A stretch of DNA of 33,881 nucleotides, from the IMG/VR virus record IMGVR_UViG_3300010885_016054, positions 1 through 33,881 of that record. One strand, given 5' to 3'. Position numbers and translations under genes: made by a program. This document shows positions 1 through 33,881 of this stretch, one piece after another. Source of the stretch: a virus. Within the stretch, counting starts at the first letter, position 1. Every line of letters begins with the position of its first letter. The notes beneath the pieces are model-generated. The model did no database searches and was not told the origin of the DNA. It worked only from the letters and a program-made list of their open reading frames with translations.

Positions 1-123
1 ATTAGTAGCTGGTATTCCTTTTATCATTGATGCGCTTATACAAGCTTATTCCGCAGGAACTTTCACAGGAAAAACAGGATTGCAATTAGTTGCAGCGATT
101 GGTGTAGTATTATTAGGATTGTA
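1..123. repeat. Terminal direct repeat, left copy (circular contig overlap)
   Basis: The first 123 bases are identical to the last 123 (33759-33881). The repeat lies inside a small holin-like gene, and joining the two ends restores one uninterrupted reading frame. This points to an assembly overlap of a circular or circularly permuted molecule rather than a true short terminal repeat, which would not normally fall inside a gene. A genuine 123-bp terminal redundancy cannot be excluded from sequence alone. Confidence 0.95.
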
Positions 124-154
124 CAGTAAAGATCACGATGTTAAAGGGCTTTAG
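1..154 (+). CDS. Holin-like small membrane protein, 3' part (gene spans the contig ends)
   Basis: Codons are read from base 2 and end at TAG 152-154. The gene starts at ATG 33730 at the other end of the contig; after removal of the 123-bp overlap it encodes about 60 residues. The product has two hydrophobic stretches (around LAGLVAGIPFIIDALI and LQLVAAIGVVLLGLY) separated by a short glycine/threonine turn, and a charged tail (SKDHDVKGL). Size, two membrane segments and position directly before spanin and lysozyme suggest a holin or holin partner. The spanin ATG (138) lies inside the last codons, so the two are probably translationally coupled. Some phage proteins ending in KDH..G are annotated only as hypothetical, so the holin role is inference. 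Confidence 0.7.
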   Translation, partial: LVAGIPFIIDALIQAYSAGTFTGKTGLQLVAAIGVVLLGLYSKDHDVKGL

Positions 155-644
155 TTTGCTTGTAGCAGTTCTCTTATTAGGGAGCTGTTACACTCAATTT
201 AGGGCGGTAAAACAAGTTAACAAGGCATTGGCCCACTATCCTAAAATAGTGGCTAAAATCGCCTTAGATTCATTCCCTTGCGATCTGATACGAATTGATA
301 CGGTAATATCCGTAAGAGATACGAGTGTGGAATGTATCCCAATTGAAAACTTTACAACCCTGTCACAAATTGATACTATTATTGTGACAAAAAAACTTTT
401 TGTAAAGCTGCCTATTAGGACTACTTACATAACACGAATAGTAGAATCAACTGCTAAATTAGTAATAATGAAAGCAAGTTTAGATTCAGCTCAAAATGCA
501 ATTCGCAAATTGCAAATAAACAATCAAAGTTTAACTGAAAAAGTAGGTAGAAAAAATAAAGCTATTTATTGGTTAATTGCTTTCTTAGTAGGGATATCAA
601 TACCTTACTTATTTCGGGTTGTGCGATACATCACTTTATATTAA
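138..644 (+). CDS. Putative unimolecular spanin (u-spanin): outer-membrane lipoprotein with C-terminal TM anchor
   Basis: 168 residues. The N-terminus is a lipoprotein signal peptide (hydrophobic residues 6-14, lipobox LGSC with Cys17), predicting an acylated outer-membrane anchor. Residues about 104-140 are helical and Lys/Gln/Asn-rich, a likely short coiled coil. Residues 142-160 (YWLIAFLVGISIPYLF) form a single C-terminal membrane span followed by Arg residues. A lipoprotein N-terminus plus an inner-membrane C-terminus in one chain is the architecture of u-spanins such as T1 gp11, which fuse inner and outer membranes in the last step of Gram-negative lysis. The gene lies between the holin-like gene (overlap 17 nt) and lysozyme (stop/start share base 644), as expected. 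There is no recognisable sequence identity to T1 gp11; the call rests on topology and position. Confidence 0.72.
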   Translation: MLKGFSLLVAVLLLGSCYTQFRAVKQVNKALAHYPKIVAKIALDSFPCDLIRIDTVISVRDTSVECIPIENFTTLSQIDTIIVTKKLFVKLPIRTTYITRIVESTAKLVIMKASLDSAQNAIRKLQINNQSLTEKVGRKNKAIYWLIAFLVGISIPYLFRVVRYITLY

Positions 645-1087
645 TGAAATCAACAGAGCAGGCATACCGGTTGATTAAGTTATTTGAAGGCTGCAAGCTC
701 GCAGCTTACCGGTGCCCTGCTAATGTGGTAACAATTGGATGGGGTAGCACCCTAGATGCATTGGGTAAGCCCATAAAGATGGGAGCTAAGATCACCCAGG
801 ATCAGGCAGATGCATTGCTGCAAATGGAGGTGGATGCTAAGGCAGTGAAGGTAAATTTATTAATTAGCGCAGTTAATCAGAATATGTTTGATGCCCTAGT
901 TTCATTCAGTTTTAACTGTGGGTTAGGGGCATTAAGAGGCAGCACATTACTTAAAAAAGTAAAGATCAATCCTTATGATCCATTAATTCATAATGAGTTT
1001 ATGAAGTGGGATAAGGTAGCAGGCAAGCCATTGAAAGGATTAACGATCAGAAGGGAAGCAGAATCTAAACTATATTTCACCACATAA
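644..1087 (+). CDS. T4-type lysozyme endolysin (GH24)
   Basis: 147 residues from ATG 644, which overlaps the spanin stop as TAATG; the frame is open further upstream to 569 but that part only shadows the spanin gene. Near the N-terminus is the GH24 signature: FEG with catalytic Glu, eight residues, Cys, five residues, Thr (E-8-C-5-T, ending VTIGWGS). The middle segment FDALVSFSFNCGLGAL and the C-terminal GLTIRREAESKLYF match the rest of the fold. It should cleave the GlcNAc-MurNAc backbone of peptidoglycan. There is no signal peptide or SAR helix, so it would need a holin to reach the cell wall, consistent with the two membrane proteins just upstream. Confidence 0.93.
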   Translation: MKSTEQAYRLIKLFEGCKLAAYRCPANVVTIGWGSTLDALGKPIKMGAKITQDQADALLQMEVDAKAVKVNLLISAVNQNMFDALVSFSFNCGLGALRGSTLLKKVKINPYDPLIHNEFMKWDKVAGKPLKGLTIRREAESKLYFTT

Positions 1088-1094
1088 ACTATCT

Positions 1095-2084
1095 ATGACT
1101 AAATCAGCTATTGCAAAACAATATCGAAGTCAATACGGATCTCAAAAACCTACACTAGCAATAGCTAGGATAATGTACAAGGATAATAATTTACTATTTA
1201 AGGATGTGGAGGAGGCAAGGTCAACCCTAAGATACATTGAGGGCAAGGGCGGAGCTAAAAATAAAAAGAAGGTAATGGGTAGCACTTATGTACTAGAGCA
1301 AGAAAGACCACGCAACCCATACAATTTACCAATAAGCGAGGAGGCTACCAATCCGCCTTGCGTCATAACAGGCCACAAGAAACTGGGCATACTGTCAGAC
1401 ATACACGTTCCTTACCATTCCATTGATGCGCTTACCCTGGCGATTAAATACCTTAAAGATGAGAAGATAGATGGACTTATACTGAATGGTGATACCATTG
1501 ACTGCCATAAGTTGAGCAGGTATACCAAGAACCCAAAGAAAAGGAATTTTGCCCTGGAGCTGGACACTTTTAGAGCATTATTTGAAGTACTTAAAAAGGA
1601 GCTTAATTGTAAGATCTATTTTAAGTTAGGTAATCATGAGATAAGGTATCAAAACTTTTTGTATGAGAAGGCAGGGGAGTTGATCGGGATTGAGGAGTTT
1701 GACTTTGAGAATATCATCAAAGCTAGGGCCGAAGGTATCCAGGTTATTGGTGATAAGACAATGATGAAGATCAATTCACTCAATGGCATTCATGGCCATG
1801 AGTATTTTGGCATTACATCACCAGTTAACATTGCTAGAGGACTATATCAGAAGGGCAAGGTAGATGCCTTCCAGGGACACAACCATCAAACAAGTACCCA
1901 CTCAGAGCCGGATATGAATGGCAATGTGACCACTACCTACTCCATCGGATGCCTCAGTGAACTATGCCCGGATTACATGCCCTACAACCGGTGGAATCAT
2001 GGCTGTGCATTGGTAGAACTGGATAGCAATGGAATAGATTACGAGTTTCATAATAAACGAATTTATAAAGGTAAAGTGTTATGA
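1095..2084 (+). CDS. Calcineurin-like metallophosphoesterase
   Basis: 329 residues with all metal-binding motifs of the calcineurin-like phosphoesterase fold: SDIH (D102, H104), NGDTID (D133), GNHE (179-182), HGHE (233-236) and GHNH (261-264). Residues 1-90 form a Lys/Arg-rich helical N-terminal extension not belonging to the catalytic fold, perhaps nucleic-acid or protein binding. Such enzymes cleave phosphodiesters or phosphomonoesters with two metal ions; substrate cannot be read from sequence. It starts 8 nt after the lysozyme stop and its end overlaps the next gene as ATGA (2081-2084), so it is part of the late/lysis transcript. It could act on host nucleic acid, nucleotides or a signalling molecule; this is unknown. 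Confidence 0.85.
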   Translation: MTKSAIAKQYRSQYGSQKPTLAIARIMYKDNNLLFKDVEEARSTLRYIEGKGGAKNKKKVMGSTYVLEQERPRNPYNLPISEEATNPPCVITGHKKLGILSDIHVPYHSIDALTLAIKYLKDEKIDGLILNGDTIDCHKLSRYTKNPKKRNFALELDTFRALFEVLKKELNCKIYFKLGNHEIRYQNFLYEKAGELIGIEEFDFENIIKARAEGIQVIGDKTMMKINSLNGIHGHEYFGITSPVNIARGLYQKGKVDAFQGHNHQTSTHSEPDMNGNVTTTYSIGCLSELCPDYMPYNRWNHGCALVELDSNGIDYEFHNKRIYKGKVL

Positions 2085-2389
2085 ATGGATCCATCTTGAT
2101 ACCTGAAAAGTTTAAGCTCAAAGGTGAGCTGATTCATGTAGTGATTGACAATGAATACTGCAATGAGGATGAGATATATGGGGAGGCTGACTTCACTTTA
2201 GCACTGATCACTCTTTGCAACCGGTATAAGGGCAAAGCTCTAAAAAAGTCATTAAAGGAGAAAACATTCTTTCATGAATTGGTCCATATGATCCTAGATG
2301 CAATGGGCCAGGATGAACTTAATAAAGATGAGGATTTTGTTGATGCGTTCGCAGATTTATGGTATGAATTTGAAAAGTCGAAAGTTTAG
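2081..2389 (+). CDS. Small HExxH metallopeptidase-like protein
   Basis: 102 residues. HELVH at residues 65-69 is a zinc-binding HExxH motif within a helix (TFFHELVHMILDAMG), and the downstream EDFVDAFADLW supplies an acidic third-ligand candidate (E84 or D88), the arrangement seen in minimal ImmA/IrrE- and SprT-like metallopeptidases. No HTH domain is attached, unlike ImmA/IrrE regulators. The gene overlaps the phosphoesterase by 4 nt and is the last gene before a strong terminator. A role as a small protease, or as an anti-repressor-type cleaver of the phage repressor, is possible but unsupported beyond the motif. Confidence 0.7.
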   Translation: MNGSILIPEKFKLKGELIHVVIDNEYCNEDEIYGEADFTLALITLCNRYKGKALKKSLKEKTFFHELVHMILDAMGQDELNKDEDFVDAFADLWYEFEKSKV

Positions 2390-2411
2390 TTTGGTTTCAT
2401 AGTTTTTGGTT

Positions 2412-2440
2412 CCCCTTGCATGTCTATGCGAGGGGTTTTT
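2412..2440 (+). terminator. Rho-independent terminator ending the late/lysis transcript
   Basis: A 10-bp stem (CCCCTTGCAT pairing with ATGCGAGGGG, one T-G wobble) closes a 4-nt loop and is followed by five Ts and a further CTTT. It sits 22 nt after the stop of the HExxH gene, separating the late transcript from the integration region. Confidence 0.9.
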
Positions 2441-2449
2441 CTTTGTACC

Positions 2450-2471
2450 TGTAGTTGCAAATGTAGGTGCA
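2450..2471 (+). repeat. Putative integrase arm-site pair (left)
   Basis: Two direct repeats of a 10-mer, TGTAGTTGCA (2450-2459) and TGTAGGTGCA (2462-2471), start 12 bp apart. The same motif recurs three times just before the integrase gene. Clustered direct repeats flanking a core next to a tyrosine integrase match the arm-type binding sites of phage attP regions. Binding is inference. Confidence 0.6.
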
Positions 2472-2558
2472 TACATATTTTAGATACTGAAAGCCTTTGC
2501 AGTATTGACTTTCAAAATATAAAATTAATCCTAACGCGGTCACTTTGCTTGAAAAATT

Positions 2559-2584
2559 AAACCCACTTAAATGTGGGTTTTTTT
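2559..2584. terminator. Hairpin with T-run inside the putative attP region
   Basis: AAACCCAC (2559-2566) pairs perfectly with GTGGGTTT (2573-2580) around a 6-nt loop and is followed by more Ts (run 2578-2584). It looks like a rightward rho-independent terminator. Because A-residues precede the stem it may also work leftward. It could insulate the integrase from readthrough. Confidence 0.7.
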
Positions 2585-2655
2585 ATGATTATCAGTGAGT
2601 TACGTATAAACCACCTCCCCAAATAGCCTTGCAGTTTATCAAATTAGTTGTATAT

Positions 2656-2708
2656 TGTGAGTGCAATTGTAAGTGCAACTTTTATAATTCACTAAAACTG
2701 TAGGTGCA
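2656..2708 (+). repeat. Putative integrase arm-site cluster (right)
   Basis: Three copies of the same 10-mer family: TGTGAGTGCA (2656-2665), TGTAAGTGCA (2668-2677) and TGTAGGTGCA (2699-2708). The first two start 12 bp apart, the same spacing as the left pair. The last copy ends 10 bp before the integrase ATG, so integrase binding here could also autoregulate its own expression. Confidence 0.6.
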
Positions 2709-2718
2709 TTTTTAAACT

Positions 2719-3810
2719 ATGATACAATATACCATTTCACCGAAGCTGTATACCATTCGGCCAGACAAGTATTTAAAATGTCAATTACGCATCCGCGTTA
2801 CTATTAACCGAATCCAAACTTTCTATCCCACAGGAATTAAATTACTACCAGAGCAATGGGATGGGATTGAAATAATCAACCATCCTCAAAAAATATTACT
2901 CAACAAAGAGCTGCGTAGGGTAATGACAGAAACTGAAAACAAAATAGTATCAGATTCTACATTAAATGATAATCAAAAAAAGATAATAAAAGCCGGTAAC
3001 CCATTTTTTTATGAGTATGCTTTAAAAAAGATTGATGATGCAAAGGGAGTGCATAAGCCAGCTACTATCCGAAAGGATACCGCCATACTTGAAAAGTTTA
3101 ATGAGTTTAAGAAAATTAAAGTAAAAGAAATTAATGCAGAAGTACTAAGGCAATTTGAAAAGTATTGCAGAGGAAAAGGTAATAGTGCCAATACAATTTG
3201 GGGAGCGACTAAGTATATCAGAACTGTCCTCAATCATGCTAAAGAAGATGGTATTATTTCAATTAATCCAGCTACTGGATTTAAGGGAGCTAAATACCTT
3301 AACCCTATGCGGACCGTATTAAGTGCAGATGAATTGAAGCTACTGGAGGGATATGCCGATAACTTAGAAAATAATAAAACTATGCGAAGTGTTGCAGCAT
3401 GGTTTTTATTTTCCTGTTACACTGGACTAAGGCTAGGAGATTTAAAGAACTTTAAAGGATTTGTGAATGGCAAAGTGCAGCTTCAAACTGAAAAGACTGG
3501 GGAGATAGTTAGTATTGTGGCTACTAAACAAATTATTAGAGCCAAGGGAAGGTTAACCGAGAAGATGATCAATGAAAACAATGTCAATGCGTATATTAAA
3601 ATAATAGCAACTGAATTAAATATTGATAAGAAATTACACCTACACCTTGCCAGGCATACGTTTGCTGTCGAATATTTGAATAGGGGAGGTGATATCTATA
3701 ATTTAAGCAAGTTATTAGGACATTCAAGCCTTAAAACTACTTCGATATATGCCAAGCTAAGTTCACAAAGATTAGATGAGGACATGACAAAAGTTTGGGC
3801 GGAGGACTAG
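2719..3810 (+). CDS. int: Tyrosine-type site-specific integrase
   Basis: 363 residues, a usual length for Bacteroidetes phage or conjugative-element integrases. Residues 1-90 form an arm-binding-like domain (RIRVTINRIQTFYPTGIKLLPEQWD); about 95-180 a SAM-like core-binding domain; 195-355 the catalytic domain. The active site is visible: R238 (CYTGLRLGDL), HLAR 309-312, H335 (LLGHSS) and nucleophile Y344 (TTSIYAKL). It integrates and, with an excisionase, excises the phage genome. The gene stop overlaps the stop of the convergent repressor-like gene by 4 bp (CTAG, 3807-3810). Arm-type repeats lie directly upstream. Confidence 0.95.
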   Translation: MIQYTISPKLYTIRPDKYLKCQLRIRVTINRIQTFYPTGIKLLPEQWDGIEIINHPQKILLNKELRRVMTETENKIVSDSTLNDNQKKIIKAGNPFFYEYALKKIDDAKGVHKPATIRKDTAILEKFNEFKKIKVKEINAEVLRQFEKYCRGKGNSANTIWGATKYIRTVLNHAKEDGIISINPATGFKGAKYLNPMRTVLSADELKLLEGYADNLENNKTMRSVAAWFLFSCYTGLRLGDLKNFKGFVNGKVQLQTEKTGEIVSIVATKQIIRAKGRLTEKMINENNVNAYIKIIATELNIDKKLHLHLARHTFAVEYLNRGGDIYNLSKLLGHSSLKTTSIYAKLSSQRLDEDMTKVWAED

Positions 3811-4133
3811 ATCTTCCCCAGTTCAATGCCCACAGCTTGAACAGCCTCTTTAAGCTGCTGCATAGCAGAGGATTTTTTGCCCCGATTCATTAATGTGCAG
3901 CTACTATCCACAAAGTAATTTGCATCGAGTTTAAACAGCTTACAAGCTGCCTGGATATGCTCCAGCCTAAAGGACTGTAATCCTGTCTTTATCTGTGTTA
4001 AATTATTAGCACTACTGAATCCGATTGCCTTCATGAATGCTGTCTTTGTATTGATGTCTTTGATATTATTAGCGATGACATACTTCATCACCAGCAGCAT
4101 CCGTTCATCCCACAGAGGTAATTTCTTTTTCAT
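3807..4133 (-). CDS. Small HTH regulator-like protein
   Basis: 108 residues, leftward, start at 4133. Residues about 12-72 form a helix-rich segment (TKTAFMKAIGFSSANNLTQIKTGLQSFRLEHIQAACKLFKL) resembling an XRE-type helix-turn-helix, with the recognition helix near NNLTQIKTG. The N- and C-termini are basic. It lies in the lysogeny module downstream of the larger repressor and convergent with the integrase, sharing 4 bp of stop codons. It may be a second repressor or a lysogenic regulator. No catalytic or dimerisation domain is recognisable. Confidence 0.7.
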   Translation of the reverse strand: MKKKLPLWDERMLLVMKYVIANNIKDINTKTAFMKAIGFSSANNLTQIKTGLQSFRLEHIQAACKLFKLDANYFVDSSCTLMNRGKKSSAMQQLKEAVQAVGIELGKI

Positions 4134-4163
4134 TTGTCATTAAAATTAACTATATTCATTATT

Positions 4164-4268
4164 GAAGGGAAACTGGAAATTTCAAATACATACTAAAATC
4201 CAAAGTTTAATTTAACGCATAGGTGCGTGATAGATTTGGCGTGCATGGCATTTCCAGTGCCTCCCTTC
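4164..4268. repeat. Nested inverted repeat, candidate structured RNA or cruciform
   Basis: Outer arms are GAAGGGA (4164-4170) with TCCCTTC (4262-4268) and ACTGGAAAT (4172-4180) with ATTTCCAGT (4250-4258). Inside, CCAAA (4200-4204) pairs with TTTGG (4235-4239) and ACGCA (4215-4219) with TGCGT (4224-4228). The pairs are in nested order, so the roughly 105 bp can fold into one long interrupted stem. It fills the gap between the two leftward repressor-like genes and contains no gene I can support. It could be a processed intergenic RNA, a leader for the small regulator, or a DNA cruciform. Confidence 0.55.
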
Positions 4269-4297
4269 CTTATTTATTCACGTATCTATTTTTGCTA

Positions 4298-4894
4298 CTA
4301 TGAAATGCTTGGTTTGCCCGCTTTCTGCTGCTTGTTTGATTCGGTTATATCCGGAGGCGCACCGATTAGATACTTGTTTAATTTATCCAAACCTTCCTGC
4401 TTTGTCGGCCATAACTCTGGAACTCCTTTCTCAGCAATTCGATGAAGTACCTTCTCAGCTAGGTTCTGATGGCTATTTTGACCATTTGAATTAATCGAAT
4501 TTTTCAGCATTATTGTAAGCTCCATATTCACCTGGGCTAGTTTCGAATTAGCGATCGCTAGCTCATTGGTAGTAGAAGCACTAAGTTTATTGGCTTCCGC
4601 AGTAGCCTTGTTTGCACTCGCTACATCCTTGTGGGCATCTATTAAATTGTTATTATGATTTATCAGGCTTTGCAGGTCAGATGCTGTTTTGGGCATTGCA
4701 TTATTTTTATTAACTCCTATTTTAAACTCTTTTTCGACTGCCGCAAGTAGCCTTGGAGTAACTTTCCCACTGCTCAGGTTTTGAGTAATAGTCTGCGCCT
4801 TATATCCACACCTTAAGGATATATCCTCCTGAGTTAAATTCTCATCGCTCATTATTGATTTAATCAATAATTCTAACTTTTGCTTATTATTCAA
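4298..4894 (-). CDS. Putative phage repressor (XRE-type HTH, CI-like position)
   Basis: 198 residues, leftward. Residues about 5-55 form a helix-turn-helix (NLTQEDISLRCGYKAQTITQNLSSGKVTPRLLAAVEKEF, with the QEDISLRCG and AQTITQ helices). The middle (about 70-130) is rich in Ala/Asn/Lys with heptad character, a likely coiled coil for oligomerisation; the C-terminus is unlike LexA/CI peptidase domains, and no Ser-Lys protease motif is visible. It is divergently oriented from the early operon, and three matching palindromes lie in or beside its 5' end, one inside its own codons about 8-15. It is the best candidate for the lysogeny repressor. How it is inactivated on induction is unclear since self-cleavage motifs are absent. 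Confidence 0.78.
   Translation of the reverse strand: MNNKQKLELLIKSIMSDENLTQEDISLRCGYKAQTITQNLSSGKVTPRLLAAVEKEFKIGVNKNNAMPKTASDLQSLINHNNNLIDAHKDVASANKATAEANKLSASTTNELAIANSKLAQVNMELTIMLKNSINSNGQNSHQNLAEKVLHRIAEKGVPELWPTKQEGLDKLNKYLIGAPPDITESNKQQKAGKPSIS
4851..4871. promoter_or_regulatory. Operator-like 21-bp perfect palindrome inside the repressor gene
   Basis: Half-site ATTATTGATT, one central T, then its exact complement; core ATTGAT-N3-ATCAAT at 4854-4868. It lies within the first codons of the leftward repressor gene. The same core recurs twice in the divergent intergenic region, so this looks like an internal operator for negative autoregulation. Confidence 0.7.
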
Positions 4895-4929
4895 ATGGTT
4901 ATTGTTTAATTCTTTAGATATTTTCGAAA

Positions 4930-4946
4930 TATTGATAAAATCAATA
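4930..4946. promoter_or_regulatory. Operator-like palindrome (middle copy)
   Basis: TATTGAT and ATCAATA half-sites separated by AAA (core 4931-4945). It is the second of three copies, centred about 31 bp from the right copy and 77 bp from the internal copy. It lies near the predicted start of the leftward repressor transcript. Confidence 0.7.
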
Positions 4947-4975
4947 AATATATTTGATTATATTGATTTAATCAA
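4945..4975 (-). promoter_or_regulatory. Candidate leftward repressor promoter
   Basis: Read leftward, a TTG (4975-4973) is followed after 20 nt by TATATTTA (4952-4945), close to the Bacteroidetes -33 TTG / -7 TAnnTTTG pattern but lacking the final G. The start would fall near 4938, inside the middle operator, about 40 nt before the repressor ATG. Weak match; supported mainly by position. Confidence 0.35.
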
Positions 4976-4985
4976 TATACCTTTA
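4953..4985 (+). promoter_or_regulatory. Candidate rightward early promoter overlapped by an operator
   Basis: TTTG (4953-4956), 21-nt spacer, then TACCTTTA (4978-4985), matching the Bacteroidetes -33 TTTG / -7 TAnnTTTG promoter except for the last base. The spacer is almost exactly filled by the third operator palindrome (4959-4979), so repressor binding would occlude RNA polymerase. It would drive the excisionase-like gene at 5042 and the early operon. Confidence 0.6.
4959..4979. promoter_or_regulatory. Operator-like 21-bp perfect palindrome in the early promoter
   Basis: Half-site TATATTGATT, central T, exact complementary half. It shares the ATTGAT-N3-ATCAAT core with the two other copies (4851-4871, 4930-4946) and lies between the -33 and -7 elements of the early promoter. 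Confidence 0.75.
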
Positions 4986-5041
4986 TATCCACAAACAAAC
5001 GCAGTCGACCGCGCAAATACACAAACAAAATTAATCAAAAA

Positions 5042-5287
5042 ATGGAAACAAAAGTAAAAACCCGCAAAAGTAGAGCAAAGCACACTATGTCTGCAATGCT
5101 ACCGGTGAAACAGTGGCTCACTATCCAGGAGGCTTGCTCTTACATGGATATGTCAATCAATCATTTATCTGATTTGATGGCTCAGAACAACTTCACAATC
5201 TCGGTAATTAATAAACGAAGGTACTATAAGATTTCAGAATTAAAAAATCTCATAGAATCAAACATCATCATCCGTCAAACTGCTTAA
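5042..5287 (+). CDS. Excisionase-family / HTH_17 DNA-binding protein
   Basis: 81 residues. After a basic N-terminal tail (KVKTRKSRAKH), residues 24-72 form a MerR/excisionase-like winged helix: WLTIQEACSYMDMSINHLSDLM, then a hairpin (ISVINKRRYYKI) and SELKNLIES. This is the standard HTH_17 pattern of Bacteroidetes excisionases. As the first gene of the operon divergent from the repressor, it could act as excisionase with the integrase or as a Cro-like early regulator; the two roles cannot be separated from sequence. A leader of about 55 A-rich bases precedes the ATG. Confidence 0.8.
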   Translation: METKVKTRKSRAKHTMSAMLPVKQWLTIQEACSYMDMSINHLSDLMAQNNFTISVINKRRYYKISELKNLIESNIIIRQTA

Positions 5288-5289
5288 CT

Positions 5290-5556
5290 ATGAAAATAGA
5301 ATTTGAAATACCAACGGCCATAGAGTTCATCGATGTTGAATTAGAGGGGTATCCCCATTCGATAGATGATAGCTTCTCCCATGAATTCGGAGTAATTAGC
5401 TTCGAGCCTCGCATCGTACTAGATGAAGATCCAATATGGGATTACAAGCAATATACCCAGCAGCAAAATAATATTATCGCTGCCTACATCTCTAAGAAGT
5501 ACGAAGAAATAGAAACCATATTCATAACCAAGTTCAATCAATCATTATGCGATTAG
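5290..5556 (+). CDS. Hypothetical early protein
   Basis: 88 residues, strongly acidic, starting right after the excisionase-like stop (5287), so in the same operon. A beta-rich N-terminal half (MKIEFEIPTAIEFIDVELEG) is followed by an acidic patch (IVLDEDPIWDY) and a helical C-terminus. I do not recognise a family. Acidic small early phage proteins are sometimes inhibitors or DNA mimics, but nothing specific supports that here. Confidence 0.65.
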   Translation: MKIEFEIPTAIEFIDVELEGYPHSIDDSFSHEFGVISFEPRIVLDEDPIWDYKQYTQQQNNIIAAYISKKYEEIETIFITKFNQSLCD

Positions 5557-5624
5557 TCTTCGACACAATTTTTTTTATCATCATCTGCTTGCTTATTTGC
5601 TTCGCAGATTCAATCTTCAATTAA
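5547..5624 (+). CDS. Possible 25-residue membrane microprotein
   Basis: ATG 5547 lies inside the end of the preceding gene (overlap 10 nt) and the frame runs to TAA 5622-5624, one base before the next ATG (5626). The product is one hydrophobic span (TIFFIIICLLICFA) with short polar ends. Tight packing between neighbours favours a real gene; its tiny size prevents certainty. Confidence 0.4.
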   Translation: MRLVFDTIFFIIICLLICFADSIFN

Positions 5625-5625
5625 A

Positions 5626-5904
5626 ATGAAAATTCAACTAAAAACAGAAACAGTAAGGGAGGTGGAATTTGAATTTCCTTCTTTCTACCAGGCTGAATGG
5701 TATGGTAAAAGTAATAATGTCTATTATGCCATGTATTCACCGGATAAATGTGTAACACTTTTTTGGGATGGAGCATACACCAACAATAAAGCTGATGTTA
5801 TAATTCCCAGCCTCGAAAGGTACGATGCCACTCCTATTACACGCGAACAGTTCCGCACCGCATTAACTCTGTCTTGTAATTCTATCATCCAACAAACCTA
5901 CTGA
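5626..5904 (+). CDS. Hypothetical early protein
   Basis: 92 residues. It has alternating beta-type segments (MKIQLKTETVREVEFEFPSF, then YYAMYSPDKCVTLFWDG) and a C-terminal helix (TREQFRTALTLSCNSIIQQT). The N-terminus resembles that of the 88-residue protein two genes upstream (both open MKIxxxxxT with FExP), which may indicate distant paralogy. The ATG follows the preceding small ORF by one base and the next small gene begins just after its stop. Function unknown. Confidence 0.65.
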   Translation: MKIQLKTETVREVEFEFPSFYQAEWYGKSNNVYYAMYSPDKCVTLFWDGAYTNNKADVIIPSLERYDATPITREQFRTALTLSCNSIIQQTY

Positions 5905-5905
5905 A

Positions 5906-6052
5906 ATGTTCATCACCTACACTGTGCTATCAACCATCTGCATGATCTGCTTAATTGACCTGTACGGTCAATTTAAGAAGTACGAAAGATTAAACAACTG
6001 GCGAGAGCGAAGGGAACAAAAAGCCCAAGCCTTAAAAAACCTAAAGAAATGA
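5906..6052 (+). CDS. Small membrane protein with basic tail
   Basis: 48 residues. Residues 1-20 form a hydrophobic span (ITYTVLSTICMICLIDL) followed by a highly basic helix (QFKKYERLNNWRERREQKAQ). The ATG comes one base after the preceding stop, and the next gene starts inside its stop codon (ATGA, 6049-6052), so it is embedded in a coupled operon. It is probably an inner-membrane protein with a cytoplasmic basic tail. Function unknown. Confidence 0.6.
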   Translation: MFITYTVLSTICMICLIDLYGQFKKYERLNNWRERREQKAQALKNLKK

Positions 6053-6210
6053 AACTAAAAATTAGCAAAACAGTCTACCCACCTAAGCAGCCTCCAATTT
6101 GGGAATGGATGAAGGAATTAAAAGTTAGTACAAGAATGGAAGTAAAATCCCATACGAATAACGCTGATAATATGAATCGGTGTTATGACTGGAAAAAAAT
6201 TAGTGCATAA
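6049..6210 (+). CDS. Hypothetical small protein
   Basis: 53 residues, start codon overlapping the previous stop by 4 nt. It contains a Pro-rich stretch (TVYPPKQPPIWEWM) and a polar C-terminus with one Cys. No known motif. Coupling to its neighbours and an A-rich leader of the next gene right after it support it as part of the early operon. Confidence 0.5.
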   Translation: MKLKISKTVYPPKQPPIWEWMKELKVSTRMEVKSHTNNADNMNRCYDWKKISA

Positions 6211-6228
6211 CCAAAAAATCAAACTAAA

Positions 6229-7083
6229 ATGAAACTTCAAAAAGCAACTCGCAAAAAAGTTAAACTCCGCCTGGGCTTAAGTGCCGTATCGGGTGGAGGA
6301 AAGACCTACTCTGCATTACTACTAGCCAAGGGCCTAGTGGGTGATCTAGATAAGGTAGCAGTGATTGACACCGAGAATGGATCCGCTTCACTGTATGCAC
6401 ACTTAGGTGAGTTCAGTACCATTGAGCTGAGCGCACCCTACACACCGGAGCGGTACATAGAAGCTATCCAAGCATGTGAGCAGGCAGGTATTGAGTGCAT
6501 CATCATTGACTCCATTACCCATGAGTGGGATGGCAAAGGTGGGGTCATTGATATCAGCAATTCAATGACCGGCAATTCCTTTACTAACTGGGCAAAACTA
6601 ACACCTAGGCACCAGGCATTCATCGATGCGATCCTGCAATCACCTTGTCACATCATTACTACCGTAAGACGGAAGCAAGACTACGAGATGACAAAGGATT
6701 CAAGTGGTAAGACTAAGGTAGAGAAGGCAGGGCTTAAAGAGGTCACTAGGGAAGGGTTTGAGTATGAGCTTACAGTAAACTTTAATCTTGATGAGAAGCA
6801 CAACTGTACAGCCTCCAAGGACCGAACAGGCTTATTTATGGACAAACCTCAATTCACCATCACTGAAGCCACTGGGCAAACAATAATGGAATGGTGCGAG
6901 AGTGGGGTAGATAGTAGGGTGATCATTAATAATGCAGTAGCATCTATTAATAAGGCTACCACTGTCGAGGAGCTTAAGCTGATAAAAACAATGCAACCCG
7001 ATTACATCATCCGCGATGCATCCTTCATTGATGCAGCAACAAGAAAATATCATTTAATCATGGCTGAGAGTTCAGCCGCCTAA
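6229..7083 (+). CDS. RecA/Sak4-like ATPase (AAA_24 type)
   Basis: 284 residues. Walker A is SAVSGGGKT (18-26), preceded by a basic N-terminus; Walker B is IECIIIDS (88-95), followed by the HEW and WAKLTPRHQAF segments usual for phage AAA_24/Sak4 proteins. ITTVRRKQDYEM (about 144-155) fits the sensor region. These are minimal RecA-fold ATPases that promote single-strand annealing or recombination during phage replication. It lacks RecA's N- and C-terminal domains. It heads the replication block, followed by a 159-residue partner candidate, and is the clearest recombination gene in the genome. Confidence 0.82.
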   Translation: MKLQKATRKKVKLRLGLSAVSGGGKTYSALLLAKGLVGDLDKVAVIDTENGSASLYAHLGEFSTIELSAPYTPERYIEAIQACEQAGIECIIIDSITHEWDGKGGVIDISNSMTGNSFTNWAKLTPRHQAFIDAILQSPCHIITTVRRKQDYEMTKDSSGKTKVEKAGLKEVTREGFEYELTVNFNLDEKHNCTASKDRTGLFMDKPQFTITEATGQTIMEWCESGVDSRVIINNAVASINKATTVEELKLIKTMQPDYIIRDASFIDAATRKYHLIMAESSAA

Positions 7084-7095
7084 ACCCTACCCAAC

Positions 7096-7575
7096 ATGGA
7101 AAAATTATCCACCACCGGAGTACTCAACATGTTTGAAACCTCCAAGTCAGAAAGGACAATATTTGTCCACGATGTAATCGAGAACATAGAATCGGGCAAT
7201 GCTGATGCCATCAAGGTACACCTCCAAGTGAAGTGTATGGAGAGCATCTGTAAGGACCTTACAGCACATCCGATCTATAAGAGTTACTTGCTCGATGCAG
7301 CGGAAAAGAACGGTAAGAAGTTTACCTCTTATAATGCTGAATTTTCAATTAGGGAAACAGGGGTAAAGTATGAGTATGATAAGTGTAATGATGATGTACT
7401 CGATGATCTATTGAAGGACCAGGCGATGGTTGATGGCAATGTAAAGGCAAGGCAGAAGTTTCTGCAAAACCTGCCCGACATTGGAATGGACATCGTTACT
7501 GCACATGGTGAAATGAAACATATCTATCCACCGGCTAAGAGCAGCACCACCTCTGTAGCTGTAATACTGCAATAA
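7096..7575 (+). CDS. Hypothetical protein linked to the RecA/Sak4-like ATPase
   Basis: 159 residues. The first part is helical (LSTTGVLNMFETSKSERTIFVHDVIENIESGN); the middle is a charged alpha/beta region (CMESICKDLTAHPIYKSYLLDAAEKNGKKF) that looks like a conserved phage replication-module protein; the tail is a Ser/Thr-rich stretch. It begins 12 nt after the ATPase and its stop overlaps the next start (TAATG), so the two are likely co-translated. A role as a recombination partner is suggested only by position. Confidence 0.7.
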   Translation: MEKLSTTGVLNMFETSKSERTIFVHDVIENIESGNADAIKVHLQVKCMESICKDLTAHPIYKSYLLDAAEKNGKKFTSYNAEFSIRETGVKYEYDKCNDDVLDDLLKDQAMVDGNVKARQKFLQNLPDIGMDIVTAHGEMKHIYPPAKSSTTSVAVILQ

Positions 7576-7859
7576 TGAGTGATATAAGCAACATCCTGCT
7601 ATATGCAGCCGCATTATACCAGGTGAAAGAACCAAAAGTGTATAGCATCGAAGCCAAAACATTAATGGCTTTAATGCTTACCCACCTGGTAAGATTAGTT
7701 AACCTTATTGAATCATCCACTGAAAAACTACCACCCGATGGCATGTCAGACTTCGATTACCTTAACACCTTACCAGGAGCAATTTGTGAGGACCAATTAC
7801 ACAACCATGAAACGGACCACGATGTGCCAAAAGTTAGGGCTATCCAAAGGCAAGCTTGA
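7575..7859 (+). CDS. Hypothetical protein overlapping the next gene
   Basis: 94 residues. The ATG overlaps the previous stop (TAATG at 7575), which supports the start. Residues 1-55 are helical and hydrophobic (ISNILLYAAALYQVKEPK, EAKTLMALMLTHLVRLVNLI). From about codon 55 to the end (7738-7859) the same DNA also encodes the start of the next HTH protein in another frame. The C-terminal residues look less protein-like, so either the overlap is real or a frameshift shortened or extended this gene. Confidence 0.5.
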   Translation: MSDISNILLYAAALYQVKEPKVYSIEAKTLMALMLTHLVRLVNLIESSTEKLPPDGMSDFDYLNTLPGAICEDQLHNHETDHDVPKVRAIQRQA

Positions 7860-7983
7860 TGGGAATCTTCATGTGATGAGGCTCCGGTTAAAGCAACCCA
7901 CTCGCCCCAGGTTATCCAATCCAATTACCACGCAGGAAGGCTTTTTTGATGTGGATACGTACTATCAAATTAATATAATATGA
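7738..7983 (+). CDS. Small HTH protein, paralogous to the HNH protein's N-terminus
   Basis: 81 residues from ATG 7738 (an alternative ATG lies at 7708). The region TPYQEQFVRTNYTTMKRTTMCQKLGLSKGKLDGNLHVMRLRL follows the helix-turn-helix pattern of small phage proteins and matches, residue type by residue type, the N-terminus of the HNH gene that follows (TKKEDQYLRDNY, then a helix and a recognition helix). It overlaps the preceding gene by about 120 nt in another frame and the next gene by 4 nt (ATGA, 7980-7983). Likely DNA-binding. Its start is uncertain. Confidence 0.6.
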   Translation: MACQTSITLTPYQEQFVRTNYTTMKRTTMCQKLGLSKGKLDGNLHVMRLRLKQPTRPRLSNPITTQEGFFDVDTYYQINII

Positions 7984-8600
7984 AATTCTTCACGAAAAAA
8001 GAAGATCAGTACCTGCGCGATAATTACCTGACTACTCCAGCCTGTGCCATGAGCCGGGTGCTTGGAAGATGCAAGTCATCGGCTAGGCAAAGATTGAATG
8101 TATTAGGTCTTATCGTGCCCAGGGAATCGGTGGAGGAATTTAAAAAGTACAGCCACTTTAAAAAAGGAGTACCGGCATCAAATAAAGGACTGAAACAATC
8201 GCAGTACATGAGTACAGCAGCGATTGAGAAGGTAAGTCATACCTGGTTTAAAGTAGGCAAGAATCCTCACAACACTAAAAGCGATGGGGAGATCACTATG
8301 AGGCTAGACAAGACTAAAAAACGCTATCAGTTTATTAGAGTAAGCGAAGCCAACTGGATCCCACTACACCGCCATAATTGGATGCAAGTTCATGGAGCAA
8401 TACCAAAAGCACTAAAGTTAGCATTCAAGGATGGTGATACGCTGAACTGCTCCATCGATAACCTGGAGCTGGTGACAGCCGCAGAATTAATGAAGCGCAA
8501 TTCCTTCCACAACTACCCTAAACCACTGGCATTAATGGTGCAACTAAGGGGTGCACTGAATAGACAAATTAATAAACAATCAAAAACTATTAATCAATGA
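7980..8600 (+). CDS. HTH-HNH family protein (HNH endonuclease, degenerate centre)
   Basis: 206 residues. Residues 4-45 form a helix-turn-helix-like unit; about 115-170 form an HNH_3-type core: WIPLHRHNWMQVHG (H130, H132), IPKALKLAFKDGDTLN, then CSIDNLELVT (N156, N161). The second His normally found before KDGD is Phe149 here, a change I associate with some phage HNH proteins; catalytic activity is therefore uncertain. It may be a homing-type or replication-linked nuclease. It overlaps both neighbours by 4 nt. Confidence 0.78.
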   Translation: MKFFTKKEDQYLRDNYLTTPACAMSRVLGRCKSSARQRLNVLGLIVPRESVEEFKKYSHFKKGVPASNKGLKQSQYMSTAAIEKVSHTWFKVGKNPHNTKSDGEITMRLDKTKKRYQFIRVSEANWIPLHRHNWMQVHGAIPKALKLAFKDGDTLNCSIDNLELVTAAELMKRNSFHNYPKPLALMVQLRGALNRQINKQSKTINQ

Positions 8601-8884
8601 AAAACAACATTAACGATCTGCGTAACCATATGTTCGCAGCTATGGAACTAATTAATGATGATACCCTTACAGCCGACCAGCTAAAGGTTGCCATCGACAA
8701 AGCCAGGGCATTGAGCGACTTAGGTAAGGTAGTGGTAGAATCTGCCAAGACTGAGATTTTGTACGCTAAGATGACCAATAACAGCAAGGCATATCCTACT
8801 AGGTTTTTACAAATGGATGAGGAGCCAGTACTTCAAATTGAGCGACCAGCCGCAGTATACACTAATCCCCCCTATAATAGTTAA
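8597..8884 (+). CDS. Hypothetical early protein ending in TNPPYNS
   Basis: 95 residues. Residues 1-60 form two helices (INDLRNHMFAAMELIND; DQLKVAIDKARALSDLGKVV), a pattern I have seen in small phage proteins next to HNH genes. The C-terminal third is Pro/Tyr-rich and ends TNPPYNS, a heptapeptide found again at the end of the next protein. Start overlaps the HNH stop (ATGA). Function unknown. Confidence 0.7.
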   Translation: MKNNINDLRNHMFAAMELINDDTLTADQLKVAIDKARALSDLGKVVVESAKTEILYAKMTNNSKAYPTRFLQMDEEPVLQIERPAAVYTNPPYNS

Positions 8885-8887
8885 GCC

Positions 8888-9097
8888 ATGATGATGCAAT
8901 TAAAACACCCCGAGTTCGGCATCTGCGCCCAGGAGATGATCGGATATAAGACTATTGGGTCGATTACATACCAATGGTGTATGAAGTACGGGAATAAGTT
9001 CTATGAATGCGACTTAATAATAACATCCTATTGCGGGGATGAAGCGTCATTCTCCCGCCCTATTGCAAACTCCACCAATCCCCCATACAATAGTTAA
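8888..9097 (+). CDS. Hypothetical early protein ending in TNPPYNS
   Basis: 69 residues starting 3 nt after the previous stop. Contains three Cys (GICAQE, QWCMKY, FYECDL) and a Cys at ITSYCGDE; no standard zinc-finger spacing. Its last seven residues, TNPPYNS, equal those of the preceding protein although the rest differs. The stop codon overlaps the DnaA-like gene's ATG (9097). Function unknown. Confidence 0.65.
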   Translation: MMMQLKHPEFGICAQEMIGYKTIGSITYQWCMKYGNKFYECDLIITSYCGDEASFSRPIANSTNPPYNS

Positions 9098-9420
9098 TGA
9101 ACTACTATACTATACCCGGCATTAAAAGACCCGGCACAATAGGTGAAGACCACATTATTAATGCAGTTTGCTTTGTTTGTAACACCACATTTGAAGCACT
9201 CAAAAAGCGCAACCGCAAACGTGAATTGGTAATGGCTAGGCAGTTTATTTACTACTTCTTACGGAAGCGAACAGCACTGTCGCTCAAATCAATCGGAGAA
9301 ATATTCGGGCAGGACCATACTACTGTTATTCATTCAGTAGATACGATCACCAATTTACTTTGCACCGAAGATCCAGCAGTGATGGAAGGGCTTCGGTTAA
9401 TTAAAGCGCAGATAAATTAA
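9097..9420 (+). CDS. Stand-alone DnaA domain IV-like DNA-binding protein
   Basis: 107 residues. Residues 38-85 carry the DnaA C-terminal signature: basic helix RNRKRELVMARQFIYYFLRK, then LSLKSIGEIFGQDHTTVIHS with the DHTTV motif that contacts the DnaA box. The AAA+ ATPase domain of DnaA is absent. Such proteins probably bind an origin or recruit or compete with host DnaA. It sits between early genes and the primase-helicase, and an iteron-like region lies about 3 kb downstream. Canonical DnaA boxes were not found. Confidence 0.85.
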   Translation: MNYYTIPGIKRPGTIGEDHIINAVCFVCNTTFEALKKRNRKRELVMARQFIYYFLRKRTALSLKSIGEIFGQDHTTVIHSVDTITNLLCTEDPAVMEGLRLIKAQIN

Positions 9421-9502
9421 AATAAAGTATTTTACATTATTACAAAGATATTAATTTCACCCACCACAAAAGCATCCCGGCTCTGCTAAATCCGATACAA
9501 CT

Positions 9503-9787
9503 ATGGCTATATTCAAATTAAAGATTAACCTTTCAAAATTGGACAAAACAAAGCTATTCAATGCTGACTCAGGTGCTATCTACCTAGATGCAACCCTGCT
9601 CACAAAGGAGGAGGATGATCAGTATGATAATTGTGGAATGATCGTACAAGATGTAAGCAAGGCAGATCGAGAGGCAGGAGTAAAGGGAGCGATACTGGGC
9701 AATGCTAAGTTATTTAAAGTAGCTGCTTCTGCACCTGGACAACTAGATACGGTTGCAGTACCCGACCTTGGCGGCTTGCCATTTTAG
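9503..9787 (+). CDS. Putative ssDNA-binding-like protein with SSB-type C-terminus
   Basis: 94 residues. The N-terminal half is beta-rich and basic (MAIFKLKINLSKLDKTKLF), the middle has conserved-looking DATLLTKEEDDQYDNCGMIVQDVSKADR, and the extreme C-terminus is DLGGLPF, like the acidic ...(D/E)..LPF tip that lets SSB recruit partners. Its position before a nuclease and primase-helicase fits a replication role. An OB fold cannot be confirmed by eye. A hairpin follows at 9795. Confidence 0.55.
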   Translation: MAIFKLKINLSKLDKTKLFNADSGAIYLDATLLTKEEDDQYDNCGMIVQDVSKADREAGVKGAILGNAKLFKVAASAPGQLDTVAVPDLGGLPF

Positions 9788-9794
9788 AATTATT

Positions 9795-9820
9795 AGGGGG
9801 TGAAATTCCCCCTTTGCTTT
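9795..9820 (+). terminator. Weak terminator-like hairpin
   Basis: AGGGGG (9795-9800) pairs with CCCCCT (9808-9813) around a 7-nt loop, followed by a broken T-run (TTGCTTT). It may reduce transcription after the SSB-like gene or mark an RNA end. Confidence 0.5.
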
Positions 9821-9845
9821 AATTATCCACCTCTTAACTACTAAA

Positions 9846-10340
9846 ATGATTGCAGTCTATACTACCAAAAAGTACACCCAAGAATGGAAAAACCGATACC
9901 AAGCATCCAACCTAGAATACTACCGCACTAAGTTCCCCACTGTATACAATACCGGCAATGTGCCGAAGATCAAATTCCCCGATACTAATAAAGCCAATGG
10001 CCTCACTAGGTTTGTAATTGATATGATCAATTGGAATGGTGGCTATGCCAACCGGATCAGTAGTATGGGCCGCATCATCAATGCCCCGCAAAAGCAATCC
10101 TCCGGAGTAATACTCACCACCAAAAAATATATCCCTGGCACTACCAATAAAGGTACTGCTGATATCCATGCTATCATTGATGGCAAACACTTCTCCATTG
10201 AAATTAAAGTAGGTAAGGATAAGATGAGTGAGTACCAACATGAGGAGATGGCTAGGGTAAGAGGAGCCGGTGGCAATTACATGATTGTAAAGGATCCCGA
10301 TTCCTTTTGTACTGCACTTGACTTCATTACTAATAATTAA
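9846..10340 (+). CDS. PD-(D/E)XK (VRR-NUC/resolvase-like) nuclease
   Basis: 164 residues. The nuclease core is at the C-terminal half: GTADIHAIIDG (D106), FSIEIKVGKDKMSEYQ (E119, K121, D125, Q131), then VRGAGGNYMIV, which matches the GxxD...ExK...Q pattern of VRR-NUC or Holliday-junction-resolvase-like nucleases. The N-terminal 80 residues are basic. It likely processes branched or damaged DNA in phage replication; it lies 8 nt before the primase-helicase. Confidence 0.8.
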   Translation: MIAVYTTKKYTQEWKNRYQASNLEYYRTKFPTVYNTGNVPKIKFPDTNKANGLTRFVIDMINWNGGYANRISSMGRIINAPQKQSSGVILTTKKYIPGTTNKGTADIHAIIDGKHFSIEIKVGKDKMSEYQHEEMARVRGAGGNYMIVKDPDSFCTALDFITNN

Positions 10341-10348
10341 TCCATCCT

Positions 10349-12592
10349 ATGATTAACCAATACTACCAAGACTACCAAAGCCAGGGCATTACGGTAATCC
10401 CAATTGAATGGGATACCAATAAGATGCAGCCGGTATCGCACCGCAAATGGAGTGATACCAGCATCCTATCTATCAACTCTAGCCATAATGGCATTATGAT
10501 CAAGTGTGAGGGTAACTTGGCGGCACTTGACTTTGACATTAAAAATACCCCTAACAAAGAATTGTTTAATCAGTTCAAAGCAATCATCCTAAATCAGCGG
10601 CCCGAGATTTATGATAAGCTATACATTGAATCCACTAGAACAAATGGATATCATCTTTGGCTAAGATATGGCAAGCTACAAAAGAAGCTATCACTGGCTG
10701 AGAGTGATCTAGGTAGCGAAGTAATTGCGCTGTATGCCTGTGGTCCATTGGTGTATACTTACCCAACACCTGGCTACAATGAATACTCAGGATCAATGGC
10801 TGATATTGAAGTATTGAGCGATGATGAGTTTGAATATTTGATATCCTTATCTCAGCACTTTAACGAGTACAAGCCATCTTTTAATCCGGCTAACCAGGCA
10901 GTCAGTTATCCAGCAGGCTTTGAGCAGTATTGTTTGGACTTTGACACTAGGGTAACAGATGACAACTGGGCCGAGATCCTAGAGCAAAGTGGACTGGTAT
11001 GTCTGAATAATTACCGGTACAATAATAATGATAAGTTTACTGCATTTAAGCGAGTGGGCAGTACATCCGATGCTATCAGTGCTAAAGTATATTATTACAA
11101 TAAGAAGGTAATGATCTTTACCGCATCGCTGCATGAGTATCCGAATTGGCACAATAGACATGATTATCCGGTTTGGTGCTTAACTCCTTGCTTTGTTTTA
11201 TATTATCAACTGGGCAGAGATTGGCAGAAGGTATTTGAAAGCATGCAACTCATCGCTGATAGCTCCGGCTTTGAACTTACTCAGCCGGCAACCTACCAGG
11301 GCGATTTCCCTATACATGTATTTCCTGCTGCCATCCGCAATTCAATGATTGAAGTATCCAAGGCTAGATCGCTAGCTGTTGAGTTCTTAGCTACTGCCGG
11401 ACTTTGGACCGTATCATCTTTAAGCGGCACCCACTACCTGAGTGATTTTAATGGGGATGGTAAAAACATATTGTTTTGTTTATTGATTGCTCCAGTATCT
11501 GTAGGAAAGACTCCGGCTTACAAAGCCATGTGCGAGAATCCACTACGCAAGATCCAAGAAAATGCAGATAAGAAATTCACAGAAAAGATCATCCAGCATG
11601 AAAGCGACAAGGCAGATGCAATGACAGGCAAAAAGAAGTTCATTGATAAGCGGCCCACTAGGTTCATACCCTTTGCGGTGGATGGAACTACTGAGGGATA
11701 TGTTGCCCTTTCAATGGATCAACCCAATGGAATAGGAGTGTACCATGATGAGGCGGAAACGATCTTTAATGCCGGATCCTTCAAAGGTACCAATGACTCC
11801 ATCAGCTTTTTTACCCAAGCATTTAGTGGAGGAAGGTATACCCAAATCAGAGCCGATAGAGAGAAGGAAAGGATTGTACCGAATCTCAATATCAACCTAA
11901 TGATGGGTACTCAACCGAGTAGATTAAGTTCAATATTTACTTCCGATAGACTTGCTAGTGGGTTCGCTTCTAGGTTCTTAATGGTAAAGTGTGACTACAT
12001 GCAGCTCAACACTGAAACCGATCCTTTCGCTAAAAGCAAAGAGATGTGCCAGGACTGGATTGACCTGCTAAATTGCTTGTATAATAGTGGCGAAGGATAC
12101 AATCGTAGGGACATGGATAAGATTAATATCACCATGACCGATGAAGCCAAGCAGATATACCGCCAGTATTACAAATTTAACCTGGAGCAAGCCAATGAGC
12201 GGATCAGTGCCAAGAGTGAGCATATTGGAACGGAAGCCAAGATGAGTTCTTACTTCCCTAGGCTAGTGCAGATACTGGCGATCATCCACAACCCAGGTAG
12301 TCCAGTAATTAGCGAGCAGACTATACATGATGCATATGACCTCTATAGGTACTATTCTAAGACTACTGTCGACATAGTAAGCACATTGACAGCCGAAGCA
12401 ACTACAGGGCTGCCAGCGCCCTTAGAATTGCTTTATCAGGCATTGCCGGATGCAGAGTTCACCAAAAAGGAAGCGGCTGCTATTTGTTTGAAACTTAATT
12501 TGCCAGCGCGGAAGTTTGAATCTGCTATCCGGCAAAAGCAATTTAGTCAACAATTTAAGATGAATAGCTATGGAAAGTACATCAAAGCATAA
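10349..12592 (+). CDS. Bifunctional primase-polymerase / DUF3987 helicase
   Basis: 747 residues. The N-terminus (1-160) has a Prim-Pol-like catalytic pattern: LAALDFDIK (D61, D63) and STRTNGYHLW with H102. About 195-310 is a linker domain. The C-terminal half is the DUF3987 helicase type: Walker A APVSVGKT (381-388), Walker B GIGVYHDE (461-468), sensor MMGTQPS (518-524) and an arginine finger SGFASRF (R542). It should unwind DNA and make primers, and is the only primase/helicase seen; no phage DNA polymerase is present, so host polymerase is presumably used. An iteron-rich region follows at once. Confidence 0.85.
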   Translation: MINQYYQDYQSQGITVIPIEWDTNKMQPVSHRKWSDTSILSINSSHNGIMIKCEGNLAALDFDIKNTPNKELFNQFKAIILNQRPEIYDKLYIESTRTNGYHLWLRYGKLQKKLSLAESDLGSEVIALYACGPLVYTYPTPGYNEYSGSMADIEVLSDDEFEYLISLSQHFNEYKPSFNPANQAVSYPAGFEQYCLDFDTRVTDDNWAEILEQSGLVCLNNYRYNNNDKFTAFKRVGSTSDAISAKVYYYNKKVMIFTASLHEYPNWHNRHDYPVWCLTPCFVLYYQLGRDWQKVFESMQLIADSSGFELTQPATYQGDFPIHVFPAAIRNSMIEVSKARSLAVEFLATAGLWTVSSLSGTHYLSDFNGDGKNILFCLLIAPVSVGKTPAYKAMCENPLRKIQENADKKFTEKIIQHESDKADAMTGKKKFIDKRPTRFIPFAVDGTTEGYVALSMDQPNGIGVYHDEAETIFNAGSFKGTNDSISFFTQAFSGGRYTQIRADREKERIVPNLNINLMMGTQPSRLSSIFTSDRLASGFASRFLMVKCDYMQLNTETDPFAKSKEMCQDWIDLLNCLYNSGEGYNRRDMDKINITMTDEAKQIYRQYYKFNLEQANERISAKSEHIGTEAKMSSYFPRLVQILAIIHNPGSPVISEQTIHDAYDLYRYYSKTTVDIVSTLTAEATTGLPAPLELLYQALPDAEFTKKEAAAICLKLNLPARKFESAIRQKQFSQQFKMNSYGKYIKA

Positions 12593-12835
12593 TCAAGAAA
12601 CACAAAGAAACACGTGTCCTGTGTGTTTGATAACCATACTGGGCGTGGAGTACCACAACTATGTGTGTTTCTCTATAGAGTTTAAAATATAATAATAATA
12701 ATAGAGATAATACTGTCGGGATTTATACCGTATAAAATGTGTGTTTCTTGTGTTTCTCTATACTGAGTAAGGGTTTCAGAGGAAAAAGTTTGTGTTTCTT
12801 TGGTGTTTCTTGTGTTTATCTAAAATTAATTATAT
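12593..12835. promoter_or_regulatory. Iteron-rich AT-rich intergenic region, candidate replication origin
   Basis: This 243-bp gap after the primase-helicase carries the octamer GTGTTTCT five times on the plus strand (12665, 12741, 12750, 12792, 12803), a variant GTGTTTAT (12812) and GTGTTTGA (12623). The inverted form AGAAACAC occurs at 12596 and 12606. Spacings of 9-11 bp place copies on one helix face. Between the groups is an AT-rich stretch with ATA triplets (about 12681-12710). The iterons, AT-rich segment and neighbouring primase-helicase match a theta-type origin. A promoter or regulatory role is the alternative. Confidence 0.6.
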
Positions 12836-13048
12836 ATGAAAGCAATCCTAGAATTTAACTTGCCAGATGATAACCAAGAGTTTGAACTGGCATCAAAAGC
12901 ATTAAAAATGTATTCTACTTTATGGGATCTTGATGTATGGCTTAGAACACAAATTAAATACAATAATCAAGAGCAGTATGAACCAGTCAGGGAGAAGCTG
13001 AGGGAACTGATGAATGACAATAGAATTGATTTCGATATGTGCGAATGA
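12836..13048 (+). CDS. Hypothetical conserved-type small protein
   Basis: 70 residues. Starts MKAILEFNLPDD and continues as helices (EFELASKALKMYSTLWDLDVWLRTQIKY; QYEPVREKLRELMND), a pattern I associate with small proteins in Bacteroidetes phage replication regions. It starts at the end of the candidate origin, so its expression could be affected by binding there. No function known. Confidence 0.7.
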   Translation: MKAILEFNLPDDNQEFELASKALKMYSTLWDLDVWLRTQIKYNNQEQYEPVREKLRELMNDNRIDFDMCE

Positions 13049-13087
13049 TTGATAAACAAGTATTTTATGATTGATAAAATTTAAATA

Positions 13088-13180
13088 ATGAAACAAGAAA
13101 AAACAATAAAAGCAATAGGAACAATAGTGGTAATATTAACACTACTTTATATGATTTATACTTTAAACGAAACGTTATGA
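13088..13180 (+). CDS. Membrane microprotein (30 residues), coupled to the next gene
   Basis: ATG 13088 to TGA 13180. A basic N-terminus (MKQEKTIKA) is followed by one membrane span (IGTIVVILTLLYMIYTL). The stop overlaps the next ATG as ATGA (13177-13180), a sign of translational coupling. A similar 27-residue membrane protein follows the next gene. Confidence 0.55.
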   Translation: MKQEKTIKAIGTIVVILTLLYMIYTLNETL

Positions 13181-13392
13181 GCAATACAAAAGAAAAAGCA
13201 GCAGAATTAATACACAAGTTTAAACCATTCGTACAGTTTAAAATGGGAGTAGACCCTTCTTATGTTTTAAAAATGGCTAAAGAGTGCGCATACATAGCAG
13301 TAGATCAAGTATTAAAATATTCTAAAGCACATGGATTTATTGGATTAACAGATGAATATGAACAAGTAAAAAAAGAAATAGAAAATTTATGA
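13177..13392 (+). CDS. Hypothetical small helical protein
   Basis: 71 residues, helical throughout: EKAAELIHKFKPFV, then ALKMAKECAYIAVDQVLK-like helix and an acidic C-terminal helix (DEYEQVKKEIENL). It has the look of a widespread small Bacteroidetes phage protein with a central Cys. Coupled by 4-nt overlaps to a membrane microprotein on each side. Function unknown. Confidence 0.7.
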   Translation: MSNTKEKAAELIHKFKPFVQFKMGVDPSYVLKMAKECAYIAVDQVLKYSKAHGFIGLTDEYEQVKKEIENL

Positions 13393-13472
13393 GATTAGAC
13401 AAAGCAATTAAATTAGGCGCAGCAATTAATATTGGTATATTCTTATTGTATATACTTTATGCGGTGTTATAA
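13389..13472 (+). CDS. Membrane microprotein (27 residues)
   Basis: ATG 13389 overlaps the previous stop (ATGA) and the frame ends at TAA 13470-13472. Short basic start (MRLDKAIKL) and one hydrophobic span (AINIGIFLLYILYAVL). Topology and size mirror the 30-residue protein at 13088. Last gene of the early block. Confidence 0.5.
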   Translation: MRLDKAIKLGAAINIGIFLLYILYAVL

Positions 13473-13481
13473 GGCGCAAAT

Positions 13482-13515
13482 ATGCGTTGAATCATCCTTT
13501 ATTTGACGCATTTTA
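13482..13515 (+). terminator. Possible weak hairpin/terminator after the early operon
   Basis: ATGCGT (13482-13487) pairs with ACGCAT (13506-13511), flanked by A-run on the left and TTTT on the right, with an 18-nt loop. It is weak but well placed, 10 nt after the last early gene. The rest of the gap to 13660 holds a palindrome at 13563 and no gene I can support. Confidence 0.35.
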
Positions 13516-13562
13516 GTCTGACTTAAATTAATTAAAGTAAAGTTACACTATGACAATAATTG

Positions 13563-13577
13563 GGTAGTATTACTACC
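13563..13577. promoter_or_regulatory. Perfect 15-bp palindrome upstream of the methyltransferase gene
   Basis: GGTAGTA, central T, TACTACC. It lies in an AT-rich gap about 83 bp before the methyltransferase ATG and directly before TATTTTG, which is near a Bacteroidetes -7 element. It may be an operator distinct from the repressor's, or a transcription-factor site. Confidence 0.4.
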
Positions 13578-13659
13578 TATTTTGAAAGATATTTAAAACA
13601 TTAGTTAATAGGAAAATATTTCAAACCGTTACAATTTGTCACGAGTTTAAAAAACACAT

Positions 13660-14190
13660 ATGATCACACCAAAAGAATTTTTAGAAAAAGAAATTGGCTG
13701 GGGTATAAGTTTTGAAAATGAAGAATTTAGAAACTTAGCCAAGATGACTGCGCAGCAATTAAATTCATTACCTATCAAATCAATAATGGATTTCGGTGCA
13801 GGTACTGGAGTATACTCTGATGCTTTCTACAATGAAGGATATGAAACTTTTGTTTATGAAATATGGGATGAGCATAAAGAATACATACGAAAGCAAGCAC
13901 CACATTTAAATATCATTGATAATCCTATTACAACCGATTTGCTGGCTTTAATTGAAGTAGCGGAACATATGACTAACAAAGAGATAATTGACCTATTCAA
14001 AGCGGTTAAACCTATCTATGTGTTATTTAGTTCTACAAGTGAAACAACTGACTATGATGCAGAGTGGGGGCATATCAATATTAAGCAACAAGATGAATGG
14101 GTATTAATGTTTAAACGGATAGGGTATGAGCTAGAAAGAAATTTGGTTCAGCCTACGCAGTACAGTAAATTATTCATGTATACATTTTAA
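13660..14190 (+). CDS. Class I SAM-dependent methyltransferase (substrate unknown)
   Basis: 176 residues. Motif I IMDFGAGTG (42-50) forms the SAM-binding loop, an acidic residue follows in ETFVYEIWD, and IEVAEHM is motif-IV-like in Methyltransf_23-type enzymes; a late GHINIKQQDEWVLMFKRIGY segment matches their C-terminal beta/alpha unit. No DNA-MTase motif (DPPY/NPPY) is present, so the substrate is probably a small molecule, lipid, glycan or protein. It stands alone with its own 5' and 3' gaps and lower GC than the replication genes, suggesting an accessory (moron) gene. Confidence 0.8.
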   Translation: MITPKEFLEKEIGWGISFENEEFRNLAKMTAQQLNSLPIKSIMDFGAGTGVYSDAFYNEGYETFVYEIWDEHKEYIRKQAPHLNIIDNPITTDLLALIEVAEHMTNKEIIDLFKAVKPIYVLFSSTSETTDYDAEWGHINIKQQDEWVLMFKRIGYELERNLVQPTQYSKLFMYTF

Positions 14191-14229
14191 TTATTTTAAT
14201 TATTTTAATGGCAAAGCAGTTATAATAAG

Positions 14230-14237
14230 TATCTTTG
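14230..14237 (+). promoter_or_regulatory. Bacteroidetes-type -7 promoter element for the late block
   Basis: TATCTTTG is an exact match to the Bacteroidetes -7 consensus TAnnTTTG. It sits in an otherwise gene-free region before the sigma-like gene and the packaging/virion genes. The -33 part is weak. It is followed by an unusual Shine-Dalgarno sequence and a tiny leader ORF. No comparably good promoter was seen before the late block. Confidence 0.65.
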
Positions 14238-14261
14238 CGTAAATCAAAAAGGAGGGCAACT

Positions 14262-14288
14262 ATGAAATCAAAACCAGCCATTTATTAA
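14262..14288 (+). CDS. Possible 8-residue leader peptide
   Basis: ATG 14262 is preceded by AAGGAGGG, the most complete Shine-Dalgarno sequence I noticed, and reads MKSKPAIY then TAA. CCAGC (14274-14278) can pair with GCTGG (14295-14299) across its end. A strong ribosome site on so short an ORF suggests a leader or attenuation device controlling the next gene, though it may be a vestige. Confidence 0.4.
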   Translation: MKSKPAIY

Positions 14289-14334
14289 CTTTTAGCTGGG
14301 ATTATAATGTGGTTGTTTTTGGTTACTTAATTAA

Positions 14335-14832
14335 TTGCGCTTATTGAAGAATAAAATAATAACAGAGTTATACAACTCAAAGGACCTTAATGACTTAATT
14401 AAGAAAATTAAGCCCGAGCAGCTTCAAGATGATCTAAAACAGTATGCCTTTGCAGCACTATGCGAGAAGTCGGATGAGTTCATAATCAATCTGTATGAAA
14501 AGAAACAGTTGCGTTTCTTTTTAGTTCGCATCATAACTAACTCGGTGTTTTCTAATAGGTCGGGGTTTTTGAAATTACATAAGAACGTAAAGGAATTGTA
14601 CACCAATAACTTTCCGGACTACCAGGAGGTAGAGGATGATTACGAGGAACTAATTACTAAGACAAATGATGCGGTTAATAAGTTGTATTGGTATAATAAC
14701 GAGTTATTGATCCAGTATTCAAGGCTAGGGACTTATAGGGCAGTTGCGGAAGCTACTGATATTCCAATCAAATCGATTCATAATTCAGTCAAGAAAAGTA
14801 AAGAAATCATAAAGCGCAAAGTATGGAAGTAG
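14335..14832 (+). CDS. Sigma-factor region 4-like / late regulator candidate
   Basis: 165 residues starting at TTG 14335 (no ATG in frame nearby). The C-terminus (about 122-165, LLIQYSRLGTYRAVAEATDIPIKSIHNSVKKSKEIIKRK) has the helix-turn-helix of sigma-factor region 4 seen in sigma-like proteins of Bacteroidetes phages; the N-terminal 110 residues are helical and charged and do not show a clear region 2. It opens the late transcript, so it may help activate late promoters. An alternative is a DNA-packaging-associated HTH protein. Confidence 0.6.
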   Translation: MRLLKNKIITELYNSKDLNDLIKKIKPEQLQDDLKQYAFAALCEKSDEFIINLYEKKQLRFFLVRIITNSVFSNRSGFLKLHKNVKELYTNNFPDYQEVEDDYEELITKTNDAVNKLYWYNNELLIQYSRLGTYRAVAEATDIPIKSIHNSVKKSKEIIKRKVWK

Positions 14833-15047
14833 TATTCAGTATAGCAATGGCTTTCGTTTTCGTTGAAATACTTCAAGTACCTTTCCGGTTAAAAGGGAAG
14901 CTTAACTTTAAGCCGTTAAATTGTGCTGTATGTATGTCCGGATGGTTCACATTGATTTTAATGGGGGTTCATTGGATTACCTTTCCACTTATGTGCCTGG
15001 CGATGATCGGGCAAATTCTTCTCACCGGATTAATTAATAAGTTATGA
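14823..15047 (+). CDS. Small membrane protein with CxxC motif
   Basis: 74 residues, overlapping the sigma-like gene by 10 nt. Two or three hydrophobic spans (VFSIAMAFVFVEILQV; GWFTLILMGVHWITFPL; CLAMIGQILLTGLI) with a polar connection KPLNCAVCMSGW. The NCxxCxxxW segment resembles a recurring motif in small Bacteroidetes phage membrane proteins of unknown role. Coupled to the glycosyltransferase by a 4-nt overlap. May anchor or assist it. Confidence 0.65.
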   Translation: MEVVFSIAMAFVFVEILQVPFRLKGKLNFKPLNCAVCMSGWFTLILMGVHWITFPLMCLAMIGQILLTGLINKL

Positions 15048-16048
15048 GGATAATTGGAATCGTTAACCAATCTTCAGGTAGTTGCTATCATAGGGTTTAT
15101 ACTCCACTGATGAATATCGACTGTGATGTTCATATCACCAATAAACTCACAGAAGAACAGCTTGAAAAGGGTTTCGATGTGGTAGTGATCAATCGGTTTT
15201 CTTTTTACAACACAGCCGAGGAGATTTTTGAATGGAGGGATAAATATAAATTCAAATTAGTTATAGACATCGATGATTACTGGGAACTAACACCCAGCCA
15301 TATTCTTTACGATAATTGGGTGCAGAACAATATCCCTAATATAATCCTCGAAAACATCACCCATGCTGACATTGTAACAACTACCCATGAGCGTTTGGCT
15401 GAGTACTCAAACAAGTACAACAAGAATATTCATATTTTACCAAACGCAATACCAGGAGGCTTCGAGCAGTTCAACATTAAAAAAGATATTTCAAAATATA
15501 CCCGCATAATGTACCAGGGTTCAATCACCCACAAGGATGATGTTGACATTTTAAAATATCCAATGCAAAAGGTCCATTCGGATTCAAGTCTTAAAAGAAA
15601 AATACAAACAGTATTTGGCGGCCATGTTAGAAACCTTGCTGATTCAGATGCAATGCTTTCCGCTTTTACCCATTCACTTACGCTGAATCCTTTAATCTTT
15701 AACGGATCGAAACCAAGTGAATACTATCAGATTTACAACTATGCTGACATTTGCTTAGTTCCGCTCCAAGAAAATAGGTTCAATTCGTATAAGTCGAATC
15801 TTAAAGTGCTGGAAGCAGCTTATGCCGGATGCCCAGTGATCGTGTCAAAGGTTGATCCTTATCTAGGGTTCCCCGATGACATAGTTAATTACATAAGTGA
15901 CCAAAAAGCATGGTATCGATATATAAAGATGTTGGTTGATAATCCTTTGTCAAGACAAATGGAAGGAAGGAACTTAATGGAGTACTGTAATAAGCATTAT
16001 AATTTCATAGAGATAAATAAAAAGCGTAAACAAATTTATGAAGGCTGA
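15044..16048 (+). CDS. GT-B fold glycosyltransferase (GT4-like)
   Basis: 334 residues. The N-terminal Rossmann half has VVVINRFSF and the acidic segment LVIDIDDYW (72-80); the C-terminal half has VPLQENRFNSYKSNLKVLEAAYAGCPVIVS (239-268), a typical nucleotide-sugar site with E257 and the GxPVI loop. It transfers a sugar from a nucleotide donor; acceptor unknown. It lies between a small membrane protein and the packaging genes, unlike structural genes. Possible roles: changing host surface glycans (superinfection exclusion), or decorating the virion or DNA. Confidence 0.82.
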   Translation: MRIIGIVNQSSGSCYHRVYTPLMNIDCDVHITNKLTEEQLEKGFDVVVINRFSFYNTAEEIFEWRDKYKFKLVIDIDDYWELTPSHILYDNWVQNNIPNIILENITHADIVTTTHERLAEYSNKYNKNIHILPNAIPGGFEQFNIKKDISKYTRIMYQGSITHKDDVDILKYPMQKVHSDSSLKRKIQTVFGGHVRNLADSDAMLSAFTHSLTLNPLIFNGSKPSEYYQIYNYADICLVPLQENRFNSYKSNLKVLEAAYAGCPVIVSKVDPYLGFPDDIVNYISDQKAWYRYIKMLVDNPLSRQMEGRNLMEYCNKHYNFIEINKKRKQIYEG

Positions 16049-16310
16049 AAATAGAAAAGTTTTACAGGATAATCGACCAATCTACACAACGCTAGTACAA
16101 GCTGGATTCATTCACAACCTGACCAACGAACTAAGACAATCATTTTTAAATATAATAAGGGAAGAATTCTCCCCTGGTTATCTGTGCTGTCTTCACTGCC
16201 CAGCAGATATAGCAGCAATGATAAAATATGTTTACACGCAGTTTGATGCGTTACCAATTCAAGTACCTATTCCAATTAAAAGTATTAATAAGAAAAAACA
16301 TGGCAAATAA
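16038..16310 (+). CDS. Hypothetical protein before the terminase genes
   Basis: 90 residues. Helical N-terminus (QAGFIHNLTNELRQSFLNIIREEF) and a Cys-rich middle, GYLCCLHCPADIAAMIKYVYTQF, a possible small metal-binding or compact structural motif. I have seen similar small proteins ahead of terminases in Bacteroidetes phages. The start overlaps the glycosyltransferase end by 11 nt, and it overlaps the small terminase by 11 nt. Function unknown. Confidence 0.65.
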   Translation: MKAENRKVLQDNRPIYTTLVQAGFIHNLTNELRQSFLNIIREEFSPGYLCCLHCPADIAAMIKYVYTQFDALPIQVPIPIKSINKKKHGK

Positions 16311-16713
16311 GAATATAGAAACTCCTGAGATTATGTGGGAACTGTTTGGGCAGTATTGTGGCCAAGTAAAACAAGATGCCTTTATTGTTACCGATTGGGT
16401 AGGAGGTATGGCTAAAGAAGTAGAAAGAAAAAAAGAAAAGCCGCTGACTTTAGAAGGCTTTGAGAACTTTTGTTTTCGATTGGGAGTGATTAATGATTTA
16501 GGACATTACTTCAGTAATTTGGAAGATAGATATACTGCATTTGTACCCATCTGCTCGCGCATAAGAAAAATTATTCGCCAGGATCAGATCGAGGGAGGTA
16601 TGGCTGGGATATACAACCCATCTATCACCCAGCGTTTAAATGGCTTAGTCGAAAAGAACGAGAACGAGAATACGAATCGCAACTATGACATAACACTCGA
16701 ACTTGGCAAATAA
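16300..16713 (+). CDS. terS: Terminase small subunit
   Basis: 137 residues from ATG 16300 (the frame is open further upstream, but MANKNIETPEIMWELFGQY matches how small terminases of Bacteroidetes phages begin). Typical features: MWELFGQYC, PLTLEGFENFCF, YFSN, then GGMAGIYNPSITQRLNGL. It recognises packaging DNA (pac/cos) and hands it to the large subunit. It overlaps the preceding gene by 11 nt and terL by 11 nt, indicating coupling. Confidence 0.85.
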   Translation: MANKNIETPEIMWELFGQYCGQVKQDAFIVTDWVGGMAKEVERKKEKPLTLEGFENFCFRLGVINDLGHYFSNLEDRYTAFVPICSRIRKIIRQDQIEGGMAGIYNPSITQRLNGLVEKNENENTNRNYDITLELGK

Positions 16714-17896
16714 AATAACCTATACAAGACCATTCCTTTATAACTACCAAAAGAAGATTCTTAATAGTGAGGCACGTTTTACCGTTACCGAGGCATCGAC
16801 TAAGGTAGGTAAGACAGCCAGTCATATCATTTGGCTATTTGAACAGGCTTTAAGTTTAAAAGCTAATCAAGCAGTATGGTGGGTTGCGCCTGTTTATGCT
16901 CAGGCAGAAATAGCCTTCAATAGAATGAGAGCGCAGGTAAATGATAGGGACTTTTTTAAGGCGAACGAAACTAAGTTAAAGTTAACGCTGCCTGGTGGTT
17001 CAATCATTCAATTTAAATCAGCAGAGAAGCCGGATAATCTCTATGGTGACGATGTGTATGCTGCGGTTTTTGATGAGTTCACAAGAGCGCGAGAGGAATC
17101 ATGGTTTGCCCTTCGGTCAACGCTTACCAGTACACAAGGTAAATGCAAATTTATTGGGAACGTTAAAGGCAAAAAGAATTGGGGGTACCGGATAGCACAA
17201 AGAGCGAAGCAGAATGAACCCAATTTCGAACACTTTAAGATAACAGCTTATGATGCAGCAGCAGAAGGTTTGCTACCAATGGAAGAAATCGAGCAAGCTA
17301 AACGAGATTTACCCGAGTCAGTCTTTAGAGAATTATATCTTGCTGAGCCTTCCGAGGACGGCAGTAACCCCTTTGGGATATCATATATCCACCAATGCAC
17401 CTACCCAATATCTTCAAGTCCTGCGGTATGTTATGGTGTAGATTTAGCGAAGTCAAGCGATTACACAGCTATCATAGGACTAGATAAGAATGGCTCAGTA
17501 TGTCACTTTGAGAGGTTTCAAAAGGATTGGCGAAGCACAACCCAAGAGATTCTAGCTTTACCCAATGCGCAGATAGCCATTGATTCAACAGGTGTGGGCG
17601 ATCCGATAGCTGAAGACATTGCAAGAGTTAGGGATGTGGAACTATTTAAATTTACTTCCATCTCTAAGCAGCAGATCATGGAAGGACTGGCACTCGCCAT
17701 CCAGCAAAGGAAAATCACCTTTCCCGAAGGAATGATTACATCCGAACTAGAGCAGTTTGAATTTGAGTATACCAGGACCGGAGTAAGGTACTCTGCACCC
17801 GCTGGATTGCATGATGACTGCGTTTGTGCCTTGGCTTTAGCATGGCATAAGTTTAGAACATCTGCCGGCATGAGTGGGCATTACGCAATTATATAG
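16703..17896 (+). CDS. terL: Terminase large subunit
   Basis: 397 residues from TTG 16703. ATPase domain: Walker A ASTKVGKT (31-38), Walker B YAAVFDEF (D124, E125), coupling motif FIGNVKG (150-156). Nuclease domain: GVDLAKSSDYT (D247), AIDSTGVGD (D294) and HDDCVCALA (D371/D372), the usual acidic triad of the RNase H-like fold. It cuts and pumps DNA into the prohead. The start codon is TTG, inside the small subunit gene. Walker A starts with Ala instead of Gly, which is common in terminases. Confidence 0.95.
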   Translation: MANKITYTRPFLYNYQKKILNSEARFTVTEASTKVGKTASHIIWLFEQALSLKANQAVWWVAPVYAQAEIAFNRMRAQVNDRDFFKANETKLKLTLPGGSIIQFKSAEKPDNLYGDDVYAAVFDEFTRAREESWFALRSTLTSTQGKCKFIGNVKGKKNWGYRIAQRAKQNEPNFEHFKITAYDAAAEGLLPMEEIEQAKRDLPESVFRELYLAEPSEDGSNPFGISYIHQCTYPISSSPAVCYGVDLAKSSDYTAIIGLDKNGSVCHFERFQKDWRSTTQEILALPNAQIAIDSTGVGDPIAEDIARVRDVELFKFTSISKQQIMEGLALAIQQRKITFPEGMITSELEQFEFEYTRTGVRYSAPAGLHDDCVCALALAWHKFRTSAGMSGHYAII

Positions 17897-17927
17897 AAAC
17901 AAAACCATCATTGTGCTATTTATAGGT

Positions 17928-18626
17928 ATGAGAATCCCATCTTGGAGAAACATATCGGTTGAAAAGTATCAGTACATCAATGAGATTAATGCGAACAATC
18001 CGGATGATCTTGATAAGCTTTTATATCTTATTACCTTCCTTACCGGCAAGAGCGAACAGCAGATTAACAACATCTCAGTTAAGGTGTTCAACCGCCTAGC
18101 GATTAAAGTTAAAGATCGTTTTGAAAATATCAAAGGCACTTACGTTAATTATCTTCGTGGCTTTCGGTTCAACTACAATTTTAAACGAGTTACACTAGGA
18201 CAATATATTGAAGTACAACATTTTGCAAAGATGGGGCAAATTGAAAGCCTGCATCTAATTGCTGCATCTATGTCCGTAAAAGGGAAGCTATCCCATACCC
18301 AACGAGCAGATAAGATCCTAACACTTCCAATGCTGCCGATACTGTATTCAGTAGGTCATTTCCTTGATGAGTTTAAGTCATTCAATAACAACTATAAAGG
18401 TTTATTCGGGGTGGGGGAAGAGGAAGGGGAAGGCGAGGCGATTGAATTTAATGAGCGATATGGATGGATCTACTCCGCTAAGAAAGTAGCTGAATTCGAA
18501 GGTACAACCTTAGAGAAGGCATTCGAGTTGCCTGTTATACAAGCCTTTAATGACTTGGCTTATCTAAAAGCGTTCAGTCAATATGAGGAAGAACTAAACA
18601 AAAGACACCGCGATGCAATCAATTAG
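17928..18626 (+). CDS. Hypothetical late protein, possible tail assembly factor
   Basis: 232 residues from ATG 17928; the frame extends upstream to 17874, overlapping terL, but that part looks non-coding. It opens RIPSWRNISVEKYQYI, has a central helical region, an acidic low-complexity linker (GEEEGEGEAIEF) and a C-terminus GWIYSAKKVAEFEGTTLEKAFELPVIQAFNDLAYLKAFSQYEEE that resembles tail-assembly-type proteins of Bacteroidetes phages. Function inferred from place between terL and tail genes only. It overlaps the next gene by 14 nt. Confidence 0.65.
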   Translation: MRIPSWRNISVEKYQYINEINANNPDDLDKLLYLITFLTGKSEQQINNISVKVFNRLAIKVKDRFENIKGTYVNYLRGFRFNYNFKRVTLGQYIEVQHFAKMGQIESLHLIAASMSVKGKLSHTQRADKILTLPMLPILYSVGHFLDEFKSFNNNYKGLFGVGEEEGEGEAIEFNERYGWIYSAKKVAEFEGTTLEKAFELPVIQAFNDLAYLKAFSQYEEELNKRHRDAIN

Positions 18627-19278
18627 TAAACGGCAACAGATTGTATCTAATAGCGGATTTATTGATTTGAATTCTAGTTCGCAAGATAACTTCAAAGTAT
18701 TCTCAGGTGATGCGATGGCGATTGCACTTTACAACGTAGCGGCTGAATTTATCACTAAAGCATCACAGAACTTAAACGCAGTAGACAGGAACGCTGGGGG
18801 GCAATTAGAAAAGAGTATAATACCAACGGACATAATTATCATGGGCAAGGTGATGACCATTAATATCAATGTGCTAGATTATTATAAGTTCGTTGATAAG
18901 GGGGTAAAGGGATGGAAGACTGGCAGTCCTTCAGACAGTCCTTTTAAGTTCCAACTACCTGGCAAACGTGGCAGCGCACCAAAGAATTCAAAGATGGTGG
19001 CAGCGATTAAAACTTGGTTAATGTCGGAGGCTTCTAAGAATACAGGCAAAGAAAATAAGCACGCAGTTAGTAAACGAGGCGCAAGAAGAAACAAGATCAC
19101 CGATACAAGCACATCGGCAGCTATCCTAGCCACGATGATGATTAAAAGAAAGGGATTAAAGAAAACAAACTTTTGGGGCAAGACAGAAGCGCAGGCAACC
19201 ACCTACGCACAAAAGGAATTTGAAAACGCACTATACATCGATATTAATAATTCATTTTATGGCAATAGTAATAAATAA
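18613..19278 (+). CDS. HK97 gp10-like tail-completion / neck protein candidate
   Basis: 221 residues. The middle (about 60-110) has VLDYYKFVDKGVKGWKTG, resembling the G-rich loop of HK97 gp10-family tail proteins; the C-terminal part is basic (ISKRGARRNK-like, KRKGLKKTNFWGK). Such proteins join the head to the tail or complete the tail. The end overlaps the next gene by 20 nt. Assigned by pattern and context. Confidence 0.6.
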   Translation: MQSISKRQQIVSNSGFIDLNSSSQDNFKVFSGDAMAIALYNVAAEFITKASQNLNAVDRNAGGQLEKSIIPTDIIIMGKVMTININVLDYYKFVDKGVKGWKTGSPSDSPFKFQLPGKRGSAPKNSKMVAAIKTWLMSEASKNTGKENKHAVSKRGARRNKITDTSTSAAILATMMIKRKGLKKTNFWGKTEAQATTYAQKEFENALYIDINNSFYGNSNK

Positions 19279-20428
19279 TACTCCGGCAGATTATAGCAGC
19301 GCACATGGCGACCTTGTATATACGGTATATGATTCAGTAAAGACAGCAGCACCTTTGACTTATCCTAACTACAAATATATCCTAGATATATATGTCGGAG
19401 GGGTTCTTGTGGTAACACTTAAAGCATTCCCTAACCCAGTCAATCTTCGGGGGGTTTTTAATATCGGTATGGTAGTTAGAAACTATGTAAGTGCAGTATT
19501 CAACCCAACTGCTAGCGTTATAAGGGCGCAGGAGTTTCCAAACTTCTATGCTTCAGTTCAATGTAAGTTTAGGGATGAATGGGGTGGAATTGAAACAGTT
19601 ACCACAGTGGATGATAGCAACAGGAAATTCTATAATCATTATAATGGCAGGATGCTCGGAGGCTATAGTATTCTAGGCGGTTACCTTAATAAAGTAGCCA
19701 GCAATAGGCCCACCACCACCAGCGTTCAATTAAATGGGGGGCAGGTGTTTATGCCTTTCTTTCCTTCAACCTCTTCAGCTTACTCTATTGTGGTAGTATC
19801 ATATGATAGCAGCAATGCAGTAATAGCCACCTCTTCTGTTGGTGTCACCGCTCCAACAAGTGGCTACATCTTGCAACAGCTCAACTTTTCGCCCATTGCC
19901 ATCAATAGTATTACACCAGGGGCAATTCCTTCCAATACAGATTATTATACCGTAAGCTCGGGATCAACCTTGTACCGGTTTATTATCTATTGTGAACCTA
20001 GGTACGTTCCGGCAACACTGCATTTCCTTAATCAGTTCGGCGGGTTTGATTCAATGGACTTCCCAAAAATATCAAGGAAAGGAAATGACATCGAAAAAAA
20101 AGACTTCCTGCAAACCAATTACACAATTAACGCTAGTGGGGTGATGAGTTACTATAACGGTAACGTTTTGAGCGATAACAGAATAACGTTCTTCTCAAAC
20201 TATAAAGAGCGAAGGATAATCAATACAGATTTCATTTCTGAAAGCGGGTCAAGGTGGCTGGGTGAGTTAGTAAGAAGCCCACAAGTCTATCTCGAAGAAG
20301 GCGGCTACTATATTCCAATCATAGTAAAAGAGGCAGCATATGAATACAAGACCAGGTCGGTTGACCGTTTGTTTTCTTTGACACTAAATATAGAAATGGG
20401 CGATGACCAAAATACTCAATTCAGATGA
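19259..20428 (+). CDS. Tail-tip/distal tail protein candidate
   Basis: 389 residues from ATG 19259 (an upstream TTG at 19220 is less likely). N-terminal beta-rich domain (INNTPADYSSAHGDLVYTVYD; YKYILDIYVGGVLVVTLK) of a type common in Bacteroidetes phage tail modules; later segments rich in Ser/Thr/Asn and aromatic residues, ending in ERRIINTDFISESGSRWLGEL and a Tyr-rich region. Likely virion, near the tail tip. No enzymatic motif. Coupled by a 4-nt overlap with the next gene. Confidence 0.6.
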   Translation: MAIVINNTPADYSSAHGDLVYTVYDSVKTAAPLTYPNYKYILDIYVGGVLVVTLKAFPNPVNLRGVFNIGMVVRNYVSAVFNPTASVIRAQEFPNFYASVQCKFRDEWGGIETVTTVDDSNRKFYNHYNGRMLGGYSILGGYLNKVASNRPTTTSVQLNGGQVFMPFFPSTSSAYSIVVVSYDSSNAVIATSSVGVTAPTSGYILQQLNFSPIAINSITPGAIPSNTDYYTVSSGSTLYRFIIYCEPRYVPATLHFLNQFGGFDSMDFPKISRKGNDIEKKDFLQTNYTINASGVMSYYNGNVLSDNRITFFSNYKERRIINTDFISESGSRWLGELVRSPQVYLEEGGYYIPIIVKEAAYEYKTRSVDRLFSLTLNIEMGDDQNTQFR

Positions 20429-22509
20429 TAACAGAAATATACATAGAGAATATTAAAGTAGATGCAACAAGTGATATTGATGCTTTGCTTTCATTTGCAG
20501 TGGATGATGTAAAGGAATTTAGTAGTAGAAATACATCCTACTCTAAAACGATTGTACTACCGGGGACTGACACGAATAACAAAGCATTTGGCAACATTTT
20601 CAGTATTAGTCAAGCTGGGTACTATGATGCTACCCAGGACAATATTAGCCTTAATTATAACTCTGCTAAGTCTGCCCATTGTATCATCTTCCAGGGCAAT
20701 GTACAAGTCTTCAAGGGAGTAATAAGAATGATGGAGATCATCATAGATAATGGAAGGATAGAATATGAATGCAGCGTATTTGGTGAGCTGTCGGGATTGG
20801 TCGGCAAGATGGCGGCACTTAAATTAGATGACTTAGATTTTAGCACATACAACCATACCTATAACTTAGCCAATATCAGAACGAGTTGGGATAACGCTAG
20901 CGGGGGATCAGGGTACTTTTATCCTGTTGCAGATTACGGAAACTATGGTTATACCTCTGCCAACGTACTGGGAGGCAAACATAATTGGAGCTATAAGACT
21001 TTGCGCCCTGCTTTGTTCGTGAAGCAGTACATTGATAAGATATTCGCTGCTGCTGGGTTTAGTTATGATTGCGCCTTATTCAATACCACTAGATTCAAGA
21101 GTTTAATAATTCCACACAATCAAAAGGTACTATCAACTTTAAGTACATTACAGCTAAAGTTAGCTGGTAATGTTGCCACCTATACCGGGGCAGTAAAATG
21201 GAAGTGGACCGGCATAACGCTTGGAAGTTTTACGGGAGATACCCCAGGCGAAACATGGACCTACAATGGCACTCCCTCCATCACAGTTAATATTAATGTA
21301 CTGCTATCCGGTCAAGTAATATCCCAAAGTGGTGCAGGTACATTTTTATTTGAATTGGTGAAAAATGGATCCACTGTTTTGGGTTCCGTACCGGTCACCA
21401 CTACATCATCTTTGCCCTTCACCTTCAGCAGCAAAACGATTGCATTAACTAACATTACCCTAGTGCATGGCGATTCTTTAGCAATCAATTACCCTGCGTT
21501 AGCGATCACATCACTGCGCCAAATCGTTGGCACGTTTCAAATTAACACAGTCGCTCCAAGCCTTGTGCCATCTAATTTGAACGATACCATCACCATCAAT
21601 GATACAATCCCTAAGAACATACTGCAAAAGGATTTTATAACAAGTGTAATGAAGATGTTCAATCTGTACATTACAGAAGATAAAGGATTTTCAAATTACT
21701 TAAAAATTGCTCCCTATGTTGATTACTTTGATCTTACCCTAGCGAATGCCAAAGACTGGACTTATATGTTGGATGTATCAAAGCCAATCTCGATTAAGCC
21801 AATGGCAGAACTCACCTCCAGGTACTACGAATTTAGATATAAGGACGATACTGATTTTTACAACGATGCGTATAAAAAGAAGTATAATCTTAGTTATGGA
21901 TCATACTTATTTGACACTGAGTTTGAATTTGCAAACGATAAAAGTACCGCCGATGTAATATTTAGCGGCACTCCTTTAGTTGGTTATACTTCACCTGTTG
22001 AGGATAAGATTTACAGCACGATTCTAAAGCAATCCGGCACATCTACAATTATAGAGGAGCCAATCGATTCAAATATAAGAATATTGCAAGCCAAGAAAAT
22101 ACTTGGGGTAACAACTTGGAGTATTTTAGACGCTCCTACTGTTCTAGGTAGCCAAACCTATTATGGTTATGCCGGACACCTGGGCTTTGATAGCTCAGGG
22201 ACTGTTACCGATGATCTTAATTTCGGGATGCCAGGCGAATTGTATTTTACTCCTTACTCTGGCGCATACAATAAGAACCAATTCAATGTCTATTGGCTGC
22301 CGTATATGTACGAGATTATCGACCAGGATAGCAGATTATTTACCGCTACATTCAGATTAGACGAGCAGGATATTAACCAGCTTGACTTCTCAAAATTAAT
22401 CTACATCGAAGGGGTATTGTTTCGATTGAATAAGATCATCGACTACAACGCAACCAAGCGAGATACTTGCAAGGTTGAATTATTAAAAGTTATAAATACA
22501 TCATACTAA
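20425..22509 (+). CDS. Tail baseplate/minor tail protein candidate
   Basis: 694 residues. The N-terminus SRNTSYSKTIVLPGTDTNN followed by FGNIFSISQ is a pattern known from Bacteroidetes phage tail genes; long beta-rich repeats with Ser/Thr/Gly follow, and the C-terminus reads LDFSKLIYIEGVLFRLNKI. Its size, position after the tail-tip-like gene and before the tape measure suggest a baseplate hub or spike platform. Stop overlaps the next start (TAATG). Confidence 0.6.
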   Translation: MITEIYIENIKVDATSDIDALLSFAVDDVKEFSSRNTSYSKTIVLPGTDTNNKAFGNIFSISQAGYYDATQDNISLNYNSAKSAHCIIFQGNVQVFKGVIRMMEIIIDNGRIEYECSVFGELSGLVGKMAALKLDDLDFSTYNHTYNLANIRTSWDNASGGSGYFYPVADYGNYGYTSANVLGGKHNWSYKTLRPALFVKQYIDKIFAAAGFSYDCALFNTTRFKSLIIPHNQKVLSTLSTLQLKLAGNVATYTGAVKWKWTGITLGSFTGDTPGETWTYNGTPSITVNINVLLSGQVISQSGAGTFLFELVKNGSTVLGSVPVTTTSSLPFTFSSKTIALTNITLVHGDSLAINYPALAITSLRQIVGTFQINTVAPSLVPSNLNDTITINDTIPKNILQKDFITSVMKMFNLYITEDKGFSNYLKIAPYVDYFDLTLANAKDWTYMLDVSKPISIKPMAELTSRYYEFRYKDDTDFYNDAYKKKYNLSYGSYLFDTEFEFANDKSTADVIFSGTPLVGYTSPVEDKIYSTILKQSGTSTIIEEPIDSNIRILQAKKILGVTTWSILDAPTVLGSQTYYGYAGHLGFDSSGTVTDDLNFGMPGELYFTPYSGAYNKNQFNVYWLPYMYEIIDQDSRLFTATFRLDEQDINQLDFSKLIYIEGVLFRLNKIIDYNATKRDTCKVELLKVINTSY

Positions 22510-24542
22510 TGGCAATAGAAATAGGAGCAAAGATAACGACTGACACAACCCAAGCAACTCAATCCATCAATCAATTAAACACGAGTTTAAAGGCTGCCAA
22601 AGCCGAAATGAACGCGGCTAAGATTGGAAGTAATGAATATGTAACTGCTCAAAAGAAGGTAAAGGATGCAACTGACCAACTTAATAAATCCAATGGCGAT
22701 GGGGCCGATGCGTTTGGAATGTTGAAAGATAAGATATTCGCTACAGTACCGGGGCTTAAAGCGGCTGAAACAGGAACTACATCATTCGGTAAGCAGCTTT
22801 GGGCATTGGCTGCTAATCCGGTCGTTTTAATATTAACGGCTATAGTCGTTTCTTTGAAGTTCTTATATGAGGCATTTACCTACACAGTCGCAGGGGGTAA
22901 AAAGATGGAGCAAGTGATGGCAGGGGTAAGCGCAGCGATCAGTGTGGTAGTTGATAGGGTAATGCTAGCCGGTGGGGCAATCATCAAATTCTTTTCGGGG
23001 GATTTTAAAGCAGCTGCTAAAGACATGGCAGGGGCTTTCTCAGATGTAGGTGATGCAGTTAAGAAGGCTTATGGTGAAGTAAGTAAAGCAACGGAAGAAC
23101 TTCAAAAACTAAAGAAACAAGAAAGGGAATCCTCTGTGCAAAGAGCTGCACAGAACGCTGCTATCGTTAAGAGTAAAGAGTTACTCAACGATGAGAATGC
23201 AACCATATCACAAAAAAAGCAAGCTTTAAAAGAGGTAAGTGATTTTGAAAGAAAGATAGGAAAAGAAGATGTAGAAATAGCCGAAAAGAAATTAGCGGCA
23301 AATAAAGTTATTTGGGGGCAAACAAAAGAAGGTTTAAAAAAGCACGCGCAGGAGATTGCTGATTTAGATATTGAAATATCGGGTAAGAAAGAAGAAACAG
23401 CGAGAAAAGAAATTCAATTACAACGGCAGCAAAGGACATTAAACAAGCAAGATGCGGCAGATGCCAAGCAAGCAGCGGCAGACGCAAAGGCAGCAGCTAA
23501 AATAATTGATGACGCTAAAAAAGAAAAGATTGAAAAACTAAGGTCCTATACCAACAAGGTTGAAAAGCTACAGGAAGAAGAGCATTTGATTGGCATTAAA
23601 GATGCCTTCATGAAAGAAAAGGAAATGCTTGCAATAAAAGAGGCCGATGATTTAAGGGAGGCAAAGCTAGACCTGGAGAACAATAAGATAACTAAAGAAC
23701 AATATGCAGATATTGAGCTGAAAACAAAGAGTCTGCACATCGCAAAACTAAAGGCTTTAGAAGATAAGAAAAGAGAGGATGACGATAAAAAGCAGCTCGA
23801 TGATCATAAAAAAGAACTAGAAAAACAGGTAAGCGGCGATATTTTATTAATGAAATCAGAGGTCGCATCTCTGAAACAAAAGAAGGCTTTAAGCTACGCG
23901 GTTGAACTAGATTACTTCAATAAGATCAGGGCTTTAGAGCGAACTAAGTTGGTAGAAAATAAAGCCAGTGAATCAGAACTAGCGGCATTTGATAATCAGA
24001 CTGCAACCGATAAACTGATAATGGCAGACGGAAATGCCAAAGCAGAAATTGAAATCAGCAAAAAGACCAAGGAAGCCAAATTAAGCGAGATGCAAATGGT
24101 ACTGGATGGTATCAACGCATTCGCAGATTTAGCAGGCAGGAATACAGCAGTCGGTAAGGCTTTAGCGATTGCATCTACAACGATCAGCACCTACGCAGCA
24201 GCACAGAAGGCTTTTGAGGCGCAGCAAACTGTACCCGATCCTTCATCAATAGTAAGGGGGCAGATAGCGGCAGGCATTGCAATAGTGGGCGGTTTAGCGA
24301 GGCTGAAGGGGATTGTATCCGTACCTATACCAGGGCAAGGAAGTGGAGGCAGTGCGTCAATATCCAACACCAGCAACTCAGCCCCGTTAAGTCCAACAGT
24401 GCAGCGAACTACTACAACACTAACGGCATCAGCATTGAGCAGCATCAACGCAAGCGCATCACGTGCATTTGTAGTGGAATCAGATGTGACCAATTCACAG
24501 CAGCGTATAAGCCGCATTAATAGAGCGGCAAGGCTGGGGTAA
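22509..24542 (+). CDS. Tail tape measure protein
   Basis: 677 residues. The N-terminus (1-60) is a helical ATQSINQLNTSLKAAKAEMN pattern; residues 97-123 are a hydrophobic segment (LWALAANPVVLILTAIVV); about 180-480 is a long Lys/Glu/Ala-rich coiled coil; the C-terminus has the tape-measure-like Ala-rich helices (ALAIASTTISTYAAAQKAFE) and a Gly/Ser/Thr-rich tail. It sets tail length; at about 0.15 nm per residue the tail would be near 100 nm, a siphovirus size. The hydrophobic segment could form a channel in the host membrane during DNA entry. Confidence 0.92.
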   Translation: MAIEIGAKITTDTTQATQSINQLNTSLKAAKAEMNAAKIGSNEYVTAQKKVKDATDQLNKSNGDGADAFGMLKDKIFATVPGLKAAETGTTSFGKQLWALAANPVVLILTAIVVSLKFLYEAFTYTVAGGKKMEQVMAGVSAAISVVVDRVMLAGGAIIKFFSGDFKAAAKDMAGAFSDVGDAVKKAYGEVSKATEELQKLKKQERESSVQRAAQNAAIVKSKELLNDENATISQKKQALKEVSDFERKIGKEDVEIAEKKLAANKVIWGQTKEGLKKHAQEIADLDIEISGKKEETARKEIQLQRQQRTLNKQDAADAKQAAADAKAAAKIIDDAKKEKIEKLRSYTNKVEKLQEEEHLIGIKDAFMKEKEMLAIKEADDLREAKLDLENNKITKEQYADIELKTKSLHIAKLKALEDKKREDDDKKQLDDHKKELEKQVSGDILLMKSEVASLKQKKALSYAVELDYFNKIRALERTKLVENKASESELAAFDNQTATDKLIMADGNAKAEIEISKKTKEAKLSEMQMVLDGINAFADLAGRNTAVGKALAIASTTISTYAAAQKAFEAQQTVPDPSSIVRGQIAAGIAIVGGLARLKGIVSVPIPGQGSGGSASISNTSNSAPLSPTVQRTTTTLTASALSSINASASRAFVVESDVTNSQQRISRINRAARLG

Positions 24543-24570
24543 GTGGCAAAGAAAGTGGTAGCTGCTATCT

Positions 24571-25164
24571 ATGGTTATGGATAAACAGTTACCTACTTAC
24601 CTTTTAGAAATCGATGACGAGTTAAGTTCAGACTTACAGGTCGATATGGTTTCCCTTGTCGACAACCCAGCCATAGAAAAAAACTTCCTGCAATTTGGCA
24701 AGGAACTAAAGTTTGCAGTAGATGCAGAGCGACACGAACTATTTGGCCCAGCTATGCTCGCAGAGGTTCCCGTCTATAGAAGGGATGCACAGCTAGGAGA
24801 GTATAACGTGGTATTCGATAAAGGCACCATTTATGCCATCGCTCAAAAATTCTTCGAGAAAGGATTTCAACAAAACTTCAACTTAATGCACGATGCCGAA
24901 CAGAAATGTGAAGGGGTGTTTGTGTTTCAATCTTACATAGTGGATTCAGCGCAGGGCAGACCTGCCCCAAAAGGATTTGAAGATGCAAAGGATGGTTCGT
25001 GGTTCTTAGGTGTCAAGGTGAACAATCCCGAAGTATGGGCCAAGGTAAAGGCTGGCGAAGTGAAAGGGTTTAGTGTGGAAGGAGTATTCGAATACAAGAA
25101 AAAACAACTTACAGCAGAGCAGGTTTACAACGAAATAAAAAGATTGCTAACACAAGTTTCTTAA
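24571..25164 (+). CDS. XkdF-like prohead serine protease (S78-type)
   Basis: 197 residues (ATG 24571; ATG 24577 is equally possible). Starts VDMVSLVDNPAIEKNFL, the typical XkdF/Peptidase_S78_2 opening; then FGPAMLAEVPVYRRD, GEYNVVFDKGTI, NLMHD (H107, candidate catalytic His) and VKGFSVEGVFEY (S168, candidate Ser). It likely cleaves scaffold and capsid precursor during prohead maturation. It lies just before scaffold and capsid genes, as expected. Confidence 0.85.
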   Translation: MVMDKQLPTYLLEIDDELSSDLQVDMVSLVDNPAIEKNFLQFGKELKFAVDAERHELFGPAMLAEVPVYRRDAQLGEYNVVFDKGTIYAIAQKFFEKGFQQNFNLMHDAEQKCEGVFVFQSYIVDSAQGRPAPKGFEDAKDGSWFLGVKVNNPEVWAKVKAGEVKGFSVEGVFEYKKKQLTAEQVYNEIKRLLTQVS

Positions 25165-25212
25165 TCTAAGTGGCAAAAGCAGATCGCTTCAATATTTATT
25201 AATAAAATATAC

Positions 25213-25788
25213 ATGGATATTCAAATCACATTAAACAAGATCAAAGAATTATTTGATGCTGTTCCTCCAGTAGCCGCTCCTCCAGCAGCCGCTCCGTCAC
25301 CTGATGCAAGTCAAGTGGCTGATTACATTTTGGAAGATGGCACAAAGATTAGCTGCGATAAATTAGAAATCGGCGGTAATGTAACCTTAAACGGTTCACC
25401 CATTGCCGATGGCGAGCATAAGATGCAAGACGGTACAATAGTGGAAACTGCTGCCGGAGTAATTACCGAGTTAACAGCACCTGGCGAGCCATCTGATGAT
25501 ACTTCAGTAACATCTGACATGACTTCTAAGTTTGAAGCTATCGAAGGAAAATTCACTTCATACGAAGCAAAGTTTGCAGCTTATGAAAGTCGCTTCAAAT
25601 TAGCTGAAGACACCATCGTTAAACAACAAAGCGCAATCGGTCAACTCTTAGAAGTGGTTGAAAAATTAGCAGCTATTCCAGTAAGTGAGCCTGTTTCATC
25701 GCAGAATCAATTTACCAATCAAAAGAGCGAAGCCAAAGAAGAAAGGTTTCAATCTATCCTCAATGCAATTAAAGAAATAAAAAAATAA
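25213..25788 (+). CDS. Putative scaffolding protein
   Basis: 191 residues. A Pro/Ala-rich segment (PPVAAPPAAAPSPD) follows a short helix. The middle ILEDGTKISCDKLEIGGNVTL and HKMQDGTIVETAAGVITEL has the lipoyl-like beta repeat I associate with Bacteroidetes phage scaffold/prohead proteins. Residues 105-160 form a coiled coil (FEAIEGKFTSYEAKFAAYESRF), and the C-terminal helix is charged (SILNAIKEIKK). It sits between protease and capsid, where scaffolds belong. It probably guides capsid assembly and is cleaved. Confidence 0.72.
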   Translation: MDIQITLNKIKELFDAVPPVAAPPAAAPSPDASQVADYILEDGTKISCDKLEIGGNVTLNGSPIADGEHKMQDGTIVETAAGVITELTAPGEPSDDTSVTSDMTSKFEAIEGKFTSYEAKFAAYESRFKLAEDTIVKQQSAIGQLLEVVEKLAAIPVSEPVSSQNQFTNQKSEAKEERFQSILNAIKEIKK

Positions 25789-25810
25789 TTAATCCTATAA
25801 AAACAACAAC

Positions 25811-26764
25811 ATGAGTTTTGACATTTCAGCTTTAGTTAATTATACCATTCAGAACGAGAAACTGTTGGTAACAAAGTCTTTGTTTGACGCAAAGACACAA
25901 TCTGTTATCCAGTCCGCTGGTAACGTAATGGCAAACGTAAAGAGTTCAGAAACGATCAACGTTTTGACTTCTGACGCAGTTTTTCAAACAGGCGGCACTT
26001 GTGGATTTAACAGTTCGGGCAGCACTGCCTTCACGCAAAGGACGGTTACAATTGGAAAATTCAAGGTACATGAATCTTTATGTCCTAAGACTTTGGAGAG
26101 CAAATACACTCAGCTTGCACTTGCTGCTGGTTCTATTCCCGAAGCAATTCCTTTTGAAAAACAATACACAGGATTGAAAGCTGGTATCATCGCAGAGCAG
26201 TTAGAAACTGCGCTTTGGTTGGGTAACACTGCATCTGCTGATGTTAACCTGAACAAGTTTGATGGTTTGAATAAATTAATTGACGCTTCAAGTGCTGCAA
26301 TCGCAGGTAACACTACCTCTATCACAGTAGCTACAGGAATCACAGCGGCTAATGCCTTGACAATCGTTAAGAACATTAAAAACGCTATTCCTGCAAGAGT
26401 GAAAGGTAAAAAAGATGTTCGTGTATGGTGTGGATGGGATACCTTTGATATTTTGGTAGATGCTTATGTAACTGCTAACTACTTCAACTATGGTGCTGCC
26501 AACCTTTCTTATGAAAGTGGTGAGTTCACTATTCCCGGTACAGCTTACAAAGTAACTGCTGTTCATGGTTTGGATGGTTCAAACCGTTTGTTTGCCATCA
26601 GAGATTCTAACCTTTATATGGGTTGTGACATTTTGGGAGAAGAAGACAAATGGGAAATATTCTACGCGAAAGAAGCGATGGAAGTACGTTTTGTTTCAGA
26701 ATGGAAACTAGGAATTAATGTAGCGTTTCCAGCGGAAATCGTACAATTCACCTTAACTCCTTAA
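25811..26764 (+). CDS. Major capsid protein
   Basis: 317 residues. Starts MSFDISALVNYTIQNEKLLVTKSLF and contains conserved-type segments LCPKTLESKYTQLAL, EQLETALWLGNT, RVWCGWDTFDILVDAYV and VRFVSEWKLGINVAFPAEIVQF; all of this is the pattern of HK97-like capsid proteins of Bacteroidetes phages. Its GC and codon choices look biased to highly expressed genes, and it has its own terminator directly after (26777). Expected to form the icosahedral shell. Confidence 0.85.
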   Translation: MSFDISALVNYTIQNEKLLVTKSLFDAKTQSVIQSAGNVMANVKSSETINVLTSDAVFQTGGTCGFNSSGSTAFTQRTVTIGKFKVHESLCPKTLESKYTQLALAAGSIPEAIPFEKQYTGLKAGIIAEQLETALWLGNTASADVNLNKFDGLNKLIDASSAAIAGNTTSITVATGITAANALTIVKNIKNAIPARVKGKKDVRVWCGWDTFDILVDAYVTANYFNYGAANLSYESGEFTIPGTAYKVTAVHGLDGSNRLFAIRDSNLYMGCDILGEEDKWEIFYAKEAMEVRFVSEWKLGINVAFPAEIVQFTLTP

Positions 26765-26776
26765 TTTTTAAATGAT

Positions 26777-26802
26777 GGGAGAGCCGTAACTCTCCCTTTT
26801 TT
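26777..26802 (+). terminator. Rho-independent terminator after the capsid gene
   Basis: GGGAGAG (26777-26783) pairs perfectly with CTCTCCC (26790-26796) around 6 nt and is followed by six Ts. It begins 13 nt after the capsid stop and probably limits, but does not abolish, readthrough to the next gene. Confidence 0.9.
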
Positions 26803-26823
26803 CAATTTATAAAAAATATTATT

Positions 26824-27348
26824 ATGGCAACTTGTGCTTTGATGCAGGATTACAATTTAGACTGTCGGGATAGCGTAGGGGGGATTAAAGAAGTTTACTT
26901 CATGGAGCTTGGTAACTTATCCAGCTTCGTTGAAGCAAGTGGAGTAATCACTACCATCACTAAAGCAGCCGGAAAAAGATTCTTCAAATACCAGTTAGTG
27001 AAGCAAACGACTATGTTTGACGATACCTTAACAGCAAACGAAGAAAACGGTACTTTATTCAGTACTCAAAAATTGACTTTGAATTTGAATAAAATGCAAG
27101 CCAACACACGCAACGAGCTTACCTTAATGGCAAAGAACCTGGTTGTGGCGGTAGCTGTGGATCGTAACGGTAAAGGGTTCATGTTAGGTGCAACCAATGG
27201 CTTAGTTTTGAAAACTACTAAAGGCGAATCCGGTACTAAAATGGGTGATCGTAATGGTTATGCTTTAGACTTTGAAGGTGCCGAGCCAAACATGGCACAA
27301 GAGGTTTCCTCTGCAATGGTGCTGGCTTTAACAACTGTAGGACCTTAA
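26824..27348 (+). CDS. Putative major tail tube/structural protein
   Basis: 174 residues, beta-rich: KEVYFMELGNLSSFVEASG, RFFKYQLVKQTTMFDDTL, TQKLTLNLNKMQANTRNEL, LVVAVAVDRNGKGFMLGATNG, GYALDFEGAEPNMAQEV. The pattern fits a tube-forming protein and is common next to capsid genes in Bacteroidetes phages; its own terminators on either side imply high separate expression. It could instead be a head decoration protein. No closer assignment is possible by eye. Confidence 0.6.
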   Translation: MATCALMQDYNLDCRDSVGGIKEVYFMELGNLSSFVEASGVITTITKAAGKRFFKYQLVKQTTMFDDTLTANEENGTLFSTQKLTLNLNKMQANTRNELTLMAKNLVVAVAVDRNGKGFMLGATNGLVLKTTKGESGTKMGDRNGYALDFEGAEPNMAQEVSSAMVLALTTVGP

Positions 27349-27371
27349 TTAGTGGTTAATCAATAGATGAG

Positions 27372-27402
27372 AATGCCTCGATTTTTAGTCGGGGCATTTT
27401 TA
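27372..27402 (+). terminator. Rho-independent terminator after the tube-like gene
   Basis: A 10-bp stem (AATGCCTCGA pairing with TCGGGGCATT, one T-G wobble) around a 7-nt loop, followed by five Ts. It starts 24 nt after the stop codon. The first ATG of the open frame here (27367) is within it, so the next gene really starts later, at 27439. Confidence 0.9.
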
Positions 27403-27438
27403 TTTGGCACAAAACAAGTATTGCGATATTTACTATTA

Positions 27439-27816
27439 ATGATACAGCTAGTTCAAGGACATGATACGGATGTAGTAGTTACTCTTACTGAGAAGGTAAC
27501 GCTAGCTAACCCGTTTTATTTGTTTGTTTTTACCCATGAAACAACTAAGGCAGTGATCAGTATGGTGCTTTCATCGGGGGATGATTTGAGTTTATATACC
27601 TCCAGGTACAATGAATTTACCTTCTCCGCTTCTTATTTCTTAACCGCGGCTGTTGGGAAGTATACATATCAAGTTTTTGAACAAGATAATAGTTACAATA
27701 TAATCACCACTGGACTTAACGAAGTTGAAAACGGAAAGATGGACCTTAATAAAGCGACATCATTCGCATTCCAAACTTACACCACCGCCACAAATTACAC
27801 ATCTTATGCAGGATAA
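27439..27816 (+). CDS. Hypothetical structural-region protein
   Basis: 125 residues from ATG 27439; an upstream ATG at 27367 overlies a terminator and is unlikely. Beta-rich: VQGHDTDVVVTLTEKVTL, FYLFVFTHETTKAVISMVL, SRYNEFTFSASYFLTAAVGKYTYQVFEQD. It has the look of a small Ig-like or baseplate-type virion protein seen ahead of portal genes in Bacteroidetes phages. It overlaps the portal gene by 11 nt. Function unknown. Confidence 0.65.
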   Translation: MIQLVQGHDTDVVVTLTEKVTLANPFYLFVFTHETTKAVISMVLSSGDDLSLYTSRYNEFTFSASYFLTAAVGKYTYQVFEQDNSYNIITTGLNEVENGKMDLNKATSFAFQTYTTATNYTSYAG

Positions 27817-29848
27817 TATTATAGTACTCAATTTTGATGATTCCAAGATACCTGAGTTCAAGGAGGTAAAAGGGAAGCAGTTTGTATATTTTGGGGAGGA
27901 TAATTTATATCCGGATTATTTGATCAAATTGTTCAATAAGAGCGCAAAACACAATGCTATTATCAACGGTAAAGTAAACTATATCTTCGGTGATGGCTTC
28001 TATTGTAAAGTAAAAGATGCGGTCACTGATAGGTTTATATTCCAGGTGAATAGCTCAGGTGAATCTTTGAACGATATAGCTAAGAAATGTACGATCGATA
28101 TTGAGATATTTGGTGGATTCTATTTAAATATTATACCCAATAAGTTAGGACAGATTGCAGAGATATACCATTTAGATTTTAACCGGGTAAGGGCAAATGA
28201 GGATGGAAGCCAATTCTTTTATAAAAATGATTGGTCTTTGATGCGCGATAAGCCAAAAGAGTTTGCTGCTTTCAATCCCACAAAATTAGATGTAGCCTCT
28301 ATCTTTCAATACAAAGAATATAGGCCAGGACTTAGGACCTATCCGCTCCCTAATTACGTAGGTGCTATAAATTACATCGAGAGTGATATTGAGGTTTCAA
28401 AACATACTTTGACCAATGCAAAGACTGGGTTCTCAGCTACCAAGTTAATTAGTTTCTTCAATGGGGAACCAGCTCCCGAAATGCAAAGGGATATTCAAAA
28501 GCGTTTAGAGAAGAAGTTTACCGGTTCGGATGGTAGTAAAATAATTGTTTCTTTCAATAACGACCCAACAAAAAAACCCATCATCGATGATTTAGGTTCT
28601 TCAGACTTAACAAAGGAAGATTTTAACCGAGTGGACGAATTAATTACAGCCAATATAATGGCTGGACATCAGGTTACTTCCCCAAGTCTTTTTGGGATTA
28701 CCGAGCCTTCTAAATTGGGCAATAGTAACAATGGATTAAGAGTACCTTATGATATATTTTGCAACGTTTATGCAGCTTCAAAACAGCGCACACTCGAAAA
28801 GGTATTCAACTACTTAGCCAAGTTCAAAGGCATAAAGACAGAACTATTTATCCAGCCAGTAGATAAATTAGGATTTGAGTTTACCGATGCCACTGTTTTG
28901 GCGATTGCGCCTAGGTCTTGGATATTAGAGAAGATGGGCATTGATCCTTTAAAATATCCCGATGCTCCGGCTGGTGGAGCTGGTAAAACAGCACCTACAC
29001 AGATGCAGGATGTTAATAGCGTTTTAACCAATTTAACAGGGCGGCAGCACCAACAAATCAATAGGATAGTAAGACAGTTCACACAAGGAAAATTATCCAA
29101 GGATCAGGCTGCTTTGATGCTTAAAAACGGTTTTGGATTTTCGGATGATGATGTAAATAATTACCTCGGCACAAATGATGCTAAATTCTCAAAGGAACTC
29201 GATGAGGTAGATGTTGCAATGATGTTCAGCGAAGTGGGAGAGAGGGCAGAAGATTTCGATGTAGTATTTTCTCGGGAAGCAAACTTCACAAGCGATGAAG
29301 ATATGCAAGCATTCGAAACGAACTTTTATTCAAAAGACATATTTGCTACCTCCGCAGCCATCACTGGGGCAGAAATAGAAGTACTAAAGCTCATTCAAAA
29401 AGATAAAAACGTAACGGCTAAAACAGTTGCTGAGGCTTTGAGTATTGATGAGAGCTATGCTAGTAAAATAATGACTGATCTGCTCGACAAAGGAATGATT
29501 GCAACGGAGTCTGTTTTACAAAATGGCGAAATGGTGGTGGTAAGAACACTAACCAAAAAAATCCCATCATCAGTAGCAATTCAAAAAAAGCTACCTGAGA
29601 TAATGATTAAGTACAGCTATGAAGTTAAGCCGGGAGTTGGGGCTGCTATCATTGCAGGAACTAGGCCTTTTTGTAGGATGATGGTAGAAGATAGAAGGTA
29701 CTTCACAAGAGTACAAATTGAGGCAATAAGTTCCCGTCTTGGTTACTCCTTATGGGATCGCAGGGGTGGATTTTGGAATAAGGGCAACGGTAAAATATCA
29801 GCCAGTTGCCGCCACATTTGGAAAACAAACGTAGTAGTAAAAAAGTAA
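27806..29848 (+). CDS. Portal protein fused to wHTH and gpF-like C-terminal segments
   Basis: 680 residues from ATG 27806 (frame open upstream, but that part overlaps the preceding gene). Residues 1-about 385 are portal-like (GEDNLYPDYLIKLFNKSAKHNAIINGKVNYIFGDG, then FNRVDELITANIMAGHQVTSPSLFGI). Around 521-568 is a winged-helix-like unit (EIEVLKLIQKDKNVTAKTVAEALSIDESYASKIMTDLLDKG). The last 80 residues (TRPFCRMMV, RVQIEAISSRLG, LWDRRGGFW, CRHIW) match the C-terminal part of gpF/MuF-type head proteins. So it probably forms the DNA gateway and carries a minor head extension. A fusion of this kind is not the usual portal of about 450-550 residues. Confidence 0.78.
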   Translation: MQDNIIVLNFDDSKIPEFKEVKGKQFVYFGEDNLYPDYLIKLFNKSAKHNAIINGKVNYIFGDGFYCKVKDAVTDRFIFQVNSSGESLNDIAKKCTIDIEIFGGFYLNIIPNKLGQIAEIYHLDFNRVRANEDGSQFFYKNDWSLMRDKPKEFAAFNPTKLDVASIFQYKEYRPGLRTYPLPNYVGAINYIESDIEVSKHTLTNAKTGFSATKLISFFNGEPAPEMQRDIQKRLEKKFTGSDGSKIIVSFNNDPTKKPIIDDLGSSDLTKEDFNRVDELITANIMAGHQVTSPSLFGITEPSKLGNSNNGLRVPYDIFCNVYAASKQRTLEKVFNYLAKFKGIKTELFIQPVDKLGFEFTDATVLAIAPRSWILEKMGIDPLKYPDAPAGGAGKTAPTQMQDVNSVLTNLTGRQHQQINRIVRQFTQGKLSKDQAALMLKNGFGFSDDDVNNYLGTNDAKFSKELDEVDVAMMFSEVGERAEDFDVVFSREANFTSDEDMQAFETNFYSKDIFATSAAITGAEIEVLKLIQKDKNVTAKTVAEALSIDESYASKIMTDLLDKGMIATESVLQNGEMVVVRTLTKKIPSSVAIQKKLPEIMIKYSYEVKPGVGAAIIAGTRPFCRMMVEDRRYFTRVQIEAISSRLGYSLWDRRGGFWNKGNGKISASCRHIWKTNVVVKK

Positions 29849-29852
29849 TAAG

Positions 29853-30437
29853 ATGAGCAAGAATGTATTAATAATAGGGGTGGCAATGCTTAAAGAACGC
29901 ACAGCGATTCATGACAATATAGATGAAAAATTAATCTATCCCGAAATAAAAGCGGCGCAAGATATGTTTATTCTGCCCTTGTGTGGATCTTCTTTATTTA
30001 ACCGGATTCTCTCAGACATTCAAGCCAATACTTTAGCTGGTGATTATAAAGCCCTAGTAGATGATTACATCGTGGATACGCTTTGCAATTACGTTATTAG
30101 CGAACTGCCTTTGGGGCTGACATATCAGTTTTGGAATAAAGGAGTACAGGCAAAAACTACCGATAACAGTAATACCCCATCAATGAGTGATTTATTTGAT
30201 GTAGCGAGTAAATATAAAAGAAGGGCGGAAGAATACGCACAGAGAATGAGGCTTTATTTGCGCCAAAATGCGCCCACAAAATTCGCGGAATATATCAATC
30301 CAGGCAGTGGAATAGATACCGTAATCCCGGAAAGGCAAGGGTTTAGCAATCCTATTTATTTGGGTGATGTATCTCCTTACAGTGGCGAATATAAGACCTA
30401 TGATCAGAAATACCAAAGTAACCTACCGAGATTTTAA
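29853..30437 (+). CDS. Head-tail connector (DUF6712-like adaptor) candidate
   Basis: 194 residues, starting 4 nt after the portal. Helical: NIDEKLIYPEIKAAQDMFILPLCGSSLFNRIL, then DDYIVDTLCNYVISELPLGLTYQFWNKGV and a Tyr-rich C-terminus. This helical fold-length and position match Bacteroidetes phage adaptors of the gp6-like/DUF6712 type that bind under the portal. It probably forms the first ring of the neck. Confidence 0.7.
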   Translation: MSKNVLIIGVAMLKERTAIHDNIDEKLIYPEIKAAQDMFILPLCGSSLFNRILSDIQANTLAGDYKALVDDYIVDTLCNYVISELPLGLTYQFWNKGVQAKTTDNSNTPSMSDLFDVASKYKRRAEEYAQRMRLYLRQNAPTKFAEYINPGSGIDTVIPERQGFSNPIYLGDVSPYSGEYKTYDQKYQSNLPRF

Positions 30438-30439
30438 AA

Positions 30440-30559
30440 ATGAGTAAAAATATTAACAAAGTAAACGAAGAAAAGTTAAAAGTATTTCTAGCAAAACAAA
30501 AGAAAAATGACATTAAACCAGGTAGTAATAAGATTAAAAGCACTCGCGCTAAGTCATAA
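30440..30559 (+). CDS. Possible 39-residue basic protein overlapping the next gene
   Basis: ATG 30440 comes 2 nt after the connector stop and reads to TAA 30557-30559, overlapping the next gene (start 30507) by 53 nt. The product is very basic (KVNEEKLKVFLAKQKKND; KPGSNKIKSTRAKS). Good placement supports it, but such an A-rich region makes basic ORFs by chance. Confidence 0.4.
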   Translation: MSKNINKVNEEKLKVFLAKQKKNDIKPGSNKIKSTRAKS

Positions 30560-31220
30560 GCAGATACACCACTTTTATTTTGGTGATATTATCGAATGGC
30601 TTGCAAATGGTGATGTGCAATATCCCTGCTGCTTTGTGGAGATCAATAATTCTGAAATAAGCAAAGAGGACCATTTAACAAAATATAATTTATCTATTTG
30701 GTTTTTAGACCTAGTGAACGTAGACACGAAGACAAAGGCGAATGAGATTGATGTAATGAGTGATCTTACAGCGATGGCAGAAGATTATACCGCACTACTA
30801 AACTACATCGATAACCAGGATGATTTAACGATCAATACAAGTTACAACTTGCAATATTTCAGGGAGAAATTTGAAGATTTAACGATTGCTGTTAAACTGG
30901 ATATTATGGTAGCGGTGGATTATACTTCTAATCGTTGCCAAGTTCCTGCGACTGGGGTAGTATTCCCTCCAGTTGTTCCTGTTGACTATAACATAGTGTA
31001 CAATTATATCTACACCGCCACAGGTGATGAAGGTAATATTATTATAAACGCTGATTTAATTTCAAAAACCATTTTAATGCTTTTCAAAGGTGATAAGTTA
31101 TTAATCCCAACAGTTAGCTTGTCATCAACAGATCAGTATAATTATAATTCAGCGACAGGAGAATTTTATTTTGGTTCAGACTTTGAAGCTGGGCAAGTAC
31201 TTCAATTTATTTATAAATGA
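30507..31220 (+). CDS. Tail-completion/terminator-like protein with C-terminal accessory domain
   Basis: 237 residues. Residues 1-150 look like a neck/tail-terminator protein (QIHHFYFGDIIEWLANGDVQYPCCFVEINN, LSIWFLDLV, MSDLTAMAEDYTALL, ending in NRCQVP). A Pro/Val linker (TGVVFPPVVPVDYNIV) leads to a 73-residue domain (165-237, YNYIYTATGDEGN ... FGSDFEAGQVLQFIYK) which is repeated as the separate gene that follows. The C-terminal domain is probably exposed on the virion or binds a partner. Function inferred from position. Confidence 0.65.
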   Translation: MTLNQVVIRLKALALSHKQIHHFYFGDIIEWLANGDVQYPCCFVEINNSEISKEDHLTKYNLSIWFLDLVNVDTKTKANEIDVMSDLTAMAEDYTALLNYIDNQDDLTINTSYNLQYFREKFEDLTIAVKLDIMVAVDYTSNRCQVPATGVVFPPVVPVDYNIVYNYIYTATGDEGNIIINADLISKTILMLFKGDKLLIPTVSLSSTDQYNYNSATGEFYFGSDFEAGQVLQFIYK

Positions 31221-31444
31221 GTTTGCTCAATTACATATATACCGCCAGTGGAGCCGAGGGCAACTACATTGTAGTTGATTCATTGAAAGGTAAGACTATA
31301 TTGATATTAGTCAAAGGAAAGATCCTCACTCCGGCTGTGGGCTTACCGACAATGGACCAGTACAGTTATGATGCAACTTCGGGAAGGTTTGATTTTGGAA
31401 ATGATTTTGAAACCGGGCAATGCCTACAATTAATTTATAGATGA
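31217..31444 (+). CDS. Stand-alone paralogue of the preceding C-terminal domain
   Basis: 75 residues. It aligns end to end with residues 165-237 of the preceding protein; about 41 of 72 positions are identical by eye (NYIYTA, KTIL, DQY, DFE, LQ and IY blocks) with one 1-residue gap. Start and stop both overlap neighbours by 4 nt (31217-31220, 31441-31444). Small beta-rich domain of the kind that decorates Bacteroidetes phage tails. Likely an oligomeric virion or fibre accessory. Confidence 0.75.
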   Translation: MSLLNYIYTASGAEGNYIVVDSLKGKTILILVKGKILTPAVGLPTMDQYSYDATSGRFDFGNDFETGQCLQLIYR

Positions 31445-33240
31445 GATTATTAATTACTTTTTTATTAGTATGCGCTTTTTTTGGTGCTGGTGCGCAGAGT
31501 TTTGACTCTACTAAACTGTATAGAAGTTTGGATTACGGCTGGCAATATAAGCGCGTGAAAATAGATAGCATCTTGAAGCTCCCCAATGGAGTAATCATCA
31601 ACCGGTCCTGGGAGTTCCCTGTTACCGATACCAGTTCAATTAGTAGCCGCATCAATTACCGGGTGAGGTACTCCGATACCGCTGCGATGCTATTGCCTTA
31701 TTATTGGGCATCTAACCCAGCTAGTTACATCACTGCCGCAGCCATCACAGGCAAGGTGAATGTAAGCGATACCGCAACTATGTTGAGCGGCTATCAATCA
31801 GCAATCGGATTAAAGGCAGCCAAAGCCACCACCTTAACCATCAATGGAACAGGGTTCGACCTTTCAGCAAATAGATCCTGGACTATACCTACTACTGATA
31901 CAACAAGTCTTTCAAATAGAATAAACACAAAACAAAATATAATTACCAATCCAATTTCAGGAACAGGCACAAGCGGACAAGTAGCATATTGGAATGGTAC
32001 AAGTACACAAACAGGAAGTGCAACATTAACCTATACTCCTACTTCTACTTTTTTAATTAATAATAGTGTTACTGCTGCATCAGGAATAGCAAGAGGAAAA
32101 TATCAAACATCAACTTTAATTGCTGCTGCAAATAGTGATACTTTAGTTAGTACAGATTTGAAAGGAACATTTACAAACGGTGCTTTTACTGGGGTGCAAA
32201 ATTATGGATTAAGGACACAAGTTTCAAGTGCAACAGGAAGTTATAATATTTATTCGAGTGGAACTGCTGCTAATTATTTTAATGGTAGAATTCTTTTAGG
32301 TTCAAATGTTGACGATGGAGTAAATAAATTGCAAGTTAATGGAAGTGCAAAAATTAGTTTAGACGCTAATATAAATACTATTACAGTAGGATTAGGTTTT
32401 TCAAGTATTTCTACTAATACGGCTATTGGAAAATCTGCTTTAGCTGCTAATACAACAGGTAATACTAATACGGCTATGTCTTATGAAAGTTTAAAAGCAA
32501 ATACGGTTGGTGGTGCGAATACTGCTGTGGGTTATAGTTCTCTTATATCAAATGTAGATGGTACAAATAATACGGCTTACGGTCAACAAAGTTTAAGATC
32601 TAACATTTCCGGAAATCAAAACGTTGCAATAGGTAGTGAAAGTCTTAAAGCTAACACTAATAGTAATAATACTGCCGTTGGTTATAATTCTCTTTATTAT
32701 AATGTTGGAGCTTCTAATAATTCAGCGCTGGGACATCAAAGTTTATATAATACAACATCAGGAGGTAATAACGTTGGTATTGGAGTAAGAAGTTTGTTCG
32801 GAAATACGGTTGGTGCAAATAATACCGCCATTGGTTATTTTTCAGGTAATCAAATTGCAGATGGTTTTACCTTTGCCACAAATTCAAGTTATTCAACTTT
32901 TATTGGTTATGGCACAAAACCTTTGGCTGATAATCAAAATAATCAAACTATTTTAGGTTACAATCAAACAGGCTTAGGAAGTAATACTACAATAATAGGA
33001 GGTGTTGGTAATGTTTTAACGGCTCTAGTTGGTAGTGTATTAATTGGTACAACTACGGCGGTAACTTCAACAATATTAGCTTTAAATTCAACAACAACAG
33101 GTTTTCTTCCACCCAAAATGACAACCACCCAAAAATTAGCAATAGCAACTCCAGCCGAAGGATTAATGGTTTATGATTTAACCCTTCATAAATTATGCGT
33201 TTACACAGGTTCAGCTTGGGAAACAATTACATCGTTATAA
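31441..33240 (+). CDS. Tail fibre/adhesin with signal peptide and YadA-like repeats
   Basis: 599 residues. The N-terminus MRLLITFLLVCAFFGAGAQS is a Sec-type signal peptide ending in AQ, usual for secreted Bacteroidetes proteins. Residues about 20-160 hold loose repeats with SDTAAMLLPYY / SDTATMLSGYQ, common in phage fibre-like proteins. From residue 326 eight 16-17 residue repeats (NTAVGYSSLISN type) resemble trimeric autotransporter YadA-head turns. The end (LPPKMTTTQKLAIATP ... GLMVYDLTLHKLCVYTG) is a frequent fibre C-terminus. It is either the receptor-binding fibre or a surface adhesin. The DNA becomes markedly more AT-rich after about 31900. Confidence 0.7.
   Translation: MRLLITFLLVCAFFGAGAQSFDSTKLYRSLDYGWQYKRVKIDSILKLPNGVIINRSWEFPVTDTSSISSRINYRVRYSDTAAMLLPYYWASNPASYITAAAITGKVNVSDTATMLSGYQSAIGLKAAKATTLTINGTGFDLSANRSWTIPTTDTTSLSNRINTKQNIITNPISGTGTSGQVAYWNGTSTQTGSATLTYTPTSTFLINNSVTAASGIARGKYQTSTLIAAANSDTLVSTDLKGTFTNGAFTGVQNYGLRTQVSSATGSYNIYSSGTAANYFNGRILLGSNVDDGVNKLQVNGSAKISLDANINTITVGLGFSSISTNTAIGKSALAANTTGNTNTAMSYESLKANTVGGANTAVGYSSLISNVDGTNNTAYGQQSLRSNISGNQNVAIGSESLKANTNSNNTAVGYNSLYYNVGASNNSALGHQSLYNTTSGGNNVGIGVRSLFGNTVGANNTAIGYFSGNQIADGFTFATNSSYSTFIGYGTKPLADNQNNQTILGYNQTGLGSNTTIIGGVGNVLTALVGSVLIGTTTAVTSTILALNSTTTGFLPPKMTTTQKLAIATPAEGLMVYDLTLHKLCVYTGSAWETITSL
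32416..32850 (+). repeat. Eight tandem 16-17-residue YadA-like coding repeats
   Basis: Each unit reads N-T-A-x-G-x-x-S-L-x-x-N-x-x-G-x-N (for example NTAVGYSSLISNVDGTN, NVAIGSESLKANTNSN, NSALGHQSLYNTTSGGN), with seven 51-nt units, one of 48 nt, and a ninth partial unit. Conserved Asn, Gly and Ser-Leu columns suit a left-handed beta-roll like YadA heads. Units differ at many bases, so the array is old or under selection rather than a recent slippage product. Confidence 0.8.
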
Positions 33241-33255
33241 ATTAAATAAATAAAA

Positions 33256-33588
33256 ATGAAAAAAGTAATATTATCAATTTTAGTTTTTGCAAGTTTAACA
33301 ACTAAAGCACAAGATACAACTGTTTACACCAAAGGTGCAATCCTTATCCAGCCTATCATTGTAAATGCACAAGGTGATTCAGCATATTCAATATTATGGT
33401 CTGCATTTGGTCTTAGTAATAATGGTGAAGGATGCAGTACCTATGTTATTTTAAACGGAAAACAAAATCAAAAGTTATCAGATTTTAATTGTGGGATTCC
33501 TTCGTACATAGTTAACCAATGGGGAACGGATAACACAATTATAGATGATTATATTCTTTCACAATATCCGAGATTTAAAAAGCTATGA
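33256..33588 (+). CDS. Secreted hypothetical protein
   Basis: 110 residues. Signal peptide MKKVILSILVFASLTTKAQ with a typical Bacteroidetes -AQ cleavage end, then a small mature domain (about 91 residues) with two Cys (EGCSTYV, DFNCGI) that could pair, and aromatic ends. It lies directly after the fibre gene with the same AT-rich composition, and its stop overlaps the next gene as ATGA. It may be a periplasmic or exported partner of the fibre, or a lysogenic conversion gene. I do not recognise the family. Confidence 0.65.
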   Translation: MKKVILSILVFASLTTKAQDTTVYTKGAILIQPIIVNAQGDSAYSILWSAFGLSNNGEGCSTYVILNGKQNQKLSDFNCGIPSYIVNQWGTDNTIIDDYILSQYPRFKKL

Positions 33589-33743
33589 ATTTCCAAGATT
33601 ACAAAATCTATATTCTGAATGCAGTAGCACTATCGGTATCGCTTTCTAATGTAGAAACTTATTTACGAATTACGTTATTAGCAGTATCTATATTTTACAC
33701 AATTTTTAAACTTTTAAAAAATAATAAAAATGAAAAACTTTAA
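33585..33743 (+). CDS. Holin candidate (52 residues, two membrane spans)
   Basis: ATG 33585 overlaps the previous stop (ATGA); TAA at 33741-33743. Two hydrophobic segments (IYILNAVALSVSL and ITLLAVSIFYTIFKLL) joined by SNVETYLR, with a basic/Asn-rich tail. The N-terminal MNFQDYKIYILNA and the second-span pattern are like small proteins placed in the lysis region of flavophages. It overlaps the second membrane protein gene (33730) by 14 nt. With spanin and lysozyme it makes a complete lysis set. Confidence 0.6.
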   Translation: MNFQDYKIYILNAVALSVSLSNVETYLRITLLAVSIFYTIFKLLKNNKNEKL

Positions 33744-33881
33744 AACGAGTTTGGCTGGATTAGTAGCTGGTATTCCTTTTATCATTGATGCGCTTATACA
33801 AGCTTATTCCGCAGGAACTTTCACAGGAAAAACAGGATTGCAATTAGTTGCAGCGATTGGTGTAGTATTATTAGGATTGTA
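33730..33881 (+). CDS. Holin-like small membrane protein, 5' part (continues at base 124)
   Basis: ATG 33730 opens a frame that runs off the contig end and, because of the 123-bp overlap, continues at position 124 to the TAG at 152-154. It begins MKNFKTSLAGLVAGIPFI. See the 3' part at 1-154. Its start lies inside the last codons of the preceding holin candidate. Function inferred from two spans and lysis-region position. Confidence 0.7.
   Translation, partial: MKNFKTSLAGLVAGIPFIIDALIQAYSAGTFTGKTGLQLVAAIGVVLLGL
33759..33881. repeat. Terminal direct repeat, right copy
   Basis: These 123 bases equal bases 1-123. See the left copy; counting one copy gives a circle of about 33,758 bp. Confidence 0.95.

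Follow-up and report, generated by a model that had tools for sequence, protein, structure and literature searches.

The protein encoded at positions 31,441–33,240 (+ strand) of the window, by which we mean the whole stretch of 33,881 nucleotides of viral DNA analysed here, is most simply read as a receptor-binding fibre of the virion that would be exported by the Sec pathway, cleaved, stored outside the cytoplasm and attached to the tails at or after lysis, and we put the probability of this reading at roughly 0.6. The accepted view is that tailed phages finish their virions within the cytoplasm, and the first-pass annotation, which took it as a premise that virion fibres assemble there, regarded a clear signal peptide on a fibre-like protein as odd and proposed either a surface adhesin that changes the lysogen or a hydrophobic start kept as an anchor to the tail. 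Its observation is confirmed and its interpretation is partly supported; both of its readings are less likely than an exported virion fibre, and the premise itself is challenged by the finding. The steps of export, cleavage, periplasmic storage, late attachment and modification are those that we infer, and the membership of this fibre in the virion would be carried over from isolated phages by architecture and shared repeats, the window phage being known from its genes alone.

A canonical signal peptide on a late gene

The 599-residue product is assigned as a receptor-binding fibre by its late-operon locus, by matches to PHROG virion and tail-spike families (E down to 2e-21) and by the domains it has in common with other fibres. 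It begins with MRLLITFLLVCAFFGAGA, followed after the predicted cut by QSFDSTK, that is, with a basic n-region and an unbroken hydrophobic core, then A-G-A around the cleavage site with Gln at +1. Gln at this position after a signal peptidase I site is the Q-rule of the Bacteroidetes (PMC5837995), and all of its features (n-, h- and c-regions, small residues at −3 and −1, Gln at +1) are present, so that residues 1–18 (31,441–31,494, +) form a Sec/signal peptidase I signal peptide with predicted cleavage between A18 and Q19, an assignment that draws on the sequence, the specificity of the rule and conservation at the locus. Across 120 related loci, Gln stood at +1 in 58 of 58 signal-peptide-like sense ORFs of at least 300 residues, against 2 among 1,179 antisense ORFs and 5 among 1,724 N-termini after shuffling, under the same rule, which excludes a chance origin; the signal peptide is real and, as had been noticed, odd on a fibre. 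A Pfam search at E ≤ 1 found no C-terminal signal domain of the T9SS type in the fibre.

An exact repeat of 123 bases at the two ends (1–123 identical to 33,759–33,881) indicates that the record is circular or complete, and the fibre gene thus lies directly before the lysis cassette (138–1,087) of a temperate phage in which integrase, terminase, tape measure and portal are present. The order runs from the neck genes through the fibre, a second signal-peptide gene, the junction and a small membrane protein to the spanin candidate and the lysozyme. Upstream, a 237-residue gene (30,507–31,220, +) occupies, judging by its place before the fibre, the neck or tail-completion position, and it is followed by a 75-residue protein (31,217–31,444, +) that duplicates the C-terminal domain of its product with 57% identity and ends in a stop codon overlapping the start of the fibre (ATGA). 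Downstream, across the circular junction, the lysis cassette comprises a lipoprotein-like spanin candidate (138–644, +) and a lysozyme-type endolysin (569–1,087, +). No terminator was found between the fibre and the lysis cassette, and promoter-like sites were at chance level, which together with the start/stop overlap suggests that the fibre gene is expressed late with the virion and lysis genes and is not a moron. A captured host adhesin with its own promoter was also considered, and was set aside on the same terminator and promoter results.

The second signal-peptide protein (110 residues, 33,256–33,588, +) also follows the Q-rule, with MKKVILSILVFASLTTKA cut before QDTT, and is conserved beside signal-peptide fibres; its homologue in one relative (L089, 14,907–15,185) has no signal peptide, although the fibre of that relative has one. 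Its structure model, of intermediate confidence, has phage proteins without a characterised function as its only matches, and a periplasmic partner or chaperone of the fibre is a possible role. In the QVYQAMPQ subfamily a third Q-rule protein of 73 residues stands between the fibre and the second protein (L002, 11,397–11,618, and similar cases). Elsewhere in the window, upstream of the terminase, a group 1 glycosyltransferase (PF13692, above cut-off) is encoded at 15,044–16,048, and may act on the fibre or on host glycans.

A phage fibre with a different front end

Relatives were gathered through IMG/VR scans with the neighbour protein and with the portal (27,803–29,848, +), which served as anchor, and 118 loci were obtained; a scan with the 75-residue protein that precedes the fibre gave no matches. 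The portal itself is extended at its C-terminus by some 300 residues, in which a winged helix is weakly matched around residues 520–569. Sixty-three loci had enough sequence beyond the portal, a few of them being one contig fetched twice, and there a long fibre (488–1,561 residues) carried a signal peptide with Gln at +1 in 50 and lacked a signal peptide in 13. On a tree of 49 portals from loci with a signal-peptide fibre and 15 from loci without, the label has switched at least three times. Among host prophages, relatives of the portal came only from two contigs of one Chitinophagaceae MAG and from a single scaffold of Mucilaginibacter, none of them with a signal-peptide fibre.

Within subfamilies of the signal-peptide fibres the mature N-terminus is kept and the bodies vary (QVYQxMPQ.GY, QxNDTTKYF.S.DYGW, QIGQGDDSTKYI, QY.PT.AKTRFV). 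In the window this segment, QSFDSTKLYRSLDYGWQYKRVKIDSILKLPNG... (31,495–31,800, +), is kept directly after the cleavage site in three relatives (L044, L045, L046), and it is likely to be the part by which the fibre would attach to the virion. The sister clade, in turn, has at the same locus a fibre that lacks a signal peptide and has an N-terminus typical of fibres, NVFSVFGRVGNVVGQAGDYT. These ordinary tailed-phage fibres (L074–L116; phrog_6002, 23837, 4636) share with the signal-peptide ones the locus, the length, the repeats, the C-terminal modules and the chaperone (Peptidase_S74, found in both kinds), and differ from them in having no signal peptide, in an attachment segment MEIINVTDEIIEINVT...FGRVGNVVGQAGDYT, and in a gene of 118–122 residues that precedes the fibre. 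The bodies cross this divide: residues 165–258 of the window fibre (31,933–32,214, +) are 63% identical to a fibre without a signal peptide (L091), and its C-terminal module GFLPPKMTTTQKLAIATPAEGLMVYD..W (residues 531–599, 33,031–33,240, +) is 56% identical to another (L116). Since the domains are common to both kinds, the signal-peptide protein is a fibre with a different front end and, as judged by this comparison of sequences, the ORF of the window is the phage's own fibre and not a captured adhesin.

Signal-peptide proteins in the virions of isolated phages

Virion membership was taken from the notes of RefSeq records on experimental MS/MS proteomics, the notes and not the spectra being relied on; a free fibre co-purifying with virions could in principle give the same signal. 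Twelve virion proteins so recorded carry Q-rule signal peptides in four isolated Cellulophaga phages that span at least two families (Assiduviridae, Pachyviridae): gp091–094 of phi10:1, gp101–103 of phi19:1, gp25–26 of phi39:1 (gp25, missed by the rule, was judged by eye) and gp085–087 of phi18:3. Most other MS/MS virion proteins of the same phages, including capsid and tail shaft, lack signal peptides. Not all Cellulophaga phages share the trait, since the MS/MS virion proteins of phi18:1 and phi46:1 are free of Q-rule signal peptides.

Here also the front ends travel separately from the bodies. The N-terminal 42 residues of gp094 recur with 88–93% identity in phi13:2, phi18:3 and Nekkels before unrelated bodies, the first 118–132 residues of gp093 are likewise retained in Nekkels and phi18:3, and the pectate-lyase body of gp093 reappears in phi17:2 and phi14:2 (44–49% identity) behind a different front end without a signal peptide, the phi14:2 protein (g086) being a recorded virion protein as well. 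Ingeline gp31, annotated as a virion structural protein, has a signal peptide and repeats in common with the window fibre (34%). The module of phi10:1, phi19:1, phi39:1, phi18:3 and Ingeline thus resembles the window in its Q-rule signal peptides on distal tail proteins, here consecutive, and in modular bodies after a conserved N-terminus; it differs in that the mature N-termini are non-homologous, that several such genes stand in a row and that glycosylation motifs are not enriched. Two distal genes of signal-peptide modules, gp104 of phi19:1 (L129, 21,814–23,154) and gp083 of phi46:3 (L142, 9,072–10,322), end in NQxLIYWRY, perhaps a C-terminal attachment tag, and g084 of phi14:2, without a signal peptide, has a like ending, NQNLIYWRI.

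That the protein is instead a secreted adhesin or decoy, acting on the host surface or free and not as a part of the virion, in lysogenic conversion, receptor blocking or superinfection exclusion, we consider unlikely. The signal peptide is real, a second exported protein adjoins the fibre gene and the phage, with its integrase, is temperate, all of which such a role would accommodate; yet the gene is translationally coupled to the neck genes in a late operon, directly before the lysis cassette, it takes the place of the ordinary fibre with that fibre's domains and chaperone, and analogous proteins are recorded in the virions of isolates. These points also disfavour the earlier proposal of an adhesin that changes the lysogen, even if exported fibres could serve both as virion part and as adhesin or decoy.

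The adhesin origin had been argued from eight YadA-like repeats of 16–17 residues. The repeats are real, and by motif positions and predicted strand spacing they number nine (motif N-x-[AG]-x-G, residues 326–476; 32,416–32,868, +), starting at residues 326, 343, 360, 377, 394, 410, 427, 444 and 461 with a spacing of 16–17, the unit at 343 reading NTAMS; a structure model of low confidence places one short strand in each, about every 17 residues. Their likeness to the YadA head holds only at the level of the motif. Pfam returned no YadA family at E ≤ 1, the PDB no sequence match, and the fold search nothing significant (best E 0.2), its sixth rank being CbpF, the CEACAM1-binding adhesin of Fusobacterium, at E 0.71. 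With YadA-type trimeric autotransporter adhesins the window fibre therefore shares a short repeat motif and a signal peptide, but it differs from them in these searches and in the membrane anchor: Pfam found no C-terminal outer-membrane anchor, the C-terminus being the fibre module already described. Membership in that class was accordingly rejected. The same repeats recur widely in fibres of phages from many phyla (81 records, with phages of Synechococcus, Bacillus, Escherichia, Pelagibacter and others) and so do not point to an adhesin; a convincing signal peptide was absent from the repeat-bearing fibres that were checked, those of Methylophilales, Escherichia and Pelagibacter phages and of one Flavobacterium phage.

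Probable marks of an extracytoplasmic life

Proteins outside the cytoplasm are the only ones in which the O-glycosylation motif of the Bacteroidota is functional (PMC12871550). Among 34 non-redundant signal-peptide fibres, taken in their mature form, the motif D[ST][AILMVT] occurs 353 times against 120.5 expected (2.93x), whereas seven fibres without a signal peptide at the same locus hold 29 against 36.9 (0.7–0.8x) and a further set of 100 phage proteins holds 157 where 170 are expected. Six sites lie in the window fibre, with 2.0 expected (3.05x over shuffles), part of them within repeated spacers; with the commonest spacer repeats masked, the enrichment is still 1.2–4.0x by subfamily. In the Cellulophaga signal-peptide virion proteins (L122, L128, L129, L137) the motif is depleted (0.49x), which could reflect avoidance of glycosylation, so that glycosylation is not the general reason for the export of fibres, and as a general explanation it was dropped, being fitted by the window's family but not by Cellulophaga. 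All QVYQxMPQYGY fibres examined have, in addition, two cysteines near the N-terminus with a separation of some 20 residues, one at mature position 28 and the other at 48–50, positions that shift by 5 where the cut is placed earlier.

These features bear on whether the hydrophobic N-terminus might remain unprocessed, as the idea of a start kept as a tail anchor supposed. In favour of an anchor, virions are built in the cytoplasm and yet have signal-peptide proteins recorded in them, and the first 42 or 118–132 residues are retained, signal peptide included, while the bodies are exchanged. However, a Gln kept strictly at +1 behind small residues, in front of more than ten unrelated mature N-termini, would have no reason without cleavage by signal peptidase I, the hydrophobic cores vary between families, and the enriched motif and the paired cysteines also count against it, all of which makes an uncleaved anchor distinctly improbable.

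A proposed route of export and late attachment

In the route that we propose for the exported virion fibre, the signal peptide would direct it to the inner membrane as a Sec substrate of its Bacteroidota host, where signal peptidase I would cut between A18 and Q19; the Gln thereby exposed at the N-terminus would probably cyclise to pyroglutamate. The mature protein would fold and trimerise outside the cytoplasm, in the window's family perhaps with O-glycans at D-S/T-hydrophobic sites or with disulphide bonds, while virions would be built without the fibre in the cytoplasm. The downstream holin, endolysin and spanin genes would then open the cell, and the stored fibres would meet the released tails and bind them through the mature N-terminal segment, with the benefit that virions could not bind receptor inside the producing cell, in addition to that of host modification. 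That fibres or spikes can be added to completed particles in vitro is classical for T4 and P22. Storage outside and attachment at lysis make a functional signal peptide compatible with membership in the virion; two pools, one of fibre that slips past Sec and joins virions in the cytoplasm and one, exported, that is a by-product or a decoy, would reconcile the same facts, but are very improbable, since the signal peptide is conserved and well formed and selection would act against it if the cytoplasmic pool alone mattered.

Whether many tailed phages of the Bacteroidota complete their virions in this way, with fibres and depolymerase spikes exported by Sec, modified by the host (as pyroglutamate and, in some lineages, with O-glycan or disulphide) and joined only at lysis, we judge to be about an even chance.

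Significance

The lyase proteins of Ingeline and Nekkels were noted to have "signaling peptides" (Bartlau et al., PMC8776804), and phages of Porphyromonas gingivalis carry five Q-rule genes of unknown function, grouped in one proposed family, which were read as possibly host-modifying (PMC10367356); their signal peptides are as in the window fibre, but the genes were not identified as fibres. The target proteins of phage DGRs have been stated to lack signal peptides (Hankyphage paper, PMC6199706). Searches of the open literature turned up no paper on signal-peptide fibres as a route of virion assembly, and the Sec-exported virion fibre is most likely a widespread variant on the way in which phages of the Bacteroidota assemble their tail fibres, one that has apparently escaped notice.

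If so, the parts that recognise the host would first cross the inner membrane, adding a step of assembly at or after lysis, and phage proteins would be exposed to the glycosylation, oxidation and pyroglutamate machinery of the host. New virions would stay blind to the receptors of the cell that produces them. Such a route would explain some of the signal peptides of Bacteroidota phages that present listings class as secreted or unknown. Annotation is affected as well, since the "adhesins" and "lyases" with signal peptides in prophages of the Bacteroidota may be parts of the virion.
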